A stretch of DNA of 64,000 nucleotides, taken from Desulfurellaceae bacterium bin18 (GTDB lineage Bacteria; Desulfobacterota; Binatia; Bin18). A program made the translations under genes and the position numbers. The stretch is taken from NCBI GenBank assembly GCA_002238415.1, contig MPMI01000017.1, forward strand, positions 1 to 64,000. Reading direction: 5' to 3'. Under the pieces are notes generated by a model, which had not been told where the DNA came from, ran no database searches, and saw only the letters and a program-made list of their open reading frames with translations. Shown here piece after piece: positions 1 to 64,000 of the stretch. The first letter of the stretch is position 1; the number at the start of each line of letters is the position of its first letter.

Positions 1-55
1 CCGCCTCCCGATCCGCCACTACCCGCTCCCGCAGGTCCAATGAATACGCTTGCAT
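1..55 (-). CDS. IS630-family transposase, N-terminal 18 codons (cut by window edge)
   Basis: The minus strand opens with ATG at 55-53 behind a good Shine-Dalgarno (GGAGG, 4 nt spacing). It reads MQAYSLDLRERVVADREA up to the window edge. The S-x-DLRERVV motif is the usual start of the helix-turn-helix domain of IS630/Tc1-type DDE transposases. Only the beginning is visible, so completeness and the far inverted repeat cannot be judged. The family call rests on this short motif alone. Confidence 0.75.
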   Translation of the reverse strand, partial: MQAYSLDLRERVVADREA

Positions 56-153
56 ATGGCCTCCTGGCGACTTCCACCCTAACACTCTTGCTTCCCGACC
101 GCTACACTACGGTGGAAACTGCTCTAGAACCATTCACCATTCTGTGTAGCCTT

Positions 154-226
154 GTAGGTCGGGTTAGCCGTAGGCGTAACCCGACAGTCCGTACTTGTCG
201 GATTACGCTCCGCTAATCCGACCTAC
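154..226. repeat. REP-like palindromic intergenic repeat (two half-palindromes)
   Basis: The segment starts with GTAGGTCGGGTTAGC and ends with the reverse complement of a closely similar half (GCTAATCCGACCTAC). Each half contains its own small GTAACCC/GGGTTA-type hairpin. This TCGGGTTA...TAACCCGACCTAC architecture matches a class of dispersed intergenic repeats common in proteobacterial genomes. Its right end overlaps the 3' end of the small gene at 213-401 and supplies its stop codon. A diverged half copy lies at 4711-4770. Confidence 0.7.
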
Positions 227-401
227 TTACTACTCCGCCCCAGCCATCATACGTCCCGTCATGGTGAAAGAAGTGGTCGAATCCATGCTCGCCATGCAGG
301 CAATCCATCGTCTCCGGTTCATCACTAACCACCCACACGGTTCCATCAGGTAAGTCTATTATTTCCTGCTGCCCTTTTCTACGCACGACAATGATTTTCA
401 T
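213..401 (-). CDS. Small hypothetical acidic protein, 62 aa
   Basis: The ATG at 401-399 is preceded by AAAGGA about 7 nt upstream. The protein begins MKIIVVRRKGQQEIIDLPDG, a compact beta-rich pattern, and continues with a His/Asp-rich stretch (HGFDHFFHHDG). No family recognised. The last residues and the stop codon lie in the REP-like repeat at 154-226, so the repeat may have inserted at or moulded the 3' end. A TATAAT-like -10 on the same strand at 477-472 could serve it. Confidence 0.5.
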   Translation of the reverse strand: MKIIVVRRKGQQEIIDLPDGTVWVVSDEPETMDCLHGEHGFDHFFHHDGTYDGWGGVVSRSD

Positions 402-435
402 AGCGGATTCCTTTCGCCGATATGGGTTGAGTCAT

Positions 436-477
436 GAGGACGGCCTCAGTCGGCGTCCTCTCCCTACCCATATTATA
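436..477 (-). promoter_or_regulatory. Possible leader hairpin and -10 element for the gene at 213-401
   Basis: On the minus strand a TATAAT hexamer lies at 477-472. The intervening transcript would contain a 7-bp inverted repeat, GAGGACG...CGTCCTC (436-460). No convincing -35 is seen, so this is a weak promoter proposal. Confidence 0.25.
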
Positions 478-589
478 CGCTTGAGAAGTGCATATTTACA
501 CGGTCCGGACGAAAAAGTGTAGTAAAAACAAACACCTCTATGGAGGGGCCAGCAGGCGTTCGCCTCGTTCCTGGCTGGAGTGTGGACGT

Positions 590-629
590 AAAAAAGCCCG
601 ACTCCGAGGCAACAGAGCCGGGCTTTTTT
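590..629. terminator. Bidirectional intrinsic terminator
   Basis: An 11-bp perfect stem AAAAAAGCCCG / CGGGCTTTTTT (590-600 and 619-629) gives an A-tract on one side and a U-tract on the other. It would terminate transcription of the minus-strand gene at 651-974 and anything arriving from the left. Confidence 0.85.
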
Positions 630-650
630 CGGGGAACCGAGGGACACGGT

Positions 651-974
651 TCAGTTTTTCTCTCTTCGAAATCCGATTGGATTTTTTACTGGCTCCTGCA
701 TCTGCCCGCGTTGCTCCTGAAGAGCGTTCAGGATGTTCCGGCCCTCCCCTGTAATACGCAGACCAGCAAAACCAACGTGCTTGGATGAACGAAGAGGATT
801 CACGCGGACCAGATTTTTTTCTTTGAGGCTCTCTGCATAGTCATAGAGTTCCTGATGAGATAGTTCGAAGGAGTATTTCTTTTTTAGCGAGATGCTTAAG
901 TCAATATGGGTGAGTGACCTTTGCTCACCCTCCAGGACAAACAGAATAGCTGCTTCAAGTTCACTCAGTTGCAT
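651..974 (-). CDS. Winged-helix-like putative DNA-binding protein, 107 aa
   Basis: The start is placed at ATG 974-972 because GGGAGGG sits 4 nt upstream; the earlier in-frame ATG at 986 is part of that Shine-Dalgarno. Residues 1-70 have helix-turn-helix/wing character: an N-terminal LSELEAAILFVLEGE helix, then a segment like SHQELYDYAESLKEKNLVRVNP, then ITGEGRNIL. This resembles PadR/MarR-type winged-helix proteins, where a 'GLRITGEGR' wing end is typical. The C-terminus is basic and glutamine-rich. Single gene, closed by the terminator at 590-629. Regulatory target unknown; the fold assignment is inference from pattern. Confidence 0.6.
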   Translation of the reverse strand: MQLSELEAAILFVLEGEQRSLTHIDLSISLKKKYSFELSHQELYDYAESLKEKNLVRVNPLRSSKHVGFAGLRITGEGRNILNALQEQRGQMQEPVKNPIGFRREKN

Positions 975-1084
975 GTACCCTCCCATGAAGCGTGCCCCGC
1001 ACGATACCAGGAACGGGGAGACGCGGCCAGCCCTTCGTGATAGTGTCCCGCCAAGCCCGCCCGCTAAGACAGAAAGGAATCTCC

Positions 1085-1378
1085 ATGAGTCAGAGCCAGT
1101 ATAATTTCACCGCGTTGAAAAACGTCTACCCGTCCGTCCTTGACGAGATGGCAGTTGCTTTCACCAGCCACCAGTTTATTCTCGTCCTCGCCCAGCGGAA
1201 TCAGCGTTTGTATATCGAAGCGCTGTATGCCCACCGCCATACGGATGGTCCGTTCCGAGATGTGCACGGCGCACTGGCCAAACTGCTACACGGATTTGCT
1301 ACCCCCTGTGGAAAGGGGGAGAGTAGGAACATCTTTGGCATAGACGGAAAATGTGAGTTCTGGCGTAAACGTCCGTAA
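1085..1378 (+). CDS. Small unknown protein, family A copy 1, 97 aa
   Basis: The start at 1085 (MSQSQYNF) is chosen because AAAGGA lies about 8 nt upstream; a longer frame to 992 has no RBS. No known domain is recognised, but the protein is clearly related to that at 3199-3474. Both share a Y-x-x-AL start, an F(I)-x3-LxQxxQxxYIExL segment, a PFRxVH motif and a C-terminal RxIFG...W-x-R. Two divergent copies within 2.4 kb, on opposite strands and alternating with a GIY-YIG gene, indicate a real family, probably of mobile or accessory origin. Confidence 0.6.
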   Translation: MSQSQYNFTALKNVYPSVLDEMAVAFTSHQFILVLAQRNQRLYIEALYAHRHTDGPFRDVHGALAKLLHGFATPCGKGESRNIFGIDGKCEFWRKRP

Positions 1379-1413
1379 CGGCCTTACTGTGTACACCCTC
1401 CGACACCCGACCA

Positions 1414-1974
1414 CTAGCTGAAAAGCCATCTCACCCATTCCGTCATCTTCTGCATGATCCAGATAATCAGTTTGGAGTGGGCGACGGCGCTCCACCCCTG
1501 CCTGCCCATCTGTCCAAGAGTTAGCGGTGGATACCATGGGGACGCATGCGCCTCTATTGTGCCCCCTCCCGACCGTAGCGAGACGCTTAGTTTGCTGAAC
1601 AGCGGAATCATGGCGTCGTCATCAGGGGGATTGACCGAGAACTCCAATTTCCCAGTGGGTGACGCGGCATTGAGCGCCGTGCAGGGAATGCACGGCTGCA
1701 ACCGTTTCGCGAGCGCATAGGCGACCGTCCGGGCCTCATCAGGCGCGACCTCAGCCCACGCCCAATACACTTCACCGTTCTGGTGCAGGGTCTCGGCGAC
1801 GCAAGCATGGCCAGTGATTTCCCCTACCTCCTTGTCCAGGCGTCCCCACCCGACGCAGAGCGTGCGGTCCCAGACTCCTTCTTCCCGCGCTTCCACGCCC
1901 CTGAGTACGAAGACGCCGGTTTTCTCTTTGAGGTGTCGCGTGTCTGTGTGTTGCCACTCAAGTGTCTTTACCAT
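1414..1974 (-). CDS. Hypothetical protein, possibly degenerate GIY-YIG-like, 186 aa
   Basis: The frame is open for 186 codons from ATG 1974. Residues 20-100 have a layout reminiscent of GIY-YIG domains: a GVFVLRG strand, then LCVGWGRL, a central conserved tryptophan region, an EARTVAYALAKRLQP helix and a closing ALN. The two signature tyrosines are replaced by F and C. If related, it is probably not a standard GIY-YIG nuclease. The C-terminus ends in a Trp/Ile-rich stretch (LIIWIMQKMTEWVRWLF) that may form an amphipathic helix. RBS is weak. It converges on the small gene at 1085-1378. Function unknown. Confidence 0.45.
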   Translation of the reverse strand: MVKTLEWQHTDTRHLKEKTGVFVLRGVEAREEGVWDRTLCVGWGRLDKEVGEITGHACVAETLHQNGEVYWAWAEVAPDEARTVAYALAKRLQPCIPCTALNAASPTGKLEFSVNPPDDDAMIPLFSKLSVSLRSGGGTIEAHASPWYPPLTLGQMGRQGWSAVAHSKLIIWIMQKMTEWVRWLFS

Positions 1975-2331
1975 TACATCTTACTATACGCTCCCCAAAC
2001 CGAAAATTTCCACCACTTCTTAGATATCCCGCTCTGTCGGGTTATCTGCTGAATAACACAGCCTGCAAATCCGGCGTAGGGTAGCTCCCCGTGCCTTGGC
2101 GAATAGGCAGAAAAGCGTTCCTCACATATCTGAGAAATGGTTGCACACGGCCAGGCACACCTGCGTGTGGTGGGTCTCGCTGCTTAGAGAGGGAGGACCA
2201 CGCGTGGCAGAGAGGACACAGAAAACAAGGACAACAGTGGATGCGGGGCCGGGTGTGGCCTTGTCGCTGCGACTCCACTGGTTGTGGTCGTGGTCTTTCT
2301 CTGGGGACGGAAGTAAAGGAGGAAGAAAGCT
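1975..2331. other. Intergenic stretch with no convincing gene
   Basis: Between divergent genes. Overlapping open frames on both strands lack coding character. One plus-strand frame ending at TAA 2314-2316 encodes a short hydrophobic tail (LVAATPLVVVVVFLWGRK) but has no start codon. It may be a remnant of a small membrane protein. GGAGGA just before 2332 is the RBS of the next gene. Confidence 0.4.
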
Positions 2332-2913
2332 ATGCCCAACATCGTGTATGTCCTCATCAATCCTGCCATGTCCGGTTACGTGAAAATCGGACGCACGAAA
2401 AACATCAAAAACAGAATGAGGCACCTCAACACAGGAGCGCCAGAGCGGTTTGAGTGTGCGATTGCCGTGGATGTCGCGCCGGGCAACGCCAGCACTCTGG
2501 AGAAAGCCCTACACAAAGCCTTCACGCCAGATCAAGCAGCATCTGCCAAGGAGTTCTTCAAGATGGACCCGGAGCGCGTGGTGGCGATTCTGCGCGAGTG
2601 GCCTGGCAGGGACGTGACACCAACCACACGGACCACGAAGACGCTGCCCAAAACGAAGAAGAGACCGCCTCTCCATTTTCCGAAGATGGGCATCCCTATA
2701 GGGTCCACCTTGGTGTTTCGCAAGACTGGCGAGAAAGCCGTTGTGGTCGGGGATAAGAAGGTGCAATTTCGAGGAAAAACCATGTCGCTCACGGCAGCCA
2801 CGCGAATCATCCTTGAAATTGAACACAGCATCCAACCCACCCCGCACTGGACGTTCGGGGGACACACGCTTCAGGAACTGTACGATGCGACCTACGGCCC
2901 TCGGGGCGGGTAG
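2332..2913 (+). CDS. GIY-YIG superfamily (T5orf172/Mug113-type) protein with C-terminal RAMA/DUF4357-like domain, 193 aa
   Basis: The start is fixed by GGAGGA upstream. Residues 1-90 match the T5orf172/Mug113 branch of GIY-YIG nucleases: a VYVLINPAM strand, YVKIGRTKNIKNRMRHLN (Y...KIGxT and a catalytic-type Arg), then LEKALHKAF and EFFKMDPE. A Lys/Arg/Pro linker (about 95-118) leads to a second domain: IGSTLVFRKTGEKAVVV, then VQFRGKTMSLTAAT, ending HWTFGGHTLQELY. The 'SLTAA...W-x-F-x-G-x-T-L' pattern matches RAMA/DUF4357 domains found with restriction-modification proteins. A DNA-binding or nicking role is inferred. It sits in an accessory patch between two small family-A genes, consistent with mobile or defence cargo. 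Confidence 0.8.
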   Translation: MPNIVYVLINPAMSGYVKIGRTKNIKNRMRHLNTGAPERFECAIAVDVAPGNASTLEKALHKAFTPDQAASAKEFFKMDPERVVAILREWPGRDVTPTTRTTKTLPKTKKRPPLHFPKMGIPIGSTLVFRKTGEKAVVVGDKKVQFRGKTMSLTAATRIILEIEHSIQPTPHWTFGGHTLQELYDATYGPRGG

Positions 2914-2938
2914 CTCGTCCGTGGGAATCGCAATCGCA

Positions 2939-3037
2939 TTACGGTTTCCCAAACATCCAGCGTCGGACCGTGAGCAATCCGTACACCACAGGATGGAGGG
3001 GCTTCGGAACCTCAAAGGTCTCTTCCAATGTGCCCAT
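2939..3037 (-). CDS. Candidate very small ORF, 32 aa
   Basis: ATG 3037-3035 is preceded by GGAAGG (spacing only 2 nt). It encodes a 32-residue peptide beginning MGTLEETFEVPKPLHPVVYG and ending RRWMFGKP. It has no coding gene opposite, and its composition looks protein-like. It could be a small gene or the 3' end of a lost one. No family recognised. Confidence 0.25.
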   Translation of the reverse strand: MGTLEETFEVPKPLHPVVYGLLTVRRWMFGKP

Positions 3038-3136
3038 CACCTTCCCACGCGACAGGGCGGATAGTCCGTACTGTCAACTCATAAAATCAATGAGTTTTAT
3101 TGGCGGTCCTTGTCTGCTGGGGAGGGCTGTTGTCGT

Positions 3137-3191
3137 ATAAGCGTCACGTTCAGTGCGTGAGCACGCTATAATGGCGGGTAAGTGACGCTTT
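3137..3191. promoter_or_regulatory. Inverted repeat enclosing a TATAAT -10-like element
   Basis: AAGCGTCAC (3139-3147) and GTGACGCTT (3182-3190) form a 9-bp perfect inverted repeat. Inside it lie a second palindrome, GCGTG-AG-CACGC, and TATAAT at 3167-3172. It lies just downstream of the minus-strand gene at 3199-3474 and has no obvious plus-strand gene to drive. It could be an operator or promoter, or a mobile-element end. Function not assigned. Confidence 0.3.
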
Positions 3192-3198
3192 TATCAAG

Positions 3199-3474
3199 CT
3201 AGAGTCTTTCCCATAGCGGGACCGTTTCCGGGTCTCCGAAAATATCGCGGTCGTTCGTGTAGCCTATTTTCTTCACCGTCTTGGACCGAATAAGCCATAG
3301 CATAATCTGGCTGTGAACCGCCCGGAACGGGGACGGGGATTGCGGATACTGGCCTAAAAATTCAATATACCGCTGCTGATAGAGCTGCGTTAGTCGCCGA
3401 ATAAAGTCGTAGCTGTTGAATGTGCGCGGTAGGTGGTCGAGCGCAGTATGGTATTCTTTGTGGGTAAAAGACAT
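3199..3474 (-). CDS. Small unknown protein, family A copy 2, 91 aa
   Basis: The protein starts MSFTHKEYHTALDHLP at ATG 3474. The open frame runs further upstream but the extra residues look non-coding. It aligns with 1085-1378 along its length: YxTAL, FIRRLTQLYQQRYIEFL, SPFRAVH, RDIFGDP and a final LWERL. It has no recognisable domain or membrane segment. RBS weak. The alignment of this start with the start of copy 1 supports the chosen ATG. Confidence 0.55.
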   Translation of the reverse strand: MSFTHKEYHTALDHLPRTFNSYDFIRRLTQLYQQRYIEFLGQYPQSPSPFRAVHSQIMLWLIRSKTVKKIGYTNDRDIFGDPETVPLWERL

Positions 3475-3745
3475 GAGCGTTCTATTCGGCGAATAACCCG
3501 ACGGTGGCGAGCGTTCTGCGAATTGTTCACATTTTATTCTCCTGTCGGACGGCAGCGCATTACCAAGTGGGCCGGATTGGGTTGGAGTGTGTAGGTTGAC
3601 CCTAAAGCATGGTCGATCATTCCGCCTAATATCACCCCAGTGCCGGACATGGTCGGATACAGCGAGACGGTCCCATTTTCGCACCCGTCCTTGGTATAAT
3701 GCAAGCCAAGCACCTTAGCGGATTGTAATCTGACCGTTGCGCGGG

Positions 3746-4183
3746 GTGATTTTTACTGCTGTAATCCTCGCGACTGGAGCGCAGATGTTGAGCAAGACCT
3801 TTCCTATCGTGATGGATACGGGGATCGTCTCAATCCTGACCATTGCTTCATTCCTGTTGCTGGCCTTCACGATGGAGACGATAGGGGGTATTCACGCCAT
3901 ACCGAGGATAGACATAACATCCATCTCAACTGCCGGCTTTCTGTTTTTTGGCACGGTGGGGTTTACCATTGTCGGCTGTCGAGCACCGCATCCCTTCTGG
4001 CCGCACTTAATGCGGGTGGCAGTCGGATATTGGTTCATTCTTCTGTTGTTCATACTGCTGACCACAGACGTAGAGATTTTTGTGCTGTGGCTGATTACTG
4101 GTCCCTTTCTTATCACCCCTGTCGTGGGTTTAGGTGGGATGGCATCTTTTGTGGTCATACATCTGGATCAGAGGAGCACGTAA
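3746..4183 (+). CDS. Small integral membrane protein, about 145 aa
   Basis: Four hydrophobic segments are visible: residues about 2-22, 26-44, 54-78 (interrupted) and 92-140 (two spans). The protein ends in a short hydrophilic tail. No family recognised. The start is uncertain: GTG 3746 is used here, TTG 3737 and ATG 3785 are alternatives, and none has a strong RBS. A TATAAT at 3695-3700 may be its -10. No transporter or enzyme motif seen. Confidence 0.5.
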   Translation: MIFTAVILATGAQMLSKTFPIVMDTGIVSILTIASFLLLAFTMETIGGIHAIPRIDITSISTAGFLFFGTVGFTIVGCRAPHPFWPHLMRVAVGYWFILLLFILLTTDVEIFVLWLITGPFLITPVVGLGGMASFVVIHLDQRST

Positions 4184-4206
4184 CCCAAGTTGCAGATTCA
4201 AATTGA

Positions 4207-4350
4207 CGCACTACCCGATATCCGGACCTGTTGCACGCGGATTTTCCGAAACTCCAGGCGGTATACGACAGGGGCGCGGCGTTGCCACAAATCCGGGCCT
4301 GGATACAGACCCACCAGGCTGACTACCCCCGATTCAGTGCGGGCGGCTAG
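4207..4350 (+). pseudogene. 3' gene fragment lacking a start codon
   Basis: After a TGA at 4204-4206 the frame stays open to TAG 4348-4350. It encodes a protein-like C-terminus (DLLHADFPKLQAVYDRGAAL, then QIRAWIQTHQADYPRF) with helix-like periodicity. There is no ATG, GTG or RBS at its head. Most simply this is the tail of a truncated gene. No family recognised. Confidence 0.35.
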
Positions 4351-4423
4351 CAGGAAACGCTGTAAAAATTCCGGGAAAAGTAAAGGCGGTTGAGACCGTA
4401 ATCCCGCTCTGCCCGCCCCTTCC

Positions 4424-4663
4424 TTATTGTTGGGCGGTCCGTTCGATCAGCGTCCGCAGTGCCAGTATGTTTTCCTCATGCCGTCCCTCGGCGAGGTCCG
4501 TTTGGCGTTGTCGGTCAGTATTGCTCCGCTGCATCAGCTTGAGACCGTAGGCAATCAAGAGGCATTGCACCAATCCTATCAGGCCCGCCACCCCGGCCTG
4601 GGCATAGGTTGCCGATAGAGAAGCATTCTGGAAAGAAATCGTCGCTGCCTCAAACTCACTCAT
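4424..4663 (-). CDS. Small single-span membrane protein, family B copy 1, 79 aa
   Basis: The start MSEFEAAT at ATG 4663 is chosen by alignment with the paralogue at 18718-18942, which begins VSEEL. One transmembrane helix (about residues 22-44, VAGLIGLVQCLLIAYGLKLM) is followed by a charged cytoplasmic tail ending ENILALRTLIERTAQQ. This tail is nearly identical to that of the paralogue. Function unknown; a small inner-membrane protein with a coiled or amphipathic tail. The 14-kb separation and conserved DNA at the 3' end suggest dispersed accessory genes. Confidence 0.6.
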   Translation of the reverse strand: MSEFEAATISFQNASLSATYAQAGVAGLIGLVQCLLIAYGLKLMQRSNTDRQRQTDLAEGRHEENILALRTLIERTAQQ

Positions 4664-4710
4664 AGGATTATTTTTTCCTATGCTGAATCCTCCGTCAAGA
4701 CGAGCAGCCT

Positions 4711-4770
4711 TGCATGTCGGGCGAGCCGCAGGCGTAACCCGACATCCCGTACTATCGGGCAACGCTCTAC
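4711..4770. repeat. Diverged half copy of the REP-like repeat
   Basis: TGTCGGGCGAGCCGCAGGCG followed by TAACCCGACATCCCGTACT resembles the left half and spacer of the repeat at 154-226 with several changes. It lies immediately downstream of the minus-strand dehydrogenase gene ending at 4767. Confidence 0.45.
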
Positions 4771-6068
4771 TGAAAGGGATACGGCAGAAGATGCTCTTTG
4801 GCATTCAGGTCGTGGATGGAAGCGCAACCCAGGAGCCGCAGGGTATCCTCAATTTCTTTTTTCAGGATGGCAAACGCCTTGCGCACCCCCGCTTCTCCCC
4901 CCGCCCCAAGACCATACACATACGCCCGGCCGGCTAAGACCGCATCCGCGCCGTGGGCCAGGGCAATGACGACATCTCCGCCGGAACGAATGCCGCCGTC
5001 CAACAAGATGGTCAACTTGGAGTCCTTGAGTTCGGCTGCGATGTCTTTCAGGACGTATAAGGTCGGGTAGACGCGATCCATCTGACGCCCGCCGTGGTTA
5101 GAGATGATAATGCCGTCCACGCCATGTTCGACCGCCAGCCGGGCATCTTCGACACACTGCACGCCCTTCACCAGGATGGGCTTATCCGTCCCCCAGATTT
5201 CCCGAATCCAGGGCAGATGCTCCCAGGTGACAACCGAGGTGCGCAGTTGGGCGCCAACATCCGCGTAGGGCATCGGCTGTCCGTCGTTCAGAATGACATT
5301 GCGAAATTGCATCATCCCGCCGTCCGCGTAAAAGCTCTGCAGCCAGGAGAGATGGGGGATCATTTGCGGGCCAAATTTCAGTTTCTGGAAGGGCGTGCCG
5401 TTAATCGCCTGCGAGGCACCGAGCCATTCGTGCTGGGCGCGATTCCCGGCGACCGCGGTATCGATGGTCAGCACCAGCGCGGAATAGCCGGCGTTTTTCG
5501 CCCGTTCGATCCCGCGGGCGGCGACTTCTTTTCCCCCAACGAGATACAGTTGATACCAACACGGTCCTGGCGAGGCGGTGCGGACTTCTTCCAGGTCGGT
5601 CCCCGTCAGGGTGGAGAGCGTGCAGATCGTCCCGGCTTCACCGACCGCCTTGGCGGCGACGGCTTCTCCGCGCGGCCAGAGCATGCGGGGACTGCCTATC
5701 GGCGCGGCGATAACCGGCAGCGCAATGGAGTGTCCCAGAATTTCGGTCCGCATCTCTACTGCGTCAAGCTGGACCGCACTTCTCGGCTTAAAGCGTTCTC
5801 TTTGAAAGGCTTCGACATTATCCCTGAGCGTGATTTCGTTGTCGGCACCGCCACGATAATATTCTCTCACAATCGGTGGCACGCGCTTCTCCATCACCTG
5901 CCGGAGATGATCGATGGTGACGCATTTTTCGACCGCTCTGGCCCAACGCTTTACACTTCTGGCATGCGCGCGCCGGAGGTAGGGGTGCAGCAGCCGCAGC
6001 CCGGTAGGGTGTTCATTGAGGGCAGGCGTGTGCCCGAGATTCCGTTCGAGAGTCTGCGGGTGAGTCAT
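4767..6068 (-). CDS. FMN-dependent alpha-hydroxy-acid dehydrogenase/oxidase, 433 aa
   Basis: A cytoplasmic (S)-2-hydroxy-acid oxidase of the glycolate oxidase/lactate monooxygenase/mandelate dehydrogenase family. Family hallmarks are present: the YYRGGADNE N-terminal tyrosine, APIGSPRM, the YQLY flavin-side motif (about 172-175), a catalytic-type lysine in ILVKGV (about 301), SNHGGR with the active-site His-Arg (about 323-328), and DGGIRSGGD (about 357-364), which binds the FMN phosphate. The start at ATG 6068 lies 11 nt after the upstream LLM gene stop. The domain proper begins about 50 residues in. It is third in an operon with two LLM enzymes (8094 to 4767), which suggests a shared oxidative pathway. 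Substrate unknown. Confidence 0.88.
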   Translation of the reverse strand: MTHPQTLERNLGHTPALNEHPTGLRLLHPYLRRAHARSVKRWARAVEKCVTIDHLRQVMEKRVPPIVREYYRGGADNEITLRDNVEAFQRERFKPRSAVQLDAVEMRTEILGHSIALPVIAAPIGSPRMLWPRGEAVAAKAVGEAGTICTLSTLTGTDLEEVRTASPGPCWYQLYLVGGKEVAARGIERAKNAGYSALVLTIDTAVAGNRAQHEWLGASQAINGTPFQKLKFGPQMIPHLSWLQSFYADGGMMQFRNVILNDGQPMPYADVGAQLRTSVVTWEHLPWIREIWGTDKPILVKGVQCVEDARLAVEHGVDGIIISNHGGRQMDRVYPTLYVLKDIAAELKDSKLTILLDGGIRSGGDVVIALAHGADAVLAGRAYVYGLGAGGEAGVRKAFAILKKEIEDTLRLLGCASIHDLNAKEHLLPYPFQ

Positions 6069-6079
6069 CGCTACGGTTC

Positions 6080-7108
6080 TCAACCGAACTGCGGCATGAC
6101 CTGGCTGGCGAACAGTTCCATTGAGCGCTCGGACTGCGCCTGGGTCAGACTGCCCCAGGCGAACGACACCAGAATATAGTTGCAGCCGCTGGTCTTGAAG
6201 AAATTGGCAATCTCGTCCTGCACCCGGCTGGGAGAGCCGACAATGGCGACATCCAGGCTGCGGGCGACCTGGAGGTCGGGTGTGAACAGGGTGTGGGCCA
6301 CCCCGAAGTCGAGCCACAGCTTTTCGATGTTGGCGTAGTAATCCTTATAGGCCGGTGTGGCGATGGCTTCGGCTTCCTGGTCCGTGTCCGCCACAAAAAT
6401 ATGGCGGAACGCACCCATCTTCGGCGTTTCGACCTGGGGGTTGAGGTTCAGCGGATTGTCCCGATTGTGCGACCACACCTCTTTGTACTGGGCGGTCAGC
6501 TCCTTGATCCCGTTGTTGGGGCCGCCGCTCGCCATATGCATGCCGCGCTCGGCGGCAAAGCGGAGGCTGCTCGGATTGATCACCCCGTACCAGAACGGGG
6601 GATTGGGCGTTTGCTTGGGATGCAGCTCCATCGGGACATCGACACACTGGTAATACTTGCCTTCGTAGGTGAGTCGCTCCTGGCGCAGGCCGGCGCTGAC
6701 CATCTCCAGGGCTTCCTCGAACATCGCCCGCGAGTGCAAAAACGGCACCTCAAAATACGCCTGCTCAAACGGCGATACGCCACGCCCGACCCCGATTTCC
6801 AGGCGGCCGTTGCTCATATGGTCGAGCATGCAGATTTCACTGATCAGCCGTAGCGGATGATACAGCGGCAGCAAATACACCAGCGGCCCTAAACGAATGT
6901 GTGTAGTGTGTTGTATGGCGGCGGAGAGAAAGACGCTCGGAGACGGAGCCATGCCCAGCGGCGTGGCGTGGTGCTCGGCCAGGTGATAGCCGTAAAAGCC
7001 GGCTTCATCGGCCATCTTGAGGAGTCGCAGGCGGCCCTCGTACAACTCGCCCAGCGAGTCTGCCCTGCGCTCCAAGTGGTCAAAGATGCCAAACGCAACA
7101 TCGCTCAT
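6080..7108 (-). CDS. LLM class flavin-dependent oxidoreductase, 342 aa
   Basis: A bacterial luciferase-like TIM-barrel monooxygenase. Recognisable features are GYHLAEHHATPLG near residue 40, the RLGPLVYLLPLYHPLRLISE stretch, MLDHMSNGRLEIGVGRG at about 95-111, and PFWYGVINP. It probably uses reduced FMN or F420. Second gene of the operon: it begins 20 nt after the upstream LLM gene and ends 11 nt before the hydroxy-acid dehydrogenase. Only about a family-level function can be given. Confidence 0.85.
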   Translation of the reverse strand: MSDVAFGIFDHLERRADSLGELYEGRLRLLKMADEAGFYGYHLAEHHATPLGMAPSPSVFLSAAIQHTTHIRLGPLVYLLPLYHPLRLISEICMLDHMSNGRLEIGVGRGVSPFEQAYFEVPFLHSRAMFEEALEMVSAGLRQERLTYEGKYYQCVDVPMELHPKQTPNPPFWYGVINPSSLRFAAERGMHMASGGPNNGIKELTAQYKEVWSHNRDNPLNLNPQVETPKMGAFRHIFVADTDQEAEAIATPAYKDYYANIEKLWLDFGVAHTLFTPDLQVARSLDVAIVGSPSRVQDEIANFFKTSGCNYILVSFAWGSLTQAQSERSMELFASQVMPQFG

Positions 7109-7128
7109 ACCGTAGTCCTTCTCGTGTC

Positions 7129-8094
7129 CTAGCCCATCCGAGGCAACACATGGTCGGTGAATTGGAGAAAGCTTTCGTGGCTCAGCGGCGCGCCAATGAT
7201 GTAGTCCAGATGGATTTCTTCATGCAGGCGGGCGAGTTCGTCTCCGACCTGCTCCGGCGTGCCGTGAATGACGACGTCATCAACATAGCGCTGGACCGGG
7301 TCGCCCGTGCCGTACATCTCGGGCGGCACATAGGTATCCACCAGCCATTTGGCTCCCTGACGGGCGACTTCAGCAGCCTCTGCCGAGGTGGAAGCAATGG
7401 CGAGGAGACGCGCCATGGGTATCTGGCGGCCTTCAATGGCATGACCGTGGCGGGCGAGCGTATCTCGATATAATTCCCATTTATGGCCCAATTCCGCATG
7501 GGTGGCGTGTGGGTCCATGAGAATCGAATGGCCGACGGAAGCGGCCCACTCGATGGCCGACGGTGAAGAGGCTGCGGCCCACACGGGTGGATGCGGTTGT
7601 TGCAGTGGTTTGGGTAGGACTTCGACGTTATCAAACGAGAAATACTGGCCCGTATAGGTCAGGCGGTCGGTGGTCCAGGCTTTGAGGACAATGTCTACGG
7701 TTTCCCGAAAGCGGGCGTGGCTTTCCTCGATGGGTACGCCAAAGGCTCGGAATTCTTTCAGGTCAAAACCGCGTCCGGCTCCCCAATTCACCCGGCCGCC
7801 TGACAGCGTATCGAGCAGCGCAATTTCCTCGGCCAACCGGAGCGGGTGGTAGAAGCCGGCCAGGCACACGCCGGCCCCGATGCGGATATTTTTGGTGCGG
7901 GCCGCGGCGTACGTCCCGATGACCGGGATCGAAGGACACACGCTGTAGTCGTTAAAATGATGCTCGGTCAGCCAGACCGCGTCATACCCGTTTTGGTCCA
8001 TGATCTGGATCCGTTCCAAACCGCGCTGATATACGGTCGCCAGCTCGGTCCGCCGTCCCGGCCAGCTAAAGAATTGAAGAATGCCGAATTTCAC
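7129..8094 (-). CDS. LLM class flavin-dependent oxidoreductase, 321 aa
   Basis: A luciferase-like monooxygenase, first gene of the 8094-to-4767 operon. It has AVWLTEHHFNDY, the RIGAGVCLAGFYHPLRLAEE barrel strand, LDTLSGGRVNWGAGRG and PPVWAAASSP motifs of the family. It is diverged from the LLM gene that follows, so the two may form a heterodimer, as in alpha/beta luciferases, or act sequentially. The divergent TetR gene at 8239 and its operator are the likely regulator. Confidence 0.85.
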   Translation of the reverse strand: MKFGILQFFSWPGRRTELATVYQRGLERIQIMDQNGYDAVWLTEHHFNDYSVCPSIPVIGTYAAARTKNIRIGAGVCLAGFYHPLRLAEEIALLDTLSGGRVNWGAGRGFDLKEFRAFGVPIEESHARFRETVDIVLKAWTTDRLTYTGQYFSFDNVEVLPKPLQQPHPPVWAAASSPSAIEWAASVGHSILMDPHATHAELGHKWELYRDTLARHGHAIEGRQIPMARLLAIASTSAEAAEVARQGAKWLVDTYVPPEMYGTGDPVQRYVDDVVIHGTPEQVGDELARLHEEIHLDYIIGAPLSHESFLQFTDHVLPRMG

Positions 8095-8201
8095 ACGGTT
8101 CTCCTTCTGGGCGGTTGAGTGCTCTCGCCAAGTATAGCGTGATCAGGGCGGAAGTCTGCCCCCTCCTCGCCTATGGAGCTGGCATCATTCCTCAACCGCT
8201 A

Positions 8202-8226
8202 TTGACTTAACTGTCCGTTCGGTTAA
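8202..8226. promoter_or_regulatory. TetR-type operator overlapping a -35 element
   Basis: TTGACT (8202-8207) resembles a -35 box. It overlaps the imperfect palindrome TTAACTGTCCGTTCGGTTAA (8207-8226; 7 of 10 pairs match), centred about 22 nt before the TetR start. The position between divergent TetR and LLM operons is typical of an autoregulated TetR-family operator. Confidence 0.55.
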
Positions 8227-8238
8227 TTATTGGCTGCC

Positions 8239-8943
8239 ATGGCTCGGCCCATCAAAACGCCCTCGTCGCCGGACTACCGCTCCAGGATTGGAACGGTGGC
8301 CGAAGCACTATTTGCCGAGCGCGGCTTTGACGGCACCTCGATTCGGGAGATCGCCGAGCAGGCCGGCGCGACCAAGGCGCTTATCTATCACTACTACGAC
8401 AGCAAAGAGGCGCTGTATCAGACCCTGCTTGAGGACGCGGTGAGCGGAGTGGTGGCGCAGATTGAGGCCATTGCCGCGGACGGGACTGAGCCCGAGGCGC
8501 AAATTCGGGCCGTGGTACAGGTATTCATTGACGCCTATCATGACGCGCCGTACCGGTTTCAGATGGTGCAGCGCACCATTGACGACCATCATACGATTGC
8601 CGCAGTACTGGCCGAGCGCTGGTTCTCGCGGGCGCACCTCGCCCTGCAGGACATAGTAGCGCGCGGTGTGCACCAGGACAGTCTGAAGCCGTTGCCGGTC
8701 CAGATGGTGCCGCTGGCCGTCATCGGCCTCGTTATTCACACCCTGCGATGCCAGAAACTCGTGGGCCATGTGGACCCGAAGCTGTCCGGCGAGCAGGTGT
8801 TGAGTGCCTTGCCGGACCTGGTCCTGGCCCTGCTTACCGTCGAATCCGGTCAGACAAAAACCAGACCGAGAAGTGCACGCGCGTCTCGGAAACGCGCCCC
8901 GAGCCAGCTCACGCGCACGGTCGGGAGTGCGTCGGCAGGATAG
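8239..8943 (+). CDS. TetR/AcrR family transcriptional regulator, 234 aa
   Basis: ATG 8239 is preferred over the in-frame TTG at 8230. An N-terminal helix-turn-helix occupies about residues 15-62: ALFAERGFDGTSIREIAEQA followed by GATKALIYHYYDSKEALY. The helical ligand-binding domain follows, and a basic tail (RPRSARASRKR) ends the protein. It is first in an operon with the RND permease (12-nt gap) and divergent from the LLM operon. It may therefore control both export and catabolism of one compound (inference). Confidence 0.88.
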   Translation: MARPIKTPSSPDYRSRIGTVAEALFAERGFDGTSIREIAEQAGATKALIYHYYDSKEALYQTLLEDAVSGVVAQIEAIAADGTEPEAQIRAVVQVFIDAYHDAPYRFQMVQRTIDDHHTIAAVLAERWFSRAHLALQDIVARGVHQDSLKPLPVQMVPLAVIGLVIHTLRCQKLVGHVDPKLSGEQVLSALPDLVLALLTVESGQTKTRPRSARASRKRAPSQLTRTVGSASAG

Positions 8944-8954
8944 AGGAACACCGA

Positions 8955-11498
8955 ATGGAGTCCATTTTTCATGCCATCATCCGTTTTCGTTTTCTGGTTA
9001 TTGCGGCCGTCCTGGGAGTGACGCTGGCTGCGGTCATGCAACTCCAATACCTGCGCTTCGAGAGCGATGCCGAATCCATGATCCCCCCCAATGACCCGGT
9101 CCTGCACTACAACGACGTGGTGGAAGAGCGCTTTGGGATGCTGGACCTCATTATTGTCGGCGTCCTGAACGATAACCCGCAGGAAAACGGGGTCTTCAAT
9201 CCGCGCACCCTGGGCATTGTCAAGGAGTTCTCCGAGAAAATTGCGCTCCTGCCCGGTATCAAAGCCGTCCGGGATGAAGACGTGACCAGCGTGGCCACCA
9301 TGGATAATATCACCGGCACCAGCGACGGTATGGCGGTTGATCCGTTCATGGAAGAGCCGCCGCGCTCGGCCGCAGCCCTGGCCGCGCTGAAAGACGCCCT
9401 GTTTGATAACGCCATGTTTGTGGACTGGGTGGTGTCGCGCGACGGCACCGGTCTGCTCATCATGGCCAGGATGGAATCGTCTGAGGGGACGCTTGAGGGA
9501 GTCGCCCGACGGTCGGCGATCTATAAAACCATCCGTGACATGATCCGGGAAAAAGAAGCGGCCGCCGTGCCCGAGCAGTTTCATATCGCCGGCCGCGGGG
9601 CTATGGAGGTGACCTTCTCCGAAGACGCCCGGAGCGACATGGAACGCTTCATGCCGCTGGTCCTGGTCATTGTCCTCGGCACGCTGTATCTGACCTACCG
9701 CAGTCTGCGCGGCGTCCTCCTGCCGTTTGCCGTGGTGATCATCTCCGTCATCTGGAGCATGGGCCTGATGGCCTGGGTCGAGGTGCCCATGTATTTTATC
9801 TCGACCATGATGCCGGTCACCCTGATGGCGATCGGCGTGGCCTACGGCATTCATATTCTCAGCCGTTACTACGACGAAATTCTCAGTCAAGCCGAACCGG
9901 ACGCCAACGCGGCCGTCATGGCGGCCATGCGGGAAATGTGGAAGCCGGTGGTGTTCACGGCGCTGACGACCGCGGCCGGCTTTCTGTCGTTTCTGACCGC
10001 GGCCATGGTGCCCATCCGCTACTACGGCGTGTTTACCTCGGTCGGTGTGCTGGCGGCGATGGTCGTCTCGTTGACGTTTTTCCCGGCGGTGCTGAGCCTG
10101 CTATCGCCTCGGGCCGGGCGTGGCCTGCGGCGACAAATGAAACGGGGCGGCGACTTGGCCGCCACCGGCTGGGCCGCACGGACTCTGTCCAGTCTGGGCC
10201 GGGGGGTCGCCCGGCGGCCGTTGCTGGTGTGGAGCATCAGCGTCGGCAGTATGCTCATCTGCCTGGTCGGCCTTCAGCGTCTCTACGTTGACTCGTCATG
10301 GATTGATGTATTCCACCAGCAGAGTCCGATCCGTATTGGCGACGAGGTCCTGCGGGAGAAGTTTCAGGGTACGCTGCCGATCTATGTGGCCATTGAGGGC
10401 CACGAGCCCGACCTGCTCAAAGACCCGGACCTGCTGCGTAAGCTCGACCGCCTGCAAGCCGAGGTTGAGCAGGACCCCATTGTGGGTGGCTCGCTGTCCA
10501 TTGCCGAGTTCATCAAACGCATGAACCGGGTCATGAACGAGGATCGCAAAGAGATGGAGGTCATTCCCGACTCGCGCGACCTGATCGCCCAATACCTGTT
10601 GTTGTATTCGTTCTCCGGAGACCCGGACGATTTTGATGAGGTGGTCGATTATGACTATCAGCACGCCAACGTGTCGTTCTTTCTGCGCTCGGATCACAGC
10701 TCCGACATCGAACGCGTGATCGACCGGATTCAGGACTTTGTGGTCCGGGAATTCGGGGCCGAAGAGAATGGCGCTGATGGTCAGGCCGGCGAGCACGATC
10801 CGCTGACGGTGCAGTTCGGGCGCTGGCTGGCCGGTATCACGCCCACGGTCATTGGCTGGGAGACCAAAAGCGGGTTCTGGATCGGTTTTGCCGGGCAGGG
10901 CTATATGAGCAACCGTTTCAGCGAGTTGGTCGTGTCCGGGCAGTTGACCAGCCTGGTCACCTCGCTGCTGGCGGTGTTTCTGCTCACCACCTGCATGTTC
11001 CGCTCCGTGGTTGCCGGGCTGATCAACATCATTCCCATCAGCGCGGTGATGGTCTTCAGCTTCGGCCTCATGGGGCTGCTGGGGATTCCCCTCGAAGTGG
11101 GCAAATCCATGACCGCCTCCATGGTGATCGGCATCGGGATCGACTACACCATCCACTTTCTGAATAAATATCAACTGAAAACCAAAGGCGGCCTGGTCGA
11201 CTCGGAGCAGATTACCGTGGCCACCATGGCCACCTCGGGCAAAGCCATTTTCTTTAATGCGGCCGTGGTGATTGGGGGCTTCCTGGTTTTTCTGACCTCC
11301 AACTTCAAGCCTAATTTCTATCTCGGAGCGATGATGGCGCTGAACATGGGCGCCTGCCTGCTGGCCTCCATGACGCTGCTGCCGGCCATCCTCAATACGT
11401 TCAAGCCACGGTTCGTGTACGGGACAAGGCCGTCGCCCGCTCCGCCGACGAGAACGGACTATGTAGTTTCAACCCTGCAAGAGAAGGAGACAGTATGA
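8955..11498 (+). CDS. RND superfamily transporter, MMPL/hydrophobe exporter type, 847 aa
   Basis: An inner-membrane permease with two repeats. Each has one leading transmembrane helix, a large periplasmic loop, then five helices. The first helix is IRFRFLVIAAVLGVTLAA; a sterol-sensing-like block near residues 230-400 includes GVAYGIHILSRYYDE; the second repeat contains GIGIDYTIHFLNKY near 725. A GAGA-GAGGA-type RBS precedes ATG 8955. The open frame continues upstream but overlaps the TetR gene. Its stop overlaps the next ATG (ATGA). With the LolA-like and DUF1302 proteins it probably moves lipids or hydrophobic compounds across the envelope. Confidence 0.88.
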   Translation: MESIFHAIIRFRFLVIAAVLGVTLAAVMQLQYLRFESDAESMIPPNDPVLHYNDVVEERFGMLDLIIVGVLNDNPQENGVFNPRTLGIVKEFSEKIALLPGIKAVRDEDVTSVATMDNITGTSDGMAVDPFMEEPPRSAAALAALKDALFDNAMFVDWVVSRDGTGLLIMARMESSEGTLEGVARRSAIYKTIRDMIREKEAAAVPEQFHIAGRGAMEVTFSEDARSDMERFMPLVLVIVLGTLYLTYRSLRGVLLPFAVVIISVIWSMGLMAWVEVPMYFISTMMPVTLMAIGVAYGIHILSRYYDEILSQAEPDANAAVMAAMREMWKPVVFTALTTAAGFLSFLTAAMVPIRYYGVFTSVGVLAAMVVSLTFFPAVLSLLSPRAGRGLRRQMKRGGDLAATGWAARTLSSLGRGVARRPLLVWSISVGSMLICLVGLQRLYVDSSWIDVFHQQSPIRIGDEVLREKFQGTLPIYVAIEGHEPDLLKDPDLLRKLDRLQAEVEQDPIVGGSLSIAEFIKRMNRVMNEDRKEMEVIPDSRDLIAQYLLLYSFSGDPDDFDEVVDYDYQHANVSFFLRSDHSSDIERVIDRIQDFVVREFGAEENGADGQAGEHDPLTVQFGRWLAGITPTVIGWETKSGFWIGFAGQGYMSNRFSELVVSGQLTSLVTSLLAVFLLTTCMFRSVVAGLINIIPISAVMVFSFGLMGLLGIPLEVGKSMTASMVIGIGIDYTIHFLNKYQLKTKGGLVDSEQITVATMATSGKAIFFNAAVVIGGFLVFLTSNFKPNFYLGAMMALNMGACLLASMTLLPAILNTFKPRFVYGTRPSPAPPTRTDYVVSTLQEKETV

Positions 11499-12298
11499 AG
11501 ATCGTATGGATAATCGGACTGGGAGTGTGGGTGCTGAGTGCGGCGCCGCCTGCCTCTGCCCAGGAAGTCCCTGGAGAGCCTAGCGGACGGGAGATTGCCG
11601 TCATGGTTGACGAGCGTGAAGACGGTGACGATCAAATCTCCGAGGCCGTCTGGACGCTGACCAATAGCAAGGGCAAGACGCGCAAGCGCGATACCCTGCG
11701 CTACTGGAAGGATTATGAGGGCCGGGATGGGCTGTCGAGCAAATCTTTTGTCTATTTTGAGTCCCCGCCCGATGTCAAAGACACCACCTTTCTCAACTGG
11801 TCGCAGGAAGATGCCGAGGCCGACGACGACCAGTGGATCTACCTGCCGGCCCTGCGCAAGGTGCGCCGGATTGCCTCCGGGGATAAAGAAAACTCCTTTA
11901 TGGGCAGCGATATCATCTACGATGACATGGCGGACCGGGAGGTGGAAGAGGATACGCACAAACTGCTGCGCGTCGAGCAGAACAATGGCACCAAGTTCTA
12001 CGTCCTGGAGTCCGTACCCATCAAGGAGAATTATATCTACAGCAAAAAGCTCCGCTGGATAAACGCCGAGAACCTGACCGAACCCAGAATTGAATTTTAC
12101 GACCGCAAGGGCCGCCTGCTCAAAATCTGGACAACGGAGTGGACACAGATTGACGGGATCTGGAACTGGAAACGGACCGTGGTGGAAAATCAGCTCACCG
12201 GCCATAAGACCGAGCTTGAGTTTAGCAATGTGCGATTCAACCAGGGTCTCAAGGAATCGATTTTTACCGAACGGTCGCTGCGCAAGGGCGCACCCTAG
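11495..12298 (+). CDS. Outer-membrane lipoprotein-sorting protein (LolA-like), 267 aa
   Basis: Translation is coupled to the RND gene (ATGA overlap). It has a Sec signal peptide, MKIVWIIGLGVWVLSAAPPA, with an ASAQ cleavage site. The mature part has the LolA/LolB-like concave beta-fold pattern of the PF17131-type family: RKRDTLRYWKDYEGRD, SFVYFESPPDVKDTTFLNW, WIYLPALRKVRRI, MGSDIIYDDM. Such proteins accompany MMPL/RND permeases and are thought to carry lipids through the periplasm. Exact cargo unknown. Confidence 0.85.
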   Translation: MKIVWIIGLGVWVLSAAPPASAQEVPGEPSGREIAVMVDEREDGDDQISEAVWTLTNSKGKTRKRDTLRYWKDYEGRDGLSSKSFVYFESPPDVKDTTFLNWSQEDAEADDDQWIYLPALRKVRRIASGDKENSFMGSDIIYDDMADREVEEDTHKLLRVEQNNGTKFYVLESVPIKENYIYSKKLRWINAENLTEPRIEFYDRKGRLLKIWTTEWTQIDGIWNWKRTVVENQLTGHKTELEFSNVRFNQGLKESIFTERSLRKGAP

Positions 12299-12310
12299 AT
12301 TGTTCTCTGT

Positions 12311-14326
12311 ATGAGCAGCACGCCCACGAGGCTGAGGACCTGGGTCTTCAGCCTTATCGCGATACTCTGGATTGGAGCAGGAACATCGCTCGCTCAATCC
12401 GCCTCTCCCTCGGTCATGCGTCTTCACAAGGTCCATCTGACTGCCGACGGGAGTCAGCGGCAGGTGGTGCTGCAATTCTCTCAAGCGCCGAATGCCATCC
12501 ACGCCTTTCCGCTTTCGACCCCGACCCGTCTCGTGATCGACGTCATAGGGCCGGTCCTGTCGCTCCCCTCAGCAGCCTATCCGGCCAAGGATACGCTCCT
12601 GCGCCGTGTCCGGGTGGGCACTCACCCGCAACATCTGCGTTTTGTGCTTGACCTCAAAGGTGAAAAACTGCCGGCGTTTAGCGTCGAACAGCAGGGCAGT
12701 CGGGTGCGTGCGGTGCTCCAGACCCCGGACCGTCCCACCCCGGAGGTGAGGGCGCAGATTCTGTTTGAGAGTCCTGAGGCCAACAGCTTTGCCCAACCGA
12801 CCCCGCCGCCGGCCGATTCCGGGTCTGGGTCCCCTCGATCAGCGCAGCAGGTCACAGCCGCGCCGGCACCGCCATCCCCTCTGGCACCATCGGCTCCGAG
12901 AACAGAGGCCGCGTCAGCCGCACCCAGGAGTACCCCGGCCAGTCGGCCGAGTCCCGCGCGTGCCACTCCGTCTGCTCGGCGGCCCGAGAGAGAGACGCAA
13001 CCCGGCTTGTTTGAGACCCTGCGGGATCGCTTGGACGTGACCGGCTATGTCAAAAACGAAACTGCGCTTCGGCTCTACTCTCCGCATCAGTTCTCAAAGT
13101 CTCAGAACTGGTTGCAGGCCGAGATTGAGTTTGAACTCACCGATTGGGCCGAACTCACCATCCTCGGGCGGTCGATGTTTGATCCGGTCAATCATCTGGA
13201 AACCAATATCGAGGATTTTCATACCTCCCCAATTGATCGGCTGGAGGCTGGCGATTCGTTTCAGGCCGAGCTGCGCGAACTGTATCTTGATGTGCTCTAC
13301 GAGGATTTTGACATCCGCCTGGGCCGACAACAGATCGTGTGGGGCGAATCCATCGGCCTGCGCATCCTGGATGTGATTAACCCGCAGGACTTTCGCGAGT
13401 TCATTCTGAACGACTTTATTGATGCCCGTATTCCACTGTGGAGTCTGCGGGTGGACTACACGCTGAGCGACTGGACGTTCGAGGGCCTGTGGTTGCCCGA
13501 CTTCGAGGCCAGCCGTCCGGCTGACCAGGGTAGCGAATTTCAGTTTCGGAACCTTCCCCTTCCCGCGCTGCCTATTCAGCCCCCCCCGCCGTTCCCCTCG
13601 GTCCAGGTGGGCTCGGTGCGCCAGCCCGAGGATTGGCGTCTGGGAGATTCCGAGGTTGGATTTCGGGTGACGCGATTCCTGCGCAATATGGACCTGTCGC
13701 TGAACTATTTATACGCTTGGGGCGACTTCCCCGTCCCGTTCCGGCGGGTGCTGGGTCCCAACACGTTTCGTTTCGAGCCCCGGCATGAGCGCTTCCACCT
13801 GATCGGCGGCAGTTTCAACTACGCCTTTGACGTGTTTGTGATCCGTGGCGAGGGCGGCTTGAGACTCGGAGAACACTTTGTGTCTGGCGATCCACACGAC
13901 CGCGACGGGGTCCGGCAGCGTGAGTTTCTGTCTTATGTCTTAGGATTGGACTGGACGGTGAACGATAATCTCATGGCGAATGTGCAGTTCTTTCAGAATG
14001 TGATCTTCAATGCGCCCGGCGCGCTTGTTGGCGAGTCCGTTGAGAATGCGGTGTCGCTCTTCTTAATGTCCGATTTTATAAACGAGACACTCTACCCTCA
14101 GTTGCTGGTGCTGTACGGCATCAACTTTGGCGACCTGCTGATCCGCCCCCAGGTCCGGTACGATTTCTCGGACTATGTGTCCGCCACCATCGGAGCCGAT
14201 TTCTTTATTGGCTCGCGTTCCGGTCTGTTCGGCCAGTTTGCCGCGCCGGTACGCACCCACGATCGGTACTGGACGGGACGAAACAGTCGGATTTTTCTCG
14301 AAGTCAAGCGCTCGTTCGCGTTGTAA
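12311..14326 (+). CDS. AMIN domain plus DUF1302-type outer-membrane beta-barrel protein, 671 aa
   Basis: A signal peptide (residues 1-29, ending SLAQ) is followed by an AMIN-like domain (about 33-145): RQVVLQFSQAP, PTRLVIDVIGP, RRVRVGTHPQHLRFVLDL. AMIN domains bind peptidoglycan or secretin partners. A Pro/Ala/Ser-rich linker (about 150-235) leads to a DUF1302 barrel with the signature DIRLGRQQIVWGE, LDVINPQDFREF, alternating aromatic strands and a closing FLEVKRSFAL ending in an aromatic-type beta signal. DUF1302 proteins usually lack AMIN. The fusion may anchor the barrel to the wall or to the partner permease. Last gene of the TetR-RND-LolA-like operon. Confidence 0.82.
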   Translation: MSSTPTRLRTWVFSLIAILWIGAGTSLAQSASPSVMRLHKVHLTADGSQRQVVLQFSQAPNAIHAFPLSTPTRLVIDVIGPVLSLPSAAYPAKDTLLRRVRVGTHPQHLRFVLDLKGEKLPAFSVEQQGSRVRAVLQTPDRPTPEVRAQILFESPEANSFAQPTPPPADSGSGSPRSAQQVTAAPAPPSPLAPSAPRTEAASAAPRSTPASRPSPARATPSARRPERETQPGLFETLRDRLDVTGYVKNETALRLYSPHQFSKSQNWLQAEIEFELTDWAELTILGRSMFDPVNHLETNIEDFHTSPIDRLEAGDSFQAELRELYLDVLYEDFDIRLGRQQIVWGESIGLRILDVINPQDFREFILNDFIDARIPLWSLRVDYTLSDWTFEGLWLPDFEASRPADQGSEFQFRNLPLPALPIQPPPPFPSVQVGSVRQPEDWRLGDSEVGFRVTRFLRNMDLSLNYLYAWGDFPVPFRRVLGPNTFRFEPRHERFHLIGGSFNYAFDVFVIRGEGGLRLGEHFVSGDPHDRDGVRQREFLSYVLGLDWTVNDNLMANVQFFQNVIFNAPGALVGESVENAVSLFLMSDFINETLYPQLLVLYGINFGDLLIRPQVRYDFSDYVSATIGADFFIGSRSGLFGQFAAPVRTHDRYWTGRNSRIFLEVKRSFAL

Positions 14327-14339
14327 GCAGACCGTCGTG

Positions 14340-14370
14340 CCTCCGGCAGGGACGTCACTGCGCCATATAG
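14340..14370 (-). pseudogene. SDR gene 3'-terminal scar
   Basis: About 31 bp matches the 3' end and downstream spacer of the intact SDR gene (22188-22218) with a few mismatches. On the minus strand it ends YMAQ-stop. It lies directly after the DUF1302 gene and has no upstream SDR coding sequence. It is one of several SDR/CaiB end fragments in the window. Confidence 0.5.
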
Positions 14371-14420
14371 TACAGCAGTCAATTCCCCTGTTGGGATTCA
14401 AAGAGAAAGAAGTAGTGAAC

Positions 14421-14957
14421 ATGGCCGATAACCTTGTATGCTCTAGGGGTGCCTGTTTCTCATCATGCCGCAATTACCGGTATCTTCTATGGCGGGAGTG
14501 GCGGCAGCCGTCCGAAAAGACCAGAACCGTGGTGTTCGTGCTTTTGAACCCTTCTAAGGCGAATGAATCGGATGACGACGGAACCATCAAGAGATGTCTC
14601 AGGTTTAGCAAGCGGAAAGATTTCAATGGTAATCGGATGGAAGTCGTCAATCTCTTTGCCTGGTGTGAAACGGAGTCTGAAAAATTGCGCGGCGCGGGCG
14701 ATGACCCGGTCGGGCCGGACAACGACAAATATATTGACGCAGCTATCTCTCGTGCAGACAGAGTGGTTGTTGGCTGGGGCCGGCGCAAAAAATTTCCTAA
14801 GAAATACCGGCATAGAGATCGTGATGTTCTGAAGCTACTGGAAAAGCATGGCAAGCAGCTATATGCCTTTTGCATTAACGGAGATGGAACCCCCACACAT
14901 CCAGGTCGCTACATCAAAGACGACCAGGAACTGATCCCATACCCTCTCAAGACATAA
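14421..14957 (+). CDS. DUF1643 domain protein, 178 aa
   Basis: The start MADNLVCSRGACF at 14421 has AAGAAG upstream; the longer frame reads through the end of the DUF1302 gene and is not used. The DUF1643 pattern is clear: TVVFVLLNPSKANESDDDGT near residue 45, VVNLFAWCE, DDPVGPDNDKYI, VVVGWG, and a closing NGDGTPTHPGRYI. DUF1643 proteins are small, widespread in mobile and accessory regions, and of unknown function. The N-terminal Cys-rich segment is additional. The gene is flanked by gene-end debris, suggesting insertion. Confidence 0.8.
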   Translation: MADNLVCSRGACFSSCRNYRYLLWREWRQPSEKTRTVVFVLLNPSKANESDDDGTIKRCLRFSKRKDFNGNRMEVVNLFAWCETESEKLRGAGDDPVGPDNDKYIDAAISRADRVVVGWGRRKKFPKKYRHRDRDVLKLLEKHGKQLYAFCINGDGTPTHPGRYIKDDQELIPYPLKT

Positions 14958-14992
14958 TGACCTCCCCGGTGGATTACACAGGGGAAGTCTCT

Positions 14993-15268
14993 CTACAAGT
15001 TTTTCTCAAACAAGACCCCGGCCTCGCGCAGTTGTTGGGCTTCTTCCACGGATCGTCCTAAATACGAAGTCAAGCGCTCGTTTGCGCTGTAATCGGACCG
15101 GTGCTCACCCTGGTTCCAGCCTTGTGAGGTGACGAGCTCGCCCAGAAACGCCGACAGCACGGCCGGATCTTTGGAGTTCTCCCCGATCTGGAGGCTGACT
15201 TTCCAATGCTTTCTGGGGTCCCCGGGGTCTGCTCTCGGCAGGGCGGCTCTATGGCCGTTGTTAGAGGG
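14993..15268 (-). pseudogene. Chimeric gene remnant: unknown fragment + antisense DUF1302 tail + CaiB 3' end
   Basis: A minus-strand frame is open from a TAA (15271-15269) to TAG 14993 but has no start codon. Its first part (HWKVSLQIGENSKDPAVLSA, FLGELVTSQGW) looks like a real protein end. The last 26 codons (YLGRSVEEAQQLREAGVLFE) are a CaiB/BaiF C-terminus like those at 23985 and 25222. Between them, 15068-15092 is the plus-strand 3' end of the DUF1302 gene (EVKRSFAL). The CaiB and DUF1302 pieces meet at a shared CGAAGTCA, suggesting microhomology joining. Confidence 0.6.
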
Positions 15269-15270
15269 TT

Positions 15271-15604
15271 ACAGAGAGATCAGTCCAGCGCCGATATTCT
15301 CGCATCACAAGGGGTAAACTTGCGCAATGAGCAGTTACAGGCTTTTCCCCAACACGGATTCTAAAAAAGTAGGCCACTAGACTTCTCCTAGCCACTCTCC
15401 CCGCCCTCTGATACAGTCCCTTTTGTCTCAATCAGCAAGAGGCTCGTGAGTCGGGCCTTCTGCTCAATACAAGAGTTGCGTCCGGTGTGGGAGTAGCTAT
15501 CCACACTGCAACGAATAGGCAGGACATTCAAAACAGCCTCTTGCTGTGATTGGGACACGGCCCGGCAACTTGCCGGGACCCCACTGTTACACAAGGAGGT
15601 CGGC
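15271..15604. other. Gene-poor stretch before the YecR-like gene
   Basis: No supported gene. A minus-strand frame (15606-15388) has moderately protein-like content with several Cys but starts inside the next gene's start region. A 17-bp palindrome, CCCGGCAACTTGCCGGG (15561-15577), lies about 30 nt before 15605 and could be an operator. ACAAGGAGG is the RBS for 15605. Confidence 0.35.
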
Positions 15605-15925
15605 ATGTTTCTGCTGCGGTTTTCTTCCCTTTGGGTAGTCCTGTTCCTCTATAGTTGCTCAGTTCCCGTTTCCAGCGCTCCCATAGGGGGAAGTCGAGCG
15701 GACGGCACAATCACCGTTGCGTATGAATACGGAGCCCTCACGGTTCCCGAAGTCAACCGAAACGAGATGGACCGGCAGGCAAAAGAACGGTGTGGGCGGT
15801 GGGGCTATGAGGAAGCAGAGCGGTTTGGAGGCGAGACGCGCCAGTGTACCCGCCCGGATGGGAGCGGGTGTTGGCGCTGGCTGGTCTCGGTTCAATATCA
15901 GTGCATCACACCCGCAACGCCTTAG
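15605..15925 (+). CDS. YecR-like small lipoprotein, 106 aa
   Basis: A perfect GGAGG RBS precedes ATG 15605. A hydrophobic signal (residues 1-17) ends in a lipobox-like LYSC, so Cys18 may be lipidated. The mature part matches the YecR pattern: DGTITVAYEYG, then QAKERCGRWGYEEAERFGG, then a C-x-n-C-x-W region and VSVQYQC at the end. YecR proteins are small secreted or lipid-anchored proteins of unknown biochemical role. Followed after 11 nt by another exported protein, so likely an operon. Confidence 0.72.
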   Translation: MFLLRFSSLWVVLFLYSCSVPVSSAPIGGSRADGTITVAYEYGALTVPEVNRNEMDRQAKERCGRWGYEEAERFGGETRQCTRPDGSGCWRWLVSVQYQCITPATP

Positions 15926-15936
15926 AGGGTAGGAAC

Positions 15937-16305
15937 ATGAAAGTTTTTTCAGTTTTGTTTGTTCTCTTGCTTGCTTCTCCGGTCCTCGCTCAGAACGAGG
16001 ATGTCTACAATGACGCCTTCTGCGCGTCCGTAGGTGGACAAAGGGAGGTCAGACACAACTACACCTTCCCCACAGGAGAAAGCTACGTCATAGTCGATTG
16101 TGAGACGGAGGGCACTGTGTATGAGGGTGGGCTAGACAAGCGCAGCAGTTTGGATAGCATCCAGCAAGCCGTGTTCTTTGCCTATCTCACGGGCAAAGAA
16201 CCGGCTGTGGTGGTCTATGACACAGACGGGAAAATGGGACGGTTTGAGTATCGGATTCAGATGGCGTGTGGGATAGTGGGAGTGGAGTTTTTGCTTAGTC
16301 GGTAA
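15937..16305 (+). CDS. Small exported hypothetical protein, 122 aa
   Basis: ATG 15937 has AGGGTAGGA upstream; the longer frame to 15844 overlaps the previous gene. Signal peptide MKVFSVLFVLLLASPVLAQ. The mature protein has three cysteines and a segment SYVIVDCETEGTVYEGGLDK, with Tyr/Phe-rich C-terminal strands. It shares the 'acidic, Cys-containing, VYEGGLDKRSSLDS' theme of effector-like secreted proteins but no family is recognised. Probably co-transcribed with the YecR-like gene. Confidence 0.55.
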   Translation: MKVFSVLFVLLLASPVLAQNEDVYNDAFCASVGGQREVRHNYTFPTGESYVIVDCETEGTVYEGGLDKRSSLDSIQQAVFFAYLTGKEPAVVVYDTDGKMGRFEYRIQMACGIVGVEFLLSR

Positions 16306-16351
16306 GCAACTAGCACAGCCCATTGGGGAAGTCAGACGGGCAGTTTTCGCC

Positions 16352-16399
16352 GGTGCTGATACACTTTGCCTATGTTAGTGGTGTAAGTGTATCAGCACC
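16352..16399. repeat. Perfect 15-bp inverted repeat with 18-nt loop
   Basis: GGTGCTGATACACTT (16352-16366) is repeated exactly as its reverse complement at 16385-16399. It stands between convergent genes (ends at 16305 and 16407). There is no U-tract on either side, so it is not a textbook terminator. It could still end transcription, or be a recombination or regulatory site. Confidence 0.6.
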
Positions 16400-16406
16400 C
16401 TAGCGG

Positions 16407-17006
16407 CTAGGGAGTTGACAGGACTGTAAAAACAAGTGCAAGAGCAGCTACAAATGTGCCGAGGATGAGTGCCCATGTGCGCTGTTTATCCCTGTTATCT
16501 TTCTTAGCAGCCTTAGCGAGGTCTGGGAGATACTCAACAAGAAGTTTGTAGTTCTTCCGTAGCGTTGCTACATGATTTCTAGCATCCTCGTAAAAACCTC
16601 CCCTATTTTCTAAACTCGGTACTGTTGCTTCAGTGAAGGTTTTCGCTTCGTTGATCTCTGCAATGATGTCACCGTAATTTGATATGACTTGGGAAAAATC
16701 AACGGTCGGGAAATCCCTTGCCCGAATCTCGTCTATCCTGCTGATATAATACTGAATACCTGAGTCGTTTGTGTCTTAGATGGCCCGCTGGATATGTTTT
16801 TCGGTGGAAGTCAGTTCTCCTTCAATTTCATCTTCTTCCGAAGCCGTCAGCGCCCTGAGAAGATGCTGTCCCGCATACCGGCACTGGTTGACCCCTGTGA
16901 CGACGAGTTCTTGTTTGTCACGACCAATGTTTTTGATGTCGGACTCAGCCGTGTTGTACAAATCTCTGATCTCGTTGAAACGATCTCGGTACTTCTCCGA
17001 GATCAT
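16407..17006 (-). pseudogene. Membrane-anchored protein gene interrupted by an in-frame TAA, 199 codons
   Basis: ATG 17006 overlaps the previous stop (ATGA) with GGAGG upstream, so the start is secure. The frame encodes MISEKYRDRFNEIRDLYNTA, a helical region rich in E/K/R, and hits TAA at 16778-16776 after 76 codons. The same frame then continues without interruption for 122 further codons with clear coding character (YYISRIDEIRARDFPTVDF, FYEDARNHVATLRKNYKLLV). It ends in a C-terminal transmembrane helix (WALILGTFVAALALVFTVL). Either a nonsense mutation or readthrough; the second half has no start codon of its own. Looks like a tail-anchored, possibly coiled-coil protein. Confidence 0.7.
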
Positions 17007-17263
17007 GTATTGCCTCCCTGCGTATCCTCCTCCTCCGCAAACAAATCCTCGGGCATTTCAAAGCGACCAGAAGCCAACAGCACGCTACCCTCTGCATGTT
17101 GTTGGACAATTTCTTTCGTGAGTCGGGCTTCGCGCTCTTGAGATTCTTCAACGCTGGGAATATGAGCCATCGGTGCGGGGAACAGGCGACGTAACCATGT
17201 AGAACCCATCTTTGCCTCCATCCTCGATTGGTCTATAGTTTCCAAGAAAAGTTTTGGGTCCAT
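17003..17263 (-). CDS. Small hypothetical protein coupled to the interrupted membrane-anchored gene, 86 aa
   Basis: The protein starts MDPKLFLETIDQSRMEAKMG and has an acidic Glu-rich C-terminal half (EESQEREARLTKEIVQQHAE, FEMPEDLFAEEEDTQGG) likely to form a helix. Its stop overlaps the next start. The RBS is poor at ATG 17263. It may instead depend on translation of the short upstream ORF at 17343-17233. No family recognised. Confidence 0.5.
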   Translation of the reverse strand: MDPKLFLETIDQSRMEAKMGSTWLRRLFPAPMAHIPSVEESQEREARLTKEIVQQHAEGSVLLASGRFEMPEDLFAEEEDTQGGNT

Positions 17264-17343
17264 ATATTCATGTCCATACAGGACATGATAGAGGCCAATC
17301 TAGGCACAAGGGTATGATTTATCTCTCTTTTCCGGCGTGGCAT
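17233..17343 (-). CDS. Candidate short upstream ORF, 36 aa
   Basis: ATG 17343-17341 follows an excellent Shine-Dalgarno (GGAAGGAGGAAGGT). It encodes MPRRKREINHTLVPRLASIM and a further 16 residues, ending 30 nt inside the next gene in another frame. It could be a leader peptide that couples ribosomes into the weakly initiated gene at 17263, or a small protein. Confidence 0.35.
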   Translation of the reverse strand: MPRRKREINHTLVPRLASIMSCMDMNIWTQNFSWKL

Positions 17344-17664
17344 ACCTTCCTCCTTCCATATACGTCACTGTAGACGCAGGGAGGCCTTCCTTGCGGGAAG
17401 GCTATTAAACTGCTGTAGATTCGTGACTCCAAGACATTCCTGTCCGATTTCTACGGGCAGTGCTAGAGCTGTCAAAAGAACCGTACCAAGGATAGATTTG
17501 AAATTCAACTACCTAATTAGTCCAGTACCTTCACAGGTCGCGGTCAGAGACCCAGCAGGTTCAGGGAGATCGTCCATACGACCTTACAGCAAATCCATCC
17601 AGTAAGCTGAGTCTTTTTATTTCTCCATCTCCTTATAGACTCAACACCTTTGGAATAGTCAAAT
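17344..17664. other. Intergenic region with a small hairpin
   Basis: No supported gene. A perfect stem, GCCTTCC-TTGC-GGAAGGC core, lies at 17384-17402 without a clear U-tract. The region separates the IS1595 remnant from the small operon on its left and may contain that operon's promoter. Confidence 0.4.
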
Positions 17665-18576
17665 CTACCCAAACAGCCCTCTCAAAATAGTATCAAAAGC
17701 GTTCGGGTCCTTCCTTCGGTTGTACTTCCAGCTTGCCTCATTCAGGTACAGCGGCATGTACTTCTTGGTGTAGTGGTGGTGCGTACCGTACCAAGCCCGC
17801 TTTACCAGTGACCAGAATCCCTCAATCGTGTTCGTGTAGATGTCTCCGTCCACGTACCGTTTGCTGTGGTTGATGACATCGTGCTCGTACAAGCCCTCAA
17901 TTTCCCGATAGCCAGGAAATTCATCAGTCAAGACCGTTGTACCCTCGGGACTGACAGCCGAACGGATGAACCGCGCCAAGGTTTCGCCGTCTACCCTCTT
18001 TGCCATCATGGTCTTGACTTCGCCACCACGCTCCACAGCACCCAGCACGGCGGTCTTCTTGGTGGGATTGTTACCTGAGCCCTTTGGCCGGTCTTCCTTC
18101 TTGTTCTCCTTGCGAGGTCGGCCACCCACAAAAGTTTCGTCTGCTTCTACGATGCCCTTCAGCAAGGTGTCTTTCTTGCCCATCGCCTTGCGAATGCGTT
18201 GGAGGATGTACCATGCTGTTTTCTGGTTGAGTCTGAGGTCACGGGCAAGTTGGTGACTGGAGAGGCTTTTCTTAGCGTTGACGACTAAGGAGATGGCGGC
18301 AAACCACTTCTGGAGAGGAATACGGGTTTTCTCGAAGATCGTGCCGGAGAGCACGTTAAAGGAGGAAGTACACTCATGGCAGTTCCAGCGGCCTACAAGA
18401 TTGTTCTCTTTCTTGCGGTTTACGTCTGTGGAACCGCAGTAGGGGCACTTAACTACTCATTGCGAAACTTGAATGTTGTCGGGGGGCGCCGTGGCTTGGA
18501 ATGTGGGCAAAATTGCCTGTAGAGATACTGTCAAGGCCAAAGGCAAAGGCTTCATCAATCGTCGTAAATGCACCAT
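17665..18576 (-). pseudogene. IS1595-family (ISXO2-like) transposase, 5' part broken
   Basis: The catalytic DDE region is intact. Features are a TIFEKTRIPLQKWF helix, the SSHQLARDLRLNQKTAWYIL HTH, EADETFVGGR with the first Asp/Glu, VLTDEFPGY with the second Asp, and YTNTIEGFWSLVKRAWYGTH-type motifs. A zinc ribbon (CPYCG...CHEC) is encoded in the same frame at 18355-18456. However, TGA at 18459-18457 precedes it and there is no start codon between the stop and the GTG at 18354. A well-placed ATG with AGGAGG (18576) opens the same frame before the TGA. The element is probably inactivated by this stop or by a frameshift. No clear terminal inverted repeats were found by eye. Confidence 0.78.
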
Positions 18577-18717
18577 TATTCCTCCTTTCGTGTGGCGATT
18601 TATCCCTCTCCTGAGAGGGTCTGATAGTCCCACGGACACCCCGGACGACATCTGCGAACAGCTATTTGAAGGATTCAAGGTAAGTATCGTTTGAAGATTG
18701 TCAAGCAAAAGGGGATG

Positions 18718-18942
18718 TCAGTTTTGGGCAGTCCGCTCGATCAGCGCCCGCAAGGCCAGCATGTTCTCTTCATACTGCTGGTCACGGTGGCGCGCGCTCT
18801 GGCGCATGAGCCACAGGCCCCAGGCAATCAGGCCACATTGCCCGAGCCCAACGCTCAGCGCGATGAGATTCCCCCAGCTCAGGCCGGGGTGTGCGATATT
18901 TTCCAGTGCTAAGACCACTCTCAGCACAAGCTCTTCACTCAC
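18718..18942 (-). CDS. Small single-span membrane protein, family B copy 2, 74 aa
   Basis: GTG 18942 with GGGGAG nine nt upstream is preferred over ATG 18990, because the resulting VSEEL start matches copy 1 (MSEFE) at 4663. One transmembrane helix (about residues 21-45, LIALSVGLGQCGLIAWGLWLM) is followed by a basic segment and the tail ENMLALRALIERTAQN, almost identical to copy 1. The DNA of the last about 50 bp is also well conserved. Function unknown. It lies next to the IS1595 remnant. Confidence 0.6.
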   Translation of the reverse strand: MSEELVLRVVLALENIAHPGLSWGNLIALSVGLGQCGLIAWGLWLMRQSARHRDQQYEENMLALRALIERTAQN

Positions 18943-19156
18943 GGGTCCGTTCTCCCCTATGTCTAGTCCTTCGTCAAGACTTTGGCCCAACTAATAGGCC
19001 CTCCTTACGAAGCAGTATTTCAGCGAGTACGCAAGGACATAAACTCACGCGCCTGACGATCCCTGAGCGTTACGAACTCTCCGCCCTTGGTCAGCGCATC
19101 GATCTTATTCGTTGCCCCCTTCTTCGCCACCACAGAACTGATTTCCTGTTTTGGTT

Positions 19157-19257
19157 CATCGAACACCCCTCTCGCTACTCTGCTTCCAGCCGGATCGTCA
19201 CTGCGCCATATAGCCGCCGTCAACCGGCATCGGATGCCCGGTGACAAAAGACGCCGT
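19157..19257 (-). pseudogene. SDR gene 3' fragment with conserved downstream spacer
   Basis: About 100 bp matches 22162-22262, covering the last 20 codons of the intact SDR gene (VTGHPMPVDGGYMAQ) and the spacer that carries GGGAGGGGTGTTC-like Shine-Dalgarno sequence. Upstream SDR sequence is absent. Downstream, a minus-strand frame (19175-19020) ends in FVTLRDRQAREFMSLRTR and may be another gene tail. This is debris of a duplicated SDR module. Confidence 0.65.
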
Positions 19258-19380
19258 ACGGAAGTTTAATCAGGGGAGGAGGGAGCTGGTTTTTTCCGTG
19301 TTGTTTCCAGTTCGCATGGTACATGTTAGCCGGGCTGGACGCGTCCACCCATACCGGTGCGCCAAGGATTTCTGTGTGTC

Positions 19381-19404
19381 GTGCGTCTAAACTATGAGAC
19401 GCAC
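19381..19404. promoter_or_regulatory. Perfect 8-bp inverted repeat in the sigma-factor leader
   Basis: GTGCGTCT-AAACTATG-AGACGCAC lies 24 nt before the start of the ECF sigma gene. It could be an operator or a leader hairpin. The CGTCTAA within the left arm also resembles the -10 region of ECF-type promoters (CGTC), which would fit autoregulation. The assignment is tentative. Confidence 0.4.
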
Positions 19405-19428
19405 AAATGCGGCGGAGGACGATAGACC

Positions 19429-19974
19429 ATGACTGAACCATCAGACGACGCCCTGGCCATTCGTGCCGGGGCCGGTGACCGGGAGGCGTTCGCCGAGTTG
19501 CTCAAGCGTCACTACGACCGGATATTCCGGATCGGTGTCCGCGTCCTCGGCGATACGGAAGCGGCGGCCGACCTTGCCCAGGAGGTCTGCGTCGGTCTGC
19601 CCGGCAAGCTGACCTCCTATCGCCGGAAAGGCCGGTTCACCACTTGGCTCTATCGGGTGGTGGTGAACGCGGCCCGGGACGCGCTCCGCCGTGCTGCGAC
19701 CCGGCGGCGCCTGGAAAGCGACTATACCGCGCTGAAGGCGCCGGACCGTCCGGGGCACAGTCCTGAGAATAGCGAGTCCGTCTGGCTGCGCCAGGCCCTG
19801 GGGCGATTGTCGGTCGAATTGCGAACCACCTTGATCCTGGTGATTGAGGAGGGCCTGGGCCATGCCGAAGCCGGGAAAGTCCTGGGCGTGACCGCCGCCA
19901 CCGTGTCCTGGCGTATGCACAAGGTGCGCAAATGTCTGCGCGCGTATGCAGTCAAAGAGGAAGTGGTCCCATGA
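19429..19974 (+). CDS. ECF-type RNA polymerase sigma factor, 181 aa
   Basis: Sigma-70 region 2 spans about residues 12-82 (FAELLKRHYDRIFRIGVRVL, DLAQEV with C, TTWLYRVVVNAARDALRR). Region 4 spans about 120-172 (LRTTLILVIEEGLGHAEAGK, VLGVTAATVSWRMHKVRK). Regions 1 and 3 are absent, as in extracytoplasmic-function sigma factors. Its stop overlaps the start of the VWA gene (ATGA), so the two are translationally coupled. The partner has an N-terminal cytosolic segment and a transmembrane helix, so it may serve as the membrane anti-sigma or sensor (inference). Confidence 0.9.
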   Translation: MTEPSDDALAIRAGAGDREAFAELLKRHYDRIFRIGVRVLGDTEAAADLAQEVCVGLPGKLTSYRRKGRFTTWLYRVVVNAARDALRRAATRRRLESDYTALKAPDRPGHSPENSESVWLRQALGRLSVELRTTLILVIEEGLGHAEAGKVLGVTAATVSWRMHKVRKCLRAYAVKEEVVP

Positions 19975-21917
19975 ACGACGAAATTGAACGCTTGCAGTCG
20001 GCGCTTCGCGCCAACCGACCCAGCCCGCCGGCCGAATGCCAGGAACGGGCGCTTGCCGCAGCGCTTGCCGCCTTCGATGACCATCATCAAACGCGCAGCA
20101 AGGGTGCAGTCCAAGCCGAGTACGACAACCGCCGCCGCGGAGTCTGGTGGCTGTTTCTGCCGGTCTCGAATTGGTGGCTGCGCCCGGCGTTCGCCAGCGC
20201 GATAACCCTGGGGCTGGCCGTGGTCCTGTTTGTTGCCTACCTGCGGCCCTTCACCCAGCTCTCGTCTCTTGGACCAGGGCTCGAATCCGGCCTTCAGGAG
20301 CAAGATTGGGAGGGGGAGCCGCCGGACACCCTCTCCAGCCTCACCGGGGTATTCACCAGTGCGGAGTCAGCTCCCCCCCTCGGCCTCAGTGCAGCCCCCG
20401 GGGGACGCGCCATGCGCTCGCTCGCGGCCGATAGAGCCGGTGGCACCGCCTTCCGCGACCAGGGCCGCGACCGGTTCACCGCCTTCGACCCCAACCCGGT
20501 CAAGGTGACCGCAGAGGAGCCGGTCTCCACCTTCTCCATTGACGTGGATACCGCTTCCTACGCCTTTATGCGTGCCTCGCTGAACCAGATGGTGCTGCCC
20601 CCCCAAGACGCTGTGCGCATCGAGGAACTGATCAACTACTTCTCATATAACTACGCCCTGCCCGACAGCCGGGAAGCACCCTTCGCCGCCGCCGTCTCCG
20701 TGCTGCCTGCCCCCTGGAACCCGACCAACCGGCTGCTGCACATCGGCATACGAGGGTATATGCAGGACCCCGGCGCGGCTAAACAGGCCAACTTGGTATT
20801 CCTGGTCGACACTTCAGGCTCGATGAACGCGCCCAATAAGCTGCCGCTGCTGGTCAACTCGCTGAAACTGCTGCTCGAGACCCTCGCCCCGCAAGACCGA
20901 GTGGCTGTCGTCACCTATGCCGGTGCGGCCGGCATCGCGCTTCCGCCCACCCCGGTGGCTGAGAAATCACGGATTCACGCCGCCTTAGATCGCCTGGGGG
21001 CCGGCGGCTCGACCGCTGGGGCCGAAGGTATCCGTCAGGCCTATCTGCTCGCGGAAGAGCACTTTGTCACAGGTGGTATCAACCGGGTCGTGCTGGCCAC
21101 GGATGGCGACTTCAACGTGGGCATCACCGACCCGCAAGCGCTAACCGGCTTTGTCTCCAGAAAGCGGAACAGCGGGGTCTATCTGTCCGTGCTCGGCTTC
21201 GGCATGGGCAACTACAACGATGACTTGATGCAGCGCCTGGCCCAGAACGGCAACGGCAACGCCGTCTATATCGACAGTCTGTCCGAGGCTCGTAAAGCCC
21301 TGTCGGAGGAGGCCACGGCATTGCTCTTCCCTATCGCCAAGGACGTGAAGATCCAGGTAGAGTTCAATCCGACAACGGTGAGTGAGCACCGGCTGATCGG
21401 CTATGAAACCCGCATGCTGCGCCGCGAAGACTTCAGCAACGACAAGGTGGACGCCGGCGACATCGGTGCCGGCCACACCGTGACCGCCATCTATGAACTG
21501 ACGCCCGCTGGCTCCGGGGCCGAACGGACCGAACCCCTGCGCTACCAGGTTGCGGCACCGACCGGTAGTGCTTTCAAGGACGAACTCGCCTTCCTGAAGA
21601 TCCGCTACAAGCTGCCCGAGGAAGAGACCAGCAAGCTGATCACCAGGCCCGTGACCTCGGCGGATGCAGCGGCGAGCGTTGAAGCTGCCCCGCGTGAGGC
21701 GCGTTTCGCCGCCGCGGTCGCCGCGTTCGGCCAGTTGCTGCGCGGCGGACGCTATATCGGTGATTACAACTACGACGATGTGGCCGCGCTCGCCCAGGAC
21801 GCGCGCGGCCAGGATCCCTATGGCTACCGGGCCGAGTTCATCGGCCTAGTCAAGCTCGCGGAATCCGCCGCTGCCCTGGCGCCGCTGCCATCCCCCGATA
21901 CAATAAACGGCCCCTAG
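19971..21917 (+). CDS. YfbK-like von Willebrand factor A membrane protein, 648 aa
   Basis: The start at ATG 19971 is set by overlap with the sigma stop. A cytosolic N-terminus (about 1-65) is followed by one transmembrane helix (about 72-92). A YfbK N-terminal domain covers about 170-260 (EEPVSTFSIDVDTASYAFMR, VRIEELINYFSY). A VWA domain carries the MIDAS motif DTSGS at about 280-284 and ATDGDFNVG. The C-terminal DUF3520-type region is rich in Arg/Ala with GGRYIGDYNYDDVAALA near the end. Such proteins often pair with ECF sigma factors. The stop shares a CTAG with the convergent CaiB fragment. Confidence 0.88.
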   Translation: MNDEIERLQSALRANRPSPPAECQERALAAALAAFDDHHQTRSKGAVQAEYDNRRRGVWWLFLPVSNWWLRPAFASAITLGLAVVLFVAYLRPFTQLSSLGPGLESGLQEQDWEGEPPDTLSSLTGVFTSAESAPPLGLSAAPGGRAMRSLAADRAGGTAFRDQGRDRFTAFDPNPVKVTAEEPVSTFSIDVDTASYAFMRASLNQMVLPPQDAVRIEELINYFSYNYALPDSREAPFAAAVSVLPAPWNPTNRLLHIGIRGYMQDPGAAKQANLVFLVDTSGSMNAPNKLPLLVNSLKLLLETLAPQDRVAVVTYAGAAGIALPPTPVAEKSRIHAALDRLGAGGSTAGAEGIRQAYLLAEEHFVTGGINRVVLATDGDFNVGITDPQALTGFVSRKRNSGVYLSVLGFGMGNYNDDLMQRLAQNGNGNAVYIDSLSEARKALSEEATALLFPIAKDVKIQVEFNPTTVSEHRLIGYETRMLRREDFSNDKVDAGDIGAGHTVTAIYELTPAGSGAERTEPLRYQVAAPTGSAFKDELAFLKIRYKLPEEETSKLITRPVTSADAAASVEAAPREARFAAAVAAFGQLLRGGRYIGDYNYDDVAALAQDARGQDPYGYRAEFIGLVKLAESAAALAPLPSPDTINGP

Positions 21918-22165
21918 GAATTTTTCTCAAACAGGACGCCGGCCTCGCGTAACTGTTGCACCTCTTCGGGCGAACGTTTCAGGTATGCGGTGAGAATTTC
22001 CTGGTTATGCTGTCCCAGGGTGGGAGCCTTGAGCGGCAGGTCGTCAGGAAAACTGGAAAAGCGGAGCGGCATGCCGGGAATATCAAACTCGCCGACAATG
22101 GGGTCATTGATGGTGCGTACGGTGCCGCGTTCCCGCAGGCGGGAGTGCTGTGTCGTTTCCGCCAC
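21914..22165 (-). pseudogene. CaiB/BaiF CoA-transferase C-terminal fragment, 83 codons
   Basis: The fragment is nearly identical in DNA to the 3' end of the intact gene at 25222-26445 (about 220 bp with few differences). It encodes the last about 75 residues (TINDPIVGEFDIPGMPLRFS ... REAGVLFEKNS). The rest of the transferase is missing. GTG 22165 follows GGGAGGGG in the SDR spacer, so an 83-aa peptide could be translated, but the catalytic Asp domain is absent. It lies downstream of an intact SDR gene, copying the SDR-to-CaiB order of the 27253-23985 operon. Confidence 0.8.
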
Positions 22166-22202
22166 GAACACCCCTCCCGTTACTCTACCTCCCGCAGGGC
22201 CT

Positions 22203-22964
22203 TCACTGCGCCATATAGCCGCCGTCAACCGGCATCGGATGCCCGGTGACAAAAGACGCCGCATCCGAGCACAGCCAGACGACCGCCTCCGCAATTTCCT
22301 CGGGCTGCCCCAAACGGCCTACCGGCTGGGCGGCGGCCATTTTCTCCACCACTCGAGGGCGCCGCTGGCCGACGCTCTGAAGCATGGGCGTATCAATCGG
22401 ACCGGGGCAGACGGCATTGACGCGAATACCGGCCTTGGCATACTCCAGGGCAGCCGTTTTGGTCAGGCCGACCACGCCATGTTTACTGGCAACATAGGCG
22501 CCGGCGCGCGGCACGCCGATCAGCCCGGCATCGGACGCCGTATTGACGATGGCCCCCTTACCCTGGGTGAGCATGCGCGGAATCTCCGCCTTCATGCACA
22601 GCCAGACCCCCGTCAGATTAATGGCAATGATGCGCTCCCAGTTCTCCTCCGTGCAGTCAACCGTGCTCTGTGCCTTGCCGGCTATGCCCGCGTTATTATG
22701 CGCGCAGTCCAGGCGGCCATAGGTCTCAACCGTCGTATTGATTAACGCTTCTACATCAGCCGCCTGGGAGACATCGGCTTGCACAAAGACCGCCTGGCCG
22801 CCCGCGCTCTGAATCAGGCGAACCGTTTCCTCTCCGCCTTCGACGACGACATCGGAAACGACCACCTTGGCACCTTCACGCGCAAAGGCCAGAGCCGACT
22901 GCCGGCCTATGCCCGACCCGCTGCCGGTGACCAACGCCACTTTGCCCTCAACCAGTCCTGCCAT
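22203..22964 (-). CDS. Short-chain dehydrogenase/reductase, 253 aa
   Basis: A classical SDR: TGSGSGIGR nucleotide loop (residues 13-21), NNAGIAG, catalytic YVASK (Tyr at about 154), a VCPGPIDTPM segment and the typical end VDGGYMAQ. NAD(P)-dependent alcohol/ketone interconversion is expected; substrate unknown. Good RBS (AAGGAGTGACAC). Its 3' end is the parent of the fragments at 19157-19257 and 14340-14370. Downstream lies the CaiB fragment, so this locus is a decayed copy of an SDR-CaiB module. Confidence 0.88.
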   Translation of the reverse strand: MAGLVEGKVALVTGSGSGIGRQSALAFAREGAKVVVSDVVVEGGEETVRLIQSAGGQAVFVQADVSQAADVEALINTTVETYGRLDCAHNNAGIAGKAQSTVDCTEENWERIIAINLTGVWLCMKAEIPRMLTQGKGAIVNTASDAGLIGVPRAGAYVASKHGVVGLTKTAALEYAKAGIRVNAVCPGPIDTPMLQSVGQRRPRVVEKMAAAQPVGRLGQPEEIAEAVVWLCSDAASFVTGHPMPVDGGYMAQ

Positions 22965-23073
22965 GTGTCACTCCTTATTGGGGGAGACACTATCAACAAA
23001 ATGAGTCACCGGTAAAGGGAGAGATCCAGCTTCTCCTATTGCTTTCTTTTTGAAAGCGTCCTAGCATTCTGAA

Positions 23074-23565
23074 GTGCGAAGAGAGGCGACCTTTGATAGC
23101 TCCTTCTGGATTCATGCGGTCTATTTAGACTTAGTTGATTTCCTTCCGAGCGACTACGCGCTCATTTGTACTAAAGCGGTAGAAAAGGAATTGGGTCGTG
23201 AGAATCCAACGAGCTTACGGCTCCAGGAACTATTGTCTGGAGACTGCGTCAAGTTGGGGGCACCTCAATCTATCAAGCTCAAACTGTATGGAGACGGAGA
23301 ACGAGCGGCTATCAATCTCGCCCTGGAAAGACAATGCCTATTACTGATTGACGACTGGCGACCGTATGAAGCGGCACAGGCGGCTGGAGCTGAGGTCGTT
23401 AATATAGGAGCGTATCTGGTGCAGTTATACGACCGGAAACATATTTCGTTTGAGCGTGTAGTAAGCGATTTCGCTCACTTGACAAGGCGGGGGACATTCC
23501 GGCCTACGTGGCTCCAAGCTGCTCTCAAGCTCGTCGCAGAAATCCGACAGAGGAGAATGGACTGA
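23074..23565 (+). CDS. PIN-like domain protein, putative toxin, 163 aa
   Basis: A GTG start (23074) is used; no ATG is available upstream. The PIN-domain acid residues appear in order: FDSSFW (Asp near 8), KAVEKELGRE (Glu near 42), GDGERAAINLALE (Glu near 79) and LLIDDWRP (Asp near 97). This DUF3368-like arrangement is typical of VapC-type ribonucleases. Its stop overlaps the next start (TGATG). The base composition is lower in GC than the flanking metabolic genes, consistent with horizontal transfer. Target RNA unknown. Confidence 0.75.
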   Translation: MRREATFDSSFWIHAVYLDLVDFLPSDYALICTKAVEKELGRENPTSLRLQELLSGDCVKLGAPQSIKLKLYGDGERAAINLALERQCLLLIDDWRPYEAAQAAGAEVVNIGAYLVQLYDRKHISFERVVSDFAHLTRRGTFRPTWLQAALKLVAEIRQRRMD

Positions 23566-23933
23566 TGGGAAAAGTGAAGCCCTCGAAAACAACAGTGACG
23601 GTCCGTTTAACAGATGAAGAGTATGAGGTGGTCCAACGACTGTGCACCCTCAAGAAGACGACGTGTACAGGGTATTTGACCTTGCTTGCCACCAACCAGG
23701 CCAAGAAAGAGTTGCTTCGGTATGCAGCCGAAGAGTATATGGAAGGCGGCGCTTCCGTGAGCACGCTGGTGAAAAAGACTGGTTTGGACGCCCCGACTAT
23801 TCTGGATGAAGTGGCGCGTCTGACAGGCGAGGATACCCGTGCCGTGGCTGGTTTTCTGTCGGCCGTGAAAACATTATCAAAGGCCAATAATGATCCGGAG
23901 TTTTATCAGGTCGCAGTCAAAGTGCTGAAGTAG
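23565..23933 (+). CDS. Putative antitoxin (ribbon-helix-helix / UPF0175-like), 122 aa
   Basis: The start ATG 23565 overlaps the toxin stop (TGATG). The N-terminus (KTTVTVRLTDEEYEVVQRLC) has the beta strand plus helix of ribbon-helix-helix regulators. Residues about 50-90 (LLRYAAEEYMEGGASVSTLV, GLDAPTILDEVARL) resemble the UPF0175 'AVEEYRKG.S...A' motif of antitoxins paired with DUF3368 PIN proteins. Order is toxin first, antitoxin second, the reverse of many vapBC pairs. It probably also represses the operon. Confidence 0.7.
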   Translation: MGKVKPSKTTVTVRLTDEEYEVVQRLCTLKKTTCTGYLTLLATNQAKKELLRYAAEEYMEGGASVSTLVKKTGLDAPTILDEVARLTGEDTRAVAGFLSAVKTLSKANNDPEFYQVAVKVLK

Positions 23934-23984
23934 AGGACCTCTGGTTCACAATGCATGAACGCAATACCTTCTCTCTCGTCTCTA

Positions 23985-25214
23985 CTACCGATGCTCCTCG
24001 ACCACGACTCCGGCCTTGCGCAGTTGTCGGACTTCTTCCACGGATCGTCCCAAATACGAAGTCAGCACCTCTTCGTTATGCTGTCCCAGCGTGGGCGCGT
24101 GGAGGGGGAGTTCGTCCGGGAACTCGGAAAACTTGAGCGGAAAACCGGGTACGTCGAGATCACCATGGATAGGGTCGTTGATTGTTGTCACGGTCCCACG
24201 TTCTCGCAGATGCGGGTAGTCGAGAGTCTCCGCCACAGAGAGCACCGGAGCGACTGGAACGTGAAAACTCTCTAGGTGAGCAACTGCACTCTCGACATCA
24301 GGAAACGTCTGCAACCAGTCTTCGACCAGTTTGGTAACTTCGTCTCGCCGCTTGAGCCGGGCTTGATCCGTACTGTACTGTGGATCGTCAATCAGCTCAG
24401 GCCGTTCGATCGCTTTGCAGAAATCCGGCCAGTGATGGAAAATGGCCATGATAACCAAGTAGCCACCGTTGCCACGAAAGACGCCTGAGGGGCAGGCATA
24501 AGTCATATGGCGGCCAACACGGGTGGGCTGAATGGCGCCTTCTGTGGCACGCGGGGTATGCACGTTGACCTCGTGGTAGTGGTAGTACACATCCAACAGC
24601 GCAACATCGAGATGTTGGCCCCGACCGGTATTGTCCCGGTGGCGTAAGGCCGCCAGGACGGCGAGTGCGCCATGTACCCCTGTGCTGACATCCCCCATCC
24701 CGACCAGCGGGATGTACGGTGCATCGTCCTCCTCTCCGATCATTGAGGTCACCCCGGAGTACGCCTGAGCGATATAATCGTAGCCAGGCTTATGGGCTAA
24801 AGGGCCGGTCTGGCCAAGGGCAGAGATAGAGCACAGAATGATATCAGGCTTGAGCTCTTTGAGCCGCTCATAACTGAGGCCCATATCTGCCATGACACCG
24901 GGCTTGAAATTCTCAACCACGATATCAACGTGCTGAATCAGCTCGGTCACAAGCGCCATGCCGCGCGGATCGCGCAGATTGACACACAGACTTTTCTTGC
25001 CTCGATTGTGCTGAACGTGGAACAAGCTGCGCTTGTTGCCAAACATTGAGAAATTCCGCCCAAGATCGCCCTTGGGCGCAGACTCGACCTTAATGACATC
25101 CGCTCCCATCTCGGCCAGCATGCGGCTACACGTCGGGCCGGCGAGAGCACGGGTGAAATCGAGCACTCGCAGTCCGCTGAGAACATGTTGCGTACCTTGG
25201 GTCGTCATAGTCAT
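23985..25214 (-). CDS. CaiB/BaiF family (class III) CoA-transferase, 409 aa
   Basis: Family signatures are present: GLRVLDFTRALAGPTCSRML near the N-terminus, ADVIKVE, NRGKKSLCVNLRDPRG, a VVENFKPGVMADMGLSYE block, and GMGDVSTGVHGALAVLAAL, whose Asp is the expected catalytic residue (about 180). The start MTMTTQ is 7 nt after the stop of the upstream CaiB gene, with AAGGGG as RBS. About 70% identical by eye to the neighbouring copy, so the two are paralogues and may act as a heterodimer or on different acyl-CoAs. Last gene of the operon. Confidence 0.87.
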   Translation of the reverse strand: MTMTTQGTQHVLSGLRVLDFTRALAGPTCSRMLAEMGADVIKVESAPKGDLGRNFSMFGNKRSLFHVQHNRGKKSLCVNLRDPRGMALVTELIQHVDIVVENFKPGVMADMGLSYERLKELKPDIILCSISALGQTGPLAHKPGYDYIAQAYSGVTSMIGEEDDAPYIPLVGMGDVSTGVHGALAVLAALRHRDNTGRGQHLDVALLDVYYHYHEVNVHTPRATEGAIQPTRVGRHMTYACPSGVFRGNGGYLVIMAIFHHWPDFCKAIERPELIDDPQYSTDQARLKRRDEVTKLVEDWLQTFPDVESAVAHLESFHVPVAPVLSVAETLDYPHLRERGTVTTINDPIHGDLDVPGFPLKFSEFPDELPLHAPTLGQHNEEVLTSYLGRSVEEVRQLRKAGVVVEEHR

Positions 25215-25221
25215 CCCCTTA

Positions 25222-26445
25222 CTACGAATTTTTCTCAAACAGGACGCCGGCCTCGCGTAACCGTTGCACCTCTTCGGGCGAACGTTTCAGGTATGCGGTG
25301 AGAATTTCCTGGTTATGCTGTCCCAGGGTGGGAGCCTTGAGCGGCAGGTCGTCAGGAAAACTGGAAAAGCGGAGCGGCATGCCGGGAATATCAAACTCGC
25401 CGACAATGGGGTCATTGATGGTACGCACGGTACCGCGTTCCCGCAGGTGGGGATGCTGCGTTGTTTCGGCTACCGACAAGACCGGCGCAACCGGGACACC
25501 GAACTGCTCCATATGGGCAACCGCGCTCGCAACATCGGGAAAGCTTGCCTGCAACCAGTCTTCGATAATCTGGACGACCTCATCCCGATGTTCGAGGCGG
25601 AGCGCCTCGGTGCCATAGCGTTCATGGTCCACCAACTCCGGTTTCTCCATGGCCGCACACAGGTCCTTCCAGTGATGCAGAAAGGCCATGATGACAAGCG
25701 AACCGCCCTTGGCCCGAAAAATGCCCGCCGGACAGACATAGGTTAAATGCCGACCGGCCCGGGTCGGATTCATTTTGCCCTGAGTGCCGCTGTACTGATG
25801 GACGTTGACCTCGTGATAATGGTAGTACACGTCCAGCAGGCCGATATCGAGATGCTGGCCCTCTCCCGTACGGTCGCGGTAGCGCAGGGCGGATACGACA
25901 GCCAGGGCACCGTGGACGCCCGTGCTGACATCCCCCATCCCGACCAACGGCAGATACGGGGCTTCGTCCGGGTCGCCAATCATGGAGGTGACCCCGGAGT
26001 ATGCCTGGGCAATATAGTCATAGCCGGGTTTGGTGGACAGCGGTCCTTTTTGGCCCAGGGCCGAGATGGAGCACAGGATAATATCCGGCTTGATTTTCTT
26101 GAGTTCCTCATACCCCAGCCCCATCTGGGCGATCACGCCGGGCTTGAAATTCTCGACCACCACATCCATCTGCGCCACCAACTCTTTAATAATGTCCATG
26201 GCTTTGGGGTCGCGGATATTCACGCATAAACTCTTCTTGCCGAGATTCTGCTGAATGAAGTAGAGGCTGCGTTCCTTTTCAAAAACCGAGATGCCACGCA
26301 CCATATCGCCGCGGGGCGCGGACTCGACTTTAATCACATCGGCTCCCATCTCGGCCATCATCCGGGTACAACTCGGTCCGGCCAGGGCGCGGGTAAAATC
26401 CAACACCCGCAGGTCGCTCAGAATATGCTCCATTCCGTGTGGCAT
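25222..26445 (-). CDS. CaiB/BaiF family (class III) CoA-transferase, 407 aa
   Basis: A paralogue of the gene at 23985-25214 with the same motifs (LRVLDFTRALAGPSCTRMM, KPGVIAQMGLGYEEL, GMGDVSTGVHGA). Good RBS (CGGAGGAACACC). Fourth gene of the operon, 28 nt after the SDR. Its last 75 codons are duplicated almost exactly at 21914-22150. It transfers CoA between organic acids, typically activating a substrate for beta-oxidation-like steps. The actual acid is unknown. Confidence 0.87.
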   Translation of the reverse strand: MPHGMEHILSDLRVLDFTRALAGPSCTRMMAEMGADVIKVESAPRGDMVRGISVFEKERSLYFIQQNLGKKSLCVNIRDPKAMDIIKELVAQMDVVVENFKPGVIAQMGLGYEELKKIKPDIILCSISALGQKGPLSTKPGYDYIAQAYSGVTSMIGDPDEAPYLPLVGMGDVSTGVHGALAVVSALRYRDRTGEGQHLDIGLLDVYYHYHEVNVHQYSGTQGKMNPTRAGRHLTYVCPAGIFRAKGGSLVIMAFLHHWKDLCAAMEKPELVDHERYGTEALRLEHRDEVVQIIEDWLQASFPDVASAVAHMEQFGVPVAPVLSVAETTQHPHLRERGTVRTINDPIVGEFDIPGMPLRFSSFPDDLPLKAPTLGQHNQEILTAYLKRSPEEVQRLREAGVLFEKNS

Positions 26446-26473
26446 GGTGTTCCTCCGTTTCAGGTATGTGCTC

Positions 26474-27253
26474 TCAATCCCACATCAGCCCGCCATCAAC
26501 ATTGAACGACTGGCCGGTGATATTGCGTGCCTCATCCGAAGCCAGGAAGACGGCCATATTGGCTATATCATCCGGGCTGTTGGAGCGCTTGAGGGGAATC
26601 GAGGCATCCAGCCGGGATATCGCCTGTTCTTCGCTTATTCCCTCGCGCTCGGTGAGTTGCTTCATAACGTTGGTGTACAAATCCGTGCGGGTGGCGCCGG
26701 GACAGATGGCATTCACATTGATATTATGTTTGGCGAGTTGCGAGGCACCGATACGGGTCATGGCGATGACGGCTCCCTTTGAGCCGGCGTACGAGATATT
26801 CGACGTGCCCCGAAAGCCCTTGCCGGCGATGGACGCGATGTTAATGATCCGGCCTTCTTTGCGTTTCGCCATCTCCCGTGCCACCGCCTGCATGCAGAAA
26901 AAGACGCCCTTGGCATTAACCGAATGAATCCAGTCCCAGTCTTCCTCAGTGACATCAAAAAACCCCAGGCTTTTTGTCACACCGGCATTATTGACCAGAA
27001 TATCAATCCGGCCAAAGGTTTCCATTGCGGTGGTGACCATGGCGTTGATGTCTTCCACCCGTCCCATGTCTGTTTTGACAAACAGGCCGCGGCGGTCGTG
27101 GGCGTTCACCTCAGTCGCGGTTTGCCTGCCGGTGACCTCATTGATTTCCGCGCCAACGACATGGGCGCCCTCCTTGGCACACCGCAGGGCAATGGCCTTG
27201 CCCATGCCGGTTCCAATCCCCGTCACGATGGCGATCTTCTCTTTGAGCAACAT
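26474..27253 (-). CDS. Short-chain dehydrogenase/reductase, 259 aa
   Basis: SDR motifs: TGIGTGMGKAIAL nucleotide loop, NNAGVTKS, catalytic YAGSK (about 153-157), CPGATRTD, and a C-terminal GQSFNVDGGLMWD. Good RBS (AAGGAGGGAC). Third gene of the LLM-LLM-SDR-CaiB-CaiB operon, where it would oxidise or reduce a hydroxyl or keto intermediate. Closely similar in type to, but not a duplicate of, the SDR at 22203-22964. Confidence 0.87.
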   Translation of the reverse strand: MLLKEKIAIVTGIGTGMGKAIALRCAKEGAHVVGAEINEVTGRQTATEVNAHDRRGLFVKTDMGRVEDINAMVTTAMETFGRIDILVNNAGVTKSLGFFDVTEEDWDWIHSVNAKGVFFCMQAVAREMAKRKEGRIINIASIAGKGFRGTSNISYAGSKGAVIAMTRIGASQLAKHNINVNAICPGATRTDLYTNVMKQLTEREGISEEQAISRLDASIPLKRSNSPDDIANMAVFLASDEARNITGQSFNVDGGLMWD

Positions 27254-27312
27254 ACTGTCCCTCCTTCGCTGGTGGCGTAGTCTTAGAAACGGTGAGTGCG
27301 GGGATCGCGCCC

Positions 27313-28353
27313 CTATGCGTGAAACTCCGGCATCACTTCCTTGGCAAACAGCTCCAAGCCCTGACGCGCACGCTCAGGGTCGCGCGCTCCGGCGTGAAAA
27401 TAGAAAGCAACCTGATCGAGACCAAATTCGTCGTTGAGTTCGTGCAGCCGGCGGCGGCACTCGGCCGGGGTGCCCACAACCGCCCGTTCTTCTACATCGT
27501 CCGGCATGGAAAGAATAAATTCGAGGTAGGAACGCATGGGGTCGTGAGCCGGGACTTGACCGAGTGCCTCGCGGGGCACAAATGAGGTGATTAATTCAGT
27601 ATAGGCGCGGGTAGTCGCGCGCGCATCGCGTACGGCTTCCTGATGATCGTTATTAACGAACAGAAAGAAGATACACGTCGTCCGGGTTGGCCCATGTCCG
27701 TGTTCCTGCAAGGTGGCACGGTAATGCTGGAGTCGGGAGACGACCTCGGGGTGGGGCGCGCTCAACCAGGGAGCGATAAACGCGTTGTCTCCGACCTTAC
27801 CGGCTCCGTCAAACGATTCACGACTGAGGGTGCCGCGATAGATCGGTGGGTGGGGCTGCTGGACTGGCTTGGGGCCGACCGACAACGATGGCACCTGCCA
27901 AAAGCTACCCCGATACTCAAAGGGGTCCTCAGTCCAGGCCCGGCGGATAATCTCCAGGGACTCTTCGTAGCGCGCACGACTCTCGGCCTGATCAACACAA
28001 AATCCTTCAAAATGCTTTGGAATAATGCCGCGTCCGGCCCCAAAGTTGAGCCGGCCGTTGCTCAGGATATCGAGCATGGCAAAGTCTTCGGCCTTGCGCA
28101 GCGGATTCTCAAACGGCAGGAGACTGATCGCCGTGCCCAGCCGGATGCGCGAGGTCTCGCGCGCCACGGCGGTCAGAAACATTTGCGGACTGGGACAAAT
28201 GCCAAACGCATAGAAGTGTTCCTCACCCAACCAGATCGAGTCAAAGCCGAGTTCCTCGGCCTGGATGCAGATATCAAGCGTATCCTGAAAATACCGCGCC
28301 TCGTCTTGCTTGTCGCGGAAAAAATCAAAAAGAGAAAACAGACCAAATTCCAT
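27313..28353 (-). CDS. LLM class flavin-dependent oxidoreductase, 346 aa
   Basis: Begins MEFGLFSLFDFFRDKQDEAR and shows the luciferase-like barrel motifs: SIWLGEEHFYAFGICPSPQ, RIRLGTAISLLPFENPLRKA, MLDILSNGRLNFGAGRG, PPIYRGTLS. The RBS lies in AAGGAGTTTTTC upstream of the ATG. It is closely similar to the adjacent upstream gene, and a tandem duplication is likely. The pair may be the two subunits of a two-component monooxygenase or act on related substrates. Confidence 0.86.
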   Translation of the reverse strand: MEFGLFSLFDFFRDKQDEARYFQDTLDICIQAEELGFDSIWLGEEHFYAFGICPSPQMFLTAVARETSRIRLGTAISLLPFENPLRKAEDFAMLDILSNGRLNFGAGRGIIPKHFEGFCVDQAESRARYEESLEIIRRAWTEDPFEYRGSFWQVPSLSVGPKPVQQPHPPIYRGTLSRESFDGAGKVGDNAFIAPWLSAPHPEVVSRLQHYRATLQEHGHGPTRTTCIFFLFVNNDHQEAVRDARATTRAYTELITSFVPREALGQVPAHDPMRSYLEFILSMPDDVEERAVVGTPAECRRRLHELNDEFGLDQVAFYFHAGARDPERARQGLELFAKEVMPEFHA

Positions 28354-28400
28354 GAAAAACTCCTTATGCAGGCAGGACGAGGTGATCCCACTCCTAGGGT

Positions 28401-29447
28401 CTAAAGCGGTGAACGAAATTCCGGCATGACCTCATTGGCAAATAATTCCAGTCCATAGCGCGCCCGCTTGGGGTCGCGCGCCCCGGCGTGAAAATAAAAG
28501 GCGACTTGGTCCAGCGCAAATTCGTCATCCAGCTCGTGCAGCCGGCGGCGGCATTCGGCCGGCGTACCGACCACCGCACGCTCCTCAATCTGATCGGGCA
28601 TGGCCCGGGCGAAGTCGATGAATTGTCTGACCGGATCGGCGGTGTGCATCTTGGTGAGCAGCTCTGCGGGGATCATATTCGTGAACAGATTGGTGTAGGC
28701 ACGGGTCACGGCCTGTCCCTCGCGCAGGGCGACATTATGGTCCGGGTCCACGAACAGAAAGAAAATGCAGGTCGTTCGCTTCTGGCCATGGCCGTTTTCT
28801 TCGAGCACGGCGCGGTAGCGCTGGACGCGCTTGCGCACCGCGGGATGGGGGCCGGTGAGCCAGGGCACGATGAAGGCGTTATCACCGATAATTCCTGCGC
28901 CTTCAAACGACTCTGTACTGATCGTGCCGCGATAGATGGGTGGGTGAGGCTGCTGGACGGGTTTGGGGCCGAGTGACAATGACGGCACCTGCCAGAATTC
29001 GCCCTGATACTCAAAGGGGTCCTCGGTCCAGGCGCGGCGGATGATTTCCAGCGACTCTTCATAGCGCGCCCGACTCTCGCGCAGCGGCACCCGAAAGCCC
29101 TCGAAGTGTTTGGCAATAATGCCGCGCCCGACCCCGAAGTCGAGCCGGCCGTTGCTCAGGATATCGAGCATGGCAAAGTCTTCGGCCTTCCTGAGCGGAT
29201 TCTCAAACGGCAGGAGACTGATCGCCGTGCCCAGCCGGATACGCGAGGTCTCGCGCGCCACGGCGGTCAGGAATATCTGCGGACTCGGACAAATCCCAAA
29301 GGAGTAGAAATGCTCTTCTCCGAACCAGACCGAGTCAAAGCCCAACTCTTCGGCCAGAATACTCAGTTCCAGCGTATCCTGAAAATACTGGACCTCGTCC
29401 TGTCGATCCCGGAAAAAGTCGAATAACGAAAATAAGCCGAATTCCAC
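28401..29447 (-). CDS. LLM class flavin-dependent oxidoreductase, 348 aa
   Basis: A GTG start at 29447 is chosen because GGGAGGG lies about 6 nt upstream and the protein then begins VEFGLFSLFDFF, aligning exactly with the next gene. The longer frame to 29573 has no RBS. Family motifs are as in its paralogue: VWFGEEHFYSFGICPSPQ, RLDFGVGRG, PPIYRGTIS. First gene of the five-gene operon that runs to 23985. Divergent from the secreted-protein gene at 29666. Confidence 0.86.
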   Translation of the reverse strand: MEFGLFSLFDFFRDRQDEVQYFQDTLELSILAEELGFDSVWFGEEHFYSFGICPSPQIFLTAVARETSRIRLGTAISLLPFENPLRKAEDFAMLDILSNGRLDFGVGRGIIAKHFEGFRVPLRESRARYEESLEIIRRAWTEDPFEYQGEFWQVPSLSLGPKPVQQPHPPIYRGTISTESFEGAGIIGDNAFIVPWLTGPHPAVRKRVQRYRAVLEENGHGQKRTTCIFFLFVDPDHNVALREGQAVTRAYTNLFTNMIPAELLTKMHTADPVRQFIDFARAMPDQIEERAVVGTPAECRRRLHELDDEFALDQVAFYFHAGARDPKRARYGLELFANEVMPEFRSPL

Positions 29448-29587
29448 GAATACCCTCCCTTTCGTTCGTTTGTCCGAGACCCACGGCCTATCCGCAATCC
29501 GCAACCCCGTGTGGCACCGTACGCCTCGCCTCAGCAATATACGCGGCTGCCTCATCTGCCAAGAGCAACTCATCCTGCGTCTCGGAG

Positions 29588-29616
29588 TTGACTGAGCCGA
29601 CGGAGTTCAGGATAGG
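29588..29616 (+). promoter_or_regulatory. Promoter module copy 1 (TTGACT-17-GATAGG)
   Basis: -35 TTGACT (29588-29593), a 17-nt spacer and -10 GATAGG (29611-29616) are embedded in a conserved block beginning GCGTCTCGGAG. The block continues CAGGCTCAAAAAGTTCTCCG. The same block precedes the GST gene at 30428. Hence the two genes are likely co-regulated. Confidence 0.6.
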
Positions 29617-29665
29617 CTCACAGGCTCAAAAAGTTCTCCGGTGGAAAAGGAATGGGGGGCAATAT

Positions 29666-30409
29666 ATGCTTCCCACAATGAGTCGGCAACGCAAATGGAA
29701 GCTGGCTGCGGCTGGCGTCCTGATATGGGCGCTCTGCCTGCCGCTTGCGCATGGAGCGGAACTCGATACGCTGACCGACCGGATTGTCGGCGGTACCTCG
29801 CTGCTGCGCGCCCACCGGCCCAGTCTGAGCACCCGGGCGCTGCACGAGGCGGCGCTGCGTTTTCAACAGGCACGCTACTCCCGAACAGGCAGGTTGCGTA
29901 GGCAGTATGCCGAGTTGACCGCCGCGTTCAGAAATGTCCGCGCGTCGTACGGATTTGCCCTGGACCGTGAGGTCGAGTTCATCCTGGCCCACCTCCAGCA
30001 AGATATTCGGGCGCTGGACGGAAGACTCGTGTCCACGTTTGAGCCGTCTCCGCCTTCCTCTCAGGTGTACTCATATGGCTTCATTCGAGAGGAAACATGT
30101 CTCGGCGGAAACGTAGCCGGTAAACGTCCCTGCCCCAATCAGACCAACGTGCTGACGTTTCGACTGCCACGCGGCGCGATACGTATTACCAATCTGGTCG
30201 GAGAGTGGCGGGACTACGGACTCAAGGGCAAGCTGCTGGTCCATATCGACGGCATCCGGGTGTGGCGGACCGATGTGAAGAAAAAATGGGACCGGGACAG
30301 AAAGCTCCTTGACCATCCCGTTCCGTCCGGGGCAACTGTCAGCCTGCGCAGCGAGAACGGCGACCCGATCTGGATTCGCCGGTTCGAGGTCAAGTACGCC
30401 CGAAACTGA
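29666..30409 (+). CDS. Exported hypothetical protein, 247 aa
   Basis: ATG 29666 (RBS GGGGGG) or ATG 29678 begins a signal-peptide protein: basic RQRKWK, hydrophobic LAAAGVLIWALCLPLAHGA, cleavage near AHGA. The mature part has a helical N-terminal half (LRRQYAELTAAFRNV, EVEFILAHLQQDIRALDG) and a beta-rich C-terminal domain (ITNLVGEWRDYGLKGKLLVH, IDGIRVWRTDVKKKWDRD, VPSGATVSLRSENGDPIW). No family recognised. It is driven by the same promoter module as the next gene. Confidence 0.6.
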   Translation: MLPTMSRQRKWKLAAAGVLIWALCLPLAHGAELDTLTDRIVGGTSLLRAHRPSLSTRALHEAALRFQQARYSRTGRLRRQYAELTAAFRNVRASYGFALDREVEFILAHLQQDIRALDGRLVSTFEPSPPSSQVYSYGFIREETCLGGNVAGKRPCPNQTNVLTFRLPRGAIRITNLVGEWRDYGLKGKLLVHIDGIRVWRTDVKKKWDRDRKLLDHPVPSGATVSLRSENGDPIWIRRFEVKYARN

Positions 30410-30427
30410 ATCGCCCGCGTCTCGGAG

Positions 30428-30456
30428 TTGACTTACCCGCCCGAGTCCAGGATAGT
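30428..30456 (+). promoter_or_regulatory. Promoter module copy 2 (TTGACT-17-GATAGT)
   Basis: -35 TTGACT (30428-30433), 17-nt spacer and -10 GATAGT (30451-30456) lie in the block CGCGTCTCGGAGTTGACT ... GGCTCAAAAAATTCTCC. It is nearly the same as 29572-29640. It sits 39 nt before the GST start with GGAGG as RBS. Confidence 0.65.
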
Positions 30457-30494
30457 CTGGGGGCTCAAAAAATTCTCCAACGGAGGTGTCTGGT

Positions 30495-31139
30495 ATGAAG
30501 ATGTATAGTTATCAGCTCAGTAATTTTGCCGGGAAGTGTCGGGTCGCGGCCTACGAAAAAGGGCTCAACATCGAGTTCGTTGATCCGCGCGAGAACCCAG
30601 GTCAAAAAGAGTACAAAAAAATCAATCCCACCGGCAAGGTCCCGGCCCTGGAAACCGACGACGGACAGCTCATTGCCGAGTCGGAAGTCATTAACGAGTA
30701 TCTGGAGGATAAATTCCCGGAGACGCCGTTGCTGCCGAGCGATGCAGGAGGACGCGCCGCGGTCCGTTCCATTACGCGCTATCACGATCTGTATATCGAC
30801 CCGCCGATGCGCGCGTGTTTTCCCAAGCTGTTCGGCCAGGACCTGGACGACCAGTTCATTGCCGACAAGATCGCCGAAGTGAATAATAATCTCGATCAGC
30901 TCGAAGCGTCGATTTCCGACGGGCCGTGGCTGGCCGGCGAGGCTTTTACCCTGGCCGATGCCGCCCTCGCGCCGACCCTGTTTCTGATGGATAATCTGCT
31001 GCCGAACTTCGGCTCAAAGAAGCCGTTCGAGGGCCGGCCCAAACTGGCCTCCTGGTGGCAGCGCATCCAAGAGCGGGAGTCCACCAAGACGGTGCTGGGC
31101 GAACAGGGGGCCGCCCTGGCAGCCATGATGAAGGGCTAA
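30495..31139 (+). CDS. Glutathione S-transferase family protein, 214 aa
   Basis: ATG 30495 follows GGAGGTGTCTGGT. The thioredoxin-like N-domain has YSYQLSNFAGKCRVAAYEKG, the cis-Pro in PTGKVPALET and the glutathione gamma-Glu contact ESEVINEYL (about 58-66). The helical C-domain contains GPWLAGEAFTLADAALAPTL (N-capping box and hydrophobic staple). Stress or electrophile detoxification is likely. Monocistronic, with its own promoter module and a strong terminator at 31160. Confidence 0.88.
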   Translation: MKMYSYQLSNFAGKCRVAAYEKGLNIEFVDPRENPGQKEYKKINPTGKVPALETDDGQLIAESEVINEYLEDKFPETPLLPSDAGGRAAVRSITRYHDLYIDPPMRACFPKLFGQDLDDQFIADKIAEVNNNLDQLEASISDGPWLAGEAFTLADAALAPTLFLMDNLLPNFGSKKPFEGRPKLASWWQRIQERESTKTVLGEQGAALAAMMKG

Positions 31140-31159
31140 ATCTCAGTCAGAACAAAAGG

Positions 31160-31192
31160 AAAAAAGGGCGGTCGGACAACCGCCCTTTTTTC
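31160..31192 (+). terminator. Intrinsic terminator of the GST gene
   Basis: Stem GGGCGGT / ACCGCCC flanked by A6 and T6 tracts (31160-31192), 6-nt loop. Works for the GST gene and, with the opposite tract, for the convergent gene at 31233-31595. Confidence 0.88.
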
Positions 31193-31232
31193 TTGTGCTA
31201 TTGCACGCAAGTGCACGCAAGAAGGTGGACAG

Positions 31233-31595
31233 CTAGCCGTCCGTACATTTGGGGTCGCACTGGACGGCTTGCTGGGCCGCGTCTTTTTCGCACGACTCGC
31301 TGGTCGCATAGGTGTTTTTCTGGTCCAGACACTCCAGGATGCTGTTGATCTGAACCGTCAGGCAGTCCCTGAAACACTCCGGGGCGTTATCCCCGCCTGC
31401 GGCTTCCAGTTGATCGTTGACATAGGTTGAGAGTGCCCCAAACCGTGCCAGGATATTCGTTGCCCCCGTTTCAGTCGGTTCTGATGGGGTGTAGCCCTCC
31501 GGATAGCCGTCCGCGGCTCTCACCGGAGCGGCAGCGATAAGCACGCCGAGACAGAGCCCACCACATAGCGTCAGGAGTGTCTTCTTCACTGGCAT
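31233..31595 (-). CDS. Exported Cys-rich hypothetical protein, 120 aa
   Basis: The start MPVKKTLLTLCGGLCLGVLI at 31595 follows AAAGGAAGAGAAAT. The longer open frame is not used because it runs through the divergent spacer. The signal peptide ends near PVRAAD. The mature protein holds six cysteines in a paired pattern (CFRDCLTVQINSILEC, SCEKDAAQQAVQCDPKC), probably disulfide-bonded in the periplasm. No family recognised. Confidence 0.6.
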   Translation of the reverse strand: MPVKKTLLTLCGGLCLGVLIAAAPVRAADGYPEGYTPSEPTETGATNILARFGALSTYVNDQLEAAGGDNAPECFRDCLTVQINSILECLDQKNTYATSESCEKDAAQQAVQCDPKCTDG

Positions 31596-31710
31596 ATTTC
31601 TCTTCCTTTCTCTCTGTCCAATTACGAAGTTCTTACATTGAAAGAACGAGTGTTTCATACCTTCCTCGCTACGGTTGCGCAACTCCAAAGAGCCGACTAA
31701 GGACAAAGGC

Positions 31711-32109
31711 ATGGCTCGCGGGCGCGCGGTGAAGAGACGCAGGCGTTCTGCCGTGGCCGTCTGGCTGAACTGGATGTGCCAGCTTGCCACCGTTCTTGTG
31801 GCCTTTTGGTGGCCGGCCCTGCTCTCCGACCCCATCTATACCTCCCGGCAGGTCCGCTTGGCTGGTCAGCAGGTCGCCTTGCCGGATGGCGCTGTTGCGC
31901 AGACCGTAGAAGAGCGGGCGATGGCCATTTTCTGGATGTGGAAGCACCGCACGCTGGCCCGGGACCCCTGGCTCTTCGGGCCGTACCGCGGGCTGCGGGA
32001 TGTTAATGGCCGTACGCAGACCCTGATGGTGATTGCAGGCATCTGGCTCGTGCGAGCGGGGGTCTTTATCTGGCAGCGTTCCGCCGCCAAGCGCACTCAG
32101 TACCTCTGA
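31711..32109 (+). CDS. Small membrane protein of unknown function, 132 aa
   Basis: ATG 31711 follows TAAGGACAAAGGC. A very basic N-terminus (RAVKRRRRS) precedes a first transmembrane helix (about 14-38, VWLNWMCQLATVLVAFWWPA). A periplasmic segment (SRQVRLAGQQVALPDGAVAQ) and a second helix (about 103-122, LMVIAGIWLVRAGVFIW) follow. The N-in/C-in topology is inferred from the positive-inside rule. No family recognised. Upstream of, but not clearly coupled to, the molybdoenzyme gene. Confidence 0.5.
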   Translation: MARGRAVKRRRRSAVAVWLNWMCQLATVLVAFWWPALLSDPIYTSRQVRLAGQQVALPDGAVAQTVEERAMAIFWMWKHRTLARDPWLFGPYRGLRDVNGRTQTLMVIAGIWLVRAGVFIWQRSAAKRTQYL

Positions 32110-32177
32110 AACCGTCGTTTCTTTCCTGGATTTCTGTGTGTCGCCGTGGTAGAGCCTGAAACAAAGGGGGAGGTCCT

Positions 32178-34226
32178 ATGACTCATACTGTCCAGGTCGT
32201 ATGCCCGCACGATTGTCCGGATTCCTGTCTCATGGATGTGACTGTCGAGCACGATCGAGCAGTCAGGATTACGGCGAGCAAAGAACATCCATTTACGCGT
32301 GGAGCCTTGTGCGCAAAGGTCAACAAGTTTCTGGATCGGGTGTACGCACCGGACCGTCTGCTGTATCCGGTCAAGCGCGTCGGCCCGAAAGGACCCGGGG
32401 CACAGTTCGTCCGGATTTCATGGGATGAAGCCGTCTCGACCATTGTGGAGAAAATGCAGGCCACGATGGCAACGCACGGACCGCAGTCCATCCTGCCCTA
32501 TTCATACCGGGGCAATAACGGGGTGTATCAGAGCAACGGGATCGACCGGCGCTTCTTTCATGCGCTGGGTGCCTCCACCCTGGCGCGTACGATTTGCGCT
32601 GGCGGCTTGCTGGGCGCAATGGACTACTCCGATGTGTTCTTTGGCTTTGCTCCGGAGGGCCTGGTGGAGAGTAAACTCATCATCTTCTGGGCCTCTAACC
32701 CACTCAACACGGGCTTCCATATCTGGCCCTTCGTCCGCCAGGCTCAGCGTCGGGGGGCGCGGCTGATTGTCATTGACCCGTATCGTTCGCGAACCGCCCG
32801 AGCGTGCGATGAGCATATCGCTGTCCGGCCGGGAACTGACGCGGCCTTGGCTTTGGCCATGATGAAGATCATTGAAGCAGAGGGGCTGGCCGACCTTGAC
32901 TATGTACAGCAGCATACCATCGGCTTCGAGCCATTTTTCAGCCGCCTGCACTCCCTCTCGCTCCCGGACCTGGCGCAGACGTGTGATGTTCCAGTGGCCA
33001 CCATTCAGGACCTGGCGCGCACCTATGCGACGACCCGGCCGGCGGCGATCCGAACCGGCGTCGGTATCCAGCGTAACGGCGGAGGGGCAGCCGCCGTCCG
33101 CGCCGTGGCCTGTCTACCCGCGCTGACCGGGGCCTGGCGGGAGGTTGGCGGGGGCTTGTGTAACTTCGGCGGAGCCATGTTTACGGCCCAGAATCTCAAA
33201 GGGGCCATGCGCTTTGATCTCTCGCCGGATGGCACCCGTGAGATCAATATGATGCGGCTGGCCGAGCATCTGCTCGACCCCAGTTTTGATCCGCCCATCA
33301 ACGTGCTGCACGTCTACAACTGCAATCTGGCCGCCTCCCTACCCGATCAACCAGGACTGCGGCGTGCGCTGCAACGGGTGGACCTGTTTACTGTTGTCCA
33401 CGATCTTTTCCTGACGGATAGCGCCGACTATGCGGATATTGTCCTGCCGGCGACCTCTCCGCTTGAGCAGGATGATATGGTTCTGGCCTACGGCGGTGAT
33501 TTTGGCAGCTTCAGCCGCAAGGCGCTCGAACCGCTGGGCGAGGCCAAGTCGAACGCCGACGTGTTTCAGATGTTGGCGACCGGGCTGGGCATCACCGAGC
33601 CGGCGGTGCACGCTTCGGCGGAGGTATTTACCGCCGAGGCTCTCAAGGACGGGCTGTCCGCCACCGACTTCCTGTCTCGTCCCTTTATGCCGACCCGCCC
33701 CGAGCCCGACCTGCTGCCCAGGGCGCAGGGCGGCTTCCTGACTCCTTCGGGAAAATTCGAGTTCTTGTGTGAAAAAATGGAGCGGGCCGGGCTTGATCCG
33801 CTGCCGGCCTTTGTCCCCCCCCACGAGACTCTGAGCGAGGGACCGTTTCCGCTGAATTTCCTGCCGCGCAAGCATAAGGATTCGCTCAATTCCTCCTATG
33901 GTCATTTGCCGGTGATGCGCCGTCAGGAATCTACGGACCGGACCCTGGAAATCCACCCGCACGATGCGGACGCCCGCGGCTTGGACACGGGCGATGAGGT
34001 GCGGGTGTTCAACGACCGTGGCGCATTCGTTCTGCCGGTCGTCATCTCCGAGCGGGTCCAGGCCGGCACGGTTGCCACCTTCTGGGGCTGGTGGGACAAA
34101 TTGGCCGGAGGGAAGGGCAATGTCAATAATGTCACTTCGACCCAACTGACGGACATTGGCGGCGGTGGCACCTTTTATGACTGCCGCGTTGAGGTCGAAC
34201 GCTGGGACGGACAGGCACTCGCATAA
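32178..34226 (+). CDS. Molybdopterin-dependent oxidoreductase (DMSO reductase/formate dehydrogenase superfamily), 682 aa
   Basis: GGGAGG gives a strong RBS. A [4Fe-4S] site is encoded by C9-x3-C13-x3-C17-x27-C45. Bis-MGD domains follow: FWASNPLNTGFHIWPFVRQA, IDPYRSRTA and GTDAALALAMM. Cys140 (TICAGG) occupies the position of the Mo/SeCys ligand of formate dehydrogenase H, so it is the likely Mo ligand (inference). The C-terminal MGD-binding barrel includes LEIHPHDADARGLDTGDEVR. There is no Tat signal, so cytoplasmic. Electron partner and substrate not visible. Followed 24 nt later by a hotdog-fold enzyme. Confidence 0.88.
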   Translation: MTHTVQVVCPHDCPDSCLMDVTVEHDRAVRITASKEHPFTRGALCAKVNKFLDRVYAPDRLLYPVKRVGPKGPGAQFVRISWDEAVSTIVEKMQATMATHGPQSILPYSYRGNNGVYQSNGIDRRFFHALGASTLARTICAGGLLGAMDYSDVFFGFAPEGLVESKLIIFWASNPLNTGFHIWPFVRQAQRRGARLIVIDPYRSRTARACDEHIAVRPGTDAALALAMMKIIEAEGLADLDYVQQHTIGFEPFFSRLHSLSLPDLAQTCDVPVATIQDLARTYATTRPAAIRTGVGIQRNGGGAAAVRAVACLPALTGAWREVGGGLCNFGGAMFTAQNLKGAMRFDLSPDGTREINMMRLAEHLLDPSFDPPINVLHVYNCNLAASLPDQPGLRRALQRVDLFTVVHDLFLTDSADYADIVLPATSPLEQDDMVLAYGGDFGSFSRKALEPLGEAKSNADVFQMLATGLGITEPAVHASAEVFTAEALKDGLSATDFLSRPFMPTRPEPDLLPRAQGGFLTPSGKFEFLCEKMERAGLDPLPAFVPPHETLSEGPFPLNFLPRKHKDSLNSSYGHLPVMRRQESTDRTLEIHPHDADARGLDTGDEVRVFNDRGAFVLPVVISERVQAGTVATFWGWWDKLAGGKGNVNNVTSTQLTDIGGGGTFYDCRVEVERWDGQALA

Positions 34227-34250
34227 GACATCGCTCAAGAGGAACCAAGC

Positions 34251-34682
34251 ATGCCTCGAATGGAGCCCGTCGATGATCTTCCGACCGCCATGCTCCGGGT
34301 CCGCATGAGCGGCCAGGACGCCCACTATGGGGGCAATCTGGTTGATGGTGCGAAAATGTTGCAACTCTTTGGCGATGTGGGAACAGAGTTGAGCATTCGT
34401 CTGGACGGGGATGAGGGATTGTTTCGCGCGTATGACAACGTGGAATTTCTCGCCCCGGTCTATGCCGGCGACTTCATTGAGGCGTCCGGGCGTATCACAC
34501 GTGTCGGGCGGACCTCGCGGCGGCTCGAATTCGAAGCCTGGAAAGTGATTGTGCCTCGCCCCGATATTTCCGATTCGGCTGCGGACCTGCTCGAAGAACC
34601 GGTCCTGGTCTGTAAGGCCGGCGGCACCTGCGTGACCCTGCAGGAAAGGCAGCGAAAAGGGAGCGAGAGCAATTCACGCTAG
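34251..34682 (+). CDS. kal: 3-aminobutyryl-CoA ammonia-lyase-like hotdog protein, 143 aa
   Basis: The sequence resembles Kal of the clostridial lysine fermentation pathway: [79 protein letters not shown]. Kal deaminates 3-aminobutyryl-CoA to crotonyl-CoA; the fold is the hotdog/MaoC type. The other lysine-fermentation genes are absent here, so the physiological substrate may be another beta-amino-acyl-CoA. RBS GAGGAACCAAGC. Probably co-transcribed with the molybdoenzyme. Confidence 0.75.
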
Positions 34683-34707
34683 GCTGTAGCGACCTTTTCG
34701 CTCTCGT

Positions 34708-34740
34708 CATGCCGGACCCCGGATCATGTCCGGGGCAGGC
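34708..34740. repeat. Intergenic palindromic repeat
   Basis: TCATGCCGGACCCCGGATCA followed by TGTCCGGGGCAGGC contains the 7-bp stem CCCCGGA/TCCGGGG (34717-34723, 34729-34735). It is the kind of 'TCATGCCGG...CCGGTATCCAG' intergenic repeat frequent in proteobacteria. It may act as the transcript end of the preceding gene. Confidence 0.45.
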
Positions 34741-34814
34741 TTTGATTCGGTATCCAGCGGCCGGATCACCCGGACCGGACTCCTATGGTGAAACAGTGAG
34801 AAAAGAGAGTCACC

Positions 34815-35852
34815 ATGAAATTTATTTTCTGGTTTCCCGTTTCTATCGTCTTGTTGTGGGTCTGCGCGGCTCCGTACTCCGTTGCGGCGGAAGACGTTGA
34901 GGTCGCGAACTGTTTCAAGACTGATCTGGTACCCGCAACCCGATTCGTTGCCTGCCGAGTGGCAGCTGAAGCTGGACACGCAGATGCGCAGTACAGTCTC
35001 GGCTATATGTACAGCATGGGGGAGGGTGTGCCGCAGGACTATGCGGAGGCAGCGGTATGGTATCATCGGGCCGCCGAGCAGGGAGACACGAGTGCGCAGG
35101 TCAATCTCGGCTACATGTATGATGTGGGCCAAGGCGTGGCGCAGGACTATGCAGAGGCGGCGGTATGGTATCGTCGGGCCGCCGAGCGGGGAGACGCTCA
35201 GGCACAGTCTAACCTCGGCATCATATATTACATGGGCCAAGGCGTGGCGCAGGACTATGCGGAGGCGGCGGTATGGTATCGTCGGGCTGCCGAGCAGGGG
35301 GACGCTCAGGCACAGTCTAACCTCGGCGTCATGTACTACAGGGGTGAGGGCGTGGCGCAGGACTATGCGGAAGCAGCGGTATGGTATCGTCGGGCTGCCG
35401 AGCGGGGAGACGCTGAAGCGCAGTTCAACCTCGGCGTCATGTACTACAAGGATGAGGGCGTGGCGCAGGACTATGCGGAAGCAGCGGTATGGTATCGTCG
35501 GGCTGCTGAAGCCGGACACGCGAATGCCCAGTTCAATCTTGGCTATATGTACAATACGGGTGAGGGTGTGGCGCAGGACCATACGGAGGCAGCGGTATGG
35601 TATCGTCGGGCTGCTGAAGCCGGACACGCTAGGGCGCAATCCAGTCTCGGCGTCATGTACTACAAGGGCGAGGGCGTCCCGCAGGATTATATCCTGGCCT
35701 ACATGTGGTTCAATCTCGCTGGCGCAAACGGCCCCAAAAAGTTGCTTGAGGTTCGCGACTTGGTGGCCAAGGAGATGTCCCCGGCCCAGGTCGCCGAGGC
35801 CCAGCACTTGTCCCAGCAGTGGACAGCAACGCATCGGGCCGGGACGGAGTAG
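34815..35852 (+). CDS. Sel1-like repeat (SLR) exported protein, 345 aa
   Basis: The signal peptide MKFIFWFPVSIVLLWVCAA ends near SVAAED. Seven tandem 36-residue Sel1 repeats follow (about 50-300). Each has the form AEAGHADAQYSLGYMYSMGE then GVAQDYAEAAVWYRRAAE. The DNA repeats are 108-bp units so alike that recent expansion by unequal crossing-over is likely. The last unit degenerates (GVPQDYILAYMWFNLAGANG) and ends in a helical tail. Sel1 proteins are helical protein-protein interaction scaffolds, here periplasmic. Partner unknown. Confidence 0.9.
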   Translation: MKFIFWFPVSIVLLWVCAAPYSVAAEDVEVANCFKTDLVPATRFVACRVAAEAGHADAQYSLGYMYSMGEGVPQDYAEAAVWYHRAAEQGDTSAQVNLGYMYDVGQGVAQDYAEAAVWYRRAAERGDAQAQSNLGIIYYMGQGVAQDYAEAAVWYRRAAEQGDAQAQSNLGVMYYRGEGVAQDYAEAAVWYRRAAERGDAEAQFNLGVMYYKDEGVAQDYAEAAVWYRRAAEAGHANAQFNLGYMYNTGEGVAQDHTEAAVWYRRAAEAGHARAQSSLGVMYYKGEGVPQDYILAYMWFNLAGANGPKKLLEVRDLVAKEMSPAQVAEAQHLSQQWTATHRAGTE

Positions 35853-35911
35853 TACGGAATGGGCCGCTGAGGGTTTGACACGATGGCATCCCGATTGAGG
35901 TGCTCATCGGC

Positions 35912-36442
35912 CTATATCCTCTTCGCCTGGGCGAGGAGTAAATCGCTATACGACTCGGCAACAAGATCGTACGGCTGAATACCCAGCGCGTTCTGAAATG
36001 ACTGGCACTGGGCGCGGAGCCGTTCCGGGCCGAGAGTGCCTTCGCTATCAATGGCCTCGATTTCAACAAAATGTCCGAGTCCTTCGACGCGATCAATATG
36101 AAATTTGACGTTGTCGATAAACGCAATCTCTCGTTGCTTTTTGACCACAACAAGCACGCCTAAAGCCTGGGTGAGTTGGGCTTTGAGGGCCGAATCCGAC
36201 GGTGTCTTGGTTAAAAGGACATTCGATTGTTTGGCCGACTCCTGATCTGCGCGCTCGTAGTAGATCAGGGCGTTCTCAATACTGCCTTCCCGGAGCTTGA
36301 GCCGTCCGTGTGGGACCTGAAAATAGGTATCTGTCTGGTGGTCGATGCCTCTTACGTCTGCGCCGTGCGAGCGCAGATAGTCCCGGACGCGCTGGGCCTG
36401 CGTGCAGCGGGCCTTGATTTCAACGATGGTGATGAGGGACAT
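35912..36442 (-). CDS. CYTH domain (class IV adenylate cyclase/thiamine triphosphatase-like) protein, 176 aa
   Basis: Features of the CYTH triphosphate tunnel are seen: the N-terminal VEIKAR (ExExK variant), QTDTYFQVPHGRLKLRE with alternating charged residues, AFIDNVKFHIDRVEGLGHFV, and the Glu-rich VEIEAID near residue 130. CyaB-like proteins of this type bind nucleotides or polyphosphates; activity is not predictable from sequence alone. Own transcription unit, with a terminator-like hairpin upstream. Start ATG 36442 has a Shine-Dalgarno-like GAGGG nearby. Confidence 0.8.
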   Translation of the reverse strand: MSLITIVEIKARCTQAQRVRDYLRSHGADVRGIDHQTDTYFQVPHGRLKLREGSIENALIYYERADQESAKQSNVLLTKTPSDSALKAQLTQALGVLVVVKKQREIAFIDNVKFHIDRVEGLGHFVEIEAIDSEGTLGPERLRAQCQSFQNALGIQPYDLVAESYSDLLLAQAKRI

Positions 36443-36455
36443 ATAAACGATAAAA

Positions 36456-36491
36456 CAAGAGAGGGGCGACCTACTGGCCGCCCCTCTCTTG
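36456..36491 (-). terminator. Intrinsic terminator of the deacylase gene
   Basis: A long stem, CAAGAGAGGGGCG...CGCCCCTCTCTTG (36456-36491), lies downstream of the minus-strand gene ending at 36530 and is followed by TTGTTTTA on that strand. It separates the deacylase from the CYTH gene. Confidence 0.8.
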
Positions 36492-36529
36492 CAAACTTCG
36501 TAGACAGGGCAGACTCTGAAGACGGCGCA

Positions 36530-38212
36530 TTACGCGCTGCGCAGCACCTGCCCGGCAAACGCGCCGGTATGGTCGAGCCCGTCCATAAAGACCTGGCCGT
36601 TGACCAGGGTGTACTCATAGCCCGCGGACTTTTGAATATAGCGCCCGCTTCCGGCAGGGAAATCGTACACAAAGGTCGGCGGCGGCAGACGCAGATTGTC
36701 ATAATCAATGACGTTCACATCGGCGTAGGCGCCTTCACGTAACACGCCCCGGTCATGAATGCCGAACAGTTGAGCCGGCTCCGCGGTCAGCATATGAATG
36801 GCCTGTTCGAGCGCGAAGTGTTCGCGTTCTTTGACCCAATACTTCAGAAAATAGGTCGGCAGGCTGGAATCCATGATCTGCCCGCAATGGGCGCCGGAGT
36901 CGCCCAGGCCGATGACGACCTGCGGATGATCCAACATGTGCTGCACGGCCTCAAACTGCGGGTTGAGGAAGGGATAGTTGAACAGCGTCTCGCCATTATT
37001 GTCGAGCGACAGGGCGATAAAGGCTTCGCCCGGACTCACTCCAAGGCGGTCGGCATGGGTCTGGAGACTGTCCGGTGCCCCCAGGTCATAGCGCACTTCA
37101 CCTTGAGGCAGAACAAAAATCTGGCTGAAATCGATCGGCGGTGGGTCGTCCTTGGCTTCCTGTACCATTCGTGCCTGATAGGCCGGATCGCGCAGCTTGG
37201 CGACTTTGTCGGCCAGGCTCAGGCCGCGCAGGGCTCGCCACGCCGGAGCCCGGTCAAACGGTGTCCGATTGACAAAGCCGAACAGCACGCCAATGCCCCG
37301 CGTGGTGGACTGGGCAAAGACTTGGGCGCCGCGCTTGGCGCTGGCGTTGATCTGGTCCAGCATGGACGCATACGCCGTCGGATGCGGGCGGCTCTGGGCC
37401 AGGCCAAAGGTCACGGGCCGGCCGGTGGCCAGACTGACTTCCGTCATCCAGTGCACCTCGCGTTGCAGGTCTTCCTGGCTGCCGCTGTCGATACCCGGCG
37501 CGGCCTCAACCACGCCGCGTTGCAGCTCGCCCAGCGCGCTGGCAATGCCCATCAACTCGTCAAACTCGGCAAAAGTACCGGGAACGGGCTGCCCCTCCGG
37601 GGTGCGATGGAGAATGGTCCGCGAGGTAGAGAATCCGAGCGCCCCGCCGGCAATGGCTTCGGCGACAATATCACGCATCTTGCCAATGGCCTCGGGGTTG
37701 GCGGGTTTGTTTTCCAGGCTTTCCTCACCCATGGCCCAATAGCGGACCGCGCAGTGACCAACCATACCGCCGACGTTGACCCCTTTGGGAGCCGTATCGA
37801 GTGCCTTGAGATATTCCCCGTAGGTTTCCCATTTCCAGGGCATGCCTTCGGTAATGCTCGCCGCGGGGATATCTTCCACCGATTCCATTAAGTGAGCCAG
37901 ATAGTCCCGGTCTTGCGGACGGCACGGGGCAAAGGTCACACCGCAGTTGCCCATGACAACCGAGGTCACGCCGTGCCAGCACGAGGAGGAGACCGCGGGG
38001 TCCCACCAGATCTGGGCGTCCAGGTGGGTATGAATGTCAACAAAACCGGGGGTGACGAGCTTGCCTTCGGCATCGATGGTCCGTTTGGCTGCCCCGGTCA
38101 CCGTACCGATTTCAGCGATCCGGTCGCCCTGGATGGCAACATCCGCGTGGCGTTGTTGACTGCCGGTGCCGTCAATGACGGTGCCGTTTTTAATAACGAT
38201 ATCGTAGGCCAT
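36530..38212 (-). CDS. N-acyl-D-amino-acid deacylase-type amidohydrolase, 560 aa
   Basis: The amidohydrolase superfamily layout is clear: N-terminal beta-sandwich MAYDIVIKNGTVIDGTGSQQ, the zinc motif GFVDIHTHLDAQIWWDP, GNCGVTFAPC with a metal-bridging Cys, GHCAVR, the D-residue at LGDSGAHCGQ, and the closing AYADVNVIDYDNL. These motifs are those of D-aminoacylases and dihydropyrimidinase-like enzymes. Length (560) is in the usual range. Good RBS (AGGAGCT). Substrate may be N-acyl-D-amino acids or related carbamoyl compounds. Single gene. Confidence 0.87.
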   Translation of the reverse strand: MAYDIVIKNGTVIDGTGSQQRHADVAIQGDRIAEIGTVTGAAKRTIDAEGKLVTPGFVDIHTHLDAQIWWDPAVSSSCWHGVTSVVMGNCGVTFAPCRPQDRDYLAHLMESVEDIPAASITEGMPWKWETYGEYLKALDTAPKGVNVGGMVGHCAVRYWAMGEESLENKPANPEAIGKMRDIVAEAIAGGALGFSTSRTILHRTPEGQPVPGTFAEFDELMGIASALGELQRGVVEAAPGIDSGSQEDLQREVHWMTEVSLATGRPVTFGLAQSRPHPTAYASMLDQINASAKRGAQVFAQSTTRGIGVLFGFVNRTPFDRAPAWRALRGLSLADKVAKLRDPAYQARMVQEAKDDPPPIDFSQIFVLPQGEVRYDLGAPDSLQTHADRLGVSPGEAFIALSLDNNGETLFNYPFLNPQFEAVQHMLDHPQVVIGLGDSGAHCGQIMDSSLPTYFLKYWVKEREHFALEQAIHMLTAEPAQLFGIHDRGVLREGAYADVNVIDYDNLRLPPPTFVYDFPAGSGRYIQKSAGYEYTLVNGQVFMDGLDHTGAFAGQVLRSA

Positions 38213-38262
38213 AGCTCCTCCTTGTGTGCCGTCGTGCGTTTCAGCGCTCCACTTTGCGCAAT

Positions 38263-38285
38263 TCGGGGCCTCGTGTCAATTCGAC
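38263..38285. repeat. 23-bp direct repeat, left copy
   Basis: TCGGGGCCTCGTGTCAATTC plus GAC recurs with one mismatch at 41025-41047 in the same orientation. The pair brackets the nuclease gene and the small gene at 40539-40913. On the minus strand both copies read (VE)LTRxPEL in frame, so they could also be gene-end remnants. Confidence 0.55.
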
Positions 38286-38286
38286 T

Positions 38287-38338
38287 CAAAAAATCCCCTC
38301 CCTGGAGGGGTGGCGCGTAGCGCCGGGGTGGGTTCCCC
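38287..38338. repeat. GC-rich double-hairpin intergenic repeat
   Basis: CCCCTCC/GGAGGGG (38295-38301, 38304-38310) followed by GGCGC/GCGCC (38312-38316, 38320-38324) and GGGGTGGGTT. This CCCCTCCCTGGAGGGGTGGC type is a dispersed repeat class of many bacterial genomes. It lies between the deacylase start and the nuclease promoter. Confidence 0.6.
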
Positions 38339-38462
38339 GGCCCATTATTGGTTTCATACCCCTACGGAGGTAAGTGGTCGTTTTAGCGAGGATAGGAGGA
38401 GAGGAAAGGGAAACGGGATGAGTTTTAATACTCTGTGACTTTTGCATACTGGAGTCGACAAG

Positions 38463-38468
38463 TATAAT
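38463..38468 (+). promoter_or_regulatory. -10 element upstream of the nuclease gene
   Basis: TATAAT lies 27 nt before ATG 38495, with TTTTGC-like sequence about 17 nt upstream as a weak -35. GAAGG lies 7 nt before the start. Confidence 0.45.
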
Positions 38469-38494
38469 GGCCGACAAAATTCTGAAGGTATCAC

Positions 38495-40399
38495 ATGGGC
38501 ATTAACGCGCTAACACACCGGGAAGACGGCTCAGAAGTCGGGATTCCCGTTTCCCACGACGATTGGGTGAGCGCAGGCCGCACCCGGAACTGGATGCTGG
38601 ACGATCCGCTCATCGACTGGCTGCAACTGTACGGAAAAAATCGTGACTACATACCAAAGAAAGATTGGTCCAGCTACGATAAGGACCTGGATTTCCTGGA
38701 GTTTATTTTTGAACGAGGCGGTGAATTCGAGGCTGGCATACTCGGGCTGTTTCAAGAGCAGTATGAGGTCAGCACGGTCGCCCAGGACTATCGGGAAATC
38801 AGCAGGCTGGATAAGGCAGAGGAAACCTTTGAGGCAATGCGGAAGGGCGCGCCCATTATTTACCAAGCCGTGTTATGGGACGCCCAAAATATGAACTACG
38901 GCTCACCGGACTTCCTGATACGTAGCGATGTGTTGTGGAAGATGTTCCCTGATTCTATGCCGGAGCAGGAGGCCGTAGCGTCTGCGCCTGACTTAGGGGA
39001 GAACGACTGGCATTACCGCGTCGTGGACACCAAGTTTACGACGTTGCACCTGAACGCCAAAGGCACGGAGCTTGCCAACAAAGACAGCACACCAGCATAC
39101 AAGGCGCAGTTGTATATCTACAACCGGATGCTGGGTCGCTTGCAGGGTTTCGAGCCGCTCGCTTCGTTTCTCCTCGGGCGCGGCTGGGAGTTGAAGAGCA
39201 AAGGAAACACTTATCGCGGTGCCAATGCAATGGAACGGTTGGGGTCGATTCCGCAGAATGGAACTATCGCTCGTGGAGTCCTCATTGCCAACGCCGTAGA
39301 GGATGCTCTCCGCTGGGTGCGTCGAGTTCGCACTGAAGGTGGGGATTGGCAGTTGCTCCCGAAGCCGTCTATGCCTGAGCTTTATCCTAATATGAGCAAT
39401 GTTGACGATGGCGATATGATGCTGGAAATCAGACCTGCCGAGATAGAACCCGGCGTCGAGCAGGACAAATCCATAGCCCAATGGGTAGGTGTCAAAAAGT
39501 GGTTGGCAGACGAGTTGAAAGAGCTGACCCAGTTGTGGCGGGTGGGAGTACCAGGGCGCAAAAAAGCGCACGAGGTCGGCATCCACTGTTGGGACGACCC
39601 GCAGGTTACTCCGGCGACGGTGGGCGTTGGTGGCAACATATACGGGCCTACGCTTGAGCAGATTCTGGCGGTCAACACCGATGGCGGCCCGCCGATTCTC
39701 CCCGCGCGCATCGAGAGTGACCGGGACGAATGGTACGCCACGCCCAGCCTCGAATTCTATGTGGATTTCGAGTTTTGCAGCGACTTGAACGATGATTTTT
39801 CCAAACTGCCGGAGAAGGACGGGCAGCCGCTCATCTTTATGATTGGCTGTGGCCATGTGGAAAACGGAGAGTGGCGGTTCAAGTCGCTGGTTGTGCATCG
39901 TCTGACCGAGGATGAAGAACTCCGTATTATTCAAGAATGGGTGGCGTATATGTCAGCCGTCCGTAACCGGCTGGATCCGCAAAACGACAAGCCGCGCCTT
40001 TTCCACTGGCATCACGCCGAAGTAACCCAGATGGAAAATGCCTATAATTCAGCGAGGAAGCGGCACAAGGAGCGTGCCGACTGGCCCGAGCTGGGCTGGT
40101 ACGACTTCCTGAATAAAGTGATGAACAAGGAACCCGTAGCAGTGCGGGGCGCGCTGGGTTTCGGCTTGAAAGCCGTAGCCAACGCCATGCACTCTCACGG
40201 CCTCATCGAAACGAATTGGGCCGACAGCCCAATTGACGGTCTGGGGGCAATGGTAGGCGCGTGGCGCTGTGACGAAGAGGCCCGACAAAAAGATGCGCCG
40301 ATGACCGAGTTGCCGCTGATGGAGGAAATCGTCCGCTACAACGAGGTTGACTGCAAGGTAATGATGGAAATTGTCCGTTACCTACGGGCAAATCATTAA
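38495..40399 (+). CDS. Predicted nuclease: Cas4/RecB-like PD-(D/E)XK domain fused to RNase H-like (DEDD) domain, 634 aa
   Basis: Layout of TM0106-type RecB-family nucleases. Residues about 75-245 carry the PD-(D/E)XK elements: FEAGILGLFQEQYE, SPDFLIRSD, YRVVDTKFTTLHL (D-x-K) and a QLYIYNRMLGRLQGFEPLA helix with FLLGRGWE. After a linker, an RNase H-2/DEDD exonuclease-like domain starts near 425: FYVDFEFCSDL (D-x-E), LFHWHHAEV, and YNEVDCKVMMEIVRYL with the last acidic residue. It would cut DNA or RNA with metals. The N-terminus lacks a clear Fe-S Cys cluster. No helicase or Cas partner is adjacent, so a stand-alone accessory nuclease, possibly defence-related. Confidence 0.8.
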   Translation: MGINALTHREDGSEVGIPVSHDDWVSAGRTRNWMLDDPLIDWLQLYGKNRDYIPKKDWSSYDKDLDFLEFIFERGGEFEAGILGLFQEQYEVSTVAQDYREISRLDKAEETFEAMRKGAPIIYQAVLWDAQNMNYGSPDFLIRSDVLWKMFPDSMPEQEAVASAPDLGENDWHYRVVDTKFTTLHLNAKGTELANKDSTPAYKAQLYIYNRMLGRLQGFEPLASFLLGRGWELKSKGNTYRGANAMERLGSIPQNGTIARGVLIANAVEDALRWVRRVRTEGGDWQLLPKPSMPELYPNMSNVDDGDMMLEIRPAEIEPGVEQDKSIAQWVGVKKWLADELKELTQLWRVGVPGRKKAHEVGIHCWDDPQVTPATVGVGGNIYGPTLEQILAVNTDGGPPILPARIESDRDEWYATPSLEFYVDFEFCSDLNDDFSKLPEKDGQPLIFMIGCGHVENGEWRFKSLVVHRLTEDEELRIIQEWVAYMSAVRNRLDPQNDKPRLFHWHHAEVTQMENAYNSARKRHKERADWPELGWYDFLNKVMNKEPVAVRGALGFGLKAVANAMHSHGLIETNWADSPIDGLGAMVGAWRCDEEARQKDAPMTELPLMEEIVRYNEVDCKVMMEIVRYLRANH

Positions 40400-40538
40400 G
40401 GGAAAGGCGGCAGACCAATACAATGAGTAGAGCGAATTGCGCGTCGGTCGCTCTTTTGAGAAAGGAAGTCAATCCCTCTTTGCCCGGCTTGAGTAGGTCG
40501 AGTCTCGAAAAAAAGAGACGGGCGAGATGAAACAAACG

Positions 40539-40913
40539 CTATGCCGAAGCGCCCCGCCTCATGGGTTCTGCGGCCAGTTCTTTTACTTTTGGTTCGATAA
40601 CCTGAAAACGAAACGCCTTCTCATCAAGGCAGGTCAGCAGACATTTGAGTGGCTCGCGTGTCAGGAGCTTTATCACCTCGGTTTGCCATTGAGAGGGGAG
40701 CTGTTTCAGGGTGTCGAACGAGAGTTCGGGTTGTTCCAGCAGTTGAGAATAAGAAAGCAACATGAGACGCACGGGAGTTCTATGGCTGACATCGGTCCAG
40801 AGAGTGACATTAGGGTGCAATTCAATGCCCTTTTGCGGCTTTTCGCCGGTAAGCCGAAAATCCCCGTCAAGGATGTCTCCTTCCATGTCATACACGATTC
40901 TAATTGATCCCAT
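40539..40913 (-). CDS. Small hypothetical protein (DUF2283-like start), 124 aa
   Basis: ATG 40913 with CGGAG upstream gives MGSIRIVYDMEGDILDGDFR; the longer frame is not used. The opening 'I-x-YDxExDIL' resembles DUF2283-type proteins. Next come LHPNVTLWTDVSHRTPVRLM, LSYSQLLEQPELSFDTLKQL and an LLTREPLKCLLTCLDEKAF helix. This pattern recalls small proteins coded next to toxins or predicted nucleases. No firm family. It converges on the nuclease gene inside the repeat-bounded segment. Confidence 0.5.
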   Translation of the reverse strand: MGSIRIVYDMEGDILDGDFRLTGEKPQKGIELHPNVTLWTDVSHRTPVRLMLLSYSQLLEQPELSFDTLKQLPSQWQTEVIKLLTREPLKCLLTCLDEKAFRFQVIEPKVKELAAEPMRRGASA

Positions 40914-40939
40914 GACTAACTCCGTGAGACCTGATAGCG

Positions 40940-41125
40940 CTAGCGCATGGCCACCTGAATACATTTCAGCACGCCGTCCTGCATGGGCGTGGTTAGACCC
41001 TGACGGCGGGCGATGGTGAGTAACTCGGGGCTTCGTGTCAATTCGACCCTCAAGTCCCCTTCTATCTGGACAGGGGAACCAACTCCAGTCCCTTGAGCCG
41101 AGCGGGAGCCTGGGGTAAGACCCAT
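40940..41125 (-). pseudogene. Possible gene tail, 61 codons
   Basis: The frame ends LTRSPELLTIARRQGLTTPM then QDGVLKCIQVAMR-stop, which looks like a genuine protein C-terminus. The N-terminal residues look random. It contains the right copy of the 23-bp repeat. It lies 26 nt upstream of the gene at 40913. Probably a fragment of a lost enzyme. Confidence 0.3.
41025..41047. repeat. 23-bp direct repeat, right copy
   Basis: TCGGGGCTTCGTGTCAATTC plus GAC, one mismatch from 38263-38285. Together they bound a 2.76-kb segment. Confidence 0.55.
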
Positions 41126-41160
41126 CCAAGACCGATGAGCTGAGAAGCGAGAGCCGAGGC

Positions 41161-41325
41161 ATGGAGCATCTGAACAAAGTGCAGCGTTACTTCGAGGCGC
41201 ACGGCACGGCCTATCTGGTCTTGGAGTGTGTTGAAGGCGGCGAGACCCTGCGTGCCTTTTCCGTTACGCTGCTGGGCGCTAACGGCTATGGAGCTTGCCG
41301 ACGTTTATGCCATCCCTGTTCCTGA
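41161..41325 (+). pseudogene. Ser/Thr protein kinase fragment
   Basis: An ORF from ATG 41161 encodes MEHLNKVQRYFEAHGTAYLV then LECVEGGETLRAF, the hinge region (subdomains IV-V) of Hanks-type bacterial kinases, normally '..YFEANGTAYLVMEYVEGETL'. There is neither the glycine loop before it nor the catalytic HRD loop after it. The frame then ends at TGA 41323. It overlaps the lipoprotein gene start at 41307. A relic of a larger kinase gene. Confidence 0.65.
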
Positions 41326-42386
41326 TCAGTGCCTTGACCAGCCTGTTGTCAGGCTGTTTGGCGACCTTCGGGCCGCAGGCCATCGAACGTACCCATCCGG
41401 CTTACAACGAAGCCATTATCGCGTCTATCAATGAGCAGATGCTCCAGAACCTGGTACGGATGCGGTACCGGGATGTCACGTTTTTTCTGGAAATAGGCAG
41501 CGTCACTACGAGCTTGTCTCTGCAAGCCAGTGCCGGGGTTGATGCCGCGCTGAATTTCGGCACCCGAGATTCCCTAAGCCCTGGCGTCGGCCTTGGCTAT
41601 GCCGATAACCCGACCATCTCCTATACACCGTTACAGGGAGAAAACCTGCTAAAGAGCCTTCTCAGCCCCCTCCAACTCGAAGCCATTCTCGTGCTGACCC
41701 AGTCCGGGTGGAATATCGACCGGGTGTTCGGCTTGTGCTTTGAAAGGATCAACAACCTGTACAATGCGCCCAAGGCCTCTGGGCCAACCCCGCAGCAGGA
41801 GCCGGACTATGAAGAATTCAACCACCTGCTTGAATCGCTGTCCGTTTTACAAAAGCGACAGCTCATAGAAATCGGCACAACCCACCAGCACGACTCCCCC
41901 GGTATTACCGTGAGGCTGGTCGCAGACGATGTGCAACACCGACAGGAAATCGATCGCATCTATGCGCTGCTCCAACTCGACCGGGAGGTCAAGGACTTTG
42001 ATCTGAGCACGGATTTCCTTGAGGTGAACCAGACGCAGTGGGCGGTCCGCACCCGCTCTATCTCCGGCCTGCTGTATTATCTCTCTCAAAATGTGGAAAC
42101 ACCCGAGCAGCATCAGGTCGACGGACTGGTGACTATCACCACGTCGAAAACCGGGGGTATATTCGACTGGACGCATACGCCAGCCGGTCGTCGCTTCAAG
42201 ATCAGAACCAAGGCCGAACGGCCCGATAACGCCTATATCGCTACCTACTACCGAGGCCATTGGTTTTATATTGAAGACACGGACCTGGAATCCAAATCGA
42301 CCTTTATGCTGCTGCGCCAACTGTTTGACCTGCAAGCGGGACAGACCAGATCCCAGGGACCGACCCTGACCCTGCCCGTCAGATGA
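41307..42386 (+). CDS. Conserved lipoprotein of unknown function, 359 aa
   Basis: ATG 41307 starts MPSLFLISALTSLLSGCLAT; LSGC is a lipobox with Cys at about 17, so an envelope lipoprotein. Conserved-looking blocks follow: NEQMLQNLVRMRYRDVTFFL, ISYTPLQGENLLKSLLSPLQ, LTQSGWNIDRVFGLCFERIN with NLYNAPKASGPTP, then YYRGHWFYIEDTDLESKSTF and FDLQAG...TLTLPVR. This is a conserved proteobacterial hypothetical family that I cannot name. A weak GGAG lies 13 nt upstream; the earlier TTG 41295 is a less likely start. Confidence 0.65.
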   Translation: MPSLFLISALTSLLSGCLATFGPQAIERTHPAYNEAIIASINEQMLQNLVRMRYRDVTFFLEIGSVTTSLSLQASAGVDAALNFGTRDSLSPGVGLGYADNPTISYTPLQGENLLKSLLSPLQLEAILVLTQSGWNIDRVFGLCFERINNLYNAPKASGPTPQQEPDYEEFNHLLESLSVLQKRQLIEIGTTHQHDSPGITVRLVADDVQHRQEIDRIYALLQLDREVKDFDLSTDFLEVNQTQWAVRTRSISGLLYYLSQNVETPEQHQVDGLVTITTSKTGGIFDWTHTPAGRRFKIRTKAERPDNAYIATYYRGHWFYIEDTDLESKSTFMLLRQLFDLQAGQTRSQGPTLTLPVR

Positions 42387-42406
42387 GGCCAGCCGCGGCC
42401 CGGCCT

Positions 42407-42520
42407 TTATAGCCGGTCGGCCTCCAGAAACGGACACTGATAGAAGGCACTCAGGGCCTCGCCGAGCGCGCGTTTGGGCATCCCAAATCGCTCAATTAGA
42501 ATCGATTCGACCCTGGAGGG
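42407..42520 (-). pseudogene. MshEN/GspE N-terminal-like domain fragment
   Basis: The minus-strand frame ends with ESILIERFGMPKRALGEALS then AFYQCPFLEADRL-stop. This matches the 'xxxLGxALSxFYxxPFVxxD' pattern of MshEN/type II secretion ATPase N-terminal domains. Nothing follows the domain and the upstream part looks non-coding. A remnant, adjacent to the kinase fragment. Confidence 0.5.
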
Positions 42521-42643
42521 CGGACAGGATCCACGGGCCAGTGTGTGGCTCTGACATCCCTGATTTTCTAGGCGAATTCTTACCCAATCGGGTGGCCTTG
42601 GATGCTTGTCTCCCTCCGAGCAGGTGTGGTACACGGGGCACTC

Positions 42644-44218
42644 ATGAATTTGGTGCACCATTTTTGGAACCAGCTTGCTCAGGATTCAGACCGACCGCTG
42701 TTTGAACATCTCGTGCCTTCGGGAGAAGTCACTTGGCGTCAAACCCGTGGCGCGTTGCTCACGGAGGCCTCGCTGTGGATGGCCGCCCTGCGCGGTGCCG
42801 GCATCCGACCGGGTGACCGGGTTGCCCTGTCGTTGGGCAAAGCCACCGGTCTGGTCACCGCGCATTTGGCTATTCTTGGTGTCGGGGCCGGTGTGGTGCC
42901 GCTCAATCCCGCGCTGTCTGCGGTCGAGACTGAAGCCGTCCTGAAACAGGCCGAGGTCAAACTGGCGATTACGACCCCATCAACGGTCAACCGCTCGCCG
43001 GAGATTATCAATGCGGTCAACGGGCCGTGGTGGGTCGCGACCCCGGCTGAAGAGCCGGACGATGTTCCACCGCACACCGTAGCCTTAGCTAAAGTCCTGG
43101 CCGGTTATCAGCCCGGCGACGAACCCTATATCGGCCCGGACGACGCAGTTGCCCTGCTGCTGTTCACCAGTGGAACGACCGGGCAACCCAAAGGCGTTGG
43201 GCTGACTCATCACAACATTGCTGCCAACCTGCAAGCCCTGCTGGTCGATACCTGGAAAATGAGCGCCGAGGATCGTCTGTTGCACGCCCTGCCGCCGCAC
43301 CATCTGCACGGCCTGGGTCTCGGCCTGTACGGAACGTTGTATGTTGGCAACGCGGCTGTGCTGCTGGACCGCTTCGACCCTGTGGTCGTTCTGACCGCGT
43401 TGGCTCAACATCGCATTAGCGTATTTATGGGCGTTCCGACCATGTATCACCGTATGACCGAGCGTATGGCCGAGCTGGCCGGAGACCTATCGTATGCCTC
43501 AATGCGGGTGTTTATTTCCGGCTCCGCACCGCTCTCGCCGGAGACCTTTCGGCGCTTTGAAGAACAGTCGGGTTTCCGTATTGTCGAACGTTATGGCTTG
43601 ACCGAGACCGCGATCAATACGTCCAATCCTCTAGACGGTGAGCGCCGCCCCGGTACGGTTGGTCCGGCCTTGCCGGGGGTTGAGGTTGGGGTTTTCGATC
43701 CGCACACCAAGCAGCCGCTCTCGCCAGAGGAGACCGGAGAAATCTGGGTGCGTGGGCCGAATGTCTTTAGCGGTTACTGGAACAATCCGGAGGCCACCGC
43801 GGCGGCCTTTTGTGACGACTGGTTTCGCACCGGCGATTTAGGTGTCTTATCCGCAGACAGCTATCTGTCCATCAACGGTCGGATGAAGGAACTCATCATC
43901 GTGGGCGGAACCAATGTCACGCCGGGGGAGGTCGAAGCCGTATTGGAAACCCAGGCGGGTGTACGTGAGTGTGCGGTTGCCGGTGTGCCGGATGCGGATT
44001 TGGGCGAAAAAGTCGCGGCCTTCATCGTTCCCCAGTCTGACCGGGACGCGACTACCCTTGAAGACCAGCTGCGCCAACGAGCCGAACAGGATCTTGCGCC
44101 GTATAAGCGTCCACGCCTGTATCGATTCCTGGCCGAAATTCCGCGTAACTCAATGGGTAAGATCGAACGCAACAAACTCAAGGACCTGGGAGTCGAGGCC
44201 CCGAAACCGAAGGAGTAG
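42644..44218 (+). CDS. matB: Adenylate-forming acyl-CoA synthetase, MatB-like, 524 aa
   Basis: The start MNLVHHFWNQLAQDSDRP at 42644 is used. Motifs: P-loop TSGTTGQPKG (about 175-184), ERYGLTETAINTSNPLDGER with RPGTVGPALPGVEV (MatB-type specificity region), FRTGDLG, NGRMKELIIVGGTNVTPGEV, and the C-terminal catalytic lysine in NSMGKIERNKL. The TSNPxxGxRxPGTVG block is characteristic of malonyl-/methylmalonyl-CoA synthetases, so activation of a dicarboxylic acid is likely. Its stop overlaps the RBS of the FAH-family gene, so they form an operon. Confidence 0.82.
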   Translation: MNLVHHFWNQLAQDSDRPLFEHLVPSGEVTWRQTRGALLTEASLWMAALRGAGIRPGDRVALSLGKATGLVTAHLAILGVGAGVVPLNPALSAVETEAVLKQAEVKLAITTPSTVNRSPEIINAVNGPWWVATPAEEPDDVPPHTVALAKVLAGYQPGDEPYIGPDDAVALLLFTSGTTGQPKGVGLTHHNIAANLQALLVDTWKMSAEDRLLHALPPHHLHGLGLGLYGTLYVGNAAVLLDRFDPVVVLTALAQHRISVFMGVPTMYHRMTERMAELAGDLSYASMRVFISGSAPLSPETFRRFEEQSGFRIVERYGLTETAINTSNPLDGERRPGTVGPALPGVEVGVFDPHTKQPLSPEETGEIWVRGPNVFSGYWNNPEATAAAFCDDWFRTGDLGVLSADSYLSINGRMKELIIVGGTNVTPGEVEAVLETQAGVRECAVAGVPDADLGEKVAAFIVPQSDRDATTLEDQLRQRAEQDLAPYKRPRLYRFLAEIPRNSMGKIERNKLKDLGVEAPKPKE

Positions 44219-44223
44219 CGACC

Positions 44224-45075
44224 ATGCAACTCGTCACCTATGAACGCAACAACCAACGCAGTACGGGCGTGTTGACCGCCACCGGTGTTGTCGATCTCCC
44301 GAGCGCCTCGCATGGCGCGATCCCCGGAGACATGCTGGACCTGCTCCGGGGCGGACAATCCGTGCTGGCTCAGGCACGGGAAGCCAGCGGCGCCGGTAGT
44401 CCGATTCCACTGGCCGATGTCCAGCTCAAAGCTCCTATCGCGAGACCGGGAAAACTCCTCGGGATCGGACTGAACTATGCCGACCACGCCGCCGAAGGCG
44501 GCAGAAAGAAACCGGACTATCCGCTGATTTTTGCCAAGACCGTGCCGGCGACAATCGGCCTGGGAGAGGCGATTCAGCTCCCGCCCGTGAGCCAGATGGT
44601 TGATTTTGAGGGCGAGTTGGCGGTCGTGATAGGCAGCTTGGCCAGAGCGGTTTCAGCCCAGGACGCGCTCGATTACGTTGCCGGTTACACGATTTGTAAT
44701 GATGTGAGCGCGCGCGACTATCAGCGCCGGAGCGGCCATACGCCCGGCAAGTCGTTTGAGACGTTTGCGCCGCTGGGGCCGGTCATTGTCACCCGAGATG
44801 ACATCCCCGATCCCCACGCGTTGGACATTCGGACCGTGGTGAGCGGGCAGGAAATGCAGCACTCCAATACGAAACATCTGATTTTTCAGATTCCGTATCT
44901 GATCGAGTATCTATCGCATATCTTTCCTCTGGAACCGGGCGATGTGATCACCACCGGAACCCCTTCAGGCGTTGGTGCCTATCGCGAGCCGCCTCGCTTT
45001 CTCAAGGCCGGCGATACGGTCCGGATTGAAGTGGAGGGGATTGGGGTTTTGGAGAACCCGGTCGTGGCCGGCTGA
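44224..45075 (+). CDS. Fumarylacetoacetate hydrolase family protein, 283 aa
   Basis: FAH fold with the metal and active-site motifs: GIGLNYADHAAEGG (about 79-92), KTVPATIGLGEAI, VDFEGELAVVIG (metal-binding acids near 120), ICNDVSARDYQRR, and TTGTPSGVGAYREPPRFLKA near the C-terminus. Members hydrolyse or isomerise 2-oxo or acylpyruvate intermediates of catechol and amino-acid breakdown. Start 44224 follows GGAGTAGCGACC. Co-transcribed with the MatB-like gene. Substrate unknown. Confidence 0.87.
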   Translation: MQLVTYERNNQRSTGVLTATGVVDLPSASHGAIPGDMLDLLRGGQSVLAQAREASGAGSPIPLADVQLKAPIARPGKLLGIGLNYADHAAEGGRKKPDYPLIFAKTVPATIGLGEAIQLPPVSQMVDFEGELAVVIGSLARAVSAQDALDYVAGYTICNDVSARDYQRRSGHTPGKSFETFAPLGPVIVTRDDIPDPHALDIRTVVSGQEMQHSNTKHLIFQIPYLIEYLSHIFPLEPGDVITTGTPSGVGAYREPPRFLKAGDTVRIEVEGIGVLENPVVAG

Positions 45076-45078
45076 AAA

Positions 45079-45134
45079 GCGTCTCTTGAGCCTATAGGGT
45101 CCTAGGGTCTGTTGGGTCAAGACTCAAGAGACGC
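45079..45134 (+). promoter_or_regulatory. 12-bp perfect inverted repeat in the NCS2 leader
   Basis: GCGTCTCTTGAG (45079-45090) and CTCAAGAGACGC (45123-45134) flank a 32-nt loop containing CCTATAGGGTCCTAGGG. It lies between the FAH gene and the first NCS2 permease. It could be a terminator or attenuator, or a ligand-responsive leader. No purine-riboswitch core was recognised. Confidence 0.4.
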
Positions 45135-45171
45135 AACAATCCAAGAGACTCAACCACGAAAGAAGTGAACG

Positions 45172-46923
45172 ATGGCGGACCAGCCGGCAGACACCCACCA
45201 GGATATTCGCTACGAGCCCGATGAGCGTCCTCCGCTCGCGCTCACCATCGGGCTTGGGTTCCAGTATGCCGTCCTCGTCGTTGCCGGTGTCGTGCTGACG
45301 CCGGTCATGATGATTAAAATTGCGGGCGGCAGTGAAGCCTATCTGTCATGGGCGGTGTTCGCCGCGCTCGTGGTCAGCGGAGTCACCTCGGTGATGCAGG
45401 CCGTCCGTGTCGGGCACGTTGGCGCGGGCTATCTTCTCCTCATGGGCAGTTCGGGCGCCTTCATCGCCGTCTGCGTGTCAGCGCTGGAGCAGGGTGGGCC
45501 GGGACTGATGGCGAGCCTGATCGTCATTGCCGCTCTTTTCCAGTTCGTGCTTGCGACCAAGTTGTCATGGTTCCGGCGAATCTTCACGCCAACGGTGGCC
45601 GGCACCGTACTGATGCTGATTCCGGTGACCATCGGACCGCTCGTCCTGGGTAAGCTGACCGATGTGCCGGAGGGTGTGTCTTCCGCGGCTGCGCCCGTGA
45701 CCGCTGGTGTGACTCTGGTGATCTCGGTTGCGATGTCGCTCACCAACTCTGGCGCGTGGCGGCTCTGGGCTCCGATCATCGGGATAGGCGCGGGCAGCGC
45801 GATTGGTGGTCTGGTTTTCGGCATCTACGACACTACGCGTATCCTTGAGGCCGACTGGGTCGGCTTACCCGCCATCGCGTGGCCAGGATTCGACCTCAGC
45901 TTCGGTCCGGCCTTCTGGGCTCTTTTGCCGGCGTTTGTGCTGGTGACGCTCATTGGCGCGCTCGATACGATCGGCGACAGCATTGCGATCCAACGGGCCT
46001 CGTGGCGCAGGCCGCGTGCCATCGACTTCCGCGCGATTCAGGGCGCGCTCACCGCCGACGGCCTGGGCAATCTGCTCTCCGGTTTCGCCGGCACGGTGCC
46101 CAACACGACGTACGCGGCGAGTATTTCGGTCGCCGAAATTACCAGAGTGGCGGCCCGTTTTGTCGGCGTGTGTGTGGGTGTCATCTTTGTTGTGCTGGCC
46201 TTCCTGCCAAAGTGTGTGGCCGCTGTGGTAGCCATACCGAGTCAGGTGGTGGCGGCCTACTTCATGTTGATGATGGCCATCTTCTTTGTCATGGGCATGC
46301 GCATCCTCTTTCAGGAGGGTCTCGACTATCGGAAGGGCATCATAGTGGGCCTCGCGTTCTGGATCGGGAGCGCGTTTCAGCTTGGCTGGATCTTCCCGGA
46401 ATATTTTCAGGGGCCGTGGAGCAAATTGCTCGGGAACGGGATGACCGTCGGCGGCTTTACGGTGATATTCCTGACACTGTTCGTGGACCTGACGGGGCCG
46501 CGTCGCCAACGCCTCAAGACCGCTTTGAGTGTCGATGCCTATCCGCAGATTGACGCCTTCCTGTCCGGGTTCGCCGCCCACCGGGGCTGGAACGAAGAGA
46601 TGATTGATCGACTCCGCGCAGTCGGTGAGGAGACGCTCCTCACCCTCATCCAGCAGAAAGAGCGAGGGACGGCACACGATGGGCGCCGCCTACTGCTGAC
46701 CGCGCACGGTGATAGCACGGCGGCCGACCTGGAGTTCATCGCCGCCGCCGACGAGGCGAATATTGAGGATCAGATAGCCCTGCTCAGCCAACAGGCAGCC
46801 GATACGCCGGTCGAGAAAGAGCTCTCCCTCCGGCTGTTGCGACATTACGCCTCGTCTGTGCGCCATCAGCAATTTCATGACACTGACGTGGTCACGGTCC
46901 GTGTGGAGTCGGCGGTCTCTTGA
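45172..46923 (+). CDS. NCS2 (uracil/xanthine permease) family transporter with C-terminal GHKL/anti-sigma-like domain, copy 1, 583 aa
   Basis: Residues about 1-440 form a 14-helix NCS2/NAT permease (GLGFQYAVLVVAGVVLTPVM, GDSIAIQRASWRRPRAIDFR, GLGNLLSGFAGTVPNTTYAA, where xanthine permeases have substrate-contacting sites). The remaining 140 residues are a cytoplasmic domain (IDRLRAVGEETLLTLIQQ, ADLEFIAAADEANIEDQIA, SLRLLRHYASSVRHQQFHDT). The EE-x-LL and NxEDQ pattern is like the N-box of RsbW/GHKL ATPases (inference). RBS AAAGAAGTGAACG. First of three paralogues. Cargo inferred as a nucleobase. Confidence 0.8.
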   Translation: MADQPADTHQDIRYEPDERPPLALTIGLGFQYAVLVVAGVVLTPVMMIKIAGGSEAYLSWAVFAALVVSGVTSVMQAVRVGHVGAGYLLLMGSSGAFIAVCVSALEQGGPGLMASLIVIAALFQFVLATKLSWFRRIFTPTVAGTVLMLIPVTIGPLVLGKLTDVPEGVSSAAAPVTAGVTLVISVAMSLTNSGAWRLWAPIIGIGAGSAIGGLVFGIYDTTRILEADWVGLPAIAWPGFDLSFGPAFWALLPAFVLVTLIGALDTIGDSIAIQRASWRRPRAIDFRAIQGALTADGLGNLLSGFAGTVPNTTYAASISVAEITRVAARFVGVCVGVIFVVLAFLPKCVAAVVAIPSQVVAAYFMLMMAIFFVMGMRILFQEGLDYRKGIIVGLAFWIGSAFQLGWIFPEYFQGPWSKLLGNGMTVGGFTVIFLTLFVDLTGPRRQRLKTALSVDAYPQIDAFLSGFAAHRGWNEEMIDRLRAVGEETLLTLIQQKERGTAHDGRRLLLTAHGDSTAADLEFIAAADEANIEDQIALLSQQAADTPVEKELSLRLLRHYASSVRHQQFHDTDVVTVRVESAVS

Positions 46924-47031
46924 GGGGCCGGCCCGCTCGACGCGGGGCTCCTTTCACTGCGTCTTCCTGACGCTACGCCACGTCCCTGCTATAGTCATGG
47001 GGTACCCCCAACTGACACGCCTGTAGACCCT
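46861..47031. repeat. 171-bp duplication, left copy (NCS2 3' end plus murJ 5' end)
   Basis: Almost identical to 48748-48918 with no indels. It contains the last 21 codons of the permease, the spacer and promoter (TATAGT at 46990) and the beginning of murJ. Here the murJ start is orphaned before the second NCS2 gene. This shows that the NCS2 gene was duplicated in tandem upstream of murJ. Confidence 0.85.
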
Positions 47032-47061
47032 GTCCTTACACAACCACAAGGGAAGTGAACG

Positions 47062-48810
47062 ATGGCAGATCGGCCCACAGACACTCACCAGGACATTCGC
47101 TACGAACCTGATGAGCGCCCCCCGCTCGCGCTCACCCTTGGGCTGGGGCTTCAGTATGCCGTGATTGCTATGGCAAGCGTCATGGTGACGCCCGCCATAA
47201 TGATCCAATTAGCGAAAGGCAGCGAGGCGTACCTGTCCTGGGCGGTCTTCTCGGCGCTGATTATCAGCGGAGCCACCACGCTCATTCAAGTGATCCGGTT
47301 TGGGCGCTTTGGCTCAGGCTATATTCTGCTTATGGGGAGCACGAACGTCTTCCTTCCCGTCTGCGTCTCTGCACTGGCGCAGGGGGGGCCGGGTCTGTTG
47401 GCGAGTTTGATCATCATTTCCTCCTTCTTCCAGTTCATCATGGCCGGGAAGTTGTCGCTCCTGCGGCAGATATTCACGCCCACAGTAGCCGGTACCGCGA
47501 TGCTCCTGATTCCCGTCATGATTGGGCCGCTTATTATGAAGAAGTTGGTGGACGTACCAGAGTGGGCTTCTCCTGTGGCCGCACCGGCAACGGCGGCCGC
47601 AACCGTCCTCGCGATGATCGTTGTGGCGATTCGCGGCTCTGGAATGTTGCGATTGTGGGCGCCCATCATCGGCTTAGGAGCCGGCAGTATCACGGGGGCC
47701 TTTTTCGGCATCTACGACACCGCTCGTATTCCTGAAGCAGGCTGGATTGGGACGCCCTCTGTGGTATGGCCCGGACTCGATCTGAGCTTTGGTCCGCACT
47801 TCTGGGCACTGCTACCGGCGTTCGTGATGGTAACCTTTGTGGGGGCGCTCGATACGATTGGGGATACTATCGCAATGCAACAGGCCTCGTGGCGCCGACC
47901 GCGGGCCGTGGACTTTCGCGCGATTCAAGGCTCGCTCAATGCCGACGGTCTGGGCAATCTGCTCTCTGGGCTGGCTGGCACGGTACCGAATACGACCTAT
48001 GCGGCAAGTATCGCGATTGCCGAAATCACCAGAGTGGCATCACGGGCGGTTGGCGTCTGCGTGGGAGGACTGTTTCTGGTAATGGCCTTCCTACCCAAAC
48101 TGATCGCGGTGGTGTTGGCCATACCGAGTCCGGTCATGGCATCCTACCTCATTGTGATCGTGTCCGTTCTCTTTGTGATGGGTATTCGAGTTCTTGTCCA
48201 GGACGGACTCGACTATCAAAAGGGGGTGATTGTCGGATTCTCGTTCTGGACCGGCATTGCCATGCAATTTGGCTGGATATTCCCTGATTATCTCCACGGA
48301 ACGCTGGGGGCATTGTTAGAGAACGGGGTAACGACCGGCTGCGGCATGGTGATCGTCCTGACTTTATTCCTTCGTCTGACGGGCTCACGACCGCAACGTT
48401 TCAAGACTGCCGTCCATATAGAGGCGCTCCCGCAGATGGATGCTTTCTTATCCGAGTTCGCAGCCCGCAAGCGCTGTGGCCCGGAATGGACAGCGCAACT
48501 CCGGGCGGTGGGGGAGGAAGCACTGCTGACGTTCATTCAACAGAAAGACGAGGGAAAAGCAGGGGAAGAGCGCCAAATGCTCCTCATTGCCCGAAAGAAT
48601 GGCAGGGCAATCGATTTGGAGTTTATTGTGTCTGCCAACAAGGCCAACTTAGAGGATCAAATGGCAGTCCTCAGTGAACAGGCGGCTGAGAGCCCCAATG
48701 AAGATGAGCTTTCCTTGCGCCTGCTCCAACACCACGCTACGTCCGTACGCCATCAGCAATTCCACGACACTGACGTGGTCACGGTCCGTGTGGAGTCGGC
48801 GGTCTCTTGA
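47062..48810 (+). CDS. NCS2 family transporter with C-terminal GHKL/anti-sigma-like domain, copy 2, 582 aa
   Basis: A close paralogue of copy 1 over its full length: same opening (PTDTHQDIRYEPDERPPLAL), GDTIAMQQASWRRPRAVDFR, GLGNLLSGLAGTVPNTTYAA and the same C-terminal domain (LRAVGEEALLTFIQQ, NLEDQMAVLSEQAA, SVRHQQFHDTDVVTVRVESA). RBS AAGGGAAGTGAACG. Differences are scattered, so the duplication is older than the flanking 171-bp repeat might suggest, or the ends have been gene-converted. Confidence 0.82.
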   Translation: MADRPTDTHQDIRYEPDERPPLALTLGLGLQYAVIAMASVMVTPAIMIQLAKGSEAYLSWAVFSALIISGATTLIQVIRFGRFGSGYILLMGSTNVFLPVCVSALAQGGPGLLASLIIISSFFQFIMAGKLSLLRQIFTPTVAGTAMLLIPVMIGPLIMKKLVDVPEWASPVAAPATAAATVLAMIVVAIRGSGMLRLWAPIIGLGAGSITGAFFGIYDTARIPEAGWIGTPSVVWPGLDLSFGPHFWALLPAFVMVTFVGALDTIGDTIAMQQASWRRPRAVDFRAIQGSLNADGLGNLLSGLAGTVPNTTYAASIAIAEITRVASRAVGVCVGGLFLVMAFLPKLIAVVLAIPSPVMASYLIVIVSVLFVMGIRVLVQDGLDYQKGVIVGFSFWTGIAMQFGWIFPDYLHGTLGALLENGVTTGCGMVIVLTLFLRLTGSRPQRFKTAVHIEALPQMDAFLSEFAARKRCGPEWTAQLRAVGEEALLTFIQQKDEGKAGEERQMLLIARKNGRAIDLEFIVSANKANLEDQMAVLSEQAAESPNEDELSLRLLQHHATSVRHQQFHDTDVVTVRVESAVS

Positions 48811-48853
48811 GGGGCCGGCCCGCTTGACGCGGGGCTCCTTTCACCGCGTCTTC

Positions 48854-48889
48854 CTGACGCTACGCCACGTCCCTGCTATAGTCATGAGG
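48854..48889 (+). promoter_or_regulatory. murJ promoter, possible leaderless start
   Basis: CTGACG (48854-48859) and TATAGT (48877-48882) with 17-nt spacing are a reasonable sigma-70 promoter. The predicted start point, about 7 nt beyond the -10, coincides with the GTG start of murJ at 48889 and no RBS is seen. Leaderless translation is suggested. Confidence 0.45.
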
Positions 48890-50490
48890 TGCCCCCAACT
48901 GACACGCCTGTAGACCCTTCCCAACAGACTCCTGACTCTTTGCGGTCCCGGATCGCTCGGAAGGGCAGCCCCATTATCATTGCGACGCTGCTGAGCCGGC
49001 CGCTGGGTTTTATCCGGGAAGCCGTTCAGGCCGCGCTGTTTGGGGCGTCTCGCCTGACGGATGCCTTTCTGGTTGCGTATAACGTCCCGGAAATGATGCA
49101 GACCCTTTTCTTCAGTGGGGTGCTGAGCAATTTTTTCGTGCCGGTCATCACCCGCTATCGCGACAAGAAAGATGAGCTGAGTACGATTTTCAGCCTCGCT
49201 CTGAATGGGGCTCTCCTGTTGGCCGTGCTGCTGGCCGGCGGGTGTTATGTCTTCGCCTCCGGCCTTATGACCGCCGCCGCGCCCGGTTTGGCCGGGGACG
49301 ATCACGAGCTGGCGGTTTTTCTGTTTCGGTTCATGCTGCCCATGCTGGTTCTGCACTGCCTGCTGGCCGTAATGAAGGGTACGCTTAACAGCCTCGACCA
49401 CTATGCTATGCCGGAATACGCGGGGGTGTTTTTCAATCTGGTCATGATTCTGTGCGCCCTGGCCCTCGCGCCTAGCTATGGTATTACCAGCCTGGCGGTC
49501 GGCGTTGTCGCCGGTAGTGGTCTCCAAGTGCTTGTTCAGTTCCCCAGCCTGAGACGGTGCGGTATCCGCTATCGACTGACTCTGGCGTTCTCTCACCCGG
49601 CCCTGCGAGAAATGGGTGGCCTTGCGCTCGGCGCATTTATTGCCACCGCAGTTGTGCCGATTAACGCCTTTGTGGCGCGGGCGCTGGCATCAACCCTGGC
49701 AGAAGGCAGTATCTCCGCGCTGGCGTATGCCTTTCGGGTGTTTCTGTTGCCCGTCAGTCTGGTCGCGGTGCCAGTCTATACTGTGCTGCTGACGGAACTC
49801 TCAAGCGCCCACAACGAGGGACAGCTTGCGACCTTCAAAAAACAGGCCGAGGCCGGGCTCTCTCTGCTCTTCGCCCTTGCCCTGCCGGCAACGGCGATCC
49901 TGATTGCCCTGGCGCTGCCCATCACCCGCCTGCTGTACGAACGCGGTCAATTTACCCCGGAAGACGCAGTCATGACCAGCCAGGCCCTGATGGCCTACGG
50001 GACTGGCATCCTGGCCTATGGGACCAGTCAAGTGATGGTGCGCCTCTTTAACGCGACAAAAGACACCCGAACGCCCGCCTGGATTGGCGTCGGCTCGATT
50101 GGGCTGCACGCGGCCGGCTGTTGGCTGCTGATGCAGGTATGGAGCCACTGGGGTATTGCCCTGGTGACCTCGCTGGTGTCCTACCTGAATACGCTTGTCC
50201 TGTACGTTATTTTTCGGCGACGACACGGTCCGCTGGATGAAAGGACACTCCTTCAAAGTCTTGGGGCTCATGTCTTGTTAGCTATGGTTTTGGGCGGTTG
50301 CCTGTTTTTTTTCAGCCAGCCTCTGGCCGCTGCCCCCGGCTCGCTCATGACCGGTGAGCGTCTCCTCCGTTTGGCTGGCATCCTGGTCGCCGGTGGAGGT
50401 GTCTATCTCGTGCTTGGTCTGCTCTTCAAAGTCGAAGAGGTCCATACGGGAGTACGTGTACTCAAGCGGGTGGCGAGGGGACTGAAATAA
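48889..50490 (+). CDS. murJ: Lipid II flippase MurJ, 533 aa
   Basis: MviN/MurJ family, which flips undecaprenyl-linked lipid II across the inner membrane for peptidoglycan synthesis. Fourteen transmembrane helices are expected. Motifs seen: ATLLSRPLGFIREAVQAALF with the conserved RxxGxxRE, DAFLVAYNVPEMMQTLFFSG, SNFFVPVITRYRD, RGQFTPEDAVMTSQALMAYG and the hydrophobic C-terminal spans. GTG start 48889, apparently without RBS (see promoter). The only copy visible. Its position between NCS2 permeases reflects the upstream duplication rather than a shared function. Confidence 0.9.
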   Translation: MPPTDTPVDPSQQTPDSLRSRIARKGSPIIIATLLSRPLGFIREAVQAALFGASRLTDAFLVAYNVPEMMQTLFFSGVLSNFFVPVITRYRDKKDELSTIFSLALNGALLLAVLLAGGCYVFASGLMTAAAPGLAGDDHELAVFLFRFMLPMLVLHCLLAVMKGTLNSLDHYAMPEYAGVFFNLVMILCALALAPSYGITSLAVGVVAGSGLQVLVQFPSLRRCGIRYRLTLAFSHPALREMGGLALGAFIATAVVPINAFVARALASTLAEGSISALAYAFRVFLLPVSLVAVPVYTVLLTELSSAHNEGQLATFKKQAEAGLSLLFALALPATAILIALALPITRLLYERGQFTPEDAVMTSQALMAYGTGILAYGTSQVMVRLFNATKDTRTPAWIGVGSIGLHAAGCWLLMQVWSHWGIALVTSLVSYLNTLVLYVIFRRRHGPLDERTLLQSLGAHVLLAMVLGGCLFFFSQPLAAAPGSLMTGERLLRLAGILVAGGGVYLVLGLLFKVEEVHTGVRVLKRVARGLK

Positions 50491-50505
50491 AATCGGAACG
50501 AAAAG

Positions 50506-50757
50506 TTACTGTACGCTTTGTACATCTTCGATGTAGGGGCAGGGGAGATGCTCCGCGCTGAACTGACGCCGTAGGGCCGTGGGCACGGCAAAGGACGAGC
50601 CGCGGATAGACCAGAACGATTGACTCGGATACTCGCTCCGGGTTGGAGAATAACCGGAAATGCACGTAATCGGAATGTCCGGGCATTGGTCGTTGTTGAC
50701 GTCATAGCCGATGGGTTTGCCCGGTGCGTGGGAAATCAGCCGAATGATGTGCGGAGA
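50506..50757 (-). pseudogene. Gene remnant without start codon, about 84 codons
   Basis: Behind an in-frame TAA the minus strand is open to TAA 50506 and encodes PHIIRLISHAPGKPIGYDVN, then NDQCPDIPITCISGYSPTRS and a Cys/Pro/Tyr-rich end (AEHLPCPYIEDVQSVQ). The composition is strongly protein-like and there is no gene opposite. No start codon or RBS is visible, so it is probably the 3' part of a truncated gene lying between murJ and the third permease. No family recognised. Confidence 0.5.
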
Positions 50758-50796
50758 GCATTATCGGCCGTCCATATGGGACATGAGGAGTGCGTG

Positions 50797-52563
50797 ATGG
50801 GTGTTGACGATTCCGGCCAGCTTGCGAGCGTACGCTACCAGCCCGACGAAAAACCGCTGCCAGCGATCGCGTTCGGTCTCGGTCTACAGTTCGCCATTCT
50901 CATCATTGCCAGAATAGTCGTGATCCCCATGGTTGTGGTACGGGCCGGCGGTGGGACCGAAGCCTATCTGTCCTGGGCCCTGTTCGCCGCAGTCTCGATC
51001 TGTGGCCTGACCACGATACTCCAAGCGTTCCGGTTTGGCCGTATTGGTGCGGGCTATGTCGCCGTGATGGGCACCTCCCTGGCTGTCGTGGCGGTGAGCA
51101 TCACGGCGGTGGCCGAGGGCGGCCCGGCGTTGCTCGCGACCCTGGTGGTCGTCGCGTCGCTGGTCCCGCTGGCGCTCTCCGCCCGGCTCTCGCTGTTTCG
51201 GCGGCTCCTGACCCCGACCGTTTCGGGGACGGTCATCATGCTGATCCCGGCCACATTGATGCCAACGGTCTTCGGCCTCCTGGAGGATGTGCCGGTGGGA
51301 ACCTCGACTCTGGCCGCTCCGTTGAGTGCCCTCGTGACCGTGTTGATCATTGTCGGCATCGCGCTCAGGACAACAGGAGGGCTGCGTCTCTGGGCACCGG
51401 TGATCGGTGTAGCCCTCGGCTCTTTGGCGGCGGGGTGGGTCGGTCTCTTCAACGTGGACGGCATAGCCGAGGCTGCGTGGGTCGGCCTTCCGGCGGGCGA
51501 ATGGCCCGGCTTGGCTCTTGATTTCGGACCAATTTTTTGGGCGCTTCTGCCCGCATTCGTACTCGTGGCTCTGATCGAAAGCGTCCAGACGATCAGCAAT
51601 GCCGTCGCCGTGCAGCGTGTCTCCTGGCGGCAGCTCCGGGCGGTGGATTTTCGGGCGGTACAGGGCGCGGTGACGGCAGCCGGAATCGGCAACCTGCTGT
51701 CTGGCTTGGCCGGAACGGTGCCGAACACGCTGCTATCGACCGGCGTGGCGGTGGTCGAACTCACCGGGGCGGCGGCCCGCCGCATCGGGGTTGCCGTTGG
51801 GATCGTATTCGTCGCCGTGGCATTCCTTCCCAAGGCGCTCGCCGTGGTCCTGGCGATACCGGGTCCGGTCGTCGCGGCCTATCTCGCCGTCTTACAGGCG
51901 ACGCTCTTCGTGGTCGGCATGAAGGTCATCGTTCAGGACGGAATCGACTATCGCAAGGGGCTGGTTGTGGGCCTGTCGTTCTGGGTCGGTGTCGGCTTTC
52001 AGAATGGCGCGATATTCCCCGAGTTTGCTCAGGCATTCGCCGGAGGCCTGCTGCGGAATGGAGTCACGGCCGGCGGTCTCATGGCCATCCTGATGACGTT
52101 CTTCATGGAGATGACAAAACCGCGCCGTGGCCGGATGGAGACACGGTTCGATCTCTCAGCTCTGCCAAAGATCAGGGAGTTTCTCGTTGCGTTCGCGTCC
52201 CGTGGTGGCTGGGATGGGACGATGGCCGAGCGCCTTGAGGCTGTCGGCGAGGAAACGTTACTGACGCTGCTCGGGCAAGACGAGGCCGGCGAGGAGAAAG
52301 AGCAGCGACGGCTCCTCTTGATGGCGCGCAAGGAGGGGGATAGGGCGGTACTCGAGTTCGTTGCCGCGACCGGCGAGGACAACCTCCAGGATCGGATCGC
52401 GCTGCTTGGCGATCAGATGGGCGAAATTCCGATCGAGCGGGACGTTTCACTTCGGCTGTTGCGACACCTCGCGTCTTCGGTTCGCCACGAGCAATACCAT
52501 GACACCGATATCGTGACTGTCCGTGTGGATGCCCCGGAGAAAATTCCCGGCGGACATGCCTAA
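50797..52563 (+). CDS. NCS2 family transporter with C-terminal GHKL/anti-sigma-like domain, copy 3, 588 aa
   Basis: ATG 50797 follows GAGGAG (6 nt). The permease part is a diverged homologue of copies 1 and 2 (FGLGLQFAILIIARIVVIPM, AVQRVSWRQLRAVDFRAVQG, GIGNLLSGLAGTVPNTLLST). The C-terminal domain is retained (AERLEAVGEETLLTLLGQDE, AATGEDNLQDRIALLGDQMG, SLRLLRHLASSVRHEQYHDT). Conservation of this domain in the oldest copy shows it is under selection. Some substrate-site residues differ, so its cargo may differ too. Confidence 0.82.
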   Translation: MGVDDSGQLASVRYQPDEKPLPAIAFGLGLQFAILIIARIVVIPMVVVRAGGGTEAYLSWALFAAVSICGLTTILQAFRFGRIGAGYVAVMGTSLAVVAVSITAVAEGGPALLATLVVVASLVPLALSARLSLFRRLLTPTVSGTVIMLIPATLMPTVFGLLEDVPVGTSTLAAPLSALVTVLIIVGIALRTTGGLRLWAPVIGVALGSLAAGWVGLFNVDGIAEAAWVGLPAGEWPGLALDFGPIFWALLPAFVLVALIESVQTISNAVAVQRVSWRQLRAVDFRAVQGAVTAAGIGNLLSGLAGTVPNTLLSTGVAVVELTGAAARRIGVAVGIVFVAVAFLPKALAVVLAIPGPVVAAYLAVLQATLFVVGMKVIVQDGIDYRKGLVVGLSFWVGVGFQNGAIFPEFAQAFAGGLLRNGVTAGGLMAILMTFFMEMTKPRRGRMETRFDLSALPKIREFLVAFASRGGWDGTMAERLEAVGEETLLTLLGQDEAGEEKEQRRLLLMARKEGDRAVLEFVAATGEDNLQDRIALLGDQMGEIPIERDVSLRLLRHLASSVRHEQYHDTDIVTVRVDAPEKIPGGHA

Positions 52564-52614
52564 AGCGGCCATGAGTAGGCGTGGGGTGGTGCGCCCCCCT
52601 CTCCTGTACCGAGT

Positions 52615-52669
52615 TGGAATGCACGTATAGCTGTAAAGTTATAGTCTATCGTGAGACGTGTGCATTCCA
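52615..52669. terminator. Possible hairpin between convergent genes
   Basis: TGGAATGCAC (52615-52624) and GTGCATTCCA (52660-52669) form a perfect 10-bp inverted repeat with a 35-nt loop. It lies between the converging NCS2 and ABC-F genes. No U-tract is present, so terminator function is uncertain. Confidence 0.35.
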
Positions 52670-52702
52670 GGGGCGGATGGGCGTAGCGTGGTCCGATCCA
52701 AG

Positions 52703-54592
52703 TTATTGAGAGAGGGCTTCGAGCACTTCCCAGCGTTCGTAGGCCTGTGCGAGTTCCCGTTCGATGTCGCGCAGGCGCTGTTGCAATGGCGCGACCTCCG
52801 CTCCGCCTCCACGGTAGAGTGCGGCGTCGGACAGTCTGGCGTGTATCTTGGTCTGCTCGTGCTCAAGCGCCTCAATGCGCTGCGGCAGCGCTTCAAGCTC
52901 GCGCTGTTCCTTGTAGCTGAGCTTGCGCTGCCGTTCCTGGCGTTCTCGTTGGAGGGGCGTCGCTTTCGGCTCAGATTTCTGGGGTGCGCCTTCCGTGGGG
53001 CGCCGCTGACGCAGCCAGTCATCATAGCCACCAATATATTCGCCAATGTGTCCGTCGCTTTCAAAGACGAGGGTGCTGGTGACAACATTATTGAGAAAAG
53101 TACGATCATGGCTCACCAAAAGGATTGTACCGGAGTAGGCGATCAGGAGTTCTTCGAGCAGTTCCAGGGTCTCGGCGTCGAGATCGTTGGTGGGCTCGTC
53201 GAGGACCAGCACATTCGAAGGCTGGGTAAACAGGCGGGCGAGCAACACCCGGTTCCGCTCGCCGCCGGATAAGACACTCACCGGACTCCGGGCACGGTCC
53301 GGCGAAAACAGAAAGTCTTGCAGGTAACCGATGATATGGCGCTCCTTGCCGCCGAAGGTGACGTGGTCGTTTCCCCGTCCCACGATCTCCTGGACCGTTT
53401 TGTCAGCATCAAGTGGCGTACGGAGTTGATCGAAATACGCGACTGCCAGGTTGGTGCCGTGCTGGACACTGCCGTGTTGGGGCATGAGTTCGCCCAATAA
53501 AAGCTGAAGCAGCGTCGTTTTCCCTATGCCGTTCGGACCGATGATGCCGATCTTATCACCACACATAATCACCGTGGAAAAGTCCTTGACAACAGGCTGG
53601 TCGGCATAGGCGTAGCTGACATCTTGCGCCCGCAGCACGAGTTTTCCGGAGCGTTCCGCTTCCTGGACCTGGAGACGGACCGTGCCCGGTTGCTCGCGGC
53701 GGGCGCTCCGGGTTGCCCGTAACGCCTGAAGGGCTCGCACACGGCCCTCATTCCGAGTCCGTCGGGCTTTAATGCCCTGACGAATCCAGGCCTCTTCCTG
53801 GGCGAGTTTTTTATCGAACTGGGCCCAGTGTTGGGCCTCAGTCTCAAACGCCGCCTGTTTCCGTTCCAGGAAGGTTTCATAGTCGCACGACCAACTGGTC
53901 AAACGTCCCCGGTCGAGTTCCACAATACGGGTGGCAAGATTTTTGAGCAGCATGCGATCGTGGGTCACAAAGACGAGGGTCTTGCCCTGTTGCAGCAAGA
54001 ACTCTTCGAGCCAGGTAATAGACTCGACATCGAGATGGTTGGTCGGTTCGTCGAGTAGCAGAATATCGGGATCACTCACCAAGGCTTCGGCTAGCAGCAC
54101 ACGGCGTTTGAGCCCGCCGGAAAGCGTGTTGAATGCGGCACGCTCGTCGAGTTTCAACTGGGTCAGTGTTTGCTCAACCCGCTGATGCACCAGCCAGCCG
54201 CCGTTGCTATCGACCGTCTGTTGCAGTTGCTCCAACTGCCGGAGCAGTTTCGGGTCATTCGTTTGACTCACTTGAGCACTGACGGTGTGATAGGCCGCCA
54301 GTGCGTCGCCCAGCCGGCCTAAGCCCTGGGTCACGCGCTGTAATACCGTCCCAGGCAGAGACAGAGGAATGTCCTGAGGGAGGAATCTGGCGCGCGTATC
54401 CTTAGCGCGGACGAGCTGACCGGCATCGGGCCGGACCTCACCCTGAATCACTTTCATCAGGGTAGACTTCCCCGCCCCGTTGCGGCCCAGGATGCCAACC
54501 CGCTCCCCCGCTTCGAGTTGCAAACTCACCCCGTCCAGCAACGGCGGCTCTCCAAAGCTGACCCGGACATCCTGAAGGCTGAGTACTGCCAT
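52703..54592 (-). CDS. uup: ABC-F family ATPase, Uup-like, 629 aa
   Basis: Two ABC domains without transmembrane segments. Walker A motifs GRNGAGKST (about 35-43) and GPNGIGKTT (about 355-363); signatures LSGGLKRRVLLAEAL and LSGGERNRVLLARLF; Walker B DEPTNHLD and DEPTNDLD. The ABC-F linker is present (about 240-310). The C-terminal extension RKLSYKEQRELEALPQRIEA with LEHEQTKIHARLSDAALYRG is the coiled-coil DNA-binding domain typical of Uup. Ribosome-associated/translation-quality or DNA-repair role. Monocistronic; divergent from the SDR gene at 54770. Confidence 0.88.
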   Translation of the reverse strand: MAVLSLQDVRVSFGEPPLLDGVSLQLEAGERVGILGRNGAGKSTLMKVIQGEVRPDAGQLVRAKDTRARFLPQDIPLSLPGTVLQRVTQGLGRLGDALAAYHTVSAQVSQTNDPKLLRQLEQLQQTVDSNGGWLVHQRVEQTLTQLKLDERAAFNTLSGGLKRRVLLAEALVSDPDILLLDEPTNHLDVESITWLEEFLLQQGKTLVFVTHDRMLLKNLATRIVELDRGRLTSWSCDYETFLERKQAAFETEAQHWAQFDKKLAQEEAWIRQGIKARRTRNEGRVRALQALRATRSARREQPGTVRLQVQEAERSGKLVLRAQDVSYAYADQPVVKDFSTVIMCGDKIGIIGPNGIGKTTLLQLLLGELMPQHGSVQHGTNLAVAYFDQLRTPLDADKTVQEIVGRGNDHVTFGGKERHIIGYLQDFLFSPDRARSPVSVLSGGERNRVLLARLFTQPSNVLVLDEPTNDLDAETLELLEELLIAYSGTILLVSHDRTFLNNVVTSTLVFESDGHIGEYIGGYDDWLRQRRPTEGAPQKSEPKATPLQRERQERQRKLSYKEQRELEALPQRIEALEHEQTKIHARLSDAALYRGGGAEVAPLQQRLRDIERELAQAYERWEVLEALSQ

Positions 54593-54769
54593 GTCAGGAG
54601 GTTTCTCATATTCGGGGGCGGAAGGCTATTGCGGTCATGCGCTATGGATGCTCGTGTGAGTGTTGTAAAATACCCACTTCGACACAATGACAATAGCCTC
54701 AGGCTGGCCGCTTTATCTCTAGCAGGTTTTCGAGTAAACAAAGCGAGCAACGATGGAAGGAAGGCTATT

Positions 54770-55564
54770 ATGGGACAACTGGGAAACAAAGTCGCTCTCA
54801 TTACCGGCTCCGGGCGGGGCCAGGGGCTGGTGGCTGCGCAACGCTTTGCCTCAGAAGGGGCGAAGATCGTGATTAACGACCTTGACACGGAGTCTGTCGA
54901 GGCTGCGGTTGCCGCCGTCAAAGCCGCCGGAGGCGAAGCGGTGGGGGCCGTCGGTGATGTGTCCAAGGCTGCGGATGTACAAGCCGTTCTGCAAACCGCC
55001 CAGGAGGCCTGCGGCGGGTTTGACATCCTGTATAACAACGCCGGGATCGGCTACTCGGCGACGCAACGCTTCGGCATTGCCATGAGCGATATCGTCAACT
55101 GTACCGAGGATGACTGGCGGCGTATTCTGGACATTAATGTCGGCGGAATTTTCCTGTTTTGTAAATACGGGATTCCCAAGCTGATCGAACGCGGTGGCGG
55201 GGTCATTATCAACACCGCCTCCATTGCGGCTCTGCGCGGAGCTCAAGACGCCCACGCCTACACGGCCAGTAAGGGCGCGATTCTGGCCCTGACCCGAGCG
55301 ATTGCGGTCACCTATGGCCCCAAAGGTATCCGCGCCAACACGCTCTGCCCCGGCGTGATCGACACCGAAATGATTCACGATACCTTAATCAGCGAGAAGA
55401 ATATCAGCGACCTCCTCGCCCGTAACACCCCGCTCCAGCGCAATGGCACGCCGCAGGACGTGGCCGACGTAGCATTGTTCCTGGCCAGCGACCAGTCTCG
55501 TTTCGTGACCGGCGAGGCGTTTGCCGTCGATGGCGGAATCATCCAGCATATTGGATTGGCCTAA
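54770..55564 (+). CDS. Short-chain dehydrogenase/reductase, 264 aa
   Basis: ATG 54770 is chosen with GGAAGG 8 nt upstream; the longer frame overlaps uup. SDR motifs: ITGSGRGQG (nucleotide loop), NNAGIGY, catalytic YTASK, LCPGVIDTEMI, and the C-terminal VTGEAFAVDGGI. The catalytic Ser region (NTASIAALRG) is present. First gene of an apparent operon with E1alpha, E1beta, E2 and OsmC (25-nt gap), where it might interconvert an acetoin-type hydroxyketone (inference). Confidence 0.87.
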   Translation: MGQLGNKVALITGSGRGQGLVAAQRFASEGAKIVINDLDTESVEAAVAAVKAAGGEAVGAVGDVSKAADVQAVLQTAQEACGGFDILYNNAGIGYSATQRFGIAMSDIVNCTEDDWRRILDINVGGIFLFCKYGIPKLIERGGGVIINTASIAALRGAQDAHAYTASKGAILALTRAIAVTYGPKGIRANTLCPGVIDTEMIHDTLISEKNISDLLARNTPLQRNGTPQDVADVALFLASDQSRFVTGEAFAVDGGIIQHIGLA

Positions 55565-55589
55565 GCAGACCGCTCAAAAAGGGGAGCCT

Positions 55590-56537
55590 ATGGATCAGGA
55601 ACAACTCGTCAAGGTATTCACGAGCGCGGTACTAGCGCGACGCTTTGAGGCGAAAATCGTCGAGCTGGCTATGGCCGGCGAACTGCCCCCATCGCTGCAC
55701 GTTGGCGCCGGCCAGGAGGTGGCGCAGATCGCCGCTATCGAGGCACTCCGCCCGGATGACTATATCCTGTACGGCCATCGCGGCGTAGCGTATATGGTCG
55801 CCCGGGGTGTGAGTCTGGCCGACATGCTGGCCGATATGGCGGGCAAGGAGGGCGCGACCAGCCGTGGCAAGGGCGGGGTGATGCACGTCGTGGATGTGCC
55901 CAAAGGTATTCTGGGTGAGAGTGGGACCTTGGGTGGCAGCTTCGTGGTCTCGGTTGGAGTGGGTATGGCGCTCAAGCGCAAGCAACCGGACACGGTGGTA
56001 ACGTATTTCTTTGGGGATGGGACGGCGAACCGGGGCCCGTTCCACGAGGCGCTCAACTGGGCTGCGGTTCAGAAACTACCCTGCGTCTATTTTTGTGAGA
56101 ATAACGGCTTCGCGATTTCCATGCCGACCAGCCGCTCGACCGCGGTCGAGAATATCGCGGATCGGGCCGCAGGCTATAACGTCCCTGGCGTGGTGGTTGA
56201 CGGGAGTGATCCGGTGGCGGTGTACGAAGTCATGGAACAGGCTGTGGCGCGGGCGCGGGCCGGTCATGGTCCAACGCTGATTGAAGCCAAAGTGACACGG
56301 CTGCAAGGGCATTATGTCGCCGACCAGCAGGAATACCGGACCGACCGCAACGCTGTGGCGGAAAAAGACCCCCTGCCGAAGCTGCAACAGACCCTGTGCG
56401 ACCGGGACATTCTGACGCAGGCAGACGTGGACGACATACAGGCCGACGCAGACCGGCAGATTGAAGCGGCCGTAGCAGCCATGCGCGCGGCTCCGCTGCT
56501 CGCACCGGAAGTCGCCTTGCAGGACGTTTACGCATAG
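55590..56537 (+). CDS. acoA: Thiamine-pyrophosphate dehydrogenase E1 alpha subunit (acetoin/2-oxoacid type), 315 aa
   Basis: E1alpha of a 2-oxoacid/acetoin dehydrogenase complex. The TPP motif spans FFGDGTANRGPFHEALNWAA to YFCENNGFAIS (about 142-180). It also has GHRGVAYMVARGV, GKGGVMHVVDVP and TLIEAKVTRLQGHYVADQQE. RBS GGGGAG at 55580; start 55590 selected over the overlapping upstream frame. Length 315 fits AcoA-type subunits. Gene symbol is tentative, since acetoin specificity cannot be proven from sequence. Confidence 0.84.
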   Translation: MDQEQLVKVFTSAVLARRFEAKIVELAMAGELPPSLHVGAGQEVAQIAAIEALRPDDYILYGHRGVAYMVARGVSLADMLADMAGKEGATSRGKGGVMHVVDVPKGILGESGTLGGSFVVSVGVGMALKRKQPDTVVTYFFGDGTANRGPFHEALNWAAVQKLPCVYFCENNGFAISMPTSRSTAVENIADRAAGYNVPGVVVDGSDPVAVYEVMEQAVARARAGHGPTLIEAKVTRLQGHYVADQQEYRTDRNAVAEKDPLPKLQQTLCDRDILTQADVDDIQADADRQIEAAVAAMRAAPLLAPEVALQDVYA

Positions 56538-56570
56538 CCCCGAATCCCCAATCCCTACCCAGGAGTGTTT

Positions 56571-57542
56571 ATGCCCACACGGACCTATAGTCAGGCGATT
56601 AATGATGCGCTTGCTGAAGAAATGCGGCGCGATGAAAATGTGATTCTGTACGGCCAGGACGTTGCGGTCTGGGGTGGGATTTTCAAAGTCACCGACGGGC
56701 TGCTTGAAAAGTTCGGGCCGGATCGCGTGTTCGATACGCCGATCTCCGAGAATGTGATGGTCGGCGCCGGTGTGGGCGCGGCCTCGATGGGCCTGCGGCC
56801 GGTGGTGGAACTCCAGTTTGCCGATTTTGTCATCACCGCGGGTGATGAAATTTTCTTTAAGGCCGGTATGTGGCGCTATATGCACGGTGGGGCGCATACG
56901 ATTCCGCTGGTGGTGCGTGCTCCCTCGGGTGGCTCGGGCTTTGGACCCGAGCATTCAGCCTGTCCCGAAGCCTTTATCATGCACGCGCCCGGCCTGCTGT
57001 GCGCCGTGCCCTCAACGCCGGCAGACGCCAAGGCTCTGCTTAAGCAGGCGATTCGACTGGATAACCCGGTCATCTATTTTGAGCATAAACTGTTGTATCA
57101 AATGCGGGGCGAGGTACCGGACGGAGAGGTCCTGACTCCCTTTGGCAAAGCAGTCGTCCGGCGCGAGGGCGAGGCCGTGACGATTGTGGCCTGGCAGGAC
57201 ATGTTGCGCCGTTCGCTCACAGCCGCAGAGCGACTGAGCCAGGAAGGCATCGAGGTAGAGATCGTCGATCCGCGTACCCTGAATCCGTTTGACCGCGAAA
57301 CCATTATTGAGTCGGTCAAAAAGACCGGAGCCTGTATCGTGGTGGAAGAGGCCTATCGTACGCTTGGGGTTGGGGCTGAGATCGGGGCACTGCTCCTGGA
57401 AGAGGCTCTCCCCTATCTGGACAAACCCTTCAAGCGCTTGGCTATTCCCGATGTGCCGATTCCGACCAGCCAGCATCTGGTCGATGCTATCGTTCCTTCG
57501 GTAGACGATATTTATCGGGCGGTCAAAGAAATCGCTGACTGA
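56571..57542 (+). CDS. acoB: Thiamine-pyrophosphate dehydrogenase E1 beta subunit, 323 aa
   Basis: Partner of the upstream E1alpha; ATG 56571 after CAGGAGTGTTT. Transketolase-like pyrimidine-binding domain with GVFDTPISENVMVGAGVGAA (as DTPISE), FADFVITAGDEIFFKAGMWR, PLVVRAPSGGSGFGPEHSAC, and the C-terminal domain (EVEIVDPRTLNPFDRETIIE, CIVVEEAYRTLGVGAEIGAL). Together they form the alpha2beta2 E1. Tight spacing to neighbours (33 nt and 7 nt) supports one operon. Confidence 0.86.
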   Translation: MPTRTYSQAINDALAEEMRRDENVILYGQDVAVWGGIFKVTDGLLEKFGPDRVFDTPISENVMVGAGVGAASMGLRPVVELQFADFVITAGDEIFFKAGMWRYMHGGAHTIPLVVRAPSGGSGFGPEHSACPEAFIMHAPGLLCAVPSTPADAKALLKQAIRLDNPVIYFEHKLLYQMRGEVPDGEVLTPFGKAVVRREGEAVTIVAWQDMLRRSLTAAERLSQEGIEVEIVDPRTLNPFDRETIIESVKKTGACIVVEEAYRTLGVGAEIGALLLEEALPYLDKPFKRLAIPDVPIPTSQHLVDAIVPSVDDIYRAVKEIAD

Positions 57543-57549
57543 GGCTGGT

Positions 57550-58896
57550 GTGCAAAATACCAAGATCGTGATGCCCAAACTCGGCCAGGCCATGACCGAG
57601 GGGGTGGTCGTGCGATGGCATTGTAAAAACGGCGAGCGCGTCACTGCCGGCGAGCTGCTCGTCACGGTGGAGACGGACAAGGCTACGTATGATCTTGAAG
57701 CGACCGCGAGTGGGACGCTCCACGTTGTGGTTCAAGAAGGCGAAGAGGTCCCGATTCATACCGTCATTGGCGAGATTGGTGACGCGCCAGTCCAGGCGGA
57801 TACCACCTCCGCTCTGCCACCTGCCGAACCGGTCGTTCAACAGCGAATAGCGTCACGCCCAAGGCGTGTCCTCGCCTCACCTAAAGCTAAACGACTGGCC
57901 GCTGAACGCGGCATTGATCTTTCAACCCTGACGCCGTCATCTGCGGATGGGGTGATTTCCGCGGCTGATGTAGAGCAGGCCGCGGAGAACGCAGTTGCCC
58001 AGCAGCAGTCTGCGACGGCCACTCGACCTGGTTCCGCTCCAACCCGGACCGAGCGCGAACGCCGCCCTCTGACCGGCATTCGGAAGGCCTCCGCCCGCCG
58101 GGTCCAGGCCGCCTGGCAGACCATTCCGCATATCGTCCAGATGATCGAGGTCGATGCCGGCGCACTGCAAACGGTCCGGGAACGACTCAAAGCGGACATC
58201 GCCGGGCTGACGCTCAACGACCTGATTTTACACGCGGCGGCGCGGGTGTTGGCCGGACTGCCCGACCTCAACGCGACGGTCGAAAACGAAGAGCTTATTC
58301 TCTATGACGGGGTTGATATCGGCTTTGCCGTTGACTCGCCGCGCGGCCTGCTGGTCCCGGTCATCCGCGGGGCGGACGGCCTGTCTATAGCACAGCTTGC
58401 GAAGGACAGGCAGCGACTGGTTGAAGTCGCTCGGGCGGGGCAGTTGCAGCCGGCCGATATGGGTCAGGCCAGTCTGACCGTCTCGAACCTTGGCATGTTC
58501 GGCATCCGGGCCGGCACCCCGGTCATCAATCTGGGTGAACCCATCCTCGTCTTTGTGGGCGCGGTTGAAGAGCGGCCGGTCGTGCGGAATGGGCAGATTA
58601 TCGCTCGTCCCATGCTGACGCTCAGCATTGCTTATGACCACCGGGTAGCGGACGGGGTAGCGGCATCTCGTTTGAGTCAGGGGCTGAAAGAGGCGCTGGA
58701 GAATCTAGGATCAGAATCCTTCTCGGAAGTCTCCAACCCCCAACCCCCAACCCCCAGAAGGCCCTGGACAAACGGGAAGTCCGCTCAATGTCTGCTGGCG
58801 AGCGATATGCCGTTCGGGTGCGGAGCCACGCTCATGTCTGGAGCCTTGACGAGCCGGCGAGCGACGGCGGAGAGGATACCGGCCCGGACCCGGTAA
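57550..58896 (+). CDS. acoC: Dihydrolipoamide acyltransferase E2 component, 448 aa
   Basis: A GTG start 7 nt after E1beta. Domains: lipoyl (1-78) with the lipoylated Lys44 in ETDKATYDLE; peripheral-subunit-binding domain (about 107-142, ASPKAKRLAAERGIDLSTL); catalytic CAT-like domain (170-385) with HRVADG at 364-369. After the normal end (about residue 388) the frame runs 60 codons further through a CCAACCCCC repeat and overlaps OsmC by 109 nt. A frameshift or lost stop near 58733-58757 may have created this tail. No E3 gene follows. Confidence 0.82.
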   Translation: MQNTKIVMPKLGQAMTEGVVVRWHCKNGERVTAGELLVTVETDKATYDLEATASGTLHVVVQEGEEVPIHTVIGEIGDAPVQADTTSALPPAEPVVQQRIASRPRRVLASPKAKRLAAERGIDLSTLTPSSADGVISAADVEQAAENAVAQQQSATATRPGSAPTRTERERRPLTGIRKASARRVQAAWQTIPHIVQMIEVDAGALQTVRERLKADIAGLTLNDLILHAAARVLAGLPDLNATVENEELILYDGVDIGFAVDSPRGLLVPVIRGADGLSIAQLAKDRQRLVEVARAGQLQPADMGQASLTVSNLGMFGIRAGTPVINLGEPILVFVGAVEERPVVRNGQIIARPMLTLSIAYDHRVADGVAASRLSQGLKEALENLGSESFSEVSNPQPPTPRRPWTNGKSAQCLLASDMPFGCGATLMSGALTSRRATAERIPARTR

Positions 58897-59210
58897 CCGC
58901 TTTTCTCGGCGCTCTTCTCTCCTGCATGACGATTGCCTTCAAAGCGGCTGCCCGGCGTCGCAAGATTTCAATTGAGCGGATTGAGGGACGTGCCAAAGCA
59001 TCGCCGAAGGGCCAGGTGAAAGAGATAACCTTAACCCTGGCTGTGTGGAGCTCGGCTTCGGAGCAAGACGCACAGATTCTCCTCGAACGGGCCAAGCGCG
59101 GCTGTTATGTAAGCGGAGTGCTGAGGCCGGATATCCACCTTACGGTGGAGTTGGTCAGGCACGCGCCGGACGCCGCCTCTTCCCCTCGCCCCCTTGGGGG
59201 AGAGGGCTAG
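58788..59210 (+). CDS. OsmC family protein, 140 aa
   Basis: The frame from ATG 58788 overlaps the E2 tail. OsmC features: PVTAFLGALLSCMTIAFKAA with the conserved Cys46 and a second Cys in RAKRGCYVSGVLRPDIHL. This matches the two-cysteine peroxidase pattern. Function: organic-hydroperoxide reduction, often dihydrolipoamide-dependent, which fits its place behind an E2 gene. The C-terminus runs into the G/C-rich repeat at 59181-59220, which provides the last residues and the stop. Confidence 0.82.
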   Translation: MSAGERYAVRVRSHAHVWSLDEPASDGGEDTGPDPVTAFLGALLSCMTIAFKAAARRRKISIERIEGRAKASPKGQVKEITLTLAVWSSASEQDAQILLERAKRGCYVSGVLRPDIHLTVELVRHAPDAASSPRPLGGEG

Positions 59211-59220
59211 GGTGAGGGGG
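59181..59220. repeat. GC-rich palindromic intergenic repeat
   Basis: TCCCCTCGCCCCCTTGGGGG then AGAGGGCTAGGGTGAGGGGG is the well-known dispersed CCCTCACCCTAGCCCTCTCCC repeat type in reverse orientation. It overlaps the 3' end of the OsmC gene and supplies its stop codon. May stop transcription. Confidence 0.7.
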
Positions 59221-59256
59221 TCTCAGTAGTAACGCTATCGAGTGACCCGGACCTGC

Positions 59257-60192
59257 CTATTCATGCAGAGCGGTTTTCAGCGCCGCGGCCGCCTTTTCCA
59301 ATGCCTGCCCGGCCGGCTCAACGACCTTGGCCATACCCATAAAGCCGTGGATGAGCCCCTCAAAACAAACGTATTCAACCGCTACGCCTGCCTCACGCAG
59401 CTTGGCCGCGTACGCGGCTCCCTCGTCCCGCAGGGGATCGTATTCCGCGGTGGCAATAAAGGCCGGCGGCAGGGAGCGGCATTGATCGGTCGAGGCGTGC
59501 AGGGGAGAGGCCAGCGGGTTGTGTCCATCCGCTTCGCTGGCGAGATAATGATCCCAGAACCACCCCATCATCTCGGTTGTCAGAAAATAGCCGTCCGCAT
59601 TTTCGGTGTGCGACGGCAGGTCAACCGCGTGCGCCGTGACCGGGTATAGGAGGAGTTGATAGGCGAGAGCCGGCAGACCACTCTCTTGCGCCTTGAGGGT
59701 CACTGCGGCCGCCAGGTTGGCACCGGCACTTTCACCGCCCACAGCCAGTCGAGAGACATCCCCGTTCAGGGCGGCCGCGTTGAACGCGACCCACCGCGTC
59801 GCGGCGTAGCAGTCATTGACCGCTGCCGGAAATTTGTCTTCTGGCGCGAGTCTGTAGTCTGCGGAGACCACCACGCAGTTAGCAAGATTAGTCAAGGCAC
59901 GACAGGATGCATCCACCGTGTTCAGACTGCCAACCACCCAGCCACCCCCGTGAAAATAGACCAATATGGGAAACGGGCCGTCTCCGGCGGGGGTGTAAAT
60001 ACGGATCGGCTGTTTGCCGGCTACGCCGGGTATCAGCCGGTCTTCGACCGTGCCGACCGGCTCAGGGTCAGCCGCTACGCCCCGCGCGGCTTCCATGGCG
60101 GTCCGCGCTTCCTGGGGCGAAAGATGATGTAAGGGTGGGCCGGCGGCGGCCATTTGTTCGAGGGCTTTCGCGACCTGGGGATGGAGTGGCAT
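59257..60192 (-). CDS. Alpha/beta hydrolase fold-3 (HSL/esterase family) protein, 311 aa
   Basis: An esterase of the hormone-sensitive-lipase type. Oxyanion-hole motif FHGGGWVVGS (about 80-89), nucleophile elbow GGESAGANLA (Ser about 155), catalytic Asp in AEYDPLRDEG (about 247) and His in IHGFMGM (about 281). The N-terminus is short (LHPQVAKALEQMAAAG). Acts on short or medium acyl esters, intracellular (no signal peptide). Good RBS (AAAGGAAAACGCC). Next to a second alpha/beta hydrolase in the same orientation (27-nt gap), likely an operon. Confidence 0.88.
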   Translation of the reverse strand: MPLHPQVAKALEQMAAAGPPLHHLSPQEARTAMEAARGVAADPEPVGTVEDRLIPGVAGKQPIRIYTPAGDGPFPILVYFHGGGWVVGSLNTVDASCRALTNLANCVVVSADYRLAPEDKFPAAVNDCYAATRWVAFNAAALNGDVSRLAVGGESAGANLAAAVTLKAQESGLPALAYQLLLYPVTAHAVDLPSHTENADGYFLTTEMMGWFWDHYLASEADGHNPLASPLHASTDQCRSLPPAFIATAEYDPLRDEGAAYAAKLREAGVAVEYVCFEGLIHGFMGMAKVVEPAGQALEKAAAALKTALHE

Positions 60193-60219
60193 GGCGTTTT
60201 CCTTTCATCCGAGCGCACA

Positions 60220-61002
60220 TCATACCAGAAAATTTCGGATGAGGCGGACGCATTCGGTTGGCTTTTCCAGTGGCGGGCAATTACCGCATTGCGGAATGAT
60301 TTCTACGCGGGCGTTGGGCAGAGCGTGCTGATACAAGGCACTGCATTCCAGCGGCACGATCCGGTCGTCCTGTCCCCAGATAATGAGGGTTGGCAGCTGC
60401 ACTCGGCCTAACAGCCCAGGCAGGCTGGGGCTGAACATATACGGCTTCCAACAGTAGCGGACGAGAGTTTCCTGGTTGCGCGTTTGTATGTCGCGCTCCT
60501 CTTTGGACGGCTTGTGCTGGAACAGTTCGGCATACTCGGCAACCTGCTGTGGGTCGAAATACGCCAGTTGTCTGGTGCCCTCCTGTCCGTGCAGAAAAAC
60601 ATCGGCAATTTCGCCGTCCCTCGGTTGGATACCGGCCGCGTCAATCAGAATGAGATGCTCGAATGTCCTGGGCGACATAACCGCCATTTCTGCTGCCAGC
60701 CAGCCACCGATGAAGTGACCCGCCAGGGTAACCTGAGATAGCTCCAGCGCATCCAACAGCCACAGACTGAAGCGCGTCAGGTCCGTAAAGGATTCGAGCC
60801 AGGGGGGACGTTCGGACTGCCCAAAGCCCGGACAGGTTGGCGCATAGACAGTAAAGGACTCGGCCAACTGTTCGTGATATTGCCGCCAGCCCAGACTGCC
60901 TTCCGCGCCGTGCAGCATGACGAGCGGCTTGCCCCGGCCGCCTTTCAGATAATGAATTGTGGCGCCGCCGACTTCGATAGTATGTTCTGCATGTTCTGGC
61001 AT
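60220..61002 (-). CDS. Alpha/beta hydrolase lacking the nucleophile serine, 260 aa
   Basis: Fold features: HGAEGSLGWRQYHEQLAESF (oxyanion strand), YAPTCPGFGQSE, and the nucleophile elbow reads AGHFIGGWLA (about 98-107) instead of GHS-x-GG, so the serine is replaced by Phe. The downstream Asp (WGQDDRIVP) and His-type region (IPQCGNCPPLE) also look altered, with Cys/Asn where His is expected. It may be a non-catalytic or differently acting homologue. Downstream of the LLM gene, which ends 61032 (29-nt gap), so one operon. Confidence 0.8.
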   Translation of the reverse strand: MPEHAEHTIEVGGATIHYLKGGRGKPLVMLHGAEGSLGWRQYHEQLAESFTVYAPTCPGFGQSERPPWLESFTDLTRFSLWLLDALELSQVTLAGHFIGGWLAAEMAVMSPRTFEHLILIDAAGIQPRDGEIADVFLHGQEGTRQLAYFDPQQVAEYAELFQHKPSKEERDIQTRNQETLVRYCWKPYMFSPSLPGLLGRVQLPTLIIWGQDDRIVPLECSALYQHALPNARVEIIPQCGNCPPLEKPTECVRLIRNFLV

Positions 61003-61031
61003 GGTTGTTGTCTCTGTTCCATGGAGATTGT

Positions 61032-62252
61032 CTATGGAGCGTGTTCAAAGGGTCCGGGCAGTCCCAGCTCTTTTCCCATTTCCCGGACTGCCGGGAGCAC
61101 GTCATGCTCCATGAGGGCTAAACAGCGCATCGTGTCTTCATGTCCGATGGTGCCATCATTCGTCCAGACGCCAAGAATGCCGGGGCGGACAACGCTGAGG
61201 ACTTCGCGTAGTTTCCTGACTACCGTGTCCGGGTTGCCCACAATAACCCGGTTGCTTTCTACGACCTTTTCCCAGCCCGCGGAATCAACGCCGCCGTAGA
61301 GGGGGTCAGGCCGGAGTGAATAGCGCCGGTACTGGTCGACAATGCGCTTGGCCCCTTCGCGTGAGTTATAGCCCGGCGGGGCCATGAAGTCGCCCGGCAG
61401 CGGCACGCGACCGACACCGGCGTTTCCGATCAGAAAACCTTTACCGACCTCATACGCTTTTTCGTCTGTGTCCTGGACATGGACGCGGACGAGATAGCCA
61501 AAGTTTTGTGGACCCGGCTCATAGCCCACCCGCTTGGCGGCCTCGGTATAAATTGCGGTCAGGTCCAGGGTCACCTGGGGATCGGTTTCTAAATAGATGT
61601 AGGGATAGTGGTGCTGGGCACACCAGATCAGCGTCTCCGGGCTGCCGATACCGGGAATCCAAACGGGCGGATGCGGCTGTTGGAGCGGTCGTTCAAACGG
61701 GTTGACGACCCGGAACTGATAATGCTTACCCTCCCAGCGCCACGGCCCTGGGGTGGTCCAGGTTTTGATAATCAAGTCGTGCGCTTCTTCAAAACGCTCG
61801 CGGTTATACACCGGGTTGGTGTTCGTTGCCCAGCTCTCAATACCCGTTCCCCGTACAAAGCCCGATACGAGTCGGCCCCGCGAGATCATATCGATCTCCG
61901 CCAGCTCCTCGGCCAGTCGTAGCGGGTTATCGAAAATCGGGAGTGGATTGCCCAGCAGGACGATTTTTGCCCGCTTGGTAGTGCGGGCCAGGATGGCGGC
62001 TTCGAGATTCATGGCCGCCCCCATACACGTCGGGGTATTATGATGCTCATTCAGCATCAGACCGTCGAAGCCAACCTCTTCTGAGTACTCGTACTCGTCG
62101 AGATAGGTATTATACAGGTCCGCTCCCAGGCTTGGATTGAAATGGGCATTCGGAAACGTCAGGCGGACAGCGCTGCGGAAACTCTGGCGCACATCTTCTT
62201 CCGAGTAGTCTACATAGGCCCGTTCTGTAAAACGCATGAGAAACATACCCAT
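61032..62252 (-). CDS. LLM class flavin-dependent oxidoreductase, 406 aa
   Basis: Starts at ATG 62252 or 62246; GGAGG gives spacing 3 or 9, and the second choice is as likely. Luciferase-like features: GLMLNEHHNTPTCMGAAMNL, KIVLLGNPLPIFDNPLRLAE, LVSGFVRGTGIESWATN and PPVWIPGIGSPETLIW. Longer (406) than the other LLM genes in this window, with extra C-terminal helices. First gene of the three-gene set with the two hydrolases (62252 to 59257). Together they could oxidise and then cleave a cyclic ketone or ester (inference). Confidence 0.85.
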   Translation of the reverse strand: MGMFLMRFTERAYVDYSEEDVRQSFRSAVRLTFPNAHFNPSLGADLYNTYLDEYEYSEEVGFDGLMLNEHHNTPTCMGAAMNLEAAILARTTKRAKIVLLGNPLPIFDNPLRLAEELAEIDMISRGRLVSGFVRGTGIESWATNTNPVYNRERFEEAHDLIIKTWTTPGPWRWEGKHYQFRVVNPFERPLQQPHPPVWIPGIGSPETLIWCAQHHYPYIYLETDPQVTLDLTAIYTEAAKRVGYEPGPQNFGYLVRVHVQDTDEKAYEVGKGFLIGNAGVGRVPLPGDFMAPPGYNSREGAKRIVDQYRRYSLRPDPLYGGVDSAGWEKVVESNRVIVGNPDTVVRKLREVLSVVRPGILGVWTNDGTIGHEDTMRCLALMEHDVLPAVREMGKELGLPGPFEHAP

Positions 62253-62373
62253 GCCCCTCCTTTCTCTCCCGGACACTATCCTGTCTGGTATCACCGGATC
62301 AAGAGAAAGGGACGGACGCAGCTTGACTCCTGTCAGCAGGCCGCATACGGATAGCCGGAGAGGAGGGCTGAGT

Positions 62374-62766
62374 ATGGCAAAGACCTACGCCAAGAACACG
62401 ATTTCGTATGAATCCGCAGCGGCAATGGTGGCCGCGGCTGTCGCCAAGGCAGAAGAGTTGGGCTGCAAACAGAACGTGGCGGTTGTTGATGATGGCGGCA
62501 ATCTCAAGGCGTTTGGCCGCATGGACGGCGCCCCGCTACTCGGGGTGGAAGGCTGCCAACGCAAGGCGTTTACCGCCCTGTTTGGGGTGGGAACACAAGA
62601 CCTCTACAGCGCCATCAAAGATGACCAATCCCTGGTCGTCGGCTTGTCGCATTTTTCTCGGGCGACCATGGTCGGGGGTGGACTGCCCATTGTCGTTGAT
62701 GGGGAGGTCATCGGCGGGATCGGCGTTGGCGGCAGCACGGTCGATGAAGACGTGGCCTGCTCGTAG
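62374..62766 (+). CDS. GlcG/HbpS-family heme-binding-like protein, 130 aa, ending at a premature TAG
   Basis: ATG 62374 with GGAGAGGAGGGCTG. HbpS/GlcG fold: ISYESAAAMVAAAVAKAEEL, NVAVVDDGGNLKAFGRMDGA, KAFTALFGVGTQDLYSAI, GGLPIVVDGEVIGGIGVGGS. The family normally ends '..DVAVAQAGLDTL'. Here the codons read EDVAC-S-TAG-AGLDTLNG-TAG, so a TAG at 62764-62766 replaces a residue and removes nine C-terminal codons that remain in frame to 62793. The loss may be tolerated, or it may be a nonsense mutation. The substrate is unknown (heme, cobalamin or flavin-type ligands). Confidence 0.8.
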   Translation: MAKTYAKNTISYESAAAMVAAAVAKAEELGCKQNVAVVDDGGNLKAFGRMDGAPLLGVEGCQRKAFTALFGVGTQDLYSAIKDDQSLVVGLSHFSRATMVGGGLPIVVDGEVIGGIGVGGSTVDEDVACS

Positions 62767-62809
62767 GCTGGGCTCGACACGCTCAACGGCTAGCTTGCAG
62801 AGAGATTGA

Positions 62810-63205
62810 TCAGATCGGTCGCGGCACGCGCGGGACGGGGCGTTGCGACCCGCCCGACGGCGGGGTTTGGGGGGGAGTTTCTTCGCCCTCGCCCACCCGG
62901 AGTTGGTCTTGTGTGCAGAGTCCCTTTTCGATCAGCACCTTTTCCAACGAGGCCAGCCAGTGTTCATAATAGCCGGTCATGGGAGTGTCCGGCTTGTCGG
63001 CCTGCGTCTTATCCGCGACTCCAATTTCTGCAATCAAATGGTCTCGAAACTCGTCCCATTGATACTGCCCCTGTTCACACAGGGCCACGGCCAGGGCAAA
63101 GGCTCGCCGTTCCCAAGCGTCGTGAAAGACCAGCTCGCCGCTCTTCCGCGGCAGAGCCGTGTCCCCAGCCATATTTGAGACCTTGCGGTCGGGTGTAGAT
63201 TTCAT
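62810..63205 (-). CDS. Nitrile hydratase accessory protein-like (NHase beta N-terminal type), 131 aa
   Basis: The core matches the nitrile-hydratase accessory/beta-subunit N-terminal family: RKSGELVFHDAWERRAFALA, VALCEQGQYQWDEFRDHLIA, YYEHWLASLEKVLIEKGLC with 'TQDQLRVGEGEE'. Such proteins aid cobalt or iron loading of NHase or thiocyanate hydrolase. No alpha or beta subunit is adjacent here. The start may be ATG 63205 or the second ATG at 63172. The C-terminal Pro-rich end is unusual. Not co-directional with the HbpS gene. Confidence 0.72.
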   Translation of the reverse strand: MKSTPDRKVSNMAGDTALPRKSGELVFHDAWERRAFALAVALCEQGQYQWDEFRDHLIAEIGVADKTQADKPDTPMTGYYEHWLASLEKVLIEKGLCTQDQLRVGEGEETPPQTPPSGGSQRPVPRVPRPI

Positions 63206-63267
63206 GCTGCTGGATGAAAGAATACTTTGGGAATTATATACAAGGCGATCCTAGCACCATTACTGGG

Positions 63268-63474
63268 TTAGGGCCGCTGCCAGTTCTCGTCCCGAAAGCG
63301 CCGATAGTCCGTCACCCACGTCGGAAACGGCTCCCATGGCTTCGCATCCACATGATGGCGTAGCCCACACCAGGTAAACATATACCGCTGCATGTGCACC
63401 GGCACAAGGGCAACGGGCAGAAACGGAACAAATTGGTCTTGACGAACGGGAACCGAGGGGGCACTATCGTTCAT
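63268..63474 (-). CDS. Small hypothetical protein, 68 aa
   Basis: ATG 63474 with GGAAG upstream; the longer frame to 63603 is not supported. It contains VALVPVHMQRYMFTWCGLRH and ends WEPFPTWVTDYRRFRDENWQ, aromatic-rich and weakly conserved-looking. No domain recognised. It lies upstream of the NHase accessory-like gene with a 62-nt gap, so possibly co-transcribed. Confidence 0.4.
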   Translation of the reverse strand: MNDSAPSVPVRQDQFVPFLPVALVPVHMQRYMFTWCGLRHHVDAKPWEPFPTWVTDYRRFRDENWQRP

Positions 63475-63727
63475 GGCTGGCTTCCATAGCCTCTTGTTGT
63501 GTGAGAGGCGATTAGTGTATTGAGAAGCTCTGACTATGGTTGGGGCTTTTCTTTTTCTACATCGGTCGCTCCTTCCTGGTAGTGTGCCGACAGGGGACTG
63601 CACAATGTGTAGCTCTCGTCAAATATCCCGCCGCCGTCCCCTCCCATTTTACCCTTGTTCCCCTCTGCAGAGATTTGCGCACAGCAAGCCTACTTTCCCC
63701 GGCAGGCTGGTTCATTGACGCGCAGAT

Positions 63728-64000
63728 CTAAGGATCATCAGGTGCAACGCACTGTAAGTCCTCCTCCTCATGCTCTCGCCAGCAGCAAGGACTATGATCG
63801 ATCCACCCGAGAATTTCTATTTCCGGTTGTTCGCCCTTAGGTATGTTCTCCTGTTCGGGTAGAAAGAGGAACTCAAACGCAAATACGATTGCAGCGAGGA
63901 ACGATTCGCGCCCGACTAGCAACACGACGACCACGAGGATCAAGAGCCCAATCATGATGAACATCAACACCATAAGCAGGCCCAAGGCATCCATGACCAT
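63728..64000 (-). CDS. Small membrane protein, at least 90 aa (at window edge)
   Basis: Starts ATG at 64000 or continues beyond the window. Two hydrophobic spans (MVLMFIMIGLLILVVVVLLV and FLAAIVFAFEFLFL) with a short polar link, then a Cys- and Glu-rich cytosolic tail (CCWREHEEEDLQCV). No family recognised. Confidence 0.4.
   Translation of the reverse strand: MVMDALGLLMVLMFIMIGLLILVVVVLLVGRESFLAAIVFAFEFLFLPEQENIPKGEQPEIEILGWIDHSPCCWREHEEEDLQCVAPDDP

What the first reader, a model, noticed from the sequence alone, without database searches (positions are those of the whole stretch)
1085..3474. Unknown small-protein family A in two copies around a GIY-YIG/RAMA protein
The 97-aa (1085) and 91-aa (3199) proteins align throughout (YxxAL, FI-x3-LxQ-x2-Q-x2-YIE, PFRxVH, RxIFG). 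They lie on opposite strands within 2.4 kb, either side of a GIY-YIG/RAMA-like protein. No known domain explains them. Accessory setting next to restriction-type modules suggests defence or mobile-element function.
Basis: partly seen in the sequence, partly recalled or inferred. Interest (0 to 1): 0.55.

Follow-up and report, generated by a model that had tools for sequence, protein, structure and literature searches.

The report
Undescribed winged-helix family among bacterial defences
Two small sister proteins in this genome belong to an unnamed family with a predicted winged-helix shape, which in other bacteria is carried on mobile gene cassettes, fused to a TIR domain, or packed into anti-virus operons, so it is probably a recognition or docking piece of bacterial immunity, although its function has not been tested.

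Summary
The 97-aa (1085-1378 +) and 91-aa (3199-3474 -) proteins are paralogues (BLASTP E 8e-12; local score 93 against a maximum of 49 in 5,000 shuffles) on either side of a T5orf172/GIY-YIG protein. Pfam, NCBIfam, PHROGs and PADLOC gave no credible match. AlphaFold2 models both as a confident winged helix (pLDDT 90.7 and 94.2). Relatives lie in the same genus, in Proteobacteria, on a Photobacterium plasmid and in Chloroflexi-type genomes. There the family occurs as an integron cassette, as a C-terminal domain fused to TIR, and in operons with type IIG enzymes, GmrSD-type proteins, PLD/SNF2 helicases and Hma genes. In 14 of 28 loci it is fused to, or within two ORFs of, a defence-type gene; control ORFs show no such enrichment. 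In the window the genes lie in DNA that is mostly absent from six genus relatives and ends in a copy of a GST-like gene's 3' end. Best reading (inferred): a mobile winged-helix recognition or docking subunit of diverse defence enzymes. A pairing with the GIY-YIG protein is not shown.

The parts
1085..1378 (+). A1, 97-aa family member, predicted winged helix
3199..3474 (-). A2, 91-aa family member, predicted winged helix
2332..2913 (+). T5orf172/GIY-YIG protein, 193 aa, between the two copies; partnership not shown
   Evidence: Pfam T5orf172 E 1.8e-14; 39.7% over 96% of its length to a Sphingomonas plasmid protein named GIY-YIG nuclease family
1414..1974 (-). 186-aa protein, island cargo; related over 87 residues to a 130-aa protein in the C61 insert
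   Evidence: no Pfam match at E up to 5; E 1e-6
651..986 (-). 111-aa protein, weak HTH-type matches, island cargo
   Evidence: PHROG 4278 E 5e-5; Pfam HTH_45 only E 0.076; an 81% DNA counterpart in G004
4214..4350 (+). Copy of the last part of a GST-like gene (att-like repeat) at the right edge of the island
   Evidence: 95% to the second copy on contig C61, 84% to the end of the intact gene there; joined to the flank conserved in relatives
1..127 (.). Dispersed repeat at the contig start, probably the end of an insertion sequence; left edge of the visible island
   Evidence: 100% copies on other contigs of this genome, 99% copies in G001, several at contig ends

Best explanation
A1 and A2 are members of an undescribed family of about 95-aa winged-helix proteins that travels with mobile DNA and serves unrelated defence enzymes as a small recognition or docking module. 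Shown: the family, its predicted fold, its carriage on integron cassettes, its fusion to TIR, and its same-strand, partly overlapping gene order with type IIG, Hma, PLD/SNF2-helicase and GmrSD genes. Inferred: the winged helix binds nucleic acid, an infection signal or a partner protein and so positions or switches on the enzyme beside it or fused to it; in the TIR fusion, binding would activate the N-terminal NADase-type domain. In this window the two copies are island cargo with no shown partner; the T5orf172 protein is only a candidate.
For: Family and no known model. Winged-helix models (87, 123) with mostly winged-helix structural neighbours. TIR_2 domain E 1.7e-20 at the N-terminus of L070, L069 the same apart from 25 of 253 residues. 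4-nt overlaps with a type IIG gene (L038), an SNF2 helicase gene beside an HmaB gene (L075) and a PLD/SNF2 helicase gene (L076); gaps of 2-21 nt in L072, L078, L081. 14 of 28 loci with a defence-type gene fused or within two ORFs, same strand in all 13 unfused cases. Neighbour ORFs: ResIII 5, GmrSD_N 4, SNF2 3, TIR_2 2, Eco57I 2, N6_Mtase 2 of 106, none of these in two or more of 103 control ORFs. Integron cassette with attC-type repeats and integrases. Purifying selection, pN/pS 0.036 in one pair.
Against: The other 14 of 28 loci show no defence gene in the two ORFs on each side. The window's own genes are not in an operon with the nuclease. 18 of 24 members have a calculated pI below 8, so DNA binding is not evident from charge. 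In G932 the type IIG gene is missing at the locus while the family gene stays intact, and in integrons it is a cassette of its own, so no fixed partner exists. PADLOC family numbers are inflated because a few helicases match many models. No experiment.
Confidence: 0.5

Rival explanations
1. It is a transcription factor that controls expression of restriction or other costly defence genes, as the controller (C) proteins of some restriction-modification systems do.
For: Winged-helix model; small genes in the same operons as restriction enzymes; A1 and A2 have calculated pI 9.3 and 9.4.
Against: Fusion to a TIR effector domain; position behind the enzyme gene in L038, L072 and L102; no XRE-type HTH match; standalone integron cassettes without an adjacent regulated gene in the same cassette.
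Confidence: 0.2
2. It is a protein-protein docking module or an inhibitor that holds the neighbouring enzyme in check, in the manner of an antitoxin or immunity protein.
For: MukE, a protein-interaction winged-helix protein (recalled), is the top structural row, Z 7.3 and 8.1; near-neutral charge in most members; tight gene order with toxic-type enzymes.
Against: Carried as a cassette of its own; kept where the type IIG gene is missing; no defence partner within two ORFs in 14 of 28 loci.
Confidence: 0.15
3. It is general mobile-element cargo whose function has nothing to do with defence; the shared places reflect only that cargo gathers in variable regions.
For: Half of the 28 loci lack a defence neighbour; standalone cassettes; mixed island content in this window; divergent members behind a SpoIIE/HATPase-type protein.
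Against: Fusion to a TIR domain in two genomes (57, 61, 130) and 4-nt overlaps with the genes of large defence-type enzymes (57) are more than shared location.
Confidence: 0.15

Closest known systems
Winged helix-turn-helix proteins (MukE, NadQ, Fur, forkhead, cullin WHB and the DpnI C-terminal domain as structural neighbours)
   Same: Predicted arrangement of helices and a two-stranded wing; VIA-align Z 5.8-8.1
   Different: No sequence match to a solved structure (searches give only chance hits to designed repeats); no Foldseek match at E 0.001; Z values too low to show kinship
Hma system / Type-1 BR system (DUF499 ATPase, DUF1156 methyltransferase, SNF2 helicase)
   Same: Divergent members are encoded inside such operons (L075, L081)
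   Different: The published description of Type-1 BR systems read here (PMC12839542 section 29) names ATPase, methyltransferase and helicase and no such small protein; most members are elsewhere
Integron cassette proteins of unknown function
   Same: attC-type repeats at the gene and integron integrases in the genomes
   Different: The window's genome has no integron integrase by TIGR02249, and most members are not on integrons
TIR effectors of defence systems (ThsB, SAVED-TIR and others)
   Same: The fused TIR domain of L070 matches TIR_2 and ThsB_TIR models
   Different: The C-terminal half is this family, not a known sensor domain; most members have no TIR
Restriction-modification controller (C) proteins
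   Same: Small HTH-type protein encoded with restriction genes
   Different: Winged helix and not XRE type, behind the enzyme gene in L038, L072, L102, fused to TIR in two genomes

Membership tests
Winged helix-turn-helix superfamily | Helices, short strand and a two-stranded wing in the model | tested here: met
   A1 pLDDT 90.7, A2 pLDDT 94.2, same order of elements
Winged helix-turn-helix superfamily | Clear structural or sequence match to a solved member | tested here: inconclusive
   VIA-align Z up to 7.3 and 8.1; no Foldseek match at E 0.001
Any curated family in Pfam, NCBIfam, PHROGs or PADLOC | Match to a model | tested here: not met
   A1 and A2 against all four; 24 members against Pfam and NCBIfam gave scattered hits to unrelated models only, best E 0.0015 in one member
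Integron cassette | Gene bounded by attC sites next to an integron integrase | tested here: met
   L036: identical 54-nt attC-type repeats on both sides, integrase in the same array; L037: integrase beside the gene, attC-type sequence behind it. attC identified from recalled motifs
Integron cassette (the window's own copies) | Integron integrase in the genome | tested here: not met
   No TIGR02249 match at E 1e-20 in G000; assembly 96% complete
Hma / Type-1 BR system component | Encoded inside the operon of helicase, methyltransferase and ATPase | tested here: met
   For L075 (HmaB model E 0, SNF2 helicase) and L081 (HmaC model E 0) only; not for the window
Restriction-modification controller (C) protein | XRE-type HTH (Pfam HTH_3) | tested here: not met
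   No HTH_3 match in A1, A2 or the 24 members
Restriction-modification controller (C) protein | Binds its own operon's promoter | not testable with these tools
   needs a binding assay
Anti-phage defence protein | Protects against phage | not testable with these tools
   needs an infection assay

The most novel reading that the evidence does not exclude
The family is a portable sensor: one winged-helix domain that recognises a common hallmark of invading DNA or of infection and is plugged, as a free subunit or by fusion, into mechanistically unrelated effectors (TIR, type IIG, type III-like, GmrSD, Hma, PLD/SNF2 helicase), and that integrons trade as a cassette of its own for use by whatever effectors the host holds.
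Probability: 0.2. Interest if true: 0.85.

Novelty: new variant of a known kind. Interest (0 to 1): 0.55.

Why it matters
Small proteins inside defence operons are easily skipped in annotation. This one recurs across distant phyla and beside at least six kinds of effector, has no model in the four family libraries scanned, and moves on integrons. If it is a shared recognition or activation module it would link systems now treated as separate and give a direct handle on what they sense. If it is not, the TIR fusion and the overlapping genes still call for an explanation that a simple deletion test can give.

Tried and rejected
PDB sequence hits of the profile (8cwy, 8cws; E 3e-6 to 5e-6) are designed repeat proteins in which several weak stretches add up and none passes on its own, so they are taken as chance. 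CRAL_TRIO for A2 (E 0.12; 2 of 24 members, best E 0.009) is taken as chance. Phage origin: no relative in viral contigs (four scans) and none credible in phage records (one 48-residue match at E 0.7). Plasmids: one record, Photobacterium toruni, and none with the L078 member. An integron array in the window itself: no TIGR02249 match in the genome. RAMA in the GIY-YIG protein: not seen by Pfam at E up to 5. An integrase for the GST-end island: none recognised by eye in the parts on the two contigs; both contigs end inside it, so absence is not shown, nor is it shown that the two parts are adjacent. Structure families not listed by VIA-align are not excluded.

Literature: searches listed no paper that I recognised as describing this family; of PMC12839542 I saw passages and section 29, of the other papers only the search listings with the start of their abstracts. 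Preprints and most subscription papers are not held there.

Limits of the neighbour test: ORFs were called by length and overlap, not by a gene finder; the control stretches were picked by hand in the same genomes (20 asked for, 18 obtained); only the first 25 families per set are printed (of 190 and 36 in PADLOC, 78 and 126 in Pfam), and the members behind each count are not named; L066, L070 and L080 were left out as near-duplicates of L038, L069 and L077; the weak partial matches L041 and L096 were not followed. Genome searches score at most a capped number of candidates per genome (12), so members may be missed.
Full report
What is there. A1 is 97 aa at 1085-1378 (+), A2 is 91 aa at 3199-3474 (-). 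They align over 83 columns at 33% identity, E 8e-12, and A1 finds A2 in the whole genome at E 5.3e-6. In 5,000 shuffles of A2 the best local score was 49 against 93 observed. Between them lie a 186-aa gene (-) and a 193-aa T5orf172/GIY-YIG protein (+). The order A1 (+), 186 aa (-), GIY-YIG (+), A2 (-) is not one operon.

No known family. A1 and A2 match nothing credible in Pfam, NCBIfam, PHROGs or PADLOC. After the family had been extended, 24 members scanned one by one gave only scattered hits to unrelated models in Pfam (14 families at E up to 1, best E 0.0015 in one member) and NCBIfam (8 families, best E 0.036).

Relatives. With A2, 21 of 58 related genomes had some match at E up to 1, but only G000 itself, G006 (E 8e-17) and G002 (E 9.6e-6), all of one genus, had one better than 0.03. 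The four-row profile matched 4 of 148 genomes of the class at E 0.01, one of them (G097) only over 32 positions at E 0.005. G006's contig has the length and coordinates of a public record titled uncultured Candidatus Binatia bacterium. The genome-contig scan gave five loci: that one, a Proteobacteria MAG (L035), a Giesbergeria MAG (L036), Thauera sp. Sel9 (L037) and a Chloroflexi MAG (L038). One plasmid, of Photobacterium toruni, carries a member. The nine-row profile matched 1 of 395 genomes drawn from the phylum, the window's own, 2 of 399 in the order of the Thauera genome, one being that genome and the other divergent (L082), and 15 of 151 in the order of the Chloroflexi genome, itself included. 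The 24-row profile matched 9 of 396 in the class of G1014, four of them known already. The divergent group found beside Hma and PLD-helicase genes is related to the core: its own six-row alignment against the nine-row core alignment gives hhalign probability 99.1%, E 4.8e-19 over 88 columns.

Fold. AlphaFold2 on 7-row alignments gave pLDDT 90.7 for A1 and 94.2 for A2: helix, short strand, two helices, a 15-residue helix and a two-stranded wing. Foldseek with the A1 model found no match at E 0.001 in the PDB or in BFVD. The VIA-align rows are mostly proteins with winged helices (recalled): MukE first (Z 7.3 for A1, 8.1 for A2), then NadQ, Fur, forkhead, cullin WHB and DpnI. Such Z values show a common arrangement, not ancestry or function.

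Neighbourhoods (coordinates; families). L038: type IIG enzyme (Eco57I) overlapping the family gene by 4 nt. L072: type IIG, 16 nt. L102: methyltransferase (N6_N4_Mtase) and ResIII helicase, then the family gene after 98 nt. L075: SNF2 helicase overlapping by 4 nt, HmaB further on. L081: 21 nt before HmaC. L076: overlapping by 4 nt a 1078-aa protein 76% identical to the PLD/SNF2 helicase of L078. L078: between a GmrSD_N protein (3 nt) and the PLD/SNF2 helicase (2 nt). L068: TIR proteins before (one scanned, TIR_2 E 6e-23) and GmrSD 101 nt after. L071: before a cut-off protein 78% identical to L068's GmrSD. L035/L106: GmrSD 168 nt after. L037: HNH/Mrr protein 73 nt after. L030 (G002): N6-methyltransferase and HNH protein before. 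L100: HsdM and a TIR protein before. In L069 and L070 the family domain is the C-terminal part of a TIR protein (TIR_2 E 1.7e-20 for L070). That makes 14 of 28 loci with a defence-type gene fused or within two ORFs, on the same strand in all 13 unfused cases, overlapping or within 21 nt in 6 of them. The other 14 loci (the window, its GIY-YIG gene not being counted, and L029, L036, L042, L067, L073, L074, L077, L079, L082, L099, L101, L103, L104) show none by these results.

Control. 106 ORFs (up to two on each side) of the 28 loci were compared with 103 ORFs from 18 stretches of the same genomes. PADLOC at E 1e-10: 190 families against 36. These are families, not proteins: in the test set no family matched more than 3 ORFs and a few helicases match many models; of the 25 control families shown, 21 are PD-T4-6 models with one ORF each. 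Pfam at E 1e-5: ResIII 5, GmrSD_N 4, Helicase_C 4, SNF2 3, TIR_2 2, DEAD 2, Eco57I 2, N6_Mtase 2, PLDc_2 2, MmeI_Mtase 2 ORFs in the test set; the control families with two or more ORFs are dehydrogenases, glycosyltransferases, binding proteins, MerR and the like. Single control hits beyond the 25 shown cannot be seen.

Mobility. In L036 the gene (4378-4677) lies between identical 54-nt repeats (4062-4115 and 4673-4726) that look like integron attC sites (motif recalled), with two more divergent copies in the array. In L037 an attC-type sequence follows the gene, and the HNH/Mrr gene begins behind it. Integron integrases over the TIGR02249 cut-off are in 3 of 8 genomes or records searched: the three proteobacterial ones, with the integrase beside the gene in L037, in the same array in L036 and on another contig for L035; not in G000, G002, G006, G151 or the plasmid.

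The window's island. Window 1-4213 was searched in the seven genomes of the genus. Outside this genome it matches at the DNA level only dispersed repeats (1-243 and 2030-2168), the 111-aa gene region in G004 (650-976, 81%) and part of A1 in G002 (1093-1224, 73%). Window 1-127 has 100% copies on other contigs, several at contig ends, so the contig probably breaks at an insertion-sequence end. DNA from 4752 on, and 4225-4351 in several, is conserved in relatives. In G006 a GST-like gene (name recalled; 248-aa ORF) precedes that flank, and the DNA block with this gene aligns in G001, G003 and G005. In the window's genome the intact gene with part of its conserved left flank is on contig C61, followed by 5.6 kb of other DNA and a second copy of the gene's last ~130 bases; the window's 4214-4350 is a third copy, 95% like the second and 84% like the intact gene's end. 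This is the pattern of one or more islands at a gene's 3' end, though rearrangement by insertion sequences is not excluded. The C61 insert carries a 241-aa protein 71% identical to one in G002's family locus and a 130-aa protein related to the window's 186-aa protein (E 1e-6).

Selection. G151 (L038) and G932 (L066) share the locus, but the type IIG gene is missing there in G932 apart from its last ~35 bases before the family gene. The family gene is intact in both, with 9 synonymous and 1 replacement change, pN/pS 0.036. Whether G932 has the enzyme elsewhere was not tested.

Reading. The TIR fusion and the overlapping genes argue for a working link with defence enzymes. The standalone cassettes, the retention where a partner is missing and the 14 loci without a defence gene argue against one fixed partner. 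A portable winged-helix subunit fits best. Whether it binds nucleic acid or proteins is open: 6 of 24 members have a calculated pI above 8, A1 and A2 among them. For the window itself the family, the predicted fold and the island are supported; a function with the GIY-YIG protein is not shown.

Novelty. The fold is known; the family is not described as far as the libraries and the paper searches named in Tried and rejected go. I rate it a new variant of a known kind.

Noticed in passing
window 4423-4703: A dispersed element of about 280 bases with 75-83% copies at many places in this genome and its genus relatives; it overlaps an ORF of 126 aa (4424-4804 -).
   Followed up: no
window 148-210 and 4706-4767: REP-like repeat (GTAGGTCGGGTTAGC...) on both sides of the island; many copies in the genus.
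   Followed up: partly
window 1-127: Repeat with identical copies on other contigs, several at contig ends: probably an insertion-sequence end at which the assembly breaks.
   Followed up: no
L145 1-5900 (G000 contig C61): 5.6-kb insert behind an intact GST-like gene, with a transposase-like piece, a 241-aa protein shared with G002's family locus (71%) and a small GIY-YIG-like protein (by eye).
   Followed up: partly
L038 2480-5931 against L066: A type IIG restriction-modification gene present in G151 and cleanly missing in G932 between UvrD-type helicase and family gene, leaving about 35 bases of its end.
   Followed up: partly
L077 7768-8064 and L080 162-461: Divergent family members beside a 574-aa and a 394-aa protein (SpoIIE-type by the aggregate Pfam list, and by eye), a setting unlike defence.
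   Followed up: no
L068 4477-8501: Two TIR-type proteins (402 aa by eye, 602 aa by Pfam), a 91-aa protein, the family gene and a GmrSD protein in a row on one strand: a possible composite defence operon.
   Followed up: no

Follow-up and report, generated by a model that had tools for sequence, protein, structure and literature searches.

Why three closely spaced permease genes should each end in a conserved extra domain is the question raised by this locus, which lies in a 64,000-nucleotide stretch of contig MPMI01000017.1 of Desulfurellaceae bacterium bin18 (the window). The original prediction described the three open reading frames as NCS2 permeases, each with a conserved C-terminal domain of some 140 residues, and this is confirmed by both Pfam and alignment. 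The frames lie where they had been placed, at 45172-46923 (permease 1, 583 aa, with its stop codon at 46921-46923), 47062-48810 (permease 2, 582 aa) and 50797-52563 (permease 3, 588 aa); the frame of permease 3 continues upstream without a stop as far as a TTG at 50620, a possible alternative start. Membership in the NCS2 family is clear, as PF00860 scores 123-146 bits against a Pfam cut-off of 27, and the match spans only residues ~26-401 of the three proteins. The tail motifs that had been quoted are present with small exceptions, such as the versions found in permease 2 (QLRAVGEEALLTF, NLEDQMAVL and SLRLLQHHATSVRHQQFHDTD).

Table 1. Domains of the three tailed permeases in the window.
Feature	Coordinates	Strand	Support
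Permease 1 (P0001), NCS2 (Xan_ur_permease) membrane domain, residues 1-443	45172..46500	+	PF00860 E 1.5e-42, residues 26-400
Permease 1, predicted C-terminal RsbW-like pseudo-kinase domain, residues 444-583	46501..46920	+	AF2 pLDDT 76-77; Foldseek/VIA best matches RsbW, UsfX, SpoIIAB
Permease 2 (P0002), NCS2 membrane domain	47062..48387	+	PF00860 E 3.2e-40
Permease 2, predicted C-terminal RsbW-like pseudo-kinase domain	48388..48807	+	64% identity to tail 1; tail-profile matches
Permease 3 (P0003), NCS2 membrane domain	50797..52116	+	PF00860 E 1e-35
Permease 3, predicted C-terminal RsbW-like pseudo-kinase domain, short terminal extension	52117..52560	+	54% identity to tail 1; tail-profile matches

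The tail had been guessed to adopt a GHKL fold, and a check of its predicted structure bears this out. Two AF2 models were built, one from 83 sequences and one from the three window tails alone, and both give the order beta-alpha-alpha-beta-beta-alpha-beta-beta. For both models the top 19 Foldseek matches are RsbW, SpoIIAB or UsfX, with E about 1e-7, and VIA aligns the tail model with RsbW at Z 15.7 over 113 residues. Profile comparison agrees. The tail profile finds a colinear RsbW match among PDB sequences (E 0.0093), and against 26 true HATPase_c_2 proteins hhalign scores 47.5 for the tails of group 2, the widespread form of these permeases, and 30.4 for those of group 1, the window type, compared with maxima of 17.4 and 15.9 for 40 column-shuffled decoys. 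Structure prediction places the tail in the RsbW/SpoIIAB branch of the GHKL fold. Pfam and NCBIfam return no tail match for the window proteins even at E = 10, HATPase_c_2 at its Pfam cut-off included, and 2 of 10 group-2 tails match HATPase_c_2 in Pfam (best E 0.0019). A STAS fold, and with it a C-terminal STAS domain as in SLC26/SulP, was ruled out for the window permeases, with no Pfam STAS match at E 10 and an RsbW-like model. The tail shares with RsbW, SpoIIAB and UsfX (HATPase_c_2, PF13581) the fold and order of elements, the colinear profile match and a largely retained N-box Glu; unlike them, it is fused to an NCS2 permease, has lost the N-box Asn, the G1 Asp and the G2 Gly, and has no sigma-factor family recurring near its genes.

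The gene neighbourhood of group 2 links the tailed permease to a partner-switch module, with STAS, SpoIIE-type phosphatase and RsbW-type kinase genes as recurrent neighbour families. At least one of the three lies beside the permease at 38 of 80 tailed loci versus 0 of 16 loci of NCS2 permeases without the tail (Fisher p 1.5e-4, which overstates the test because the 80 loci lack phylogenetic independence). STAS genes are found at 37 loci, SpoIIE at 29 and the kinase at 18; STAS and SpoIIE occur together at 28, and all three families at 15. The remaining 42 loci have no such gene within the fetched flank, and several contigs end early. The Y-[ILV]-S-S/T phospho-acceptor segment is kept in 36 of the 38 linked STAS proteins, most of the 18 linked kinase matches have the ExxxN and GGLG motifs, and the linked SpoIIE proteins carry sensor parts of their own (5TM-LYT or Cache/HAMP). 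The rsb and spoIIA systems are likewise linked to STAS and SpoIIE genes. No partner-switch gene lies beside the permease in the group-1 regions examined, the window included; in the window genome, several STAS proteins are encoded, along with a single complete kinase-STAS-phosphatase operon.

Partner switching is known chiefly as a means of freeing sigma factors. Since relatives of these permeases often adjoin genes of the pathway, it probably switches a transporter, instead of or besides a gene. The reading towards which we lean is that the group-2 permease is the output of a partner-switching module, through docking of a STAS protein on the dead RsbW tail, with group 1 served in trans or its tail structural. 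A SpoIIE-type phosphatase whose sensor part is of the membrane or Cache kind and an intact, free-standing RsbW-type kinase would together set the phosphorylation state of a small STAS protein, which would dock on the pseudo-kinase tail or leave it and so alter the activity, stability or dimer state of the permease. The group-1 permeases of the window may find their STAS partner in trans; alternatively, the tail may there be a module for regulation or dimerisation and nothing more. This reading builds on the predicted fold, the loss of ATP motifs, the selection on the tail, the linkage of group 2 and the grouping of the two membrane domains, to which we add the docking of STAS, the direction of control and the nature of the substrate as proposals. 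A precedent for STAS control of a transporter is MlaFEDB, where MlaB, a STAS protein in complex with the ABC ATPase MlaF, acts on the transporter (PMC7367683), although that transporter is of the ABC type and STAS there meets a P-loop ATPase instead of an RsbW-like domain. In several bacterial phyla and in methanogenic archaea, gene order ties the parts of a partner switch to a permease that has a dead kinase copy as its tail; if STAS does dock there, uptake could be switched without new protein synthesis.

The same gene linkage would also fit a transceptor, in which the permease senses its substrate, the tail sequesters or releases STAS, and the linked phosphatase and kinase module conveys information on substrate or flux to gene expression. 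An RsbW-type protein is the STAS-binding hub of canonical partner switching, and reverse-sense STAS-based switches exist: the STAS and RsbW-type kinase parts of SypA/SypE, BtrV/BtrW and RbaV serve other outputs or the reverse sense, with no fused transporter described there (PMC10120452). However, the 25 most recurrent neighbour families of tailed permeases include no sigma-factor family, and a second input is unneeded because the SpoIIE proteins have their own sensor parts, so that we regard a transceptor as unlikely.

A purely structural tail, that is, a dimerisation or stability domain without a partner protein, is rather improbable as a general account, even if it could hold for group 1 in the window while group 2 is switched. 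RsbW-type proteins dimerise, the length and end of the tail are nearly constant, group 1 is without a linked partner, and in SLC26/SulP the STAS domain is regarded as partly of this kind; UapA, moreover, functions as a dimer (PMC4837479). Against it stands the recurrent and specific linkage of group 2 to exactly the three partner-switch families, seen in none of the 16 controls.

The tail had also been proposed as a possible built-in regulatory or sensor ATPase. The GHKL fold would suit a nucleotide sensor or kinase that binds ATP or another nucleotide through altered residues, as would two retained residues, the N-box Glu, present in all group-1 tails (38/38) and in 58/80 of group 2, and the G1 Gly, present in 79/80 of group 2. 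However, in a motif census of 118 tails (80 of group 2, 38 of group 1) and 27 true RsbW-type controls, both the N-box Asn and the G2-box Gly, which bind ATP/Mg, are found in 0/80 and 0/38 tails versus 27/27 controls. At the position of the G1-box Asp, 77 of the 80 group-2 tails have Tyr and group 1 shows no conservation; beside many of these permeases, moreover, a separate gene encodes an intact kinase. An active ATPase is rejected on these motifs, the earlier guess is unsupported because both residues are missing in every tail examined, and a nucleotide sensor in any altered form is very improbable. From the suggested N-box resemblance only the Glu survives. As judged from sequence, the tail is most likely a catalytically dead pseudo-kinase, a relative of RsbW.

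Chance or an annotation artefact, for which nothing was found to speak, is a negligible explanation, given that each of the six intact NCS2 genes in this genome carries the tail in a single open frame, that 80/80 fetched relatives have it in the same frame and place, and that it is under purifying selection. Among congeneric genomes (n=6), the tail is found in most of the 6-9 NCS2 copies of each. The dN/dS of the tail is 0.10-0.19 versus 0.12-0.19 for the membrane part, and purifying selection on the tail is as strong as on the membrane domain. The argument that retention in a divergent third copy signifies function is upheld by this selection.

The label of nucleobase permease fares less well. 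Like UraA, XanP and UapA (NCS2/SLC23), the tailed permeases have a nearly full-length PF00860 membrane domain; unlike them, they have about 130-140 extra C-terminal residues and for the most part lack the base-binding side chains, a Glu in TM8 and a Gln/Glu in TM10 (UapA E356, Q408; UraA E241, E290). The TM8 position holds D/E/Q/R/G in group 1 and K/R in 67/71 group-2 proteins, and the TM10 position is mostly S/T/A. These replacements count against a nucleobase substrate and leave membership in the fold family untouched; the substrates are probably not classical nucleobases. The group-1 gene context does not point to a substrate either: the neighbours, judged by eye, form a mixed set (CoA ligase, FAH-type, amidase, hydrolase, TctC-like) that is not purine-specific.

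A close parallel in design is SLC26/SulP, which shares a membrane-fold superfamily with NCS2 (PMC4837479) and likewise ends in a cytoplasmic domain of the partner-switch type. SLC26 bears the RsbV-like half (STAS), whereas the tailed permeases bear the RsbW-like half. If the favoured reading holds, they would add a second half to a relation that has long been noted, that of SLC26 anion transporters to anti-sigma antagonists. Direct partner-switch control of a secondary transporter by way of a pseudo-RsbW fusion, mirroring SLC26-STAS and serving a new NCS2 substrate class, could be general among bacteria and archaea, a generalisation we hold tentatively and with slightly more doubt than confidence. 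Among the open-access papers searched, none was found that connects NCS2 permeases with domains of the RsbW or HATPase type.

The same fusion was sought in other genomes, with group-2 tails as the query of a profile scan of genome contigs. The tail defines a subfamily of NCS2 permeases that is widespread, with at least 105 places in GTDB genomes, and its hosts include several bacterial phyla and methanogenic archaea; confinement to this genus is thus ruled out. Viral contigs gave no tail homologue with the window tail as query. Matches to Sinorhizobium pSymB in tblastn seemed full length and were dropped, as the annotated protein is an ordinary NCS2 of 463 residues. In the membrane-domain tree, groups 1 and 2 share one side of a branch with support 99/98, apart from 7 of 8 tail-less NCS2 proteins; the eighth, which has a long branch, falls within group 2. 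The direct comparison of group-1 with group-2 tails by hhalign is weak taken alone (P 17%, E 0.0015). A single fusion to an NCS2-fold permease, maintained ever since, is the probable origin of the tailed form. Cultured genera with such permeases include Sporomusa, Variovorax and Azospirillum.

The three permease genes that the original prediction had placed in the window are real open reading frames (see the table). Their only Pfam match is the NCS2 permease domain (PF00860), which ends at about residue 401, and the remainder of each protein, including a C-terminal tail of roughly 140 residues, matches nothing in Pfam or NCBIfam. This tail is present in all six intact NCS2 genes of the window's genome, and each of six other genomes of the genus holds 6-9 tail matches. 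A seventh copy, on contig C35, is an N-terminal fragment, 38-43% identical to the window permeases. For permeases 1, 2 and 3, the median dN/dS is 0.19, 0.10 and 0.16 in the tail and 0.19, 0.12 and 0.14 in the membrane part; purifying selection on the two parts is similar.

Location of the permease genes and other features (L numbers in this table are fetched regions of the window's genome, with coordinates within each)
Feature	Sequence	Coordinates
CoA-ligase-like gene (named by eye)	window	42602-44218
FAH-type gene (named by eye)	window	44224-45075
Permease 1	window	45172-46923
Permease 2	window	47062-48810
Permease 3	window	50797-52563
Run from CoA-ligase-like gene to permease 1	window	42602-46923
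NCS2 N-terminal fragment	contig C35 (L245)	564-980
STAS gene beyond the fragment	contig C35 (L245)	6384-6824
Kinase-STAS-SpoIIE operon	contig C56 (L198)	7698-9756
Adjacent STAS gene pair	contig C64 (L244)	7016-7865

The predicted fold of the tail is that of the anti-sigma kinase RsbW. AlphaFold2 modeled an alignment of 83 tails with a pLDDT of 76 and a pTM of 0.76, and the three window tails alone with 77.4 and 0.75. Strands and helices follow one another identically in both models, and the fold is thus independent of distant relatives in the alignment. With either model, all 19 Foldseek matches in the PDB with E < 0.001 were UsfX, RsbW or SpoIIAB chains. A VIA match to RsbW reached Z 15.7 at 2.2 A across 113 residues. 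Independently of structure prediction, a tail profile found RsbW among PDB sequences (E 0.0093, colinear across 119 positions). Against 26 true HATPase_c_2 proteins, hhalign gave 47.5 for the broader, widespread tailed subfamily (group 2; shuffled decoys at most 17.4) and 30.4 for the window-like permeases (group 1; decoys at most 15.9). Among ten group-2 tails, Pfam HATPase_c_2 touched two and HPTransfase one.

The residues that bind ATP are a different matter. All 27 controls (the 26 HATPase_c_2 proteins and Bacillus subtilis RsbW) keep the N-box Asn, the G1 Asp and the two G2 glycines. In the 80 group-2 tails the Asn is replaced by Ala, Ser, Thr or another residue, the Asp by Tyr (77/80), and the glycines by Lys, Arg or others and by Ala or Ser. 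The 38 group-1 tails carry Thr, Ser or Val in the N-box and Glu/Asp and Ser/Pro in G2, assignments that are firmer than those of the G1 box, whose alignment in this group is uncertain by some residues. Judged from these motifs, the tail is probably a pseudo-kinase.

All group-1 matches came from the window's genus, from a sister genus or from a single further family in their class. Group 2, with the hallmark W-G-A-R ... F-D-E-F-N-L-D ... Y-x-G ... H-F-x-H-stop, was detected in 12 further genomes when a phylum sample of 395 was searched, on Azospirillum and Thiodictyon plasmids, and at 105 sites across GTDB genomes, including Syntrophaceae, Sporomusa, Pelotomaculum, Methanothrix, Variovorax, Cloacimonadota, Armatimonadota, Nitrospirae, Ignavibacteriales and Rokubacteria. 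At each of the 80 sites fetched, the tail closes a longer open frame, which has the length of a permease unless cut by a contig end or frame break. In nearly all group-2 proteins, H-x-x-H forms the exact C-terminus (LHFEH-stop type; alignments A4 and A5). In the membrane-domain tree, a branch (99/98) sets both groups apart from seven of eight tail-less NCS2 proteins, which is consistent with one fusion event and perhaps one loss. The eighth, L226, sits on a long branch within the tail-bearing group, through either tail loss or a long-branch artefact.

The unexpected part of the analysis was the linkage of group-2 permeases to partner-switch genes. Clustering of 424 neighbors gave two dominant families, and Pfam identified STAS proteins, free-standing HATPase_c_2 kinases, and SpoIIE-type phosphatases whose sensor parts are 5TM-LYT or Cache/HAMP. 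Recounted with HMMs over 80 loci, STAS occurs at 37, SpoIIE at 29 and the kinase at 18; STAS and SpoIIE occur together at 28, all three at 15, and at least one at 38, against none at 16 tail-less NCS2 loci of the same phylum. Recurrence on this scale was seen for no other family of neighbors, and loci lacking partner-switch genes have few recurrent ones. The RsbV/SpoIIAA serine segment is kept in 36 of 38 linked STAS proteins and the ATP motifs in most linked kinases; the intact kinase is thus a protein of its own, and the permease bears the dead copy.

The results show an RsbW-type fold by prediction, lost ATP motifs, selection on the tail, linked partner-switch genes and a common grouping of the membrane domains; the mechanism built on them is inferred. 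The kinase and phosphatase would set the phosphorylation state of the STAS protein, which, when dephosphorylated, would dock on the permease tail as RsbV does on RsbW, and docking may alter transport. Alternatively, the permease may be the input of the switch (a transceptor), or the tail may be purely structural. Reversed and non-sigma outputs of STAS switches have precedents (PMC10120452), and the STAS protein MlaB binds the transporter ATPase MlaF and is needed for its stability (PMC7367683). The nearest parallel is SLC26/SulP, whose membrane fold is homologous to NCS2 (PMC4837479) and whose C-terminus carries STAS, the RsbV-like half (PMC8256260); the NCS2 branch here carries the RsbW-like half instead. 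We found no description of this architecture in the open-access papers searched, though an earlier one may exist elsewhere; public annotation reads only "solute carrier family 23 protein".

UapA binds xanthine via E356 and Q408 (PMC4837479). At the aligned TM8 position, group 2 has Lys (63/71) or Arg (4/71) and group 1 has Asp, Glu, Gln, Arg or Gly; Ser, Thr or Ala predominates at the TM10 position. For group 2 a classical nucleobase substrate is unlikely; for group 1 it is uncertain. The radical change from Glu to Lys/Arg (67/71 in group 2) would fit an anionic substrate. The CoA-ligase-like and FAH-type genes share a strand with permease 1 and lead straight into it, which suggests a catabolic operon, and no purine gene was seen beside this run.

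No partner-switch genes stand beside the permease in the group-1 regions examined. Control of the window permeases by STAS in trans is possible, because their genome encodes a complete kinase-STAS-SpoIIE operon on contig C56 and several further STAS proteins, and a same-class relative (L094, Candidatus Binatia) has a STAS gene directly before a group-2 permease. The C56 kinase is RsbW-type, and its SpoIIE-type phosphatase has an apparent N-terminal receiver domain. The two STAS genes on contig C64 are highly similar, and their surroundings yielded neither a kinase nor a phosphatase. On C35, the group-1 permease fragment precedes a STAS gene by about 5.4 kb, and the interval holds a long frame on the reverse strand that looks PKS-like by eye. 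Tandem pairs are frequent in the family (L114, L120, L124, L131, L134, L140, L151, L027 and window 45172-48810), and may represent heterodimers.
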